This document shows, piece by piece, positions 1 to 43,271 of a DNA stretch of 43,271 bases. The notes below the pieces were generated by a model. It had not been told where the DNA came from. It did no database searches and saw only the letters and a list, made by a program, of their open reading frames with translations. The stretch's first letter is position 1. Every line of letters begins with the position of its first letter. Both the position numbers and the translations under genes were made by a program. The stretch comes from Bacteroidales bacterium (lineage in GTDB: Bacteria > Bacteroidota > Bacteroidia > Bacteroidales > WCHB1-69): contig JAQUGA010000002.1 of assembly GCA_028684405.1 (NCBI GenBank), positions 1 to 43,271 of the forward strand, given 5' to 3'.

Positions 1-33
1 GAACATCAAAATAATCAAGGTTCAGACAAATGA
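1..33 (+). CDS. 3' end of upstream gene, probably hsdM (partial)
   Basis: Frame 1 is open from the window edge and reads EHQNNQGSDK before a TGA at 31-33. That TGA overlaps the ATG of hsdS at 30-32 (ATGA), the usual junction of translationally coupled genes. In type I restriction loci the gene just before hsdS is commonly the methyltransferase subunit hsdM. The identity is inferred from context only, because ten residues are too few to recognise a family. Confidence 0.5.
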   Translation, partial: EHQNNQGSDK

Positions 34-35
34 AA
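1..35 (+). repeat. Direct repeat copy 1 (hsdM/hsdS junction)
   Basis: These 35 bases align without gaps to 754-788 inside hsdS, with 30 of 35 identical by hand count. The last 23 bases differ at one position only. Here the segment spans the end of the upstream gene and the hsdS start. Similarity runs up to the window edge, so the repeat may extend further upstream. Confidence 0.8.
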
Positions 36-1415
36 AAATACGACAACTATAAAGACTCAGGCATTGAATGGATTGGGGAAATTCCTGAGCATTGGATAAG
101 CATTCCAATGAGATTTTTGCTGAGACAAAAGATAACTGACGGACCTCACGAAACCCCCCAATTTTTAGCGGAAGGCATTCCTTTTTTATCTGTTGATGGT
201 ATTCAGAATGGGGAATTAGTTTTTGAAGGTTGCAGGAAAATATCAGAAGAAGACCATAACAGGTATAAACAAAAATGTATTGTTGAGCAACACGATATTT
301 TAATGGGAAAAGCAGCATCTGTAGGTAAAGTAGCCCAAGTAAAAGTTGATTTTGAATTTAGTATTTGGTCGCCACTTGCTCTTTTAAAACCAAATCACAA
401 TAAAATTACATCTTCATACTTTGAATATTTCCTAAAAAGTACATATGCTAAGGATAATGCAAATATCCTTTCAACTTTTAATACCCAACAGAATATAAGT
501 ATGACTGATATTCCAAGGATTTATTATGTAATACCCAATTCAATTGAAGAACAAACCGCCATCGCCAACTACCTCGACCGCAAAACAGCCGAGATAGACG
601 AACTGATAGCCGACAAAAAACGCCTGCTCGAACTCTACGAAGAAGAAAAAACAGCCATCATCAACCAAGCCGTTACAAAAGGTCTGAACCATGATTACGA
701 AGGATTAAGTGATGACCCTGATTTTGAAAACCAAACTGAAATCAAGCCATCAGGGAAATCCAAAAAATCAAGGTTCAGACCAATGAAAGAGAGCGGTATT
801 GAATGGTTGGGGGAAATACCTGAGCATTGGGAGGTGAAGAGATTGAAGTATGTCGTCAGCTTAAATGATGAAACTCTTTCTGAAAAGACAGACGAAGAAA
901 TGCATATTGACTATATTGAAATAGGAGGACTAAAAAACGGTAATATAGGTTCAACAGAGTACCGTTTTGGAAATGCACCATCGCGGGCAAGAAGAATTGT
1001 TAGAAATGGCGATGTTATAGTTTCAACAGTAAGAACATATTTAAAAGCCATTGCCCAAATCTCTGATGATAAAGATGGTTATATAGCTTCTACTGGTTTT
1101 GCTATTTTAAGACCCAAAAAGATTGATTCAAAATTTTTAGGTTATTATTCGTATAGTCCATTTTTTATTGATAACACAATAGCAAATTCAGTGGGAGTTA
1201 CATATCCTGCAATCAATGCTTCGAATATTTTAGAATTTCCAATTCAAATACCACCCATTGAAGAACAAAAAGCCATCGTCCATCACATCGAAATCGAATG
1301 TACCCGAATCGATGCCAAAATAAATAATACCAAAAAACTAATCGGCCTACTCACCGAATACCGTACCGCCTTAATCAGCGAAGTAGTAACAGGAAAAATA
1401 AAAGTTACGGATTGA
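30..1415 (+). CDS. hsdS: Type I restriction-modification specificity subunit HsdS
   Basis: HsdS chooses the bipartite DNA target of a type I restriction-modification complex and docks two HsdM and two HsdR subunits. The 461-residue protein shows the expected two-fold design. Each half opens with a near-identical motif (GIEWIGEIPEHW at about 11-22, GIEWLGEIPEHW at about 256-267). A variable target-recognition domain follows. Each half closes with IEEQ.AI plus a charged helix (about 172-220 and 409-455), the conserved coiled-coil spacers. The ATG at 30 overlaps the upstream stop (ATGA). In the same frame a TAA stop at 12-14 precedes SRFRQM, while the matching site inside the gene reads KSRFRPM. 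The central linker therefore looks like a read-through copy of the gene's own start region. The codons of the first spacer look more GC-rich than those of the recognition domains, which fits mosaic origin. The family call is secure; the target sequence cannot be predicted. Confidence 0.96.
   Translation: MKKYDNYKDSGIEWIGEIPEHWISIPMRFLLRQKITDGPHETPQFLAEGIPFLSVDGIQNGELVFEGCRKISEEDHNRYKQKCIVEQHDILMGKAASVGKVAQVKVDFEFSIWSPLALLKPNHNKITSSYFEYFLKSTYAKDNANILSTFNTQQNISMTDIPRIYYVIPNSIEEQTAIANYLDRKTAEIDELIADKKRLLELYEEEKTAIINQAVTKGLNHDYEGLSDDPDFENQTEIKPSGKSKKSRFRPMKESGIEWLGEIPEHWEVKRLKYVVSLNDETLSEKTDEEMHIDYIEIGGLKNGNIGSTEYRFGNAPSRARRIVRNGDVIVSTVRTYLKAIAQISDDKDGYIASTGFAILRPKKIDSKFLGYYSYSPFFIDNTIANSVGVTYPAINASNILEFPIQIPPIEEQKAIVHHIEIECTRIDAKINNTKKLIGLLTEYRTALISEVVTGKIKVTD
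754..788 (+). repeat. Direct repeat copy 2 (hsdS central linker)
   Basis: This is the internal partner of the repeat at 1-35. It lies in the linker between the two half-subunits and encodes KSKKSRFRPMKE. At the position matching the TAA at 12-14 it has AAA (765-767), so the frame stays open. Two direct copies flanking the first half-subunit could recombine and delete or exchange that half. Confidence 0.8.
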
Positions 1416-1416
1416 T

Positions 1417-2226
1417 ATGGACAAGTATAAAAATAAATATCGTATTCAATCACACAGAAAACCCGGTTGGGATTATTCCAATAATGGGTATTATTTTATT
1501 ACCATCGTTACCCAAAATCGCGAATGCAATCTTGGAGATATTGTCAAGACGCACGGCCGTGCGTCTGATATTGCACAAATCCGATTATCCGATTTTGGTA
1601 AAATCGTTGAGAATGAATGGTTAAAATCATTTGAAATACGAAAGGAATTGTTTTTGGATGTGTATGTGGTAATGCCAAATCATATTCACGCCATTATAAT
1701 TTTGGACAAAAATGAAAATGATACCAACGGTTTGGTTGATACCAACGGTTTGAACGAATTGGATGGTTTGAATGAATTGGATGGTTTGAATGAATCGGAT
1801 GGTTTGAATGAATCGGATGGTATGAATGAATCGCGCGTCGTAGAGACGCACGGCCGTGCGTCTCTACGACCCAACGACCAACCCAACGACCAACCCAACG
1901 ACCAACCCAACGACCAACCCAACGAACATCCCAACGAACATCCCACCGAACATCCCACCGAACATCCCACCGAACAAACAAAATTCATCCGCAAACCAAA
2001 ATCGATATCGTCATTTATTGCGGGGTTTAAATCGGCGGTTAATTCGAAAATTGATGATTACATTGATGCAAACAATTTGGATATTCCAAAATACAATCGG
2101 AACAATCATTTTTTTCAATCCAATTATCACGACCACATTATTCGTAATGAAAAATCCTACCGTACCATTTCTGAATACATTATAAACAATCCCCTAAATT
2201 GGGAAAACGACAAATTCAATGAATAG
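1417..2226 (+). CDS. REP-associated tyrosine transposase (RAYT, HUH/Y1 type)
   Basis: RAYTs are IS200/IS605-like single-strand nucleases that cleave and join DNA at REP hairpins and are usually single-copy and domesticated. The N-terminus (GWDYSNNGYYFITIVTQ) and the HUH metal site MPNHIH (H89, H91) are typical. The likely catalytic tyrosine is Y254 in SEYIINNPLNW, aligned by memory to the E. coli RAYT helix. The core looks intact, but at 269 aa it is long. Residues about 105-187 between HUH and Tyr are low-complexity: GLNESD repeats, then VVETHGRASLR encoded by a 34-bp palindrome, then nine PNDQ/PNEH/PTEH units. A second palindrome copy encodes KTHGRAS near residue 45. The ATG lies one base after the hsdS stop, and the stop overlaps the hsdR start by 8 bp. 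The gene is therefore co-translated with the restriction genes rather than a free insertion. No transposon ends were seen. Whether the protein is active is unknown. Confidence 0.9.
   Translation: MDKYKNKYRIQSHRKPGWDYSNNGYYFITIVTQNRECNLGDIVKTHGRASDIAQIRLSDFGKIVENEWLKSFEIRKELFLDVYVVMPNHIHAIIILDKNENDTNGLVDTNGLNELDGLNELDGLNESDGLNESDGMNESRVVETHGRASLRPNDQPNDQPNDQPNDQPNEHPNEHPTEHPTEHPTEQTKFIRKPKSISSFIAGFKSAVNSKIDDYIDANNLDIPKYNRNNHFFQSNYHDHIIRNEKSYRTISEYIINNPLNWENDKFNE
1547..1566. repeat. 20-bp perfect palindrome, REP-like core copy 1
   Basis: The sequence agacgcacggccgtgcgtct is its own reverse complement and is identical to the middle 20 bases of the longer palindrome at 1837-1870. It lies in frame in the RAYT gene and encodes part of KTHGRAS. 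It is far more GC-rich than its surroundings. A GC-rich hairpin of this kind is what RAYTs are known to recognise as REP sequences; that it is the target here is inference. Confidence 0.85.
1729..1833 (+). repeat. 18-bp minisatellite in rayT (GLNESD units)
   Basis: About six tandem 18-bp units of the type ggtttgaatgaatcggat run to the edge of the palindrome. The first (GLVDTN) and last (GMNES) are degenerate and the middle four nearly identical. Eighteen is a multiple of three, so gain or loss of units keeps the RAYT frame open. Confidence 0.9.
1837..1870. repeat. 34-bp perfect palindrome, REP-like element inside rayT
   Basis: Seventeen bases on each side of the 1853/1854 centre are exactly self-complementary (arm gtcgtagagacgcacgg). 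The element encodes VVETHGRASLR in the RAYT frame. Because it is a palindrome, the reverse strand reads the same peptide, as seen in the antisense ORF track. It separates two different tandem repeats. It could extrude as a cruciform or form a strong mRNA hairpin in the middle of the operon. Confidence 0.95.
1870..1977 (+). repeat. 12-bp minisatellite in rayT (PNDQ/PNEH/PTEH units)
   Basis: Nine consecutive 12-bp units begin with cccaacgaccaa, drift to cccaacgaacat and end as cccaccgaacat. The stepwise drift suggests growth by slippage or unequal exchange. Unit length keeps the frame. All frames through this region are open, which explains the overlapping shadow ORFs in the track. Confidence 0.93.
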
Positions 2227-5200
2227 CATAACAACCGAAAATACATTTGAAACCGCCCTTGTACAAACATTGGTAGAGCAAGGTGGTTACACACAAGGAA
2301 ATGCCGAAGATTACAGCAAAGAATTGGGGATGTTCAAATATGAGGTGATTGCTTTTTTGCAAACATCTCAACCCAAAAGATGGGCTAAAATCTCTGCCAT
2401 ACACGGAGCCGATACCGATAATAGAATTATACAACGCTTATCCAAAGAACTCGATTTAAGAGGCAGTTTAGATGTACTTAGGAATGGTTTTGTAGATTAT
2501 GGTGTACGTTTCCAAATGGCCTATTTTCAACCTGCTTCGGGGCTTAACCCTGATGCGGTGGATTTATACAATAAAAATAGCTTAAAAGTGTATCGCCAAA
2601 TCTATTACAGCACCAAAAATAAAAACTCGGTAGATGTTGTACTGGCACTAAACGGGATTCCTGTGGCTACATTAGAACTGAAAAATCAGTTTACAGGTCA
2701 AAACGTTGGCAACGCTTTAAAGCAATACAGTTCAACAAGGGATAATAAAGAGCTGCTGTTCGCTTTCAAAAAAAGGACATTGGTACACTTTGCTGTTGAC
2801 CAAGACGAGGTATTTATGACCACAAAATTAGATGGTAGTAAAACATTTTGGTTGCCATTTAATAAAGGAGCAAACAACGGAAAAGGAAATCCGCAAAATG
2901 AAAATGGCTATAGAACGGCTTACTTGTGGGAATACATTTTGCAGAAAGATAGTTGGATGGAAATTTTGCAACGTTTCTTGCATTTAGAAACGGAAGAGTT
3001 TGAATCTAATGGCAAAATTTACAAGAAAGAAAAATTAATATTCCCTCGATACCATCAATTAGATGCCGTCCGTAAAATCAGTAAAAATGTACTCGAAGTT
3101 GGAGCAGGCACAAATTATTTAATACAACATTCAGCAGGCTCGGGCAAAAGTAATTCCATTGCTTGGTTGGCGTACAGGCTTTCAAGTTTGCATAACGAAC
3201 AAGACAATAGGATTTTTGACTCGGTGATTGTGGTTACCGATAGAAAAGTACTCGACCAACAATTGCAAAACACCATTTATCAATTTGAACATAAAACGGG
3301 TGTTGTTCAGCGAATAGATAAAGACAGTACACAATTAGCCGATGCTTTGTGCTATGGTACAAATATTATTATTACCACTTTGCAAAAATTTCCTTTTGTG
3401 GTGGATAAAGTTGGCGAGTTGCCCGACCGAAACTATGCAGTAATTATTGATGAAGCTCATAGTTCTCAGGGAGGCGAAGCAAGTAAAAAAATGAAAGAGG
3501 TTTTAGCGGCAAAATCATTAGAGAATGCTGTAGAAGAAGACCTATCTGATGACTATACAGGCGATGATTTTATAAGAGAGGAAATAGAACGTTCCGCAAA
3601 AGCAAGAGGTCAGCAAAGTAATATTTCATTTTTTGCATTTACCGCTACGCCAAAGTACAAAACCTTACAAGTTTTTGGTCATAAAGACCAGCCTGACGGC
3701 AAGGCAGGCACCGAAGGCAAACCGCAACCCTTTCATTTGTATTCAATGCGGCAAGCCATTGAAGAAGGGTTTATTTTAGATGTTTTGAAAAATTACGTCA
3801 CTTATGAACTTTACTTTAAACTGACCAAAGCCATTGAAGATGACCCCAATTTGAACAAAAAGAAAGCGGCAAAAGCAATTGGTAAATTCGTTTCCTTGCA
3901 TCCGCATAATTTGGCTCAAAAAACAGAAATCATTATTGAACATTTCAAGCAAATTGTTTCTAAAAAAATTGGAGGAAGAGCAAAAGCAATGGTGGTATGT
4001 GGTTCAAGGTTACACGCCAAACGCTATTTTGAAGAATTTAATAAGTACATAAAGGAAAAAGGCTATCAAAACGACATTAAAATACTTGTAGCATTCTCGG
4101 GTAAAGTAATAGATGATAACGCCCCTGATGGAGTTTCTGAACCACAAATGACAGGCTATAGCGAAAGAGAATTACCTGAAATTTTTGACAGTGAAGATTA
4201 CAAAATTTTAATAGTAGCCGACAAATACCAAACAGGTTTTGATCAACCACTTTTACAAACAATGTATGTAGATAAAAAACTCTCAGGAGTAAAAGCAGTA
4301 CAAACCTTATCCCGTTTAAACAGAACTTGTGCGGGGAAAGAAGATACATTTGTTTTAGACTTCGTAAATGACCGCGAAACAATTTTTGAATCGTTTCAAC
4401 CCTATTATGAAATTACATCGGTTACTGAAGAAACAGACATCAATCATTTATACGACTTAAAAGCAAGATTGGATGAATTTCAGCTCTATTGGAAAACAGA
4501 AATTGAAGCGTTTGCAAATGTTTATTTCCATCCTGAAACAAAGCTGAATAGCCCGAAACAACAAAAACACCTCTATTCATTTACCGATCCTGCCGTTGAT
4601 AGATTTAAGGAAATAGAGGAAGAAGAAAAACAAGACGAGTTTAAAAAAGGATTACGAACCTGGACTAACCTTTACGCCTTCTTGGCTCAAATTATGCCAT
4701 TTGTTGACCCAGATTTTGAACGGTTTTATGCTTATGCGAAACTTTTACAAACGAGATTACCAAAGAGAGAACTTTCTGAAAGTTTGCATTTAGACGATGA
4801 AGTGGCTTTGGAATATTATCGTTTACAGAAAATCAAAGAAGGTTCAATTGATTTGTTGACAGGAGAGACAGGAGAATTGAGCGGGACAACAGAAGCAGGT
4901 TTAAAACGAGCAAAAGACGAAGAGGCTTTACTCTCTGAAATTATCAATGTGCTGAACGACCGTTTTGGAACTGAATTCGAAGAGGCTGACAAACTTTTCT
5001 TCGACCAAATAGAAGCGGAATTGATGGAAGATGAAACGCTTCAAACGCAAGCAAAAGTAAATAAGATTGATACTTTTAAATACGCCTTTGAAGATTTGTT
5101 TATCACGAAACTGATTGACCGAATGGATCAAAATCAGGAAATCTTTGAGAAAATCCTTGACGATAAAGTGTTTGGAGGCTTAGTTAAAGAACTAATGATG

Positions 5201-5230
5201 AAAAAAGTATATAAGAAAATGAATGAATAA
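2219..5230 (+). CDS. hsdR: Type I restriction enzyme motor/nuclease subunit HsdR
   Basis: HsdR cuts DNA and translocates it with ATP hydrolysis as part of the type I complex. The 1003-residue protein has an N-terminal nuclease domain with the PD-(D/E)xK-like segment ATLELKNQ (about 151-157). An SF2 helicase core follows: Walker A HSAGSGKS (304-311), motif Ia VVTDRK, DEAH (411-414), FFAFTATP (motif III), and GFDQPLLQ...QTLSRLNR (motifs V-VI). The C-terminal part (from about 830) is helical and charged and fits the HsdS/HsdM docking region. Length and motifs match a full, intact family member. The ATG lies inside the end of rayT (overlap 2219-2226), so translation is probably coupled to that gene. 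The order hsdS-rayT-hsdR is unusual because of the gene in between. No frameshift is visible. Confidence 0.97.
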   Translation: MNSITTENTFETALVQTLVEQGGYTQGNAEDYSKELGMFKYEVIAFLQTSQPKRWAKISAIHGADTDNRIIQRLSKELDLRGSLDVLRNGFVDYGVRFQMAYFQPASGLNPDAVDLYNKNSLKVYRQIYYSTKNKNSVDVVLALNGIPVATLELKNQFTGQNVGNALKQYSSTRDNKELLFAFKKRTLVHFAVDQDEVFMTTKLDGSKTFWLPFNKGANNGKGNPQNENGYRTAYLWEYILQKDSWMEILQRFLHLETEEFESNGKIYKKEKLIFPRYHQLDAVRKISKNVLEVGAGTNYLIQHSAGSGKSNSIAWLAYRLSSLHNEQDNRIFDSVIVVTDRKVLDQQLQNTIYQFEHKTGVVQRIDKDSTQLADALCYGTNIIITTLQKFPFVVDKVGELPDRNYAVIIDEAHSSQGGEASKKMKEVLAAKSLENAVEEDLSDDYTGDDFIREEIERSAKARGQQSNISFFAFTATPKYKTLQVFGHKDQPDGKAGTEGKPQPFHLYSMRQAIEEGFILDVLKNYVTYELYFKLTKAIEDDPNLNKKKAAKAIGKFVSLHPHNLAQKTEIIIEHFKQIVSKKIGGRAKAMVVCGSRLHAKRYFEEFNKYIKEKGYQNDIKILVAFSGKVIDDNAPDGVSEPQMTGYSERELPEIFDSEDYKILIVADKYQTGFDQPLLQTMYVDKKLSGVKAVQTLSRLNRTCAGKEDTFVLDFVNDRETIFESFQPYYEITSVTEETDINHLYDLKARLDEFQLYWKTEIEAFANVYFHPETKLNSPKQQKHLYSFTDPAVDRFKEIEEEEKQDEFKKGLRTWTNLYAFLAQIMPFVDPDFERFYAYAKLLQTRLPKRELSESLHLDDEVALEYYRLQKIKEGSIDLLTGETGELSGTTEAGLKRAKDEEALLSEIINVLNDRFGTEFEEADKLFFDQIEAELMEDETLQTQAKVNKIDTFKYAFEDLFITKLIDRMDQNQEIFEKILDDKVFGGLVKELMMKKVYKKMNE

Positions 5231-5378
5231 AGCCAACGCAAAAGCCATACACAACTTGTCCCGATTTTTTATCGGGATTGCCAAGTCGCGCGAAAAGCCA
5301 ACCGCACTTCCAAAACTTGTCAATAAGTATGTCTTTGCCAACGCTGACATTACAAGCTAACGAGGGAGAATAATAATA
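5231..5378. other. Non-coding spacer after hsdR
   Basis: No supported gene is present. The spacer holds a short hairpin (5259-5277) and several repeats of the words gccaac and acttg, but I could not resolve an attachment site, terminal repeat or RNA gene. It separates the restriction operon from a transposase remnant, so it may be insertion-sequence debris. Confidence 0.5.
5259..5277. repeat. Hairpin TCCCGAT-T5-ATCGGGA
   Basis: A perfect 7-bp stem with a five-T loop lies 28 bases after the hsdR stop. No T-tract follows on the plus strand, so it is a poor intrinsic terminator. It may stabilise the 3' end of the mRNA or be a short interspersed repeat. Confidence 0.5.
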
Positions 5379-5624
5379 GTGTACATTTGTTCGACTCTTC
5401 AAAGAATTAATTTTAGCAAAGGTGGAGTTTCTGCCATAAGTGCAACAGCAAGAAAATTGGCTGTAATTATCTGGAATGTGATAGTTAAAAACAAACCATA
5501 CTACAATCCAAAAGAATATCTCTATCTTGACCAAAAAAGAAAATTAGGTTTAGTGAAGCGCATTCAAAAACAAATCACCAAATTTGAGCATTCAAAAGAA
5601 AATTTTGAATTTGTAACTGCTTGA
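5379..5624 (+). pseudogene. IS110-family transposase, C-terminal remnant
   Basis: The translated stretch KGG..AISATARKLAVIIWNVIVKNKPYYNPKEYL.LDQKRKLGLVKRIQKQI matches what I know of the extreme C-terminus of IS110/IS116/IS902 transposases of Bacteroidota. A full transposase of this family is over 300 residues; only about 65 recognisable residues remain. The DEDD catalytic domain and the conserved serine region are missing. The GTG at 5379 is simply the first start in the frame and homology probably begins near 5418. It is a decayed insertion at the edge of the restriction locus. Confidence 0.7.
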
Positions 5625-5760
5625 TTATGAATGCAAAAATTTGACGTTAGTCAGAATGGCTTAAAATTCTTCTTAAATTCAATGAATATGATAATAATTG
5701 TGAATTATTTTCATTCGTTCTCTCTTTTCTGCTATTTTTGCATAAAAAACAATAATTACT
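5625..5760. other. Intergenic spacer upstream of serS
   Basis: This is AT-rich sequence between the IS110 remnant and serS. Apart from the -7 element at 5733-5740 I see no gene or strong hairpin. Confidence 0.6.
5733..5740 (+). promoter_or_regulatory. Promoter -7 element for serS operon
   Basis: TATTTTTG matches the Bacteroidota TAnnTTTG element and lies 20 bases ahead of the serS ATG. No clear -33 TTTG at the usual 19-21 base spacing is visible. Confidence 0.6.
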
Positions 5761-7029
5761 ATGTTGCAAATAAATTTACTACGTCAACAACCTGATTTTG
5801 TTATCAATCGACTTAAAATTAAAAATTTTGATGCCACTGATTTAGTTTCAAAGATTTTGGAAATTGATACAAATCGTCGCAATGTGCAAAGACAAGCAGA
5901 CGATGCCCAAGCTGAATTAAACAAATTAGCAAAAGAGATAGGTCAACTTTTCAAAGAAGGCAATGCAGAAAAAGCCAATCTTCTCAAAGAAGAGACCACA
6001 AAAATTAAGGAATTATCCAAAGAGTTTGGTGCCGAATTATCCAAATTGGAGCAAGAACAACATCAATTGATTTTGACTTTACCCAATTTGCCACACGAAT
6101 CAGTAAAACCTGGACGTACTGCCGACGACAATGAAATTGTTGCTACATTTGGCGAAATAAAATCAGATGATTCATTGCTTCCACATTGGGAATTGACTCA
6201 AAAATACAATCTTATTGATTTTGATTTGGGAAGTAAAATCACAGGAGCCGGTTTTCCCGTATATCGTGGAAAAGGCGCAAAATTGCAAAGGGCTCTCATC
6301 CAGTATTTTCTCGATAAAGCTTCCGAAAATGGATACGAAGAAGTGCAGGTGCCTTATTTGGTAAATGAAGCTTCGGCATACGCAACTGGTCAACTTCCCG
6401 ACAAAGACGGACAAATGTATCATGCACAAACGGATAATCTCTACTTGATTCCTACAGCCGAAGTTCCAGTCACAAATATTTATAGAGATGTGATTGTGAA
6501 AACCGAAGAATTGCCCTTGAAAAACTGTGCTTATTCGGCATGTTTCCGCCGTGAAGCAGGGTCGTACGGAAAAGATGTTCGTGGATTAAATCGTTTGCAC
6601 CAGTTTGACAAAGTGGAAATCGTACAAATAACGCATCCCGAAGATTCCTACAAAACCTTAGAAGTCATGAAAGATTATGTGGCATCTATTATCAAAGAAT
6701 TAAATTTACCATTCCGTATTTTGCGACTTTGTGGGGGCGACATAAGTTTCACATCCGCTTTAACATACGATATGGAAGTTTACTCAAAAGGACAAAATAG
6801 ATGGCTGGAGGTAAGTTCTGTTTCTAATTTTGAAACATTTCAAACCAGTCGCTTAAAACTCAGATTTAAAGATAAAGAGGGTAAAATGCAATTTGCTCAT
6901 TCTCTAAATGGAAGTGCCTTGGCATTGCCTCGCATTATGGCAGCATTGATCGAAAACAACCAAACAACTGATGGAATAAATGTTCCTGAAGTGTTACATA
7001 AATATACAAACTTTACAAAAATTCAATAA
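5761..7029 (+). CDS. serS: Seryl-tRNA synthetase
   Basis: This cytoplasmic enzyme charges tRNA-Ser (and tRNA-Sec where present) with serine in an ATP-dependent reaction. The 422 residues match the bacterial family length. Residues about 27-105 form the long antiparallel coiled-coil arm that grips the tRNA variable arm. The class II core follows, with motif 2 FRREAGSYGKDVRGLNRLHQF (from 262) and motif 3 LNGSALALPR (382-391), including the motif 3 arginine R391. The start MLQINLLRQQPD is the normal family N-terminus. It heads an operon with the lipoprotein (2-base gap), TPR and rsmA genes, served by the -7 element at 5733. Nothing unusual was seen. Confidence 0.98.
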   Translation: MLQINLLRQQPDFVINRLKIKNFDATDLVSKILEIDTNRRNVQRQADDAQAELNKLAKEIGQLFKEGNAEKANLLKEETTKIKELSKEFGAELSKLEQEQHQLILTLPNLPHESVKPGRTADDNEIVATFGEIKSDDSLLPHWELTQKYNLIDFDLGSKITGAGFPVYRGKGAKLQRALIQYFLDKASENGYEEVQVPYLVNEASAYATGQLPDKDGQMYHAQTDNLYLIPTAEVPVTNIYRDVIVKTEELPLKNCAYSACFRREAGSYGKDVRGLNRLHQFDKVEIVQITHPEDSYKTLEVMKDYVASIIKELNLPFRILRLCGGDISFTSALTYDMEVYSKGQNRWLEVSSVSNFETFQTSRLKLRFKDKEGKMQFAHSLNGSALALPRIMAALIENNQTTDGINVPEVLHKYTNFTKIQ

Positions 7030-7031
7030 AC

Positions 7032-7589
7032 ATGAAAAAAAGAACTTTTATACCTTTTGTCATCTCCGTAATTTTGGTGATTTTATCTGTTCAATCATGC
7101 GGACCATCGTATTCCGAAGAAATTGATGACATTGACTCCATGTTGACCCTTTTAAACGAAAAATCAAAACAATTACAAGAATTTCCTGTGGAAATGGTAA
7201 ATGCAAAAAATGATACTTTTTTAGGCATATACGCAGCCATTGATACCGTTTATAACTTCTTAGAACGGGACTCAAATTTTTATACTGTTAATACTTTTAT
7301 CAATTTACAAAAACCTTTGAGACGTCACAAAACAAGAGGTGTAAAATTGATGGAAGATGTTGATTATCAGATTACACAGTTGGAAAATCTGCGCAAAGAC
7401 ATCAAAACAAAAAGCAGATCAAAAGAGGAGATTGAAAGGTATTTGTCTTTAGAATCAGCAGAATGCGAAAAAGTAGTTCAGTTTGCTACTGCATACTATA
7501 ATATGATGAAATCGCAAATTGCAACATTTGATTCATTGTCGCCTCAAATCAAAGAATTAGTCATCCTCTATTCGGCCAATAAAAAATAA
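7032..7589 (+). CDS. Predicted lipoprotein of unknown function
   Basis: I do not recognise the family. The N-terminus MKKRTFIPFVISVILVILSVQSC is a lipoprotein signal: two lysines and an arginine, a hydrophobic stretch, then a lipobox-like VQSC with the cysteine at residue 23. The mature part of about 160 residues is charged and almost entirely helix-forming, with segments such as QITQLENLRKDIKTKSRSKEEIE that could form a coiled coil. The ATG is two bases after the serS stop. The next gene, a TPR protein with a signal peptide, follows after nine bases. The two secreted products may act together at the periplasmic face of a membrane; this is inference from adjacency. Confidence 0.85.
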   Translation: MKKRTFIPFVISVILVILSVQSCGPSYSEEIDDIDSMLTLLNEKSKQLQEFPVEMVNAKNDTFLGIYAAIDTVYNFLERDSNFYTVNTFINLQKPLRRHKTRGVKLMEDVDYQITQLENLRKDIKTKSRSKEEIERYLSLESAECEKVVQFATAYYNMMKSQIATFDSLSPQIKELVILYSANKK

Positions 7590-7598
7590 CTTATTTTC

Positions 7599-9425
7599 AT
7601 GCGTTTTTTCCCAGCTATTTTCCTATTTTTCACCCTGTTTTGTCAATTTCATATTGGATTGGCTCAAAACAGCGAGGAGCAAATGGCTGTGCAGTACTAC
7701 AACAATCGAGAATATGAAAAAGCGGTAGAGCTTTTTGAAAAACTTTATGATAAGCGTCCCGATTCTTATTTTTATTCCTATTTGCTTTTTTCCTATGTCG
7801 AGCTAAAAGATTTTCGCAGTGCCGAACGTTTAGTGAAAAAACAACAAAAGAAATTCCCTCGATTGGCTCGATATAAAGTGGACATGGGCTATGTTTACGA
7901 GTCGAATAATCAAATTTCAAAAGCATCCAAAGAGTATGAAGATGCCATTAAATCGATGCCGGCAGAACGGTTTTACATCAGTGATTTAGCCAATGCGTTT
8001 GCCTCTCGACGACAGCCCGAATATGCCATACAAACGTATCAACAAGGACGAAAATTAATGCGTTCGCCCACCGAATTTACGTATGAAATTGCTGGTATAT
8101 ACGAGCGTCTTGGGCAAATTGAACCCGCCCTGGAAGAATATTTTAAAATCATAGACAACAATCTTCAGGATTTAATAAATGTGCAAAACAGATTGCAAAA
8201 CCTACTGCTCAATGATGAAGATAATTCCATTTATGAAATTATCCGAGTAAACACTTTAAAACAAACACAAAAATATCCCGACAAACTCTCTTTTTCTATA
8301 TTATTGCTTTGGCTTTCGGTTCAAAATTTAGATTTCGAAACAGCACTTTTTCAAGCCAAAGCCATCGACAGAAGGTATAAAGAAAACGGTGATCGAGTTT
8401 TTGATATTGCTAAAGTGGCGGCTCACAACAAACAGTGGGATGTTGCCATTGACGCCTATCAATATCTTCTTGCCAAAGGAAAAGACAATACATTGTATGT
8501 GTTGAGCCAGTTGGAACTGCTCAAAGTGCGATTTGCTAAAATCACCTCTTCGTATCCGGTGCAAATATCAGATATTAAACAGATTGACAAAGAATATTTT
8601 AAGCTTATCAATGAAATTGGGTTTAATCCTGGAATTGCTGATATTATCCGAAACCATGCTCATATTAATGCTTTTTATCTTAATAAAGACCAATTGGCAA
8701 TGCAAATGCTGGACAGTTTAATCGCTTTTCCTGGAATTTCGGCACGCGATAAAGCTTTGTCAAAAATTGATTTGGCTGATATAAAATTGTTTAATGATGA
8801 GGTTTGGGATGCCGCTTTGCTATACGCACAAGTGGACAAAGATTTTCCCAATGATACATTGGGACACACCGCTAAATTTAAAAGTGCAAAACTCTCCTTT
8901 TACATCGGCGAATTTGAATGGGCAAAAGCACAATTGGATATTCTCCGATCGGCTACCACTAGGCTAATAGCCAACGATGCGATGGAACTCTATTTCACGA
9001 TAGATGATAATTTGGACGAAGAAGATGTCACAAATAAGGCTTTGCAAATGTATGCTAGTGCTGATTTATTGATATTCAAAAATCAAGATGAAAAAGCATT
9101 GCAAACCTTGGATTCCATTTTTACAGTTGGTTTATATAATTCGCTTTTTGATGAGGTTTTATATAAAAAAGCAGAGATTAAAGTCAAACAAGGATTGTAT
9201 AACGAAGCCGATAGTTTGCTCAATCGAATGATTGCTTTTTATCCTTCGGAATTATACGTAGATGATGCGTGGTTTTTGCGAGCCGAAATTCAGCACTTTT
9301 ATCTGAAAAACAAAACTAAAGCCATGGAGTTTTATCAGGAATTAATTAGCAATTTTCCAGGTAGTCTTCTTACGCATGAGGCGAGACAGCGATATAGAGT
9401 TTTAAGAGGGGATGCAATAAATTAA
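7599..9425 (+). CDS. Secreted tetratricopeptide-repeat protein
   Basis: The 608-residue protein starts with a signal peptide (MRFFPAIFLFFTLFCQFHIGLAQ, probable cleavage after about residue 23). It continues as repeated helical pairs with TPR character. Examples are AVQYYNNREYEKAVELFEKLYDKRPDSYFY near the start, ASKEYEDAIKSMPA around residue 110, and EADSLLNRMIAFYPSELYVDDAWFLRAEI plus KAMEFYQELISNFPGSLLTHEARQRYR at the end. TPR arrays bind partner proteins, and in Bacteroidota such proteins often work in the periplasm or outer membrane. No catalytic domain is visible. It lies between the lipoprotein gene and rsmA with gaps of nine and ten bases, so it is in the serS operon. Confidence 0.9.
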   Translation: MRFFPAIFLFFTLFCQFHIGLAQNSEEQMAVQYYNNREYEKAVELFEKLYDKRPDSYFYSYLLFSYVELKDFRSAERLVKKQQKKFPRLARYKVDMGYVYESNNQISKASKEYEDAIKSMPAERFYISDLANAFASRRQPEYAIQTYQQGRKLMRSPTEFTYEIAGIYERLGQIEPALEEYFKIIDNNLQDLINVQNRLQNLLLNDEDNSIYEIIRVNTLKQTQKYPDKLSFSILLLWLSVQNLDFETALFQAKAIDRRYKENGDRVFDIAKVAAHNKQWDVAIDAYQYLLAKGKDNTLYVLSQLELLKVRFAKITSSYPVQISDIKQIDKEYFKLINEIGFNPGIADIIRNHAHINAFYLNKDQLAMQMLDSLIAFPGISARDKALSKIDLADIKLFNDEVWDAALLYAQVDKDFPNDTLGHTAKFKSAKLSFYIGEFEWAKAQLDILRSATTRLIANDAMELYFTIDDNLDEEDVTNKALQMYASADLLIFKNQDEKALQTLDSIFTVGLYNSLFDEVLYKKAEIKVKQGLYNEADSLLNRMIAFYPSELYVDDAWFLRAEIQHFYLKNKTKAMEFYQELISNFPGSLLTHEARQRYRVLRGDAIN

Positions 9426-9435
9426 AAACAAATAA

Positions 9436-10197
9436 ATGACACAATACGTCAGAGCAAAAAAACATTTAGGTCAACATTTTTTGATGGACCAAAACATCGC
9501 CCGAAAAATTGTAGATGCACTTCAAGATAAACACAGAGAAACATTGGAAGTAGGGCCTGGAACAGGTGTTTTAACACAGTTTCTGATAGAAGAATTTCCT
9601 CTTTTTCAGGTTTCGGAAATCGATAATGAATCGGTGGGTTTTTTAAGAGAAAAATTTCCAGATTTAAGTATTATTGAAGGTGATTTTTTAAAACTTGATA
9701 TTGCTTCATTATTTAAATCAGAATTAGCCATCATTGGCAATTTTCCATATAATATTTCCAGTCAGATTTTGTTTAAAGTGTTGGAAAATCGCAATTTGGT
9801 AGTAGAAGTGGTAGGCATGTTTCAAAAAGAGGTGGCTCAGCGCATTGCTTCTCCTTCAGGCTCTAAGGAATATGGCATTTTGAGTGTTTTTATGCAAGCC
9901 TTTTACAATATTGAATATCTTTTTTCAGTTTCACCCAATGTTTTTTCACCTCCACCAAAAGTACAATCGGGAGTTGTTCGGTTTCTTCGCAAAGAAAATT
10001 TTGTATTGCCATGCAATGAAAAACTCTTTTTTCAAGTGGTAAAAACAACTTTTAACCAAAGAAGAAAAACCATTCGAAATTCCATTAAACCGCTGGTTTC
10101 AGATCGTGCAAAAATTGATGATTTTTATTTAAACAATCGCCCCGAACAGCTCAATGTAAATCAATTTGTAGAAATTTGTCAAATGATCGAAGCATAA
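9436..10197 (+). CDS. rsmA: 16S rRNA (adenine1518/1519-N6)-dimethyltransferase
   Basis: RsmA (KsgA) dimethylates two adjacent adenines in helix 45 of 16S rRNA with S-adenosylmethionine during late small-subunit assembly. The 253 residues are of normal length. The N-terminal KKHLGQHFLMDQNI is the family signature. The SAM-binding motif is LEVGPGTG (37-44), and the catalytic motif IV is NFPY (102-105), followed by NISSQI. The C-terminal helical domain contains TTFNQRRKTIRNSI, also typical. It is the last gene of the serS operon, ten bases after the TPR gene. The 109 bases that follow carry the next promoter. Confidence 0.98.
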   Translation: MTQYVRAKKHLGQHFLMDQNIARKIVDALQDKHRETLEVGPGTGVLTQFLIEEFPLFQVSEIDNESVGFLREKFPDLSIIEGDFLKLDIASLFKSELAIIGNFPYNISSQILFKVLENRNLVVEVVGMFQKEVAQRIASPSGSKEYGILSVFMQAFYNIEYLFSVSPNVFSPPPKVQSGVVRFLRKENFVLPCNEKLFFQVVKTTFNQRRKTIRNSIKPLVSDRAKIDDFYLNNRPEQLNVNQFVEICQMIEA

Positions 10198-10263
10198 TTT
10201 GAGTCTGTTTTTGATCTGTTTTATAAATTAATTATACAGACAAATGAGCATTAAGTAGCATGC

Positions 10264-10286
10264 CAAAAGTAAAATTGCTACTTTTG
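10264..10286 (+). promoter_or_regulatory. -7 element for the TauE-type permease, within an inverted repeat
   Basis: TACTTTTG at 10279-10286 matches TAnnTTTG and ends 20 bases before the ATG. Its exact reverse complement CAAAAGTA lies at 10264-10271, giving an 8-bp inverted repeat with a 7-base spacer. It could be an operator or simply a second, opposed -7 element. Confidence 0.5.
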
Positions 10287-10306
10287 CAAAGATTTTTTCT
10301 CACAAT

Positions 10307-11092
10307 ATGCAAACTTTCGAAATTATTGCCTTGGTAGTATCTGGACTTTTTGTTGGTTTTATCAACACATTAGCAGGCGGAGGAACTATTATTTCGTTTA
10401 CGGTATTGATGCTTTTGGGACTGCCTGCGAACGTTGCCAACGGAACAAACAGAGTTCCCATTATTTTTCAAAATATTGTTGCAGTTCGCAATTTTAAAAA
10501 GAAAAAAATCCTCGACACTTCCAAAGCTCTCGCTCTTGGAATTCCTACGGTTATTGGCTCAATTTTGGGATCCTTGCTCGTAATTAATATCGACCAGCAA
10601 ATGATCGAAATGTATTTCGGGATCATAATGCTAGTTATGCTTTTCTTTTTAATCTATAATCCGTCGGTTTGGTTAAAAGGAAAAGAAGATTTAATAAAGA
10701 AAAAAACACCGATTTGGATGATGGTCATTTTCTTCCTTATTGGCATTTATGGTGGCGTTATTCATGTTGGAATTGGATATTTTTTATTGATTGGATTGGT
10801 TTTGGGTGCTGGTTATGACTTGGTTAGAGCCAACGCTATGAAAAACCTTTTAGTGCTTTTATATGTTCCGTTTACACTTGTTGTTTTTATAATAAACGAT
10901 CAAGTAAGATGGGATTTCGGGCTGACTCATGCCATCGGAAATATTATTGGGGCGTATATAGCTTCAAAATGGGCAAGCGAGTGGGGTGCCAATTTTGTTC
11001 GATGGATGCTCGTTGTTATCATCTTCTTTTCTTCGCTTCACATGTTTGGTATAATCAATATTAGGGAGGTAATAAGTGGACTTATTCATTAA
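10307..11092 (+). CDS. TauE/SafE family (DUF81) anion permease
   Basis: The family consists of inner-membrane permeases linked to export of sulfite or sulfoacetate and related anions; the substrate here is unknown. The 261-residue protein is very hydrophobic with about eight predicted helices. The first repeat opens with VSGLFVGFINTLAGGGTIISFTVLMLLGLPANVANGTNR. The second half contains GIYGGVIHVGIGYFLLIGLVLGAGYDLVRANAMKNLL. These G-rich, N-containing segments are the two-fold repeat motif of the family. It is the first gene of a small transcript; the next gene starts inside its 3' end. Confidence 0.92.
   Translation: MQTFEIIALVVSGLFVGFINTLAGGGTIISFTVLMLLGLPANVANGTNRVPIIFQNIVAVRNFKKKKILDTSKALALGIPTVIGSILGSLLVINIDQQMIEMYFGIIMLVMLFFLIYNPSVWLKGKEDLIKKKTPIWMMVIFFLIGIYGGVIHVGIGYFLLIGLVLGAGYDLVRANAMKNLLVLLYVPFTLVVFIINDQVRWDFGLTHAIGNIIGAYIASKWASEWGANFVRWMLVVIIFFSSLHMFGIINIREVISGLIH
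11063..11070 (+). promoter_or_regulatory. Strong Shine-Dalgarno sequence deciding a GTG start
   Basis: AGGGAGGT lies six bases before the GTG at 11076. Clear Shine-Dalgarno sites are uncommon in Bacteroidota, so this one supports the GTG as the true start of the following gene although it lies inside the permease gene. Confidence 0.55.
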
Positions 11093-11531
11093 AAAGTTGT
11101 CTTTATTTATTGTTTTTTTTACACTATTTGCTATTCAAGCTCAGGTTCCAAAAGTGTTAACAGTAGAGGAAGTTCCATTCTTCGTTCAGAAAACACTGAG
11201 GGATTTATATCCAAGTGTTGAAATTTTGGAGTGGAGTGAATTTTCTGGAAACTATATAGCAAAAGTTAGATCACAGGATTCGCCAGGACGAATTAATGTT
11301 ACTGGAGGAGGCAGTTTTATCTCCTCAGAATGGGATTTGGAAACAAAGTATTTGCCTTCCAAAATTTCAATTTATATGAAAGAAAATTATCCAAAATATA
11401 AAATTATTCGTCTTTTTGTTGAAAAAAAAGCACAATCAAATTATGTGGTTGAGCTTTATAAAAAGAAAGGAAAATTGAACAAATCATTGGTTTTTAGTCT
11501 TAATGGAGATTTTCTTGAAGAAAGGAAATAG
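11076..11531 (+). CDS. Small secreted PepSY-like (DUF2874-type) protein
   Basis: The 151-residue product has a signal peptide (MDLFIKKLSLFIVFFTLFAIQAQ) and two short repeats of similar build. One is VPFFVQKTLRDLYPSVEILEWSEFSGNYIAKV; the other is LPSKISIYMKENYPKYKIIRLFVEKKAQSNYVVEL. This is the pattern of PepSY-like/DUF2874 periplasmic proteins common in Bacteroidota, whose function is not well defined. The start is GTG within the 3' end of the permease gene (17-base overlap), backed by a good ribosome site. A downstream ATG would remove the signal peptide. The family assignment is moderate. Confidence 0.75.
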   Translation: MDLFIKKLSLFIVFFTLFAIQAQVPKVLTVEEVPFFVQKTLRDLYPSVEILEWSEFSGNYIAKVRSQDSPGRINVTGGGSFISSEWDLETKYLPSKISIYMKENYPKYKIIRLFVEKKAQSNYVVELYKKKGKLNKSLVFSLNGDFLEERK

Positions 11532-11605
11532 GTTTTGATTGATAAAAAATATTTTTTGTGGTTTTACAAATCAGTTGGCACTATTTTAAAAAGAAATGAA
11601 AGCTT

Positions 11606-12280
11606 ATGTACACTATTTTTAAAGTAATTATCTTCTCAATTTTCACAATACTTTCTGCTTATGGTGTAAATGGACAAACTATACCTAGTGAGAACAAGAT
11701 TTTCGGAAAAGTGACAGATATAAAAGGCGAACCTTTAGTTGGAGCCACAATATCAATTGAAAAATCTAATAGAGGAACCGAAACTGATATTGAAGGAAAT
11801 TACTCAATCAAGGTCAGTACAATTGATACTTTAGTTTTCAATTTTGTTGGAATGAAAACTCAAAAAATAAAAGCTGATAAAAAAGAAATAAATGTGCAAA
11901 TGCATCAAGGTGTGGCTTTAAAAGAAGTGTTTGGACCTCCTTATCAACATTCTCAAATTGAAAAAATAGACCCAACAAAAACAGTTGGAACAAAAGATAT
12001 TAAAAATGCTGATAATCCAAAATACAATTTTAATAAAAACGCTAAAAATAGTGAGTATATCATTTATGTTGCGGAATTGAATTCATACGATTTTAATGAA
12101 GAAGATTTGCAATTTCAAGAAAAATTTAGGATAAAATACATGCCAACTCTGAATCCCAATATTGAATATTCAGAGAAATACAACAAACGAACATTCAAAC
12201 ATCTGAAAAAGAAATTTAAAAAATCTTGGCAAAGTGAAATCAGAAAAGATGCAATAGGTTTAGAAAACTATTTAAAATGA
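11606..12280 (+). CDS. Secreted protein with CarboxypepD_reg-like domain
   Basis: A signal peptide (MYTIFKVIIFSIFTILSAYGVNGQ) is followed by a carboxypeptidase-regulatory-like beta-sandwich at about residues 31-105: IFGKVTDIKGEPLVGATISIEKSNRGTETDIEGNYSIKV...LVFNFVGMKTQ. In Bacteroidota this domain often heads TonB receptors, but here no plug or barrel follows. The remaining 120 residues (lysine- and asparagine-rich, many aromatic residues) match nothing I know. The protein is therefore a stand-alone surface or periplasmic protein of unknown role. It lies 74 bases after the PepSY-like gene with no evident terminator between them. Confidence 0.85.
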   Translation: MYTIFKVIIFSIFTILSAYGVNGQTIPSENKIFGKVTDIKGEPLVGATISIEKSNRGTETDIEGNYSIKVSTIDTLVFNFVGMKTQKIKADKKEINVQMHQGVALKEVFGPPYQHSQIEKIDPTKTVGTKDIKNADNPKYNFNKNAKNSEYIIYVAELNSYDFNEEDLQFQEKFRIKYMPTLNPNIEYSEKYNKRTFKHLKKKFKKSWQSEIRKDAIGLENYLK

Positions 12281-12334
12281 GAAATTTGTTATGTAGTTTT
12301 GAATTTCCTTTATGGATAGATTTTTTTCTAAGTA

Positions 12335-13249
12335 CTAAATAAAGAACAAGGCAACACCTGCAACAGCAATTACAGCTCCAATTATTTCAATGGGTCGAAC
12401 TTTTTCTTTGAATAAAAGAATTGAAAAAGGAATAATTAAAACTGGATTGGCAGAAGTGATGGTTTGTACAATTCCTGGATTGGTGTATGTTATCGCAAGC
12501 ATTGAAAAACTGATTCCTAAAAAGGGTCCAAAAAACGCACCTAGTGACAATGTAGCAAATGCTTTGATGTTTTTTACAGCGGTTATAACTTGCTTCCAAC
12601 GTCGTAGATAACTAATAAGTATGATAAATCCGAAAAGTCCAGCGTATAGCCTGATTTGAGTGGCATGAAATGCCGAATCAACATACTGCAATCCAGCTTT
12701 GCTCATAACCAAGCCCGAAGCTTGCCCAACGGCTCCCACCAACGAAAACAGCATTCCTTTGGCCGAATATCGCAAAGCCAATTTTTTTGAACTTATTTCC
12801 CCTTCTTTTTTCTCTTTTTTGCTTATCACAACCATTCCAATACCAATCAAACCCATTATCATTCCCAAAATAGCAATCGAACTCATGGTTTCGCCCAAGA
12901 AAAAGTAACTTAAAACGGCCGCCATTGGTGGCGATAAAGTCATGATCAGCAGTGCAACCCGTGGACCGGTTATAATAAATGCTTTGAAGAGAAATAAATC
13001 GCCCAAAAAGACTCCAATGAAGCCTGAGGTAAGCAGCCAAACCCATCCCATTAAGGGTACATCAACAGGGAAACTGGTTCCTAAAGTTATGGTGCTCCAA
13101 AGTAAAACAAAAAACATTCCAACAATAAGTCTCCAAAAATTGACCGCCAAAGATCCAATTTTTTTACCTGCTGAGGTAAAAGCCAAGGCTGTAAACGTCC
13201 AAAATAATGCTGTTATGACAGCATATATTTCGCCAATGTGTGAATTCAT
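12335..13249 (-). CDS. EamA/DMT-superfamily permease
   Basis: The 304-residue inner-membrane protein has ten predicted helices in two EamA repeats (about 5-140 and 160-304), separated by a lysine-rich loop KKEKKEGEISSKK. The helix after this loop and the end segment NPVLIIPFSILLFKEKVRPIEIIGAVIAVAGVALFFI are typical of drug/metabolite exporters. The substrate cannot be predicted. Its ATG overlaps the gltX stop by one base (TAATG), so translation is probably coupled to gltX. It converges with the CarboxypepD_reg gene across a 54-base gap. Confidence 0.93.
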   Translation of the reverse strand: MNSHIGEIYAVITALFWTFTALAFTSAGKKIGSLAVNFWRLIVGMFFVLLWSTITLGTSFPVDVPLMGWVWLLTSGFIGVFLGDLFLFKAFIITGPRVALLIMTLSPPMAAVLSYFFLGETMSSIAILGMIMGLIGIGMVVISKKEKKEGEISSKKLALRYSAKGMLFSLVGAVGQASGLVMSKAGLQYVDSAFHATQIRLYAGLFGFIILISYLRRWKQVITAVKNIKAFATLSLGAFFGPFLGISFSMLAITYTNPGIVQTITSANPVLIIPFSILLFKEKVRPIEIIGAVIAVAGVALFFI

Positions 13250-14766
13250 TATAGACGAATGGTTTGAATGGCTTTTTCAATACGAAGAGCAGTTTCTTTT
13301 GGTCCAATAAAATCGATGATTTCAAACAAATCAGGACCTTTGGCTTCGCCAACTATAGAAAGTCGCAAGCAATTCATCACTTGACCCATATTTAATTGAT
13401 GGTCTTGGATGTATGCCATCACTTTATCGTGGGCAACTTCCTTGTCAAAAGTAGTTTGATCATTCAGAATATGAGATATTTTTGTTAAAATTTCAGGAAT
13501 CTCAGCACTCCATCTTTTCTTGATTACACTTGCATCATATTGTTCAGGACCCTGAAAAAAGAATATTGTTTGAGGAATAAAATCTTTTACAAAATGGCAT
13601 CTTTCTTTTGTGAGTGCAATTACTTTTGCAAGTTTTTCTTCTGAAGTTCGAATGCCCAACTCTTCGAGCATCGGTTTTAGTTGTGAACTTAATTCTTCAT
13701 CCGATTTACTTATTAAATATTGATGATTGAACCAGCGAGCTTTGTCGAGGTCAAATTTTGCTCCCGATTTGCTAATTCTGTCCAAAGAAAAAGCATCAAT
13801 CAGTTCTTGCATGCTAAAAATTTCTTTTTCCAATCCTGAGTTCCATCCCAGAAGTGCCAAAATGTTTACGACTGCATCGGGGAAATAGCCACTTTCACGG
13901 TATCCTGAGCTTTTTTCACCACTTTGTGGAGAAATCCATTCCAGTGGAAAAACCGGAAATCCCAAACGGTCGCCGTCTCTTTTCGATAGTTTTCCGTTTC
14001 CATCAGGTTTTAGCAACAATGGCAAGTGAGCAAATTGTGGCATGGATGATTCCCATCCAAAACATTGATATAGAAACACATGCAACGGAGCTGAAGGAAG
14101 CCACTCCTCCCCACGAATAACGTGCGTAATTTTCATTAAATAATCGTCTACAACATTTGCCAAATGGTATGTTGGCATGCCATCAGATTTGAATAAAACT
14201 TTGTCATCCAATGTTGAAGTATTCACTTGCACATCACCTCTGATTAAATCGGTCAGATTAATTTCCTGATTTTCAGGCATTTTAATACGGATAACATAAG
14301 GTTCTCCGAGTTCTATTTTGTGCTGAACTTCTTCTTTGCTTAAAGTAAGTGAGTTGTTCAAGCTTAATCGAGTATGCGTATCGTATTGAAATGCTTTTTT
14401 TTCAGCTTCAGCTTTTTTTCTAAGCAAATCCAGTTCTTCCGAAGTGTCGAAAGCATAGTAGGCATTTCCAGAGTCAAGCAACTGCTCAGCAAATGCTTTG
14501 TACATTTCTTTTCGTTCGGATTGCCGATAAGGCTCATATTCTCCGCCTTTGTGAACTCCTTCGTCAAACTCAATTCCCAGCCATGTAAGCGACTCGATGA
14601 TGTATTGTTCGGCTTCTTCCACAAAACGGGTTTGATCGGTATCTTCAATTCGTAAAATGAAAGTGCCATTGTGTTTTTTTGCAAAAAGATAATTGTATAA
14701 AGCAGTTCTAACACCACCAATGTGTAAGGGTCCCGTAGGACTTGGAGCAAAACGTACGCGTACCAT
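13249..14766 (-). CDS. gltX: Glutamyl-tRNA synthetase
   Basis: This class I synthetase charges tRNA-Glu (and in some bacteria tRNA-Gln) with glutamate. The N-terminal Rossmann fold begins VRVRFAPSPTGPLHIGG, with the HIGH-type motif at 15-18. The KMSKS-type loop is KLSKR (259-263). A C-terminal helical anticodon-binding domain ends at 505 residues, a normal length. Whether it also charges tRNA-Gln cannot be told from this window. It is the first gene of a two-gene transcript with the DMT permease, with a -7 element 32 bases ahead of the ATG. Confidence 0.98.
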   Translation of the reverse strand: MVRVRFAPSPTGPLHIGGVRTALYNYLFAKKHNGTFILRIEDTDQTRFVEEAEQYIIESLTWLGIEFDEGVHKGGEYEPYRQSERKEMYKAFAEQLLDSGNAYYAFDTSEELDLLRKKAEAEKKAFQYDTHTRLSLNNSLTLSKEEVQHKIELGEPYVIRIKMPENQEINLTDLIRGDVQVNTSTLDDKVLFKSDGMPTYHLANVVDDYLMKITHVIRGEEWLPSAPLHVFLYQCFGWESSMPQFAHLPLLLKPDGNGKLSKRDGDRLGFPVFPLEWISPQSGEKSSGYRESGYFPDAVVNILALLGWNSGLEKEIFSMQELIDAFSLDRISKSGAKFDLDKARWFNHQYLISKSDEELSSQLKPMLEELGIRTSEEKLAKVIALTKERCHFVKDFIPQTIFFFQGPEQYDASVIKKRWSAEIPEILTKISHILNDQTTFDKEVAHDKVMAYIQDHQLNMGQVMNCLRLSIVGEAKGPDLFEIIDFIGPKETALRIEKAIQTIRL

Positions 14767-14797
14767 ATAATAATAATTTGTTTGATAAAATAGTGTA

Positions 14798-14805
14798 CAA
14801 AAGTA
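14798..14805 (-). promoter_or_regulatory. Promoter -7 element for gltX
   Basis: Reverse-strand TACTTTTG matches TAnnTTTG and lies 31 bases before the gltX ATG. No well-spaced -33 element was found. Confidence 0.55.
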
Positions 14806-14893
14806 ATGATTTTTTATTGATTATATTTTCAAAATTATATTATTGGTTTTCTGAGACTTGAATTAATTAATAAGAAAATAAATGGAAAAGGCA

Positions 14894-14922
14894 TTGTATT
14901 ATCCCTGAAAAGTGTATTTTTG
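14894..14922 (+). promoter_or_regulatory. Promoter for ssb (-33 and -7)
   Basis: TTG at 14894-14896 and TATTTTTG at 14915-14922 are 18 bases apart, close to the Bacteroidota -33/-7 arrangement. The -7 element overlaps the TTG that the ORF track uses as the ssb start, which argues for the later ATG. Confidence 0.6.
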
Positions 14923-14946
14923 TTATTGAATTTTAAAACAAGAGAA

Positions 14947-15420
14947 ATGGCAGGAATCAACAAAGTTATTTTAGTAGGGAATTTAGGGAAAGATCCCGAC
15001 ACATTTACGTTTGAAGGCGGAGCTAAAAAAGTCAGCTTTTCGCTTGCTACAACCGAACAGTACAAAGACAGCAAAGGTGAAAAACAAAAAATCACAGAAT
15101 GGCATAATATTGTTTGCTGGAGAGGATTGGCTGATATTGCTGAGCAGTTTTTACGAAAAGGCATGCAAGTTTATCTGGAAGGGAAAATTCGTACGCGCTC
15201 ATGGGAAGATAATGGAACTAAAAAGTACATTACCGAAATTGTTGCCGATAATTTTCAAATGCTGGGCTCCAGAGCCGACAATGAAAACCTAGGGCATAAC
15301 AATCCTCAAAATAAAGAGACGCATGCTAGTAGTGCTCCAACAACGCAAGCAGAGTCTACAGCCGCTAGTCAGGGTGCGATGAACAATGAAGCACAAGAAG
15401 AGGACGATCTGCCTTTCTAG
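14947..15420 (+). CDS. ssb: Single-stranded DNA-binding protein
   Basis: SSB coats single-stranded DNA and recruits replication and repair proteins through its C-terminal tip. From the ATG at 14947 the protein is 157 residues and begins MAGINKVILVGNLGKDPD, the conserved OB-fold start. The fold continues through FSLATTEQYKDSKGEKQKITEWHNIV and GMQVYLEGKIRTRSWED. A flexible linker rich in N, T, S, A and Q follows, and the tip is EEDDLPF, the canonical protein-interaction motif. The ORF-track start (TTG at 14920) adds nine residues and lies on the promoter, so I reject it. It is a single-gene transcript facing away from gltX. Confidence 0.97.
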   Translation: MAGINKVILVGNLGKDPDTFTFEGGAKKVSFSLATTEQYKDSKGEKQKITEWHNIVCWRGLADIAEQFLRKGMQVYLEGKIRTRSWEDNGTKKYITEIVADNFQMLGSRADNENLGHNNPQNKETHASSAPTTQAESTAASQGAMNNEAQEEDDLPF

Positions 15421-15442
15421 AAAATAATCCGAAATAATTTAT

Positions 15443-15469
15443 GAAAGACATTGGCTTTCAGTGTCTTTC
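15443..15469 (+). terminator. Hairpin after ssb, possible terminator
   Basis: GAAAGACA pairs perfectly with TGTCTTTC across an 11-base loop in the 70-base gap between convergent ssb and the PLD gene. No T-tract follows directly, so termination is uncertain. Confidence 0.4.
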
Positions 15470-15490
15470 GTGAGTTATAAGAGGAGGGAG

Positions 15491-16579
15491 TTAAAAAAAA
15501 TGTCTAAATGGAATTAAAGTCCATCCAATTACTCTTGATATTCGAGATCGTTTTTTCCATTCCGAATAATCGAAAGGAAAGCAGCTCTTATGAGTTTCAT
15601 CAATAAACTCTTGAATTAATCCACCTAAAACTGGATTTTGTCCTTGTATCATAATTTCATGCATGTATCTAAAGGAACGATAATCAAAATTCGAAGATCC
15701 AAATACAAATTTTTTTCCGTCAATCATCAGTATTTTTGCATGTAGATTAATTCCTTCGTAAAAACATATTTTGATGCCAGCACGGTGAAGTACCCCCAAG
15801 TATTTGTTTCGGATATGATCAACCATTCTAACATCTGAATGATTTGGTATAAAAACGTGTATATCAATGCCTTTTTGAGCCATTATGGCGAGTAGACGAC
15901 GAAGTTTATAACCTGGCAGAAAGTAGGGTGTAACAATTGTTATGCTCTTTTGTGCTTTTTTGATAATTCGTTCATAATGTCTCTTTATCTTTTGTTGATA
16001 TATAGAAGGGAAATCTTGAATGATTAAAAAATCTTGAAACTTGACAATCTTTTTATATTGATTATGTTTATAAAATTGATTGTTTGCATTATCGGCATAG
16101 TTCAAAATCATCCTTTTTAAAATAGGGGCAATTCCCCCTTCCATTCTAACGGTTGATTCACGCCAATCTTTAGAATATTCGGTTATATTGGCCGAGCCAA
16201 CATAAGAAATGTAATCATCAATAACGACAATTTTTCGATGATTTCGCTGGTGGTTGCTTGAAATAAAATCCCATGTGAGTTTCAATTTCTCAAAGAAAAT
16301 AACTTTTCCCCCATGTTTTGTTATTGGATTAAAAAAAGCATCCGGCACATTTGTACCCCAAGAATCAACAACCAATAAAACTTCCAACCCTTTTTTGCAT
16401 TTCTTACTAATAGCTGAAAGAAATTTCCGACCCACAGCGTCATTCCTGAATCGATATATCTCCAAAAAAATCAATTTTTGAGCCGCCATTATATCATCCA
16501 ACAGGGAGTCGTGCCATTCACCCGCAGTCGAGAAAAATGCGAATTTCATAGAGTCGGATATGTCTCGACATTTCTTCAT
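15491..16579 (-). CDS. Phospholipase D-superfamily phosphatidyltransferase (cardiolipin synthase-like)
   Basis: Two HKD half-sites are complete: H114-R-K116 with D121 (NHRKIVVIDD...GSANI), and H280-A-K282 with D287 (NLHAKILMIDG...GSSNFDYRS). This arrangement belongs to cardiolipin synthases and related PLD-fold transferases that move phosphatidyl groups between lipids. The 362-residue protein has no N-terminal membrane helices, unlike ClsA, and so resembles the ClsB/ClsC-like soluble forms. A true substrate cannot be assigned. The gene follows lnt on the same strand: lnt ends at 16607 and this ATG is at 16579, so the two are probably co-transcribed and both modify membrane lipids or lipoproteins. 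Confidence 0.9.
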   Translation of the reverse strand: MKKCRDISDSMKFAFFSTAGEWHDSLLDDIMAAQKLIFLEIYRFRNDAVGRKFLSAISKKCKKGLEVLLVVDSWGTNVPDAFFNPITKHGGKVIFFEKLKLTWDFISSNHQRNHRKIVVIDDYISYVGSANITEYSKDWRESTVRMEGGIAPILKRMILNYADNANNQFYKHNQYKKIVKFQDFLIIQDFPSIYQQKIKRHYERIIKKAQKSITIVTPYFLPGYKLRRLLAIMAQKGIDIHVFIPNHSDVRMVDHIRNKYLGVLHRAGIKICFYEGINLHAKILMIDGKKFVFGSSNFDYRSFRYMHEIMIQGQNPVLGGLIQEFIDETHKSCFPFDYSEWKKRSRISRVIGWTLIPFRHFF

Positions 16580-16606
16580 GTAAAATTCTGCTAATTATCA
16601 AAAAAA

Positions 16607-18223
16607 TTATTTTATTTTTCGTATAGCTGGAAAAATCTGTTGCAATATAAATAGTAAAAAAATCACGATACTTGTGTAAAAAGCAATTTTACCAATAAAA
16701 TCGCCATGTTTTGTATAAAACGTTTTTTTAGCGTTTAAGTTCAGTGTTTCTGAGATTACATCGGGAACCCACCAATCCGTTTTTTGCAATACATCGCCCC
16801 GTTGATTGATAAATCCGGAAGTTCCAGTGTTGGCTGCTCTGGCAATGCTACGGCGACTTTCAACTGCACGCAATCGGGCATATTCAAAATGTTGACGATA
16901 GCCTGGCGTCTTTTTCCACCAGCCATCATTGGTAATAATGGTCATCAAATTAGCGTCATTTTTAACAAATTTGGAGAAAAACTCACCATAAACAGACTCG
17001 TAACATATGACCGATCCAACTATAGCCGAACTGTGTTTTAGCGAAAATGGGATTTGGTCTTTATCCACTCCCAAGCTGCCAGTAATTCCTCCTAAATCTA
17101 CTGCTAGGTCAGAAAGGGGGCCGAAAATTTGTGGATATGGCATTTTTTCAACTCCAGGAACTAGTTTGGATTTATGATACATACTTGCCTCTTTTTCCGA
17201 ATTTATAAAAAGAGAAGTGTTAAAACTGTCGTAGTATAAATCCTCACTGCCACTATATTTTCGGGCCGTATATGTTCTTTCGGAAGGACTGGTATACATT
17301 CGCAAACTTGAAATTCCGGAAATGAAATTAATTTTTGGATGTGCATCAATAAAATTAATAATAGAATCGATAGATGGATAATCAAATAGTTGATTTTGCC
17401 AAGCATAATCCTGTATTGCCGATTCTGGAGCCACAATCAATCGAGTGTTTGGAGTCACTTTTTGACGTGCTAATTCTAAAATATTGTGAATTAAATCTTC
17501 ACTTTCAATATCGTATTGGCTCCATGGATCGGTGTTTTGCTGGATAACAATAACCTCAATCGGATTTGATTCTTCGGTATAGCTGTAGTAACGAATAAGC
17601 GACAAACTCATAGGAACCAAAAGGATAAGAGTCGTTAAAAGCACCCAAATTCGTTTGTGTTTTTTATCTGTTTTTTGTTTGAACGCTAAAATTAATTCAT
17701 AAATAAAGATATTGCAGAGGAAAATCCAAAGAGTGCCGCCTAAAACGCCTGTGTTTTCGTACCATTGTATAAACTGAGGATATTTGGCAAAAACATTTCC
17801 TATCATCAACCAAGGCCATGATAAGTCCCAATTTAAATGCAAATATTCAAAAGAGAGCCAAAAACTGATTAATGCCATATATCCTTTGGAGGTAGCAAAA
17901 AAGTTTCTGCGTAAAACATAATAAAGTCCAAATGGAAGCGACATTAATATTGTATTTAACACTACTGCCGCTATGGCTCCAAAACTTGTAGAGTTCCATA
18001 TCCACCATGTTGTGAGGCTGTTCCAAATGAAAAAAGCTATCATCGAATATAAAAACCCACTCATCTTAACATGATTTTGACGATGGGAAGTGATGTTGTC
18101 AAATACAAATAACAAAGGGATTAGTGCCACAAAACTAATAAAGGGAACCCCCCAATATGGCCATGCAGCAGAAAAAAGCAGTCCGCTTAGTGCCGAAAGC
18201 AAAAATAGATTTCGTATTTTCAT
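16607..18223 (-). CDS. lnt: Apolipoprotein N-acyltransferase
   Basis: Lnt adds the third acyl chain to the N-terminal cysteine of lipoproteins in the inner membrane. The 538-residue protein has six to seven N-terminal helices (about 1-210), a periplasmic nitrilase-like domain (about 220-505) and a final membrane helix (IAFYTSIVIFLLFILQQIF). The catalytic triad is visible: E267 (VAPESAI), K353 (HKSKLVPGVEKMP) and C407 (GSVICYESVYG). The window also encodes lipoproteins that would be substrates. It is transcribed away from the LPP20 operon and carries a -7 element 21 bases ahead of its ATG. Confidence 0.95.
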   Translation of the reverse strand: MKIRNLFLLSALSGLLFSAAWPYWGVPFISFVALIPLLFVFDNITSHRQNHVKMSGFLYSMIAFFIWNSLTTWWIWNSTSFGAIAAVVLNTILMSLPFGLYYVLRRNFFATSKGYMALISFWLSFEYLHLNWDLSWPWLMIGNVFAKYPQFIQWYENTGVLGGTLWIFLCNIFIYELILAFKQKTDKKHKRIWVLLTTLILLVPMSLSLIRYYSYTEESNPIEVIVIQQNTDPWSQYDIESEDLIHNILELARQKVTPNTRLIVAPESAIQDYAWQNQLFDYPSIDSIINFIDAHPKINFISGISSLRMYTSPSERTYTARKYSGSEDLYYDSFNTSLFINSEKEASMYHKSKLVPGVEKMPYPQIFGPLSDLAVDLGGITGSLGVDKDQIPFSLKHSSAIVGSVICYESVYGEFFSKFVKNDANLMTIITNDGWWKKTPGYRQHFEYARLRAVESRRSIARAANTGTSGFINQRGDVLQKTDWWVPDVISETLNLNAKKTFYTKHGDFIGKIAFYTSIVIFLLFILQQIFPAIRKIK

Positions 18224-18472
18224 AATAAATAAAAATTAGCATACAAAGTTAAAAATATAATCTAGAATGCCGAGTAAAATTATTGAGTTTGTATAGGAAC
18301 CGACCTCTCTTTGCTCAATTCTTGCATCTTTTTTTTAATCGGAATGTTTTGGCATAAGATTTGGTATGAGGGGGGATGTTATTTTTTTAAGATAATTCAT
18401 TTTTTTTAGTAATTTTACCCTATCAATATTATCTGTAATAATACAACCAAAGTTAATTTAAAATATAATTTT
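18224..18472. other. Divergent intergenic region lnt / LPP20-like operon
   Basis: This stretch holds the lnt -7 element near its left end. Near its right end TAATTTTA (18410-18417) matches TAnnTTTG at seven of eight positions, about 55 bases before the plus-strand start. I see no gene or strong hairpin. Confidence 0.5.
18244..18251 (-). promoter_or_regulatory. Promoter -7 element for lnt
   Basis: Reverse-strand TAACTTTG matches TAnnTTTG and lies 20 bases before the lnt ATG. Confidence 0.55.
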
Positions 18473-19570
18473 ATGAAAAAAACCATGAGTCATTTTCAAA
18501 TAAAGAATTTTTTGAAAATATTATTTTTAACTATTTTCATGCTTTCACTTAGTTTAAATATGGATGCTCAAGTGTCCAGAAAAGCTAAAAAAGAGAAGGA
18601 AAAAACGGAACTAAAGAAGAGTGATCAAAAAGTCAGCAAAGAGAAAGAGAAACCCGTTTCAAAACCTCAAGTAGAAGCTTCAAAAGAAAAGCCCGCCAAA
18701 AATCTGAGAACAAAAGAACAGCCACTAGAAAAAACCGTTATTGAAAATATAGATAAAGTAACCGACAATAATGAGCCTAAATATACGCCCATTGTTGAGA
18801 CCTTTCCAAATGGTAAAATTGATTGGACGGAGCAATATGTTGAAGCCAAAGGAATGTCGGTGATTGACAATGAACGTTTTAAAAATGCTGCTCAAGCAAA
18901 GTTGATGGCACGTCGTGGTGCAATTGCAGATGCTCAACGCAATTTGTTAGAAATTGTGAAAGGGGTCAGAGTTGTTTCGGAGACCAAAGTTGTTGATATG
19001 ATGACCGAAAGCGATTATATTTTAACTCAAATTGACGGTGTTTTGAAAAATGCACAAATGGTTGGAGAAGAGCTTGAAAAAGATGGGATTATAGAGGTAA
19101 GAATGCGCGTTCCTATTTATGAAAAAAATGGATTGGCTTCGGCTTTGGAACGCAAAATTGGAGAAACCGGGAAAAAAGCAACCATGGGAATGAATCAAAT
19201 AATATTTCCAGAAGGAAATCCTGAAGAGATTAAAATTGAAAATATTTCAGATTTGGTTTTCAACTTTAATGGAAAAGAATACAGCCCAAGTATGTTCCCC
19301 ATTGTTTTGGATGAAAACAACAATGTACTGTTGGATTTTAGTAAATATTACGATCCTAAGACAGGTAAATTCCCTAAATTATTAGCTGGAAGTAAAGAGA
19401 TTTTAGATGCGGTTGGTTCTAAAAAAGGAGCACAAATTATTGATGTAATTGAATCTTTTGATGGAAAAATAAAAATCGATAATAGCAAAATTTCGAAAAA
19501 AATTAATTGGCAAAAAATTGGAAAAGTAGCAACTTCCATTGGGAAAATTGCAGTATCTTTGATTTTATAA
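18473..19570 (+). CDS. Secreted LPP20-like protein with charged N-terminal linker
   Basis: A signal peptide lies at about residues 10-32 (IKNFLKILFLTIFMLSLSLNMDAQ); the ATG at 18485 is an alternative start. Residues 35-85 are a lysine/glutamate-rich tract with repeated KEKEK words, probably an unstructured linker. Residues 105-225 resemble the LPP20 lipoprotein family: AKGMSVIDNERFKNAAQAKLMARRGAIADAQRNLLEIVKGVRVVSETKV...GVLKNAQMV..E..KDGIIEVRMRVPIYEKNGL. A beta-rich tail follows and the last residues are again lysine-rich and hydrophobic. There is no lipobox, so this member is not a lipoprotein itself. It is the first of three tightly spaced genes for secreted proteins. Confidence 0.85.
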   Translation: MKKTMSHFQIKNFLKILFLTIFMLSLSLNMDAQVSRKAKKEKEKTELKKSDQKVSKEKEKPVSKPQVEASKEKPAKNLRTKEQPLEKTVIENIDKVTDNNEPKYTPIVETFPNGKIDWTEQYVEAKGMSVIDNERFKNAAQAKLMARRGAIADAQRNLLEIVKGVRVVSETKVVDMMTESDYILTQIDGVLKNAQMVGEELEKDGIIEVRMRVPIYEKNGLASALERKIGETGKKATMGMNQIIFPEGNPEEIKIENISDLVFNFNGKEYSPSMFPIVLDENNNVLLDFSKYYDPKTGKFPKLLAGSKEILDAVGSKKGAQIIDVIESFDGKIKIDNSKISKKINWQKIGKVATSIGKIAVSLIL

Positions 19571-19589
19571 ACTTAGAAGTTATATACAT

Positions 19590-20939
19590 ATGAAAAAAAT
19601 TATTTTATCTTTTTTCTGTTTTTTTGCCATAATTGGCTTTACAATGGCACAAGAAACCACAACCGTTGAAGTGAAAGGAGTTGGCTTAAACAGAGAAGAT
19701 GCTTTGCAAGATGCTTTGCGAAATGCTGTTGGACAGGCTATGGGCGTTTTTATTTCGTCGCAAACACAAGTCGAAAACTTTATGGTATTGTCGGATGCAA
19801 TTTCTTCCAAAACAGAAGGTTATATCTCCAGTTATAAGATTGTTAAAGAAACCCCTATGCGCGATCGCTTTGAGATCTTAGTAGAAGCGGTGGTGAGCAT
19901 GTCGCCTTTAAAAGCGGATGTCAATATGTTGGCCAAAACCATTGGTGGAATTCGTTTTTTAGTGATGTACGACCCTCGAAAAATGAAAGAGGAAGACGTT
20001 GAAATTTTCAATTTTGCCGTAGAGCGTATCAATGAGGCTCTTTCAAACCGAAAATACCGATACATCGAGAGCCAACGTTTCCACCAATTGCAAAAAGAAG
20101 CTCAAAATATTTTTAATGAATCGGGCGATTCCAATGAAGAAACCTATGTTCAGCAACTTGGTTTTAAGGCAGATGCACAATTTATCATTAAAATTAGCAA
20201 CATCATCGTTTCCCAACGCAGCGAAGCTTTTGATACGCGTACTGCTTCAAAGGTAACGATTGAGTTAAAAGCATATGATAACTGTACCGCTGAAGGTTTA
20301 GGAACGATTGTCATGGAAAGCGACTGGAGCAGTGGAAGAGATGCCAAATCAACACTGATGAATGGCGTTTCTACAGCTGTTTCTGGAAATATTGACAAGT
20401 TATTTAAAGCATTTAATAGCTATGTTGGCGATTGGGTAAACAACGGAATACCTTATGAATTGCGCTTTTATGCTTCTGGTTCTTATCGTGATTTCAGAGA
20501 TTTAAGAAATCGTTTAAAAGACGACAGAAACTTTGGTGGACATATGGAAATTATAAGTTTTGACAACTACACAAAATTAAATTGTGTGTTCAAAAAACGT
20601 CCCGACGAGCTTGCCGATCGTATTATTGATATCTCTGATGAAGTGCCATTTTTTGCTGAAAAAGAGATGGATGTTCGATTGATATACGGACGTCAGATTT
20701 CGTTTGCACCGCGGAAGGCTAGAGTTCCAGAACTGGAGCACCTAAAAGAAGAATATGAAAAATCTCAAAAGGAAGAAAGTGATGCGGCAAAAATTAGTTC
20801 GCCTGTGGAGGCGAAAAAGCCCGCTCAGGAAGTGAAGCCCGCTCCACAAGTAAAGCCAACTACACCTGCCAACAAACCTACACCAGCATCTAGAAAAACC
20901 ACAAAACCAGTTAAAAAAACAAGCTCAAAAACAAAATAA
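19590..20939 (+). CDS. Secreted LPP20/FlgT-N-like protein
   Basis: The signal peptide is MKKIILSFFCFFAIIGFTMAQ. The next 110 residues (TTTVEVKGVGLNREDALQDALRNAVGQAMGVFISSQTQVENF..LSDAISSKTEGYISSYKIVKETPMRDRFEILVEAVVS) have the alternating helix-strand pattern of LPP20/FlgT N-terminal domains. A second conserved domain (about 115-365) is of unknown function. The end is a proline- and lysine-rich tail (KPAPQVKPTTPANKPTP...) that could span or bind peptidoglycan. There is no flagellar gene nearby, so a flagellar role is not implied. The gene is 19 bases after the LPP20-like gene and seven bases before the DUF4476 gene. Confidence 0.85.
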   Translation: MKKIILSFFCFFAIIGFTMAQETTTVEVKGVGLNREDALQDALRNAVGQAMGVFISSQTQVENFMVLSDAISSKTEGYISSYKIVKETPMRDRFEILVEAVVSMSPLKADVNMLAKTIGGIRFLVMYDPRKMKEEDVEIFNFAVERINEALSNRKYRYIESQRFHQLQKEAQNIFNESGDSNEETYVQQLGFKADAQFIIKISNIIVSQRSEAFDTRTASKVTIELKAYDNCTAEGLGTIVMESDWSSGRDAKSTLMNGVSTAVSGNIDKLFKAFNSYVGDWVNNGIPYELRFYASGSYRDFRDLRNRLKDDRNFGGHMEIISFDNYTKLNCVFKKRPDELADRIIDISDEVPFFAEKEMDVRLIYGRQISFAPRKARVPELEHLKEEYEKSQKEESDAAKISSPVEAKKPAQEVKPAPQVKPTTPANKPTPASRKTTKPVKKTSSKTK

Positions 20940-20946
20940 TAATAGT

Positions 20947-22233
20947 ATGAAAAAAATAGTTTTATTATCTCTAATTGCTTTATTTTCATTTCAAGCTCAG
21001 GCTCAGATAAAATCTTCACTCACTATTTTTAGTCGCGATGGAGAAAAATTTTGGATTGTAAGAAATGGCATTAAACAAAATGATGTTCCAACTACCTCCG
21101 TTACCATGGAAGGAATTACCGATCGCTCTTTTAAGATAAAAGTCTTGATTGATGATGACAAACTTACAACTGTTGATCAAAATATCTATACCATAGATGT
21201 TGACGAAAAGGTATGTGATTTAACATATGAATTAAGAAAGAACAGCAAAAAGAAATACTCTTTGCGTTTAATTAGTTTTGTGCCCACTAAGCTATCAACT
21301 CAGCCCGAAAAGCCCGTTGTGGTTGAAATGGTCGCACCTGAGGTTCAAACACCAAGCCCCCAAGTGACAACTCCCAATGTGCAAGTAAATATGTCTGGCA
21401 GTGGATTTATGGCCAATGGGTCCATGTGCGATGCGCCTACGATGAACCCAAAAGCCTATTTGGATTTTCGGTATGAAATAGAAGCTCAAAACATGTATCG
21501 ACGAGAAGAATATATTAAAAACATGTTCTCGAAAAACTGTATGCTTGCTGAACAAATTGCCGGTATTATAAATCTTAAATATGCTACTGTCGACGAATTA
21601 AGCATTGCAAAACATGGCTATAGATACACTTTTGATACCGAAAACTACGGAGTCGTACTGGATGCAATAAAAAGTGAAACAAAGAAACGTGATTTATTGA
21701 CGTTTTTAAATGTTTCGCAAGGATCCGTTCAAACGACGACCAATACTACTACAAATTCCGAAAATTTAAATATTCAGATAAATGATCCTAATTTGGGTGT
21801 CAATTTTAATGTGAATGTGCCTAATACGAATGTAAGCAGCACAACCACTACAACCACTCATCAAACCACAGCACAGAGCCCAGATCGTCCCTACAGGAAA
21901 GGTGACAGGCCCAGAGCTGAGCCAGTATATGATAATAATTGTCGGGGTGCAATGCCCACTGCTGACTTTAACCAAGCGACGGCTCAAATAAAAAAAACAA
22001 GCTTCGCAGATTCTAAAATGAAAATTGCGCAACAAATTACCAGAAGCAATTGCTTGTCTGTAAACCAAATTATAGAAATATGCAAACTCTTTAGTTTTGA
22101 AGATAATAAACTTGAATTTGCTAAATTTGCCTACGATTTTACATTTGAGAAAAACAAATATTACCTTGTGAATGAAGTCTTTAGTTTTTCGAGTTCTCGT
22201 GACGAACTCGACTCCTTTATTCTAAATAAATAA
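20947..22233 (+). CDS. Secreted protein with two DUF4476-like domains
   Basis: The signal peptide is MKKIVLLSLIALFSFQAQAQ. The C-terminal 90 residues (ADFNQATAQIKKTSFADSKMKIAQQITRSNCLSVNQIIEICKLFSFEDNKLEFAKFAYDFT) fit DUF4476, a helical domain of unknown function common in Bacteroidota. A similar segment around residues 170-260 (YLDFRYEIEAQNMYRREEYIKNMFSKNCMLAEQIAGIINLKYATVDELSIAKHGY) looks like a second, diverged copy. The two are joined by a T/N/S-rich linker. It is the last gene of the three-gene secreted operon and is followed by a bidirectional terminator. Confidence 0.87.
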   Translation: MKKIVLLSLIALFSFQAQAQIKSSLTIFSRDGEKFWIVRNGIKQNDVPTTSVTMEGITDRSFKIKVLIDDDKLTTVDQNIYTIDVDEKVCDLTYELRKNSKKKYSLRLISFVPTKLSTQPEKPVVVEMVAPEVQTPSPQVTTPNVQVNMSGSGFMANGSMCDAPTMNPKAYLDFRYEIEAQNMYRREEYIKNMFSKNCMLAEQIAGIINLKYATVDELSIAKHGYRYTFDTENYGVVLDAIKSETKKRDLLTFLNVSQGSVQTTTNTTTNSENLNIQINDPNLGVNFNVNVPNTNVSSTTTTTTHQTTAQSPDRPYRKGDRPRAEPVYDNNCRGAMPTADFNQATAQIKKTSFADSKMKIAQQITRSNCLSVNQIIEICKLFSFEDNKLEFAKFAYDFTFEKNKYYLVNEVFSFSSSRDELDSFILNK

Positions 22234-22280
22234 ATTTGATTTATAGTGCCTTGAGACTATAGATATATGTGGAAATTAAT

Positions 22281-22314
22281 AAAAAAAAACAGTCGTTTTT
22301 ACGACTGTTTTTTT
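22281..22314. terminator. Bidirectional intrinsic terminator
   Basis: CAGTCGT and ACGACTG form a perfect 7-bp stem with a TTTT loop, flanked by an A-tract on the left and a T-tract on the right. It can stop the DUF4476 operon on the plus strand and the tRNA-Arg transcript on the minus strand. Confidence 0.88.
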
Positions 22315-22315
22315 G

Positions 22316-22389
22316 TGACTCCGGAGGGATTCAAACCCACGACCTTCAGAACCGGAATCTGACATTCTATTCAGCTGAACTACGGAGCC
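22316..22389 (-). tRNA. tRNA-Arg (anticodon CCG)
   Basis: The reverse strand folds as a full cloverleaf of 74 bases. The acceptor stem GGCTCCG pairs with CGGAGTC (one G-T pair), and the discriminator is A. The anticodon stem TCAGA/TCTGA carries the loop TTCCGGT, giving anticodon CCG for the arginine codon CGG. The T arm is GTGGG-TTTGAAT-CCCTC. CCA is not encoded. A -7 element lies 12 bases upstream and a terminator starts two bases downstream. Confidence 0.95.
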
Positions 22390-22400
22390 ATTATGAAAGA

Positions 22401-22408
22401 CAAAATTA
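22401..22408 (-). promoter_or_regulatory. Promoter -7 element for tRNA-Arg
   Basis: Reverse-strand TAATTTTG matches TAnnTTTG and lies 11 bases ahead of the tRNA 5' end. Confidence 0.6.
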
Positions 22409-22482
22409 ATAAAAATAAGCCTTGACTTTGCATTTTTACAAAAAAAGAAAAGTTTCAATAAGCCATGTTTAAAAAATAATCG

Positions 22483-22490
22483 TAAATTTG
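22483..22490 (+). promoter_or_regulatory. Promoter -7 element for the TonB receptor
   Basis: TAAATTTG matches TAnnTTTG. The distance of 105 bases to the ATG implies a leader of roughly 100 bases, in which I see no clear riboswitch fold. Confidence 0.5.
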
Positions 22491-22595
22491 CAATCATTCT
22501 GATTTAGTAAAAGAGCATTTTAAAATTGAAATCCGAAAATAGCAACTTGCAATAGACTTATAAAGCCTGTAATTTGTCAACATAAATTGTTTAAA

Positions 22596-24980
22596 ATGAA
22601 AAAGTTTTTACTCTCCTTACTTGTCTTTTTAGTAATGAATGGATTTTCACAAAAAACGATTCAGATTAAGGGAACCGTCCTTGACTCCAGGAATAAGGAA
22701 ACAATGGTTGGAGTGAATGTCATACTAAACGATACAGCTGGAACAACAACGGATATATTTGGGAATTTTTCACTCGACATGAGTCCGGGAAAACAAAAAT
22801 TAGAATTTCGATTTGTAGGATATGTTTCTGATGTTCGATATGTTTACATTTCGAGTGGTGCAGAAAATAAAAAACTAATAATTGAAATGGTTTCAGATCA
22901 AAAAATGTTGAGCGAAGTGGTGGTCAGCGCAGGACGTCATGAACAAAACTTGTCTGAAGTTACGGTGTCGATGGGTTTAATAAAACCTGCATTTTTAGAA
23001 AATAACAATACTCGAGATTTAGAAAGTGCTCTGGAAAAAATACCCGGAATTACAATGATGGAGGATCAAATTAGCATTCGCGGTGGGAGTGGTTTTTCAT
23101 ATGGAGCAGGAAGTCGTGTTTTGTTAATGGTCAACGACTTGCCAATCCTTGCTGGAGCAAGTGGACAGCCTAAATGGTGGGCTACTCCATTGGAAAATAT
23201 TGAACAAATTGAAATTATTAAAGGAGCCTCTTCGGCTTTGTTTGGATCGTCTGCTTTAAATGGAGTTGTCAATATTCGAACAGCTTGGCCAGGAGCGATT
23301 CCTCAAACAAAATTTAATATTTATTCGGGATTTTATGGAAATCCTGAGCGAAAAGAGCTCGTTTGGAAAAGAGGAAGTCAGCCTAACTTTTCAGGAGTGC
23401 AATTCTCACATAGTCAGAGGTTTGGAAATTTTGACTTAGTGCTCGGAATGAATGGACATACCGATGATGGATACCGCAAGAATGATTCTCGACAAAGAGT
23501 TGGTTTTAACATGAATTCTCGCTATAGAAGTAAAAAGGTAGAAGGTCTTAATTATGGTGTCAATTTTAACACCGCATATCGTATTAATGAACCATTTTTG
23601 ATTTGGGGAAATACCGACACAATTCCAGATAGTGTTTATTTTTCGCCAAAAGGTTTTGATCAAGTAAATAAAAATTTAGCCATCAATATTGATCCTTATA
23701 TTACTTTGTTCAAAGGAAGTAATAAGCATAGTTTGAGAACTCGCTACTATTTTGTAGACAATAAAACCAGAGCTGGAGTAAACAATAATGAAACTTTACT
23801 TTATGGCGAATATCAATATCAAAAAGTTTTTGAAAAGGGCTTAGTTTGGTCTTCTGGAGTGAGTTTTTCAAAGGGTTCAACCGTTTCTGAAATTTATGGC
23901 AAGGAAAAACGTTCTATCATTAGTGGTTCTTTATTTACGCAGGCAGATTACAAAATTAAACGTTGGACTCTCTCATTGGGAGCTCGATTGGAACTGTATA
24001 ATTTTGATGACGAAACAGATGTTCTTGACACTTTAGTGGGTGATGTTAGAAATTTAGCTGGTTTTTTTGAAAACACAAAACCTGTTTTCCGTTCAGGAGT
24101 AAATTATAAGCTATTTGATTTTACTCACCTCAGGGCGAGTTTTGGTCAAGGATACAGATATCCATCCATTGCCGAAAAACACATTCACGCTTCAGAAGGA
24201 GCAATCAATATTTTTCCCAATAATACGCTTCTTCCAGAAACAGGATGGAGTAGCGAAATTGGAATTATGCAAGGATTTAAAATTAGCAACTGGAAAGGCT
24301 ATATTGATGTAGCTGGTTTTTGGACCGAATATGACAACATGATTGAATTTATGTTTGGAACCTATATGCCCCATCCAGATAGCATCCCAGAGTCTATGAC
24401 TTTTGATGAGTTGCGTGATTTTATTATTTCCCGAACTGGATTTCAGGCGCAAAATATTACCAAAGCCCGAATTTATGGAATTGACGCTACCATTAGTGGA
24501 AATGGAAAAATCCGTCAATTTCCACTTAGCTTTATGGCTGGATACACATACACAAATCCGCTAAATATGGCAGCTCCTGATTCTATAAAAGGAACTGATG
24601 CCGAAATCTTGAAATATCGCAGTAAGCACACGGCTAAAGGTGATATTGAAATAGGTTTCCGGAAAATATCCCTTGGATTTAGTTATATGTACTTTAGTAA
24701 AATTGTCAATATTGACGAAGCTTTTGAAGATGAATTAATAATTAATGTGGGTACATTAGTAATTCCCTCAGGAACTTATATTTTGCCAGGAATGAAAGAA
24801 TACCGAAAAACACACAATGGTCCAGAACATATTTTTGATGCGCGAATAAGCATGAACTTCGGCTCTGGCTCGAGATTGTCGTTGGTCGTTAAAAATATTT
24901 TCAACAAAGAATATATGCTGCGACCTGGCGACGTGCAGGCTCCACGAAATTATGCTTTACAATACAGCCTAAAACTCTAA
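22596..24980 (+). CDS. TonB-dependent outer-membrane receptor
   Basis: The receptor imports a scarce nutrient (metal complex, vitamin or oligosaccharide; not predictable here) using proton motive force relayed by TonB. From the ATG at 22596 the protein has 794 residues. It has a signal peptide (MKKFLLSLLVFLVMNGFSQ), a CarboxypepD_reg domain (about 22-105: IQIKGTVLDSRNKETMVGVNVILNDTAGTTTDIFGNFSL), a plug (about 110-240: EVVVSAGRHEQNLSEV...LEKIPGITMMEDQISIRGGSGFSYGAGSRVLLMVND...IKGASSALFGSSALNGVVNI) and a long beta-barrel ending in NYALQYSLKL. No SusD partner follows, which points away from a classic glycan locus. The track start is a TTG three codons upstream; I prefer the ATG. The next gene begins two bases after the stop. 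Confidence 0.95.
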   Translation: MKKFLLSLLVFLVMNGFSQKTIQIKGTVLDSRNKETMVGVNVILNDTAGTTTDIFGNFSLDMSPGKQKLEFRFVGYVSDVRYVYISSGAENKKLIIEMVSDQKMLSEVVVSAGRHEQNLSEVTVSMGLIKPAFLENNNTRDLESALEKIPGITMMEDQISIRGGSGFSYGAGSRVLLMVNDLPILAGASGQPKWWATPLENIEQIEIIKGASSALFGSSALNGVVNIRTAWPGAIPQTKFNIYSGFYGNPERKELVWKRGSQPNFSGVQFSHSQRFGNFDLVLGMNGHTDDGYRKNDSRQRVGFNMNSRYRSKKVEGLNYGVNFNTAYRINEPFLIWGNTDTIPDSVYFSPKGFDQVNKNLAINIDPYITLFKGSNKHSLRTRYYFVDNKTRAGVNNNETLLYGEYQYQKVFEKGLVWSSGVSFSKGSTVSEIYGKEKRSIISGSLFTQADYKIKRWTLSLGARLELYNFDDETDVLDTLVGDVRNLAGFFENTKPVFRSGVNYKLFDFTHLRASFGQGYRYPSIAEKHIHASEGAINIFPNNTLLPETGWSSEIGIMQGFKISNWKGYIDVAGFWTEYDNMIEFMFGTYMPHPDSIPESMTFDELRDFIISRTGFQAQNITKARIYGIDATISGNGKIRQFPLSFMAGYTYTNPLNMAAPDSIKGTDAEILKYRSKHTAKGDIEIGFRKISLGFSYMYFSKIVNIDEAFEDELIINVGTLVIPSGTYILPGMKEYRKTHNGPEHIFDARISMNFGSGSRLSLVVKNIFNKEYMLRPGDVQAPRNYALQYSLKL

Positions 24981-24982
24981 TT

Positions 24983-26071
24983 TTGAATTCTTCCAAAACA
25001 GTTTTAATAGCTCCTCTAAACTGGGGTTTGGGTCATGCAAGCCGATGCGTTCCAATCATCCGTTGGCTTGTTTTACAAAAACACAATGTCATAATTGCTG
25101 CCGATGGAAATGCTCTGAGTTTTTTGAAATGTGAATTCCCAGATGAAAAATGCATCCGTTTAGCAGACAATCAATTAAAATATTTCGAGAAATTTCCAGC
25201 TTGGCTAAGTATTCTTTTACAATTACCGATGTTCTTTATTTTTGCTCTGAAAGAACAAAAAAGAATTCGAAAAATTGTAGAAAAAAATCAGATTGATGTT
25301 GTTATTTCGGATAATAGATATGGAATCAGAACTAAAAAAACTACAAATGTTTTAATTAGTCACCAGCTGAATCTCAATGCTGGAATTTTGAGCTTTATTC
25401 CAAATACCATTATTAAACATCTAATTTCTTATTTTAATTTTTGCTTGGTTCCCGATTATCAAACTTATGAGGATTCTTTGGCGGGGAAACTTTCGCATCC
25501 AAAAACAATTCAAAAAACAAATATTGAATACATTGAACCCTTAAGTCGCTATGAAAAATTAAATTTTCCCGAATCTGAACTCATTCCAGTTCTTATTTCG
25601 GGTCCCGAACCGCTAAAATCAAAATTGATCAAACAACTTCTTTCAAAACTTAAAAACACCTCTTTTTCATATGTCTTGTTTTGCGGGAATGCGGAAAATT
25701 ATTCCACGGAAAATTATCATAATTGCATTCTAAAAAATCATGATACAACCCAAAATATTTCTACAATTCTTTCCCAAGCACCTCTTGTAATCGCCTCTGG
25801 TGGCTATTCGACAATAATGGATATGCATTGTTTAGATAAAGACTGCATTCTTATTCCATTTCGTGGACAAACAGAGCAGGAATATTTGGCAAAATTTCAT
25901 AATGCTTCTGCGAAATTTAGTTTTATCCCAATGAAAGATATTGCAAATAAAAACTTCAGCCTTCAGGAAGTTATTGAAGCTAAATTAAGAGATAAAGAAA
26001 AATCCGCCCACATCATGCAAAGCCGTATCCCCAAGTTCCAAGAGATCATAAGTCAAATTTTGGAACAATAA
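24983..26071 (+). CDS. Glycosyltransferase, GT28/MurG-like
   Basis: The start KTVLIAPLNWGLGHASRCVPIIRWLVLQKHNVIIAADG is the N-terminal Rossmann half of a GT-B glycosyltransferase, with the GLGHASR glycine loop. The C-terminal half has LVIASGGYSTIMDMHCLDKDCILIPFRGQTEQEYLAKF, which corresponds to the nucleotide-sugar site (GG.ST....., E in QTEQEY) of the GT28 C-terminal family. Donor and acceptor are unknown. The start is TTG at 24983, because no ATG occurs before the conserved core; it lies two bases after the TonB receptor stop. The last 87 bases overlap the convergent gene on the minus strand. Confidence 0.85.
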   Translation: MNSSKTVLIAPLNWGLGHASRCVPIIRWLVLQKHNVIIAADGNALSFLKCEFPDEKCIRLADNQLKYFEKFPAWLSILLQLPMFFIFALKEQKRIRKIVEKNQIDVVISDNRYGIRTKKTTNVLISHQLNLNAGILSFIPNTIIKHLISYFNFCLVPDYQTYEDSLAGKLSHPKTIQKTNIEYIEPLSRYEKLNFPESELIPVLISGPEPLKSKLIKQLLSKLKNTSFSYVLFCGNAENYSTENYHNCILKNHDTTQNISTILSQAPLVIASGGYSTIMDMHCLDKDCILIPFRGQTEQEYLAKFHNASAKFSFIPMKDIANKNFSLQEVIEAKLRDKEKSAHIMQSRIPKFQEIISQILEQ

Positions 26072-26686
26072 GCGAAGTTGTTTTCCACTCTGAAGAGTAT
26101 CGAGTGAACCGCTTATTATGATCCTTTTATTTTCCTCATCAATACCCAAACAACCGCCAAGTAAACCATGTTTATAGCCCGATAAAACAATGTTTTCGTC
26201 CGAAAAGAGATGTACATTTAGTTTTCGTTTCTCCAAAGTTTGAGCCATGCCTTTGTCGGAAGTGATAAAAATATTTTGAGGTAGAATTAAAGTACTGCAA
26301 CGACAAAATCCTTGTTTTACAGATATTATTTCTAGTTCGTCAGACCATTTTAAAATCTGTGAATCACAAATCGAAGAGTTGCACAATAGATATTTTTGAT
26401 TTGCTGAAACATTATATCGTGCAATTTCGGGATATGAAAATCCGACAGATTGTTCTCCAAATTGATAGAAAATAGAGTTTTTATTGAAATAGTATAAAAT
26501 GTATTTCGGACAGTTTGGTGCAACCACCAGATTTTCATTTATTTGAGCCAGAAAAAGATCGGGATGACCCTCCAATGGTTTTTCCACCAAAGCTTCTGCC
26601 GAAAAATCTAAAACATCATAAAACATTTGTAGTTTTTCTTTCATAAAATTAGGCAACCTGAAATCACAAACTACTGTTTTTTTCAC
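25985..26686 (-). CDS. Conserved protein, possible GME-fold (DUF6873-like)
   Basis: The 233-residue protein is cytoplasmic by appearance. Recognisable motifs are GHPDLFLAQ (about 39-47), KQGFCRCSTLILP and ITSDKGMAQ (about 123-145), GYKHGLLGGCLG (about 169-180) and LGDTALHDVGGFF at the end. From memory this set resembles DUF6873, a member of the amidinotransferase-like GME fold; I hold this loosely. The function is unknown. It is the last gene after prfA and a radical SAM gene (21-base gap), and its last 29 codons overlap the convergent glycosyltransferase gene. The final DVGG-type motif lies inside that overlap. Confidence 0.75.
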   Translation of the reverse strand: MKKTVVCDFRLPNFMKEKLQMFYDVLDFSAEALVEKPLEGHPDLFLAQINENLVVAPNCPKYILYYFNKNSIFYQFGEQSVGFSYPEIARYNVSANQKYLLCNSSICDSQILKWSDELEIISVKQGFCRCSTLILPQNIFITSDKGMAQTLEKRKLNVHLFSDENIVLSGYKHGLLGGCLGIDEENKRIIISGSLDTLQSGKQLRLLFQNLTYDLLELGDTALHDVGGFFFIS

Positions 26687-26707
26687 AATGTGTTTTTATT
26701 AAATGTT

Positions 26708-27718
26708 TTAATGATACCTAATTTCCACTTTATCAATGTCTAAGCTGTCATTGCTTTGGAAAGTGAGGGTTTTGCAGAGCGATTTAAAATAGTTTCGATT
26801 TTCGCTATTGTATCCAATGGCATAATTGATATTTTTAGAATGAACAGCAATTTTTAGATGATTTAACTCTTGATTATTAATGTTTTGAATTATTTTATCT
26901 CGCCAAATCTTACTTAAAACCAATTGGTAAAATGAGGGATGGTAGGGGCCAGCCAATAATTCTTTATTGGAAGTGAATGATTCGGAAGGATGCAAACCCA
27001 ATTTTAGAATCTTGATTTTATTTTCGTTGAATAGTTCAACCAAAGGGATGCATCTATGAATGGCTGCTTCGATACTTAGTGGAATGTATTTGTTTGACAT
27101 AAATAAGTCAGCTAATTCGGTGTTTTTTAGCACCAAAACAGGATAAATGCGAGTTTGAATAGCTTGGCATTCTGCAATTTTTTGAGCTGTTTGCAAACTT
27201 TTCTCATCGTCATCACCCGGCAGACCGACCATCATTTGCATTCCCAATTGATAGCCCATTTCGTTAATCAATTTTGCTGCTTTTATGGAATCTTCCGCAG
27301 TGTGACCTCTTCCAGCTTGATTCAGAACTTCATCGTCCATCGATTGGACGCCAATTTCGATATTTTTCACCGAAAAATGAGAAAGATTCAGTAATGACTC
27401 TTCGCTGATGGTGTCGGGGCGGGTTGAAAATCGAATGGAATCGACCAAGCCTTTGTCGATGTAGCTTTGAGCCAAAGATAAATAGTTGATTTGGTTTGAT
27501 TTGGGCAATCCCAAAAAGTTTCCGCCAAAAAATGCTATTTCAACATAGGTTTTGCTTTGGTCAACGGAAATGAGCCAAGTATCAATGATGTTCGTTGCCT
27601 CTTCTAGCGACGGATTTCTTGTTTTTCCAGTAATGGTTTTTTGATTGCAAAACACACAATTATTCACACAACCATATTGTGGCAAAAAAATAGGAATGGA
27701 AATATGTTTTTTCATCAT
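26708..27718 (-). CDS. Radical SAM protein, Elp3/HemN-like
   Basis: Radical SAM enzymes reduce S-adenosylmethionine with a 4Fe-4S cluster to start radical chemistry, releasing 5'-deoxyadenosine. The cluster motif is C17-x3-C21-x2-C24 (YGCVNNCVFCNQ). It is followed by the SAM-binding AFFGGNF (GGE-type position), STRPDTI, and IEIGVQSMDDEVLNQAGRGHT, as in Elp3 and the coproporphyrinogen-oxidase-like group. The motif MVGLPGDDDE is also typical. There is no acetyltransferase domain at 336 residues, so it is not a full Elp3. It could be a tRNA or small-molecule modifying enzyme. ATG at 27718 or 27715 are both possible. It lies 23 bases after prfA. Confidence 0.88.
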   Translation of the reverse strand: MMKKHISIPIFLPQYGCVNNCVFCNQKTITGKTRNPSLEEATNIIDTWLISVDQSKTYVEIAFFGGNFLGLPKSNQINYLSLAQSYIDKGLVDSIRFSTRPDTISEESLLNLSHFSVKNIEIGVQSMDDEVLNQAGRGHTAEDSIKAAKLINEMGYQLGMQMMVGLPGDDDEKSLQTAQKIAECQAIQTRIYPVLVLKNTELADLFMSNKYIPLSIEAAIHRCIPLVELFNENKIKILKLGLHPSESFTSNKELLAGPYHPSFYQLVLSKIWRDKIIQNINNQELNHLKIAVHSKNINYAIGYNSENRNYFKSLCKTLTFQSNDSLDIDKVEIRYH

Positions 27719-27741
27719 TGAGATGAATAAATAAGAGTTTT

Positions 27742-28821
27742 CTAACCGATTTCTTCTTTCAAACGTTCGGCATTTTCTGCAACTTGCAGGGCTTCAATCA
27801 AATTCTCAATATCGCCATCCATAAAACTGCTCAAATTATACATAGTGTAATTTATTCTGTGGTCGGTAACCCGATTTTGAGGATAGTTGTAGGTTCTAAT
27901 TTTCGCCGAACGGTCGCCAGTTGAAACCATCGTTTTGCGCTTTTTAGTAATTTCATCGAGGTACTTTTGATATTCGATTTCAAATATTCGAGCACGCAAT
28001 ATTTTCAATGCTTTTTCGTAGTTTTTAATCTGCGATTTCTCATCCTGAATGGATACCACAATGCCAGTTGGGACGTGGGTTAATCGAACTGCAGAATACG
28101 TTGTATTTACAGACTGACCACCCGGACCTGATGAACAATAGGTGTCTTTTCGGATGTCGTTGGCTTTAAGATCAACGTCAAACTCGTCGGCTTCGGGCAA
28201 AACAACTACAGAGGCAGCAGAGGTGTGAACACGGCCTTGTGCTTCCGTTTGTGGAACTCTTTGCACGCGATGAACCCCAGATTCGTATTTCAAAATACCA
28301 TACGCCTTGTCGCCGGTAACATTTATTATAATCTCTTTAAAACCACCCATGGTTCCTTCTGTTTGACTGGCAATATCTATTTTCCAATTCTTGGTTTCAC
28401 AGAAATGAACATACATTCTAAACAAATCTCCAGCAAAAATCGATGCTTCGTCGCCTCCCGCACCAGCTCGTATTTCAATAATGGCATTTTTGCCATCTTG
28501 CGGATCGGATGGCAATAAAAGTAAGCGGATTTCCTCGTCCAGAGCCTCTTTGCGTTCAGTAAGCTCGTCCAGTTCCGATTTTGCCATCTCTCTAAACTCT
28601 TCGTCTTTTTCTGTGGCCAAAACTTCTTTGGCACTTTTAATATTGCCAAGGATGTTTTTATATTCTTTATACGCATCCACTACAGGGATTAAATCTTTGT
28701 AATCCTTATTGAGTTTAACATATAGTTTCATGTTAGAAATAATATCGGGATCCGTGATTTTTTCACCAATTTCAACCCATCTGTTGTGAATCACTTGTAA
28801 TTTATCGAAAAGATTATCCAT
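27742..28821 (-). CDS. prfA: Peptide chain release factor 1
   Basis: RF1 ends translation at UAA and UAG. The GGQ motif that triggers peptide release is at 234-236 ([19 protein letters not shown]). The stop-codon tripeptide is P190-Q-T192 ([16 protein letters not shown]), which fits the RF1 PxT pattern rather than the SPF of RF2. The protein has 359 residues, the usual length, with a helical N-terminal domain 1. It is the first gene of a three-gene transcript with the radical SAM and GME-like genes, with a -7 element 29 bases ahead. Confidence 0.97.
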
Positions 28822-28849
28822 ATTGCTTTATTCGGCTTTTTTTGAGTGG

Positions 28850-28857
28850 CAAAAATA
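28850..28857 (-). promoter_or_regulatory. Promoter -7 element for prfA
   Basis: Reverse-strand TATTTTTG matches TAnnTTTG and lies 28 bases ahead of the prfA ATG in the 125-base gap after rluF. Confidence 0.58.
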
Positions 28858-28946
28858 CAAAAAAAAATTGTACCCTCGCTCAGATTGAAAAAAGGAACCC
28901 TAAAATCAAATATTTGAACTTGTTTTTTTAGCAGTTCGCTTGAAAA

Positions 28947-29681
28947 TTATTCTTCATGAGTTTTCGAAGAGTCAGAAATGATGCTTTGCAATTCACTCAA
29001 TTCATCTTCTGTTAAATGTCGCCATTTGCCGACTTCGGTGTCCAAATGGATGTTTATAATCCGGATTCTTTTAAGCTTAATAACCTTATAATCAAGATAT
29101 TCGCACATTCTGCGAATTTGACGATTCAATCCTTGAGTAAGAATAATGTTAAAACTAAAGTTTGTCAATTGTTTTACCGTACATTCTCGAGTAACAGTAT
29201 CCAAAATAGGCACTCCTTCGCTCATCCGCTTGATAAAAAGTTTTGTAATTGGCTTGTTTACCGTTACAATATATTCTTTTCCGTGGTTGTTTCTGGATCT
29301 CAAAATTTTATTCACAATATCACCGTCATTTGTCAATAAAATGAGTCCCTGACTTGCCTTATCGAGCCTTCCAATGGGAAAAATACGTTCCGGATAATTT
29401 ATATAATCAATGATGTTGTCTTTTTCTTTTTCTCTATCTGTGGTTGAGACAATACCAATGGGCTTATTAAAAGCAATGTAAACATTTTTCTTTTCGGGAG
29501 TTGAAACTGCTTTTCCGTCAACACAAACAATGTCATTCGGCGATATTTTTGTTCCCATTAAAGGAACTTCTCCATTAATGGTAATGCGATTTTCAAGAAT
29601 CAATTGATCGGCTTTTCGTCTGGAGCAATAGCCAATTTCGCTCAAGTATTTATTAATTCGGATCAAATTTTCGCTCTCCAT
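28947..29681 (-). CDS. rluF: 23S rRNA pseudouridine synthase, RluF-type
   Basis: This enzyme isomerises uridine to pseudouridine in 23S rRNA (U2604 for E. coli RluF) and, in some members, in tRNA-Tyr. The N-terminal S4 domain (IRINKYLSEIGYCSRRKADQLILENRITING, about 7-38) binds RNA. The catalytic aspartate lies in GRLDKASQGLILLTNDGD (about 98-115). LTQGLNRQIRRMCEYLDYKV is the conserved motif III of the RsuA/RluBEF group and the Q-G-L form fits RluF. Length 244 aa. It ends the der-S4-rluF transcript (21-base gap). Confidence 0.92.
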   Translation of the reverse strand: MESENLIRINKYLSEIGYCSRRKADQLILENRITINGEVPLMGTKISPNDIVCVDGKAVSTPEKKNVYIAFNKPIGIVSTTDREKEKDNIIDYINYPERIFPIGRLDKASQGLILLTNDGDIVNKILRSRNNHGKEYIVTVNKPITKLFIKRMSEGVPILDTVTRECTVKQLTNFSFNIILTQGLNRQIRRMCEYLDYKVIKLKRIRIINIHLDTEVGKWRHLTEDELSELQSIISDSSKTHEE

Positions 29682-29702
29682 ATACTAAAATGATTTATGA
29701 GA

Positions 29703-30155
29703 TTAAAATTCTTCTACTTCTCCAAAGACTCCGCTTTCGAGATAGTCTTGATATTCTTCATCGCTGATTTTTAGATAATCTTTGAGTTTTTCAATTTCAC
29801 GATAATCTTTTTTTGTGGGTCTTCCAATTCCCGAAGGTCGACTTTCAAAACGCATTTTGAGCTTTTTAATTTTCTCATATTCAGCCTCTGGAGTAAGATC
29901 TTTGTAGCATTCAGGAAGCAGTTTTGCACCCACTCTTTTGTCGATTAGTGCAATCACTTCTACTTCTTTGAGGAGAATTCCAATTTTGGCATGAACTACC
30001 TGTCCAAGTTTTACCTCTCTGGCAGCCTTGCAATTTGCTCCATCTATTTTTACTTTTCCAGCATTGCAAGCATCGGCTGCTTGCGAGCGGGTTTTATAAA
30101 GTCTTACCGACCATAACCATTTGTCAATGCGAACTTTATCAACAGTATGGATCAT
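29703..30155 (-). CDS. S4-domain RNA-binding protein, HslR (Hsp15)-like
   Basis: The start VRIDKWLWSVRLYKTRSQAADACNAGKVKIDGANCKAAREVKLGQVVHAKIG is the S4 fold of the HslR family. E. coli Hsp15 binds the stalled 50S subunit carrying nascent peptidyl-tRNA and helps its recycling. Here a lysine-rich tail of about 65 residues follows (SGIGRPTKKDYREIEKL), typical of Bacteroidota members. Whether the stress role is conserved is unknown. It is five bases after der, so the two are clearly co-transcribed. Confidence 0.9.
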   Translation of the reverse strand: MIHTVDKVRIDKWLWSVRLYKTRSQAADACNAGKVKIDGANCKAAREVKLGQVVHAKIGILLKEVEVIALIDKRVGAKLLPECYKDLTPEAEYEKIKKLKMRFESRPSGIGRPTKKDYREIEKLKDYLKISDEEYQDYLESGVFGEVEEF

Positions 30156-30160
30156 AAATC

Positions 30161-31468
30161 CTATTTTTTACGGAAGAATAAATCTATGGGAACGCCTGAA
30201 AAATCCCAATTAGATCGGATTTTATTTTCTAAAAATCGAGAATATGAATCCGTTACATATTGGGGTAAATTGCAGAAGAAAGCAAAGGTAGGATATCTGG
30301 TTGGAAGTTGAGCTACATATTTGATTCTCACCATTTTATCTTTTTTTACTGGAGGTGGAAAATCCTCAATTAACTCCAGCATATAGTCGTTTAATTGAGA
30401 GGTAGGAATGCGTCGTTTTTTATTATTGTAAACCTGAGTAGCCAATTCTAAAACTTTATAGATTCGTTGCTTTTTCGTAACAGAGGTAAAAACAATGGGC
30501 ACATCTGTAAATGGAGCAATTTTACTGCGAATTAATTTTTCGTATTCCAAGTGGCTATTGGTCTCTTTTTCAATTAAGTCCCATTTGTTAACCACAATAA
30601 CAATCCCTTTATGATTTCGTTGGGCCAATGCGAAAATATTCAAATCCTGTCCTTCAAATCCGATGGAAGCATCAATTAGTAAAATACAAACATCACTGTT
30701 TTCGATGGCTCTGATGGATCGCATCACAGAATAAAATTCCAAATCTTCTTCAACATTTTTCTTTTTTCTCAAACCCGCCGTGTCCACGAGGTCAAACTCA
30801 AATCCAAAACCTTTGTATCGGGTTTTACTCGAGTCGCGAGTTGTTCCGGCTTCGGGCGTAACTATGGTTTGTTCTTTGCCTAAAAAAGCGTTGATTATGG
30901 ACGATTTTCCAACATTGGGACGGCCAATAATAGTAAATGCAGGAATGTCAGATTCTTCTTCAATCGGAATATCTTTATTGAGATGTGTTACTAATTCGTC
31001 TAACAATTCACCTGTTCCACTGCCATTGGAAGCCGATACAGGAAAAGGTTCGCCTAAACCCAAGGAGTAAAATTCGCTGTAGTCGAAAAAGTTACTTGGG
31101 CTGTCAATTTTATTAACAGTCAACAATACTTTTTTCCCCGAACGACGAAGCATTTGTGCAACGTCTTTGTCCATTGGAGTTAAGCCTTCGCGGCCATCTA
31201 CCAAAAAAAGAATTACATCAGACTCATCCAATGCTAATTTTACTTGCTTGCGAATTTCCTCTTCAAAAATGTCGTCACTTCCAATTACATAGCCTCCGGT
31301 GTCAATCACCGAAAAATTATACCCAATCCAATCGCTGGAACCGTAGATTCTGTCGCGAGTTACTCCTGAAGTTGGATCAACAATAGCATGACGCGTTTTT
31401 GTTAACCGATTAAATAATGATGATTTTCCAACATTAGGACGACCTACCAACGATATTATATTTCCCAT
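30161..31468 (-). CDS. der: Ribosome-associated GTPase Der (EngA)
   Basis: Der is an essential GTPase with two tandem G domains acting in 50S subunit assembly. G1 motifs are at about 9-17 (GRPNVGKSS) and 182-190 (GRPNVGKSS). The other motifs include DTGG (56-59), NKID (119-122), DTAG and NKWD in the second domain. The C-terminal KH-like domain (about 350-435) contains KMVRIKYVAQLPTRYPTFAFFCN and ends with NWDFSGVPIDLFFRKK. Length 435 is normal. It is the first gene of the der-S4-rluF transcript and lies 133 bases downstream of era on the same strand, with its own -7 element. Confidence 0.98.
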   Translation of the reverse strand: MGNIISLVGRPNVGKSSLFNRLTKTRHAIVDPTSGVTRDRIYGSSDWIGYNFSVIDTGGYVIGSDDIFEEEIRKQVKLALDESDVILFLVDGREGLTPMDKDVAQMLRRSGKKVLLTVNKIDSPSNFFDYSEFYSLGLGEPFPVSASNGSGTGELLDELVTHLNKDIPIEEESDIPAFTIIGRPNVGKSSIINAFLGKEQTIVTPEAGTTRDSSKTRYKGFGFEFDLVDTAGLRKKKNVEEDLEFYSVMRSIRAIENSDVCILLIDASIGFEGQDLNIFALAQRNHKGIVIVVNKWDLIEKETNSHLEYEKLIRSKIAPFTDVPIVFTSVTKKQRIYKVLELATQVYNNKKRRIPTSQLNDYMLELIEDFPPPVKKDKMVRIKYVAQLPTRYPTFAFFCNLPQYVTDSYSRFLENKIRSNWDFSGVPIDLFFRKK

Positions 31469-31511
31469 AAATTACTTTTGTTATTAATAAAAAAATCATT
31501 CGATTTTGCGA

Positions 31512-31519
31512 CAAAGATA
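31512..31519 (-). promoter_or_regulatory. Promoter -7 element for der
   Basis: Reverse-strand TATCTTTG matches TAnnTTTG and lies 43 bases ahead of the der ATG in the era-der gap. Confidence 0.55.
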
Positions 31520-31601
31520 CAAAAAAATGCCTTATACTCACTCTCTCATTGGGTTGCATGAAAAAATAAGAATATTGATAAATACAGGAATAAGCTAAAA
31601 A

Positions 31602-32480
31602 TCAGGGTTTATATCCCAGTCTGTTTAAAATTAAGGGATTGTTCCTCCAGTTTTCTAAAACCTTAACTCTAAGTTCTAAAAATACTTTTTGGTCGATAAA
31701 ATTTTCAATGTCTTTTCGTGCTTCTATACCGATTCGTTTTATCGAAGCTCCGCCTTTTCCAATAATGATGTTTTTTTGCGATTCTCGTTCGGTATAAATC
31801 ATAGCACTAATATGAATTATTCCGTTCAATTCTTTGTACGATTCAACACTTACTTCCGAGGAATATGGAATCTCTTTTTGATAAAAAATAAAAATTTTCT
31901 CTCGAATAATTTCCGAAACAAAAAATCGCATTGGACGGTCGGTCAACTCTTCTTTTGGGAAAAACGGGGGCGAAAGTGGAAGTTTTTCTACAATGGCGGG
32001 TACAATGTGTTCAATATTAAAACCATGCAGTGCCGAAATCATAAATATTTCACCATTTTTAAAAACTCCTTTCCAATTATCATAATACTTCATGGCCTCT
32101 TCCTGAGTCGTTGTATCAATTTTATTGATAATTAGAATGACGGGAATACCACTTTTATTAACCCGATCGATAATGTCGGAATGATGTTCCTTTTCACCCA
32201 TTTCTACCATATATAAAAAAACATCAGCATCTTTTAAGGAGGTTTCTACAAAACCCATTAATGCTTCATGCATTTTATAAAATGGCTTTATAAAGCCCGG
32301 AGTATCAGAATATACAATCTGAAAATCATCACTGTTTACAATGCCCATTATTCGATGCCGCGTGGTTTGAGCTTTCGATGTTATAATAGATAGGCGTTCA
32401 CCAACCAATGCGTTCATTAAGGTTGATTTCCCAACGTTTGGGTTCCCGATGATGTTTACAAAACCTGCTCTATGACTCAT
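31602..32480 (-). CDS. era: GTPase Era
   Basis: Era binds the 3' end of 16S rRNA and assists 30S maturation, close to the helix modified by RsmA, which is also in this window. The G1 motif is GNPNVGKST (12-20), G3 is DTPG and G4 is NKID. The C-terminal KH domain has IIGKGGASIKRIGIEARKDIE, the GxxG RNA-binding loop. The protein is 292 residues, the usual length. Transcribed away from tRNA-fMet from a back-to-back promoter region. Confidence 0.97.
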   Translation of the reverse strand: MSHRAGFVNIIGNPNVGKSTLMNALVGERLSIITSKAQTTRHRIMGIVNSDDFQIVYSDTPGFIKPFYKMHEALMGFVETSLKDADVFLYMVEMGEKEHHSDIIDRVNKSGIPVILIINKIDTTTQEEAMKYYDNWKGVFKNGEIFMISALHGFNIEHIVPAIVEKLPLSPPFFPKEELTDRPMRFFVSEIIREKIFIFYQKEIPYSSEVSVESYKELNGIIHISAMIYTERESQKNIIIGKGGASIKRIGIEARKDIENFIDQKVFLELRVKVLENWRNNPLILNRLGYKP

Positions 32481-32517
32481 TTTTTTGTTAAATTATTTTA
32501 AATCCGATTTTAGTCTG

Positions 32518-32525
32518 CAAATATA
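32518..32525 (-). promoter_or_regulatory. Promoter -7 element for era
   Basis: Reverse-strand TATATTTG matches TAnnTTTG, 37 bases ahead of the era ATG. Only three bases separate it from the opposed -7 element of tRNA-fMet. Confidence 0.55.
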
Positions 32526-32528
32526 GTG

Positions 32529-32536
32529 TATTTTTG
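32529..32536 (+). promoter_or_regulatory. Promoter -7 element for tRNA-fMet
   Basis: TATTTTTG matches TAnnTTTG and lies 41 bases before the mature tRNA 5' end, leaving a 5' leader for RNase P removal. Confidence 0.55.
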
Positions 32537-32577
32537 CAGAACCAAATCAAAAAGATACCACAAAGTAAAAGATATAT

Positions 32578-32649
<72 letters not shown>

Positions 32650-32655
32650 CAAAAG

Positions 32656-32682
32656 AAAAAGCAACCTTAGGGTTGCTTTTTT
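32656..32682 (+). terminator. Intrinsic terminator of tRNA-fMet
   Basis: GCAACC and GGTTGC form a 6-bp stem with loop TTAG, extended by an A5/T5 flank and ending in a T-tract. It starts seven bases after the tRNA. Confidence 0.88.
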
Positions 32683-32976
32683 GATTTAAACCTAAATGCA
32701 AATGTAGCCAAAATGCTTTAACTCTAAAGAAATTAGCTTAGTGTGGCATTTCGACTACGCAATAACCATGTTGTCTTAAATTTGTTGCATGAGTAACGAA
32801 GATGCTTGCGTTTATAGATTCGCTTCGCTCGTAAATTCGGTTCTTACAAACACTAAATGCTTGATAACAATACAAGTATTGTTTAAATCTATGCTGTTAT
32901 CATTATTCTCAATGAGGAGTCAGTAAACATTTTGACGATGGATATTGTTTGTTTTAAAAATTAAAGAGATAATAAG
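32683..32976. other. Long leader/intergenic region upstream of the superoxide dismutase gene
   Basis: About 290 bases without a gene. TAAATTTG at 32777-32784 matches the -7 element and would give a leader of almost 190 bases. A perfect inverted repeat AACAATAC-aa-GTATTGTT lies at 32866-32883. I see no recognisable riboswitch or small RNA. Confidence 0.5.
32866..32883. promoter_or_regulatory. Dyad upstream of the superoxide dismutase gene, possible operator
   Basis: AACAATAC and GTATTGTT are perfectly complementary with a two-base spacer, the layout of a small dimeric repressor site. It is 94 bases ahead of the dismutase start. It does not match the PerR or OxyR consensus as I know them. Confidence 0.35.
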
Positions 32977-33777
32977 ATGAAAACAAATCATGCATATTCA
33001 ATATGGCCAAATAGATCTACTTTGGCGTTCTCAATGATAAAAACATTTGGGACGAGTCTTTTCCCAGTTTTGTTTATGATATTGATTTTATTTTCAAATA
33101 AATCATTTTCTCAAGTTACAAACCCTAAAAATAAAACCAACATGAACATCTTAAACGATAAAATCCAAGATTTAAAATTTCACGAATTACCATATAGTTA
33201 TGATGCATTAGAGCCTCATTTCGATAAATTGACCATGGAAATTCATTATTCCAAACACCATAAAGCCTATTATGACAACTTAATGTCTGCCATGAAAGAT
33301 AATCCTGATTCAAAATCATTAAGTCTTATCGATTTAATGAAAAATATCAGTAAATATCCAACGGGAGTTCGTAACAATGGCGGTGGTTATTTTAATCACC
33401 ATTTGTTTTGGAATATTTTCTCTGCAAAACCACAAAGTTTGCCGCAAGGTGATTTGAAACTAGCAATAGAAAAAGAGTTTGGATCTTTTGAAGACTTTAA
33501 AAAAGAATTTGAAACAGCAGCAAAAACTCGTTTTGGAAGCGGATGGGCATGGTTGTCTGTTGATAATAATGGTAAGCTTTTCGTGAGTTCTACTCCAAAC
33601 CAAGACAACCCATACATGGACATTGTTGAAAAACAAGGAATTCCAATTGTGGGAATTGATGTATGGGAACACGCCTACTATCTCAAATTTCAAAATCGCA
33701 GACCCGAATATGTAGCTACTTTTTGGAATGTAATAGATTGGAAAAAAGTAGAAGAACTTTACAAAAAGTCTAAATAA
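32977..33777 (+). CDS. Fe/Mn superoxide dismutase with signal peptide
   Basis: The enzyme converts superoxide to peroxide and oxygen. The dismutase domain (from about residue 60) has all four metal ligands: H90 (MEIHYSKHHKAY), H141 (GYFNHHLFW), D228 and H232 (GIDVWEHAYYL). The segment STPNQDNPYM resembles the Mn or cambialistic type more than the strict Fe type. The odd part is the N-terminus. Residues 20-46 (MIKTFGTSLFPVLFMILILFSNKSFSQ) look like a cleavable signal peptide, so the enzyme is probably periplasmic or exported; most bacterial Fe/Mn enzymes are cytosolic. An internal ATG (M56, MNILNDKIQDLKFHELPY) could give a cytosolic form. It is a single-gene transcript ended by a strong hairpin. 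Confidence 0.93.
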   Translation: MKTNHAYSIWPNRSTLAFSMIKTFGTSLFPVLFMILILFSNKSFSQVTNPKNKTNMNILNDKIQDLKFHELPYSYDALEPHFDKLTMEIHYSKHHKAYYDNLMSAMKDNPDSKSLSLIDLMKNISKYPTGVRNNGGGYFNHHLFWNIFSAKPQSLPQGDLKLAIEKEFGSFEDFKKEFETAAKTRFGSGWAWLSVDNNGKLFVSSTPNQDNPYMDIVEKQGIPIVGIDVWEHAYYLKFQNRRPEYVATFWNVIDWKKVEELYKKSK

Positions 33778-33810
33778 TATTTTTTCATAAACTTGTTTTT
33801 AATTCATAAA

Positions 33811-33847
33811 AAATGTTGGCGTAAATATTTACACCAACATTTTTTTT
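33811..33847 (+). terminator. Intrinsic terminator after the superoxide dismutase gene
   Basis: AATGTTGG-c-GTAAAT pairs with ATTTAC-a-CCAACATT, a long stem with one internal mismatch, followed by a run of T. It can also serve the reverse strand. Confidence 0.88.
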
Positions 33848-33891
33848 AATTTAGTAATCTATGGTTTTAGGACAAGCACCAAATTTTTTAC

Positions 33892-33899
33892 TAAATTTG
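33892..33899 (+). promoter_or_regulatory. Promoter -7 element for glyS
   Basis: TAAATTTG matches TAnnTTTG and lies 22 bases ahead of the ATG. Confidence 0.58.
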
Positions 33900-33921
33900 C
33901 TAAAAATTTCAGACGACAACT

Positions 33922-35454
33922 ATGAACAACGAAGAGCTTTTTAAAAAAATTATTTCCCACTCAAAAGAGTATGGTTTTATATTCCAATCCAGCGAAATTT
34001 ACGATGGACTTAGTGCTGTATACGATTACGGACAATTAGGTTCGGAATTGAAAAACAACATTCGTAGCTATTGGTGGAAATCGATGGTTCAAATGCACGA
34101 AAACATTGTGGGCATTGATTCTGCTATTTTTATGCATCCACAAATTTGGAAAGCATCTGGCCACGTGGATGCTTTTAATGATCCGCTTATCGACAATAAA
34201 GATTCCAAAAAACGCTATCGTGCCGATGTTTTGATTGAAGATTACATGGCGAAAATTGAAGATAAAATCAATAAAGAAGTTGATAAAGCAGCAAAACGTT
34301 TTGGAGATTCTTTTGATGCAAAAATGTTCAGAGAGACCAATCCGCGAGTTCTAGAAAATCAACAAAAAATTGATTATGCCCGCAAACGTATGGTCGAAAC
34401 ATTGGAAGCTGAGGATTTGGCTGGTGTAAAATCTTTAATCGAAGAGTTGGGAATCGTTTGCCCCGTTTCTGGAAGCAGAAATTGGACCGATGTTCGCCAG
34501 TTTAATCTAATGTTTTCTACTCATATGGGCTCTATCGCCGAAGGATCTGATGTTATCTACCTTCGACCTGAAACAGCACAAGGGATTTTTGTGAATTTTT
34601 TGAACGTTTTAAAAAGCGGTCGTATGAAAATTCCTTTTGGAATTGCTCAAACTGGAAAAGCATTTCGCAACGAAATTGTAGCTCGACAGTTTATTTTCCG
34701 TATGCGTGAATTTGAACAAATGGAAATGCAGTTTTTTGTTCGCCCAGGCGAAGAGATGCAGTGGTTTGAATATTGGAAAGAACATCGTCAAAAATGGCAT
34801 TTATCTTTGGGTATTCCTATTTCAAAGTATCGTTTTCACGATCACGATAAATTAGCTCATTATGCAAATGCTGCAACCGATATTGAATTTGAATATCCAT
34901 TTGGATTTAAAGAGCTGGAAGGAATTCATTCCAGAACAGATTTTGACTTGATGGCACATCAAAAACTTTCTGGTAAAAAATTACAATATTTTGACCCCGA
35001 AACGAACGAAAACTACATTCCTTATGTGGTGGAAACATCCATTGGTCTCGATCGAATGATTTTGGCTGTTTTAAGTCATGCCTACTGCGAAGAAGAATTG
35101 GAAGATGGTTCAACAAGAACTGTTTTGAAAATTTCACCGGTTTTGGCTCCCATCAAAGTGGCCATTTTGCCATTGATTAAAAAAGATGGATTCCCGGAAA
35201 AAGCCAAAGAAATCATGAACGAATTAAAAATGGAGTTCAATTGTCAGTATGACGAAAAAGATGCTATTGGACGCAGATATCGCCGCCAAGATGCTATCGG
35301 AACACCTTATTGTGTGACCGTTGATACGCAAACCTTGGAGGACAATACCGTTACCATTCGCGAACGGGATTCGATGAAGCAGGAGAGAGTTCCTATTGAT
35401 AAATTATCGTACATTATTAACGAGAATTTGAAAAGTATGATGTATAGACCCTAA
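33922..35454 (+). CDS. glyS: Glycyl-tRNA synthetase, single-chain dimeric type
   Basis: This class II synthetase charges tRNA-Gly. At 510 residues it is the eukaryote/archaeon-like alpha2 form (often named GlyQS), not the alpha2beta2 GlyQ/GlyS pair. The core shows LRPETAQGIFVNFLNV, motif 2 FRNEIVARQFIFRMREFEQMEMQFF, and motif 3 ETSIGLDRMILAVLSHAYCEEE. The C-terminal anticodon-binding domain runs from about 405 (VLAPIKVAILPL...DAIGRRYRRQDAIGTPYCVTVD...VTIRERDSMKQ). It is a one-gene transcript with a -7 element before it and a terminator behind it. Confidence 0.98.
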   Translation: MNNEELFKKIISHSKEYGFIFQSSEIYDGLSAVYDYGQLGSELKNNIRSYWWKSMVQMHENIVGIDSAIFMHPQIWKASGHVDAFNDPLIDNKDSKKRYRADVLIEDYMAKIEDKINKEVDKAAKRFGDSFDAKMFRETNPRVLENQQKIDYARKRMVETLEAEDLAGVKSLIEELGIVCPVSGSRNWTDVRQFNLMFSTHMGSIAEGSDVIYLRPETAQGIFVNFLNVLKSGRMKIPFGIAQTGKAFRNEIVARQFIFRMREFEQMEMQFFVRPGEEMQWFEYWKEHRQKWHLSLGIPISKYRFHDHDKLAHYANAATDIEFEYPFGFKELEGIHSRTDFDLMAHQKLSGKKLQYFDPETNENYIPYVVETSIGLDRMILAVLSHAYCEEELEDGSTRTVLKISPVLAPIKVAILPLIKKDGFPEKAKEIMNELKMEFNCQYDEKDAIGRRYRRQDAIGTPYCVTVDTQTLEDNTVTIRERDSMKQERVPIDKLSYIINENLKSMMYRP

Positions 35455-35477
35455 TTTATTTTCAAAATAAGTGAAAT

Positions 35478-35508
35478 AAAAAAGCGAGATAATTTATCTC
35501 GCTTTTTT
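35478..35508. terminator. Bidirectional terminator between glyS and the stress protein
   Basis: AAAAGCGAGAT and ATCTCGCTTTT form a perfect stem with the short loop aattt, flanked by A- and T-tracts. It lies between two convergent genes and suits both. Confidence 0.9.
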
Positions 35509-35526
35509 ATTCTTTAAAATTTCATC

Positions 35527-36378
35527 CTATTTTGCATAGGGTGAGAAAAAATCAGATGATGTCACGCTCAAAACAGGGTAGCGGGAATTATTTATCATGT
35601 CGCGTGCTTGCGAACCCAACCAAATTCCGGTAAAATCAGTAGTTTGCTCTGTCATTATTACGATTAAGTTGGCATCAATTTCATCGGCAAAGTTGACCGT
35701 AGTTTCGGTCGTATTAAATGATTCACGTTTATACATTTGATAACGTATGTTATTGGATTTTAGATATTTATCTACAGTGTGCATATATGCATCCACCAAT
35801 TGACGTACATCTCTTAAATCTGATGTATATAAACCTAAGACATGAATTTTTGCAGAAAATAATTTTGCAAATTTCACTGCAATGGGAACTTTTTGACGAG
35901 ATTCTATGGAATAGTCAATGGGAACAATAATGTCTGTCAAAGCTCTACTGACTTTTGTTTGATTACGAATGGTCAATACAGGGCAGTTTACAGATATTAC
36001 AGTTCGGTATGCATTGTTTCCAATAAATACTTCATCCTCGCCAGATATCCCATGTGCTCCAACAACCACAAGGTCTGCCTGCATTTCGAGAGCTTCTCTT
36101 GCTAATACTTGATGAACTCTTCCTTCAACAATTTTAGGAATAATTTTGTTGCCTTTGGGCATAAAAGTTTTATGATCATCCGCAATTTTTATTAATTGTT
36201 TTTCTGCCAAATCAGCATATTCGTTTATGTTTTCCGACATTAATCCAAGCGTTGTTCCTGGAGTTTTTGCCCATATTAAAGTGATGTCACACTTCGCTTT
36301 ATCGGCAATTGTGGTAGCATGCAGCAATGCATTAATCGACGATTCTGAAAAATCTGTTCCTACAATAATTCCTTTCAT
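35527..36378 (-). CDS. Tandem universal stress protein (two Usp domains)
   Basis: Usp domains are small alpha/beta folds, many binding ATP, that accumulate under starvation or stress. The 283-residue protein has two in a row. The first (about 1-142) starts MKGIIVGTDFSESSINALLHATTIA and ends DLVVVGAHGISGEDEVFIGNNAYRTVISVNCPVLTIRN, which retains most of the glycine-rich nucleotide loop. The second (about 148-283) starts DIIVPIDYSIESRQKVPIAVKFA and ends IVIMTEQTTDFTGIWLGSQARDMINNSRYPVLSV, where the loop is altered. The best upstream -7 match (TATTTTTA on the minus strand, 36412-36419) differs from consensus at one position. No adjacent partner gene is evident. Confidence 0.93.
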   Translation of the reverse strand: MKGIIVGTDFSESSINALLHATTIADKAKCDITLIWAKTPGTTLGLMSENINEYADLAEKQLIKIADDHKTFMPKGNKIIPKIVEGRVHQVLAREALEMQADLVVVGAHGISGEDEVFIGNNAYRTVISVNCPVLTIRNQTKVSRALTDIIVPIDYSIESRQKVPIAVKFAKLFSAKIHVLGLYTSDLRDVRQLVDAYMHTVDKYLKSNNIRYQMYKRESFNTTETTVNFADEIDANLIVIMTEQTTDFTGIWLGSQARDMINNSRYPVLSVTSSDFFSPYAK

Positions 36379-36491
36379 AATCTATTGTTTTAATGGTGTT
36401 TATTCTAAATGTAAAAATACAATTTTATTTCGTATTACAAGTTGTTTTGGAAAATCTTTTTACAAAAAAGAATATTTATTAAATTTCGATT

Positions 36492-37781
36492 TTAATCCAG
36501 GGTAATTTTAATCAGTTTTAGCGTGGCACTTTGGTTTTTAGAATACACTTTTAATATGTATATGCCTCGCTGTAATTCAGTGGTTTCTATTTTAAATCCA
36601 GAGATTTGATCCAAGGGATAGAGCTTCCCTTGTTTTAATGTTTTTCCTTCTATATTACTTATTGAATAATTGAAGTTTTCATTTTCGGGATTCTGTATTT
36701 TTAAAACTATTTCATTTGAAAATGGATTTACAGTGCTGATATTAAGTAGATTATTTGCCGAATTTATGCCTGCTTGAGGATAATAAACCAAAAAATCCAT
36801 CATTACTGGCAAATGATCAGACATGCCGTATAGTGCGTTTGCAATATTTTGTGGAACCACCGTGTTTGCTGGGGAGATCATGGAACCATTAAAGCGGTTT
36901 CCATCCTGGCCAAAGGCTTTATAAGTTTCTGACAAGGCTTTTACATTGTCATAACCATTGAGTATTTGTGCAGAAACTAAAATAAAATCAAAACGATCGT
37001 CCATGCCTCCAGTTGCGAAACATTCGCCACTTGTGTGGGTAGATTGGGTGTGAACATGTCGGTAAGAATAACTATTATTCCAATTGCCAGGTGTGTCAAT
37101 CGGGTCATAAAAGCGAATTGCACTGTTTGGGTAATTTAGTAAATGTTGATATGCAGGCTCGGTTGATGTATAAATATTAAAATCTCCACTTAAAACATAA
37201 TTGTCCGAAATCCCCCAATTATTCAAACGAGACATTAGCTGCTGAATCATCGATAAACGTCCATCGGTTTCGGTGCTTCCGGCTTTTAGATGAGCAACAA
37301 TGGGAATAAAGAAAATAGTATCCCCGTTTACGAGATCAGGAGTGTTAAAATACATTCTGTAAATATTGATATCTCGAACTGTTGTTTGGACTATATAATG
37401 AGAATGCATAGTCAATTTACGGCTGTCGTAATAAATCATATTCGCCAATGTTCCACCCGATAGACTGGTTAATTGTCCCGATTTCCAGTAATTAACTCCA
37501 TTGGTATTGAGAACATTATTTCGTATGCGGTCAACATGAGCTTGTGTGTTTGTAATTTCATTTACCGTAATTACATCAGGATTTGCATGATTCAGAATCA
37601 CTTTTAGCAAAGAATCTTTTTTGTCCAAATTATTATTAGCTATAGTACACCCACCAAAAGGATTCATCGAATATTGCATCAAGTTATAGTGCATGAGCCG
37701 AATGGTGTCTTGAGATTTAAGTGCTGGTGTGAGCACGAAAAAAGAAATAAATATAAAGAGAAAGTGGTTTCGAGTTGTCAT
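36492..37781 (-). CDS. Exported endonuclease/exonuclease/phosphatase-family protein with T9SS sorting domain
   Basis: A signal peptide (MTTRNHFLFIFISFFVLTPALKSQ) leads into an EEP-fold hydrolase (about 25-345). The metal and catalytic motifs are present: VITVNEITN (Glu), LSGDFNIYTS (D-x-N) and GMSDHLPVMMDF (SDH). Members cleave DNA, RNA, phospholipids or other phosphoesters, so the substrate is open. The last 85 residues (NISTVNPFSNEIVLKIQNPENENFNYSISNIEGKTLKQGKL...TTELQRGIYILKVYSKNQSATLKLIKI) are a type A C-terminal sorting domain. Such domains are used by the type 9 secretion system of Bacteroidota to move proteins across the outer membrane. An extracellular nuclease for nutrient or DNA scavenging is a reasonable inference. 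Confidence 0.92.
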   Translation of the reverse strand: MTTRNHFLFIFISFFVLTPALKSQDTIRLMHYNLMQYSMNPFGGCTIANNNLDKKDSLLKVILNHANPDVITVNEITNTQAHVDRIRNNVLNTNGVNYWKSGQLTSLSGGTLANMIYYDSRKLTMHSHYIVQTTVRDINIYRMYFNTPDLVNGDTIFFIPIVAHLKAGSTETDGRLSMIQQLMSRLNNWGISDNYVLSGDFNIYTSTEPAYQHLLNYPNSAIRFYDPIDTPGNWNNSYSYRHVHTQSTHTSGECFATGGMDDRFDFILVSAQILNGYDNVKALSETYKAFGQDGNRFNGSMISPANTVVPQNIANALYGMSDHLPVMMDFLVYYPQAGINSANNLLNISTVNPFSNEIVLKIQNPENENFNYSISNIEGKTLKQGKLYPLDQISGFKIETTELQRGIYILKVYSKNQSATLKLIKITLD

Positions 37782-37800
37782 TTTATTAAAGATTGTAATT

Positions 37801-37808
37801 CAAAGATA
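37801..37808 (-). promoter_or_regulatory. Promoter -7 element for the exported hydrolase
   Basis: Reverse-strand TATCTTTG matches TAnnTTTG and lies 19 bases ahead of the ATG. Confidence 0.58.
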
Positions 37809-37885
37809 CGTTGTTTTAAATTAATGAAGTATTATTCGTATCTCTTTTATGATTCGATTAACAGAGCACTGAGCATAAATTGTAT

Positions 37886-38470
37886 TTAGAAAATTGCATT
37901 TTTGCATGCTATTCCAGCCTCTTCCAGGTTTTTCCCCAAAGCTAAAAAACCATGATTTTTAATAATTATAAAATGTTGATTTTCAATTATATTCAAAACT
38001 TCTTTTACCAATTCTGGGGTTCCATAAGGGACTTCATTTTCTGTAATTATCCATTTATTTTCTCTGGCTTTTTCTAAGATTTTTGGCGAATGTCCGTGGA
38101 AAATTGCATTTATTTCGGGTCGCCTATTATAAATAGCCCAATGCAACATGCTTTCGGAAGAGGGTTTAATCAGTCCGTTTACTTTGATTTTTGAAGTTGA
38201 AAAATCCACATCAACAACATGCACAAATTGTTTTTCAGTCAAATTATTTTTAAGTCCGATTTTTGTACCAGTTATAATAAATTCAGGTTTTCCAGAAGTT
38301 TTTCGATAGCTTAAATTTCCTGCAGAGCCACCTGGATATGGCGGTGCCAATTGGTGGATGTCAAAATAACGACACCATTCAATCAGTTGTAATAAATCTG
38401 AAGATGATTTGGGTGCCGATTTTGTTAAAAAATCAACAGAAAACTTCACTCCGCAATACTCTTCGCTCAT
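37886..38470 (-). CDS. Class II aldolase/adducin-family protein, candidate 5-deoxyribulose-1-phosphate aldolase
   Basis: The 194-residue protein has the class II aldolase fold: a phosphate-binding segment PGGSAGNLSYR (about 47-57), the zinc ligands HGH (about 120-122, AIFHGHSPKI) and a third histidine in KNHGFLALG. Its start overlaps the mtnA stop by four bases. Family members next to mtnA are either MtnB dehydratases of the methionine salvage pathway or the Ald2-type aldolases that split 5-deoxyribulose-1-phosphate or methylthioribulose-1-phosphate into DHAP and an aldehyde. No other methionine salvage gene (mtnC, mtnD, mtnX, mtnW) is present here, which favours the aldolase. This choice is inference. 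Confidence 0.82.
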   Translation of the reverse strand: MSEEYCGVKFSVDFLTKSAPKSSSDLLQLIEWCRYFDIHQLAPPYPGGSAGNLSYRKTSGKPEFIITGTKIGLKNNLTEKQFVHVVDVDFSTSKIKVNGLIKPSSESMLHWAIYNRRPEINAIFHGHSPKILEKARENKWIITENEVPYGTPELVKEVLNIIENQHFIIIKNHGFLALGKNLEEAGIACKNAIF

Positions 38471-39516
38471 ATATTTAAAAGTAATTTTCCAATGGCTGCT
38501 CTATTGGGTTTAATAATTCCTTTTTCTGTAATAAAGCCGGTTATTAATTCAGCAGGGGTAATGTCGAATGCCGGATTAGACGCTTTTGAGCCCGGATTGG
38601 ATGTGGTTATTTCGCAAAACAAACCATTTTTGCTTTTTCCAGAAATCCACAAAACTTCATCTTCAGAGCGATATTCAATGGGGATGTGGTCTCCGCTTTT
38701 ACAGTCAATATCGAAGGTAGAGGAAGGAACAGCCACATAAAAAGGAATATTGTAATGTTTTGCCGCCAAAGCCTTTTCGAGGGTGCCAATTTTGTTGGCT
38801 GTGTCGCCGTTGGCAGCAATCCTGTCGGCACCAACGATGACCATATCTATTTTTCCTTGTTGAATAAAAAATGCCATTGCATTGTCGGCAATTATGGTGT
38901 GAGGAATGTTTGCTTTTGATAGCTCCCAAGCTGTTAGGCGGGATCCTTGATTTCTGGGGCGAGTTTCATCTACCCATACGTGAATTTCTTTTTGTTGAGC
39001 AAATGCTTGATATATTGGAGATAATGCTGATCCATAGCGGACAAAAGCCAAGCTTCCGGCATTGCAATGGGTTGCAATATTTGCTTTGTGAGCAATGATT
39101 TCATTGCCATAGTAGCCAATGTTATAACAGGCCTCTTCGTCTTCATGAGCAATTTGTTGTGCTTTTTCGATGGCTTTTTCTGGAGAAATAAGTCCAGCCT
39201 TGTACACTTTTTCTACTGCATAAAATAGGTTTCTGGCTGTAGGACGCGTTTGTTCAATCTCTTTTCGAGCTGCACTTACGTAAGCTTGAAGATTTTCGGA
39301 TTTGGCTTGTAAAAAAGCTTGAGCCATTGCAAAGCCGGCTGCGGCTCCAATGGCTCCAGCTCCCCGAACGGTCATTCGCTTGATGTGTTGACAGGTTTCG
39401 GAATAGGTATAACTTTGTATTATCTTGAACTCAAAGGGCAATAGGTTTTGATCAATCATGCTGACAATGCCATGATTCATCTCTATTGTTCGAAGTAATT
39501 CTCCATTGTTTTTCAT
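38467..39516 (-). CDS. mtnA: S-methyl-5-thioribose-1-phosphate isomerase
   Basis: MtnA converts methylthioribose-1-phosphate to methylthioribulose-1-phosphate; the same fold also handles 5-deoxyribose-1-phosphate. Conserved features are TVRGAGAIGAAAG (about 49-61), the catalytic cysteine C151 in ATHCNAGSLAF, TRPRNQGSRLTAWEL and the catalytic aspartate D231 in VGADRIAANGDTANKIGT. These separate it from the eIF2B regulatory subunits of the same superfamily. Length 349 is normal. It starts 24 bases after sufD and overlaps the aldolase gene (ATGA), so the five genes sufB-sufC-sufD-mtnA-aldolase may be one transcript. No kinase (mtnK) or phosphorylase (mtnP) is visible in the window. Confidence 0.93.
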   Translation of the reverse strand: MKNNGELLRTIEMNHGIVSMIDQNLLPFEFKIIQSYTYSETCQHIKRMTVRGAGAIGAAAGFAMAQAFLQAKSENLQAYVSAARKEIEQTRPTARNLFYAVEKVYKAGLISPEKAIEKAQQIAHEDEEACYNIGYYGNEIIAHKANIATHCNAGSLAFVRYGSALSPIYQAFAQQKEIHVWVDETRPRNQGSRLTAWELSKANIPHTIIADNAMAFFIQQGKIDMVIVGADRIAANGDTANKIGTLEKALAAKHYNIPFYVAVPSSTFDIDCKSGDHIPIEYRSEDEVLWISGKSKNGLFCEITTSNPGSKASNPAFDITPAELITGFITEKGIIKPNRAAIGKLLLNI

Positions 39517-39540
39517 GATAAACAGTTTATCTGTATGCCA

Positions 39541-40938
39541 TTAAAATTTCGACAAGTCGATTTCAAAATGAAGTTCAACAGGGTCGGAACAATGCAATAC
39601 ACACTGATCGCATATGCTGAGTTCTCCTTTTAAACGCTTGGTTACCATATTATCAATTTGCTGATGCAAGGATTCAATGCTAATATTGTTGACAACTTCC
39701 ATAGCAAAGGCATACATAAGCAACATTCGAGCATTTCGTTCGCAAATGCCTCGCGAGCGAAGATAAAACATTGCATTGTCATCAAGTTGTCCAATTGTAG
39801 CACCATGGCTGCATTTAACATCATCGGCATAAATTTCCAAAAAAGGTTTGGTGCTTACAAAAGCATCATCCGTAAGGGCAATGTTTTTGTTGTTTTGATA
39901 TGCTTGTGTTTTTTGAGCATCCTTATGAACAACAACATGGCCGTTGAAGCAACCAGATGCCTGATCGTCCATAATTCCTTTAAATAATTGTCTGCTTAAT
40001 GAGTTGGGTTTTTTATGCTCAACTTTTACGTAATTATCTACTTTTTGCTTGCCGTCAACAAGATATAATCCATTTATGTTAGCTTCGCAATATTCACCAT
40101 CCATATCCACAATAACGGTGTTTCGGGTAATTCCAGAATTAAGCGTTATGGTATTTGTACTAATATTGCTATTGTCCTTTTGATGAATATATACATTGTT
40201 TATAAGTGTAGACTCTTCGTCTTTATTTTCCAGTTTGTAGTATTCAACAAAAGAATTCTCTTTTGCAACAATTTCGGTTACATTGTTTATAAATGATTTT
40301 CCAAATTCTAGGGAGTCGTCGCAATGAACAAGTTTTAATTCTGCATTTTTTTCTACAATAATTAAGTTTCTATTTTGGATAAATAGATCTTTATTCGTTT
40401 TTACAATGTTTACAATTTGCATGGGTTTGCTAACCACTACTTTTTCGGGAACATAAATAAAAACACCATCTTGAATAAAAGCATTGTTGAGCGAAATCAT
40501 GGGGTTGCTTTCGTCTACTGCTATTTTTCCCAAATATTTATCAACAATCTCTTTGTATTCAACTCTTGCGTGAGCTAAACTTCCGACAATGGTTCCATCG
40601 GGAAATAAAGTGAGCGGAGCATTTTTATGAACATACCATCCATTCAAGAGAGTGAACATGTATGTGTCGAAATTGAGGACATTGCATTTGAAATAGCTTT
40701 CTACGGGATTGTATGGTGGAGCATTAAAGAGAATTTCATATTTTTGATTTGTAGATTCTGTTAAATCTGTATTTTTCCATTGTTCAAGTTTTTGTGTAGG
40801 GAATCCTCTTTCAGAAAAAACAGCCATTGCTTCTTTTCGTAGCTTGTATATCTCAGGGGAATCTTCTTTAACCAAAATGTCTTCGTTTTTTTGGAAGAGA
40901 TTGATGAGGTGGTTTTTTAAGTCAAAAGTTGTTTGCAT
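39541..40938 (-). CDS. sufD: Fe-S cluster assembly scaffold subunit SufD
   Basis: SufD forms the SufBC2D scaffold with SufB and the ATPase SufC, on which Fe-S clusters are built and passed to apoproteins. The 465-residue protein has a helical N-terminal part (SERGFPTQKLEQWKNTD, about 35-51), then a right-handed beta-helix core. The conserved end is ADDVKCSHGATIGQLDDNAMFYLRSRGI, with the histidine of CSHGAT equivalent to the cluster-scaffold histidine of E. coli SufD. It lies three bases after sufC. The expected next gene in many Bacteroidota, the desulfurase sufS, is not there; mtnA follows instead. Confidence 0.95.
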   Translation of the reverse strand: MQTTFDLKNHLINLFQKNEDILVKEDSPEIYKLRKEAMAVFSERGFPTQKLEQWKNTDLTESTNQKYEILFNAPPYNPVESYFKCNVLNFDTYMFTLLNGWYVHKNAPLTLFPDGTIVGSLAHARVEYKEIVDKYLGKIAVDESNPMISLNNAFIQDGVFIYVPEKVVVSKPMQIVNIVKTNKDLFIQNRNLIIVEKNAELKLVHCDDSLEFGKSFINNVTEIVAKENSFVEYYKLENKDEESTLINNVYIHQKDNSNISTNTITLNSGITRNTVIVDMDGEYCEANINGLYLVDGKQKVDNYVKVEHKKPNSLSRQLFKGIMDDQASGCFNGHVVVHKDAQKTQAYQNNKNIALTDDAFVSTKPFLEIYADDVKCSHGATIGQLDDNAMFYLRSRGICERNARMLLMYAFAMEVVNNISIESLHQQIDNMVTKRLKGELSICDQCVLHCSDPVELHFEIDLSKF

Positions 40939-40941
40939 ACC

Positions 40942-41703
40942 TTATTTTTTTAAAAGCAATTCATTTTTAATCCAATCGTAGCCTTTTTCTTCCAGTTCGA
41001 AAGCCAGTTCTTTGGTTCCCGTTTTAACGATTTTTCCTTCAAATAAAATATGAACAAAATCGGGAACAATATAGTCGAGAAGTCTTTGGTAGTGCGTAAT
41101 AACAACGGTTGCATTGTCTTCTTTGCGTAGCTTGTTCACCCCAGCGGCAACGACTCTTAAAGCATCAATGTCCAAACCTGAATCTGTTTCATCCAAAATA
41201 GCAAGTTCTGGGTCTAGCATGGCCATTTGGAAAATCTCATTTCTTTTTTTCTCGCCTCCCGAAAAGCCTTCGTTAACCGAGCGATTTGTTAGTTTGGAAT
41301 GCAATTCGAGTAGTTTTTTCTTCTCTTCCATCATTGCTAAAAATTCAGCGGCAGAAATAGCATCTAAACCACGGTATTGACGAATCTCATTAACGGCGGT
41401 ACGCATAAAGTTTGTGATGCTAACTCCTGGGATCTCAACAGGATATTGAAATCCAATAAAGATTCCTTCACGGGCTCGATCTTCAATGGATAAGTCCATT
41501 AAATTTTTTCCTTTATAGATAATTTCTCCTTCGGTAACCTCAAAAATATCTTTACCTGCTATAACTGCAGCTAAAGTGCTTTTTCCAGAACCATTTGGCC
41601 CCATAATTGCATGAACTTCACCTCTGTTAATTTTTAAATTCAATCCTTTTAGAATTTCTTTTCCATTTATGGATGCATGAAGATTTTTTATTTCAAGTAA
41701 CAT
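40942..41703 (-). CDS. sufC: Fe-S cluster assembly ATPase SufC
   Basis: SufC is a soluble ABC-type ATPase that drives shape changes of the SufBCD scaffold. The Walker A motif is GPNGSGKST (35-43), the signature is GFSGGEKKR, the Walker B is ELAILDETDSGLD, and the switch histidine lies in VVITHYQRLLDYI. The SufC-specific stretches GIFIGFQYPVEIPGVS and KNLMDLSIEDRAREG are present. Length 253 is standard. It lies between sufB (66-base gap holding a short AT repeat) and sufD. Confidence 0.97.
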   Translation of the reverse strand: MLLEIKNLHASINGKEILKGLNLKINRGEVHAIMGPNGSGKSTLAAVIAGKDIFEVTEGEIIYKGKNLMDLSIEDRAREGIFIGFQYPVEIPGVSITNFMRTAVNEIRQYRGLDAISAAEFLAMMEEKKKLLELHSKLTNRSVNEGFSGGEKKRNEIFQMAMLDPELAILDETDSGLDIDALRVVAAGVNKLRKEDNATVVITHYQRLLDYIVPDFVHILFEGKIVKTGTKELAFELEEKGYDWIKNELLLKK

Positions 41704-41728
41704 ATGTTTGTTTTTTATCTTAACTAAT

Positions 41729-41761
41729 AATTCTTAATTCTCAATTTTTAATTCTTAATTC
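41729..41761. repeat. 12-bp direct repeat in the sufB-sufC gap
   Basis: AATTCTTAATTC occurs at 41729-41740 and again at 41750-41761, separated by nine AT-rich bases. Simple AT tracts like this are common between Bacteroidota genes; no function is implied. Confidence 0.6.
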
Positions 41762-41769
41762 CAAAACAG

Positions 41770-43218
41770 CTATCCAACGCTTCCCTCCAAGCTAATTGCC
41801 AATAGTTTCTGAGCTTCTACGGCAAATTCCATTGGAAGTTTATTTAGCACTTCTTTAGCATAACCGTTAACAATCAATCCAATTGCATGCTCAGTATCGA
41901 TTCCCCTTTGATTGCAATAGAATAGTTGATCGTCGGATATTTTCGAAGTTGTAGCTTCGTGTTCAACCACGGAAGATTTGTTTTCGGAACGAATGTATGG
42001 CCATGTATGAGCACCACATTTGTCGCCCATTAGAAGGGAATCGCATTGAGAAAAGTTGCGAGAATTGATGGCTTTTTTACCAATTCTAACCAATCCTCTA
42101 TAGCTATTTTGACTTTTTCCGGCAGAGATGCCTTTGGAAATAATAGTACTGCTGCTGTTTTTTCCAAGATGTATCATTTTGCTGCCAGTATCGGCTTGCT
42201 GATGGTTGTTTGTAACCGCCACGGAGTAGAATTCGCCAATGGTATCATCTCCCAAAAGAATGCAACTTGGATATTTCCATGTGATGGCAGAACCGGTTTC
42301 AACTTGAGTCCATGATATTTTAGAGCGATCGCCTTTGCAGATTCCCCTTTTGGTTACAAAGTTATATATACCGCCCAATCCTTCTTTATTTCCTGGATAC
42401 CAGTTTTGCACCGTAGAATATTTGATTTGAGCATCTGTCATGGCAATTAGTTCAACCACGGCTGCATGAAGTTGGTTTTCATCACGTTGAGGTGCTGTAC
42501 ATCCTTCCATATAACTCACATAAGAGCCTTCGTCGGCAATTAGTAAAGTGCGTTCAAACTGACCCGTGTTGGCAGCGTTTATTCTGAAATATGTAGATAG
42601 TTCGAGTGGGCAGCGAACTCCTTTGGGAATATAGCAAAAAGAACCATCCGTGAAAACGGCTGAATTCAATGCAGCAAAGTAATTGTCACCAATAGGAACG
42701 ACCGAACCAATGTATTTTTTTACCAATTCTGGATGGTTTTTGATGGCATCGCTCATGGAGCAAAAAATAATACCATGTTTGGATAGTGAATCTTGAAACG
42801 TTGTTTTTACAGAAACACTATCAATAACGGCATCCACTGCTACTCCAGAAATAGCTTTTTGTTCGTCCAAGGATATTCCTAGTTTATTGAATGTTTCAAG
42901 TAATTCGGGATCTACTTCATCTAGGCTGTTCAATTGTTTTTTAGCTTTTGGAGCTGCATAGTAAATAATGTCTTGGTAGTTAATGGGAGGAATATTTAGG
43001 TGTGCCCAGTCTGGTACCTCCATTGTGAGCCATTTTTGGTATGCCTTCAGTCTAAACTCTAGCATCCAATCAGGCTCTTCTTTTTTAGCAGAAATAAAAC
43101 GAATGGTATTCTCGTCCAAGCCTTTTGGAGTGGTGTCCATTTCAATATCTGTATAAAAACCGTATTTGTATTCGGTTTCGGTAACTTCTTTTAAGATTTC
43201 ATTGCTTTCTTCAGCCAT
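41770..43218 (-). CDS. sufB: Fe-S cluster assembly scaffold subunit SufB
   Basis: SufB accepts sulfur from SufS/SufE and carries the nascent Fe-S cluster in the SufBC2D complex. The 482-residue protein matches family length. Conserved blocks include [16 protein letters not shown] (about 52-67), [71 protein letters not shown] with the conserved cysteine, and [20 protein letters not shown] near the end, where an E. coli SufB cysteine (C405) and glutamate sit. The ATG at 43218 gives the normal N-terminus. It is the first gene of the suf cluster, with a -7 element 34 bases ahead near the window edge. Confidence 0.97.
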
Positions 43219-43252
43219 ATCGTCAAAACTTAGATTAATTTTTTATGCGTGG

Positions 43253-43260
43253 CAAAATTA
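43253..43260 (-). promoter_or_regulatory. Promoter -7 element for the suf cluster
   Basis: Reverse-strand TAATTTTG matches TAnnTTTG, 34 bases ahead of sufB. The -33 region lies outside the window, so a regulator site such as an IscR-type box cannot be judged. Confidence 0.55.
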
Positions 43261-43271
43261 TAAAATAATAC

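Follow-up and report, generated by a model that had tools for sequence, protein, structure and literature searches.

The hsd locus at the start of the contig

The window, a stretch of 43,271 nucleotides from a Bacteroidales bacterium, forms the start of contig C18 in a genome assembled into 296 contigs and 87% complete. It begins with the first base of C18, so that the sequence upstream of it can be read only on other contigs. The window opens in a type I restriction–modification (RM) locus with the following features.

1–33, forward strand: 3' end of a GxxExxY gene (reading frame EHQNNQGSDK*); the same bases form the right arm of a full-length element, with its tip GGTTCAGAC at 19–27 and its remainder on contig C230
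1–95, forward strand: direct repeat x, copy 1, composed of the element right arm and codons for the conserved SGIEWIGEIPEHW
30–1415, forward strand: hsdS, type I specificity subunit of 461 amino acids (PF01420, 5e-25; fold matches solved HsdS)
543–577, forward strand: direct repeat y, copy 1, at the end of TRD1 and the start of the central helix (repeat family D1, 80% identical to 1257–1291)
754–830, forward strand: direct repeat x, copy 2, in the linker
1257–1291, forward strand: direct repeat y, copy 2, at the end of TRD2
2219–5230: hsdR

HsdS is a type I specificity subunit, with two PF01420 (Methylase_S) stretches joined by a conserved helix. Repeats flank both recognition domains, TRD1 and TRD2 (families D1–D3), giving hsdS the layout x-TRD1-y-x-TRD2-y. 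The same layout has been described for HsdS domain movement in other bacteria (PMC3077401).

Contig C230 (5005 bases, locus L007) shares window bases 1–95 at 99% identity and, past a different TRD1, again shares bases 551–615 at 95%. Its gene order is hsdM, then a GxxExxY (PDDEXK_3) gene, then hsdS. Because the 95 bases are shared and the assembly has no close hsdM besides the C230 copy, the two contigs most likely represent two alleles of one locus. The hsdM and hsdR genes accompany hsdS in one operon, hsdM presumably so through its linkage on C230. Bases 1–577 of C230 hold the second hsdS allele, with the other TRD1 inside the shared flanks, pointing to either a mixture of strains or an exchange of domains in the population that was sampled.

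The interval between hsdS and hsdR (1417–2226) contains a gene resembling REP-associated tyrosine transposases (RAYTs), which scored 59 bits, below the 80-bit cut-off. This gene holds two copies of the palindrome GCACGGCCGTGC, the sole copies in the genome, as well as tandem repeats of 18 and 12 bases (1747–1833 and 1869–1977). The HsdM encoded on C230 (L007:1037–2839, reverse strand) contains the peptide KTHGRASL, similar to a peptide read from the REP palindrome of the RAYT-like gene, and hsdM on C230 may also carry an in-frame palindrome.

The repeat and the element in the HsdS linker

An earlier note on this DNA had reported that window bases 1–35 recur at 754–788, with a TAA at 12–14 matched by AAA at 765–767. 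Both observations are exact. The two stretches are identical at 30 of 35 positions in an ungapped alignment, a match beyond any found in 1000 dinucleotide-preserving shuffles of the 1415-base region, where the best match of the 35-mer averaged 20 positions with a maximum of 25. Downstream, the repeat runs on, with a gap, to 95/830, over codons for SGIEWxGEIPEHW. On the upstream side, where the note had proposed checking for an extension past the window edge, bases taken from C230 show that the repeat does continue (43 of 50 positions identical); its longest perfect tract is 15 bases. When the 15-mer AATCAAGGTTCAGAC was searched in the whole genome, allowing at most one mismatch, it was found before hsdS, in the linker, inverted at window 682–696, and inverted at the 3' end of hsdM on C230. 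All matches are thus confined to the hsd locus, which rules out a repeat spread throughout this genome; the two inverted copies were absent from the earlier account.

The note had taken the upstream copy for the end of hsdM. On C230, hsdM and hsdS are separated by the GxxExxY gene, and the upstream copy is the end of that gene. This gene encodes a protein of 140 amino acids that matches TIGR04256 (138.5 bits, cut-off 35) and PF13366 PDDEXK_3 (9e-39), and a D...ExK motif, VDFFIEDCIMLEIKA, can be read off its sequence; the GxxExxY protein is a nuclease-like member of the PD-(D/E)XK nuclease superfamily. Inverted arms flank the gene, ending GTCTGAACC...GGTTCAGAC, and the arms of the hsdM–hsdS junction element begin with GTCTGAACC, followed by short degenerate units that contain TGATT.

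Inside hsdS, the repeat forms part of a longer structure, with the following features.

681–781, forward strand: element without an open reading frame, in frame in the HsdS linker; hairpin with the terminal inverted repeat GGTCTGAACCATGATT / AATCAAGGTTCAGACC
681–729, forward strand: left arm, homologous to the left arm of the junction element in the related locus L077 up to the GxxExxY start codon
738–788, forward strand: right arm and following codons, 43 of 50 positions identical to the right arm of the C230 junction
690–779, forward strand: codons of the 30 inserted residues 221–250, HDYEGLSDDPDFENQTEIKPSGKSKKSRFR, which replace the PDV of the plain linker

The arm ends at 681–696 and 766–781 are 94% complementary and enclose a 69-base stretch. 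As a single strand, 676–790 folds with an energy of −19.8 kcal/mol, compared with −8.2 ± 2.1 for shuffled sequences (z = −5.5), and none of 200 shuffles was as stable. A 9-base period within the arms is visible by eye and not significant by autocorrelation. Since each arm can be aligned with the arm of a GxxExxY element, the right one with that on C230 and the left one with that in L077, the linker insert is best read as a GxxExxY element whose gene has been deleted; the arms are low in complexity and the arm-to-arm alignments modest. As in MITEs, terminal inverted repeats occur without a mover gene, and related full-length elements with a GxxExxY gene are present on C230 and in relatives. Empty and filled sites were compared for a target-site duplication, and the element ends were not resolvable. 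A candidate near-species empty site for another GxxExxY element, in genome G001, was discarded, its flanks not being shared.

The AlphaFold2 model of HsdS (mean pLDDT 84.7, pTM 0.76) has a fold that matches solved HsdS chains in the PDB. In this model, pLDDT falls below 50 in one segment only, residues 221–248, which is the inserted peptide, and both the central helix (172–217) and the start of TRD2 near residue 252 are intact. The insert is predicted to be a disordered loop of about 30 amino acids that leaves the spacing helix untouched. As the disorder is limited to the insert and the spacing helix is intact, a change in half-site spacing is not expected.

To place the insert among related proteins, 80 HsdS relatives were fetched, and 79 of their linkers were delimited automatically (L083, plain by eye, was left out). 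A plain linker of 20 residues is present in 64 of the 79, compared with 47 residues in the window, a net gain of 27 residues (81 bases). Three other linkers (L086, L071, and L147) have inserts of the window's kind, and about seven (L088, L107, L110, L077, L090, L093, and L076) carry palindromes of another sort at this position, a count made partly by eye; some of the latter are REP-like, and not all of them fold better than shuffles. The HsdS linker seems to tolerate insertion at this position and has repeatedly taken in-frame inserts, several of them palindromic. The native linker codons GGTCTGAACCCTGATG (in L135) resemble the arm GGTCTGAACCATGATT, a likeness that may explain the choice of insertion site.

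GxxExxY genes were found in 12 of 83 loci, which comprised those of the 80 HsdS relatives plus three more. The hsdM–hsdS junction is filled at the same spot in C230, L077, L108, L088, and L076 and is empty in L078, L080, L113, L083, L085, and others, and the GxxExxY element is located after hsdS in L071, L086, and L107. All four loci with a window-type linker contain a GxxExxY element, versus 7 of 77 others (hypergeometric probability about 2e-4); without the window, the figures are 3 of 3 versus 7 of 77 (about 1.5e-3), for loci that are not independent of one another. The L147 linker scored 48 against its own local element and at most 21 against any other, the best match of the L086 linker is not its own element, and that of the L071 linker is the L108 element.

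Origin of the linker copy and exchange of recognition domains

We consider it probable that an inverted-repeat element occurs in two copies at this RM locus and that the 35-base repeat is its right end. The full copy, with the GxxExxY gene between its inverted arms, would be that between hsdM and hsdS, and the linker copy would be the same element after loss of its gene. An hsdS that already had two domains would have received the linker copy in frame, between TKGLN and PMKESG; local transposition or recombination with the junction copy is the most likely route, perhaps helped by native codons (GGTCTGAACCCTGATG) that resemble the arm. The insert would have been tolerated because it forms a disordered loop in the stretch that separates the central spacing helix from TRD2. 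A side effect would be a longer direct repeat before both recognition domains, leading to the x-TRD1-y-x-TRD2-y layout.

With the element arm as part of x, the repeat ahead of TRD1 and of TRD2 is longer, which could allow the recognition domains to be exchanged. The earlier note had raised recombination that would swap or delete the first recognition domain and change specificity, and an allele with this domain replaced does occur in the same assembly, on C230, where a different TRD1 stands between x and y. A search of the assembly for silent hsdS cassettes, which the note had also suggested, yielded none with this repeat and, apart from C230 and a 71-base hsdS tail remnant on contig C108, no others. 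Mobility of the element, the direction of copying, and any role in specificity switching are inferences.

The C108 remnant (L006, 5189–5259) comprises 26 codons of an hsdS 3' end, is 94% identical to the window, and stands immediately before a Schlafen/AlbA_2 gene; a gene similar to the latter comes after the post-hsdS GxxExxY element in L071 and L107.

The linker copy could also have arisen by domain movement with no transposition at all, if recombination between the N-terminal and central flanks had carried the arm and the start of hsdS into the linker. In keeping with this, the x-TRD1-y-x-TRD2-y layout is the one known from PMC3077401, the arm occupies corresponding positions in both places, two bases before ATGAAA, and C230 carries another TRD1, which is also where the locus resembles the domain movement (DOMO) system. 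The locus differs from that system in that half of x is element arm here and that, in the only two alleles seen, no TRD was found at both positions. Against this route, the linker contains a left arm and a sequence like a GxxExxY start beside the native TKGLN codons; unless the element had been copied in its entirety, recombination of just the N-terminal flank would account for the right arm and not the left. We regard this route as unlikely.

The account given in the earlier note involved two half-hsdS genes, each behind the end of the upstream gene, that were fused by deletion, with one base change opening the stop codon. It captures correctly that the linker holds a DNA-level copy of the junction, with AAA in the hsdS frame where the junction copy has TAA; the repeat is, however, the arm of a GxxExxY element and not the end of hsdM. 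Yet plain two-domain HsdS proteins are common (64 of 79), and the linker insert appears as an addition among relatives. A fusion is not needed, since L085 shares TRD1 with the window (DNA-level homology over the full length) and has a plain linker and no element before hsdS. A fusion at the junction would also not predict the left arm. It is very improbable, and insertion takes its place as the explanation of this hsdS. Ordinary conservation between the HsdS N terminus and linker, with nothing inserted or copied, accounts for about 786–830, SGIEWxGEIPEHW being present at both places in nearly all relatives, but can be dismissed for the upstream 33 bases, where 1–33 and 754–785 belong to another gene and frame (EHQNNQGSDK*) and to HsdS (KSKKSRFRP), respectively, and where the matching part is missing from plain linkers.

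With insertion of a gene-deleted element as the preferred reading, the element likely supplies repeats by which restriction enzymes could switch to another target. HsdS relatives in the window genome's own family are distant only, most with less than 40% identity, and relatives of the central region with up to 68% identity sit in other groups. Together with the absence of the motif from the rest of the genome, this distribution suggests horizontal acquisition of the locus, elements included.

In-frame insertion into genes is known for Rickettsia palindromic elements and other MITEs (reviewed in PMC10969869). The linker element resembles the former as a short palindrome without a mover of its own that lies in frame and is translated as an extra peptide, a likeness by kind. 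It differs in having a full-length GxxExxY relative adjoining it, in its Bacteroidota-type locus, and in arms made of short degenerate units. The REP/RAYT system (PMC3733652) offers a second parallel: such palindromes occupy the same linker spot in L088, L107, and L110, and here the gene downstream of hsdS is RAYT-like and itself contains such palindromes. In contrast to REPs, the linker element of the window is longer, has imperfect arms, and differs in sequence.

Inverted repeats around GxxExxY and S23 genes

The motif AATCAWGGTTCAGAC was found in 20 of 295 genomes of the same order, compared with a single match for a reversed control pattern. Several of these loci have a GxxExxY gene between or beside the tips, and others have none nearby. 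In its own genome, the element lacks the many dispersed copies that occur in other genomes (e.g., G274 and G302). A single fixed tip for all GxxExxY elements was ruled out, as the tips vary and the inverted arms are what is general. A literature search with GxxExxY, PF13366, and TIGR02436 found no description of such an element, which is weak evidence for novelty given that subscription journals fell mostly outside the search.

Generality was assessed with the inverted-repeat score between the two 250-base flanks of a gene, which had to beat all of 100 shuffles; positions shifted by 900 bases served as controls, and the loci were best-scoring matches rather than a random sample. GxxExxY flanks were positive in 21 of 28 loci from relatives and 23 of 29 from the phylum (controls, 2 of 49 and 1 of 57), that is, in 44 of 57 loci versus 3 of 106 shifted controls. 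Genes for S23 four-helix proteins in the same order (L151–L180) behaved similarly, with 24 of 29 positive versus 1 of 51 shifted controls. The S23 flanks consist of inverted repeats of 7-base units and have a strong 7-base period (7.1 standard errors), whereas the GxxExxY flanks have a weaker period of 9–10 bases (about 3–4 standard errors); in controls taken 700 bases away, the codon period predominates.

S23 genes are known from the Coxiella 23S rRNA intervening sequence (IVS), where heptamers lie beside the gene (PMC4990558). The GxxExxY element is like this IVS in having a small ORF within inverted repeats and short tandem units beside it. It does not qualify as one, being located in an hsd protein operon rather than in 23S rRNA; its ORF is GxxExxY, and its period is 9–10 bases, not 7. 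Tentatively, and with slightly more doubt than confidence, we suggest that GxxExxY and S23 are genes of one broad, unnamed type of mobile element. Such elements would have inverted arms of repeated units, about 9–10 bases long for GxxExxY and 7 for S23, the 23S rRNA IVS would be a special case, and copies without an ORF would enter genes in frame. Two very common annotations without a function, "GxxExxY protein" and "four helix bundle (S23) protein," are hereby tied to inverted-repeat elements with characteristic periods, a link that makes their role testable.

Two further observations concern GxxExxY genes elsewhere. In L059/L067 (G284:C40), tandem 15-base units (GGTTCAGACAATCAA and variants) lie beside the gene, which suggests that the array is an expansion of the element tip. 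In L245 (2–2434, reverse strand), a GxxExxY domain is fused to the N terminus of an apparent RecQ-type helicase, and an open frame of the size of this fusion was seen in three genomes.
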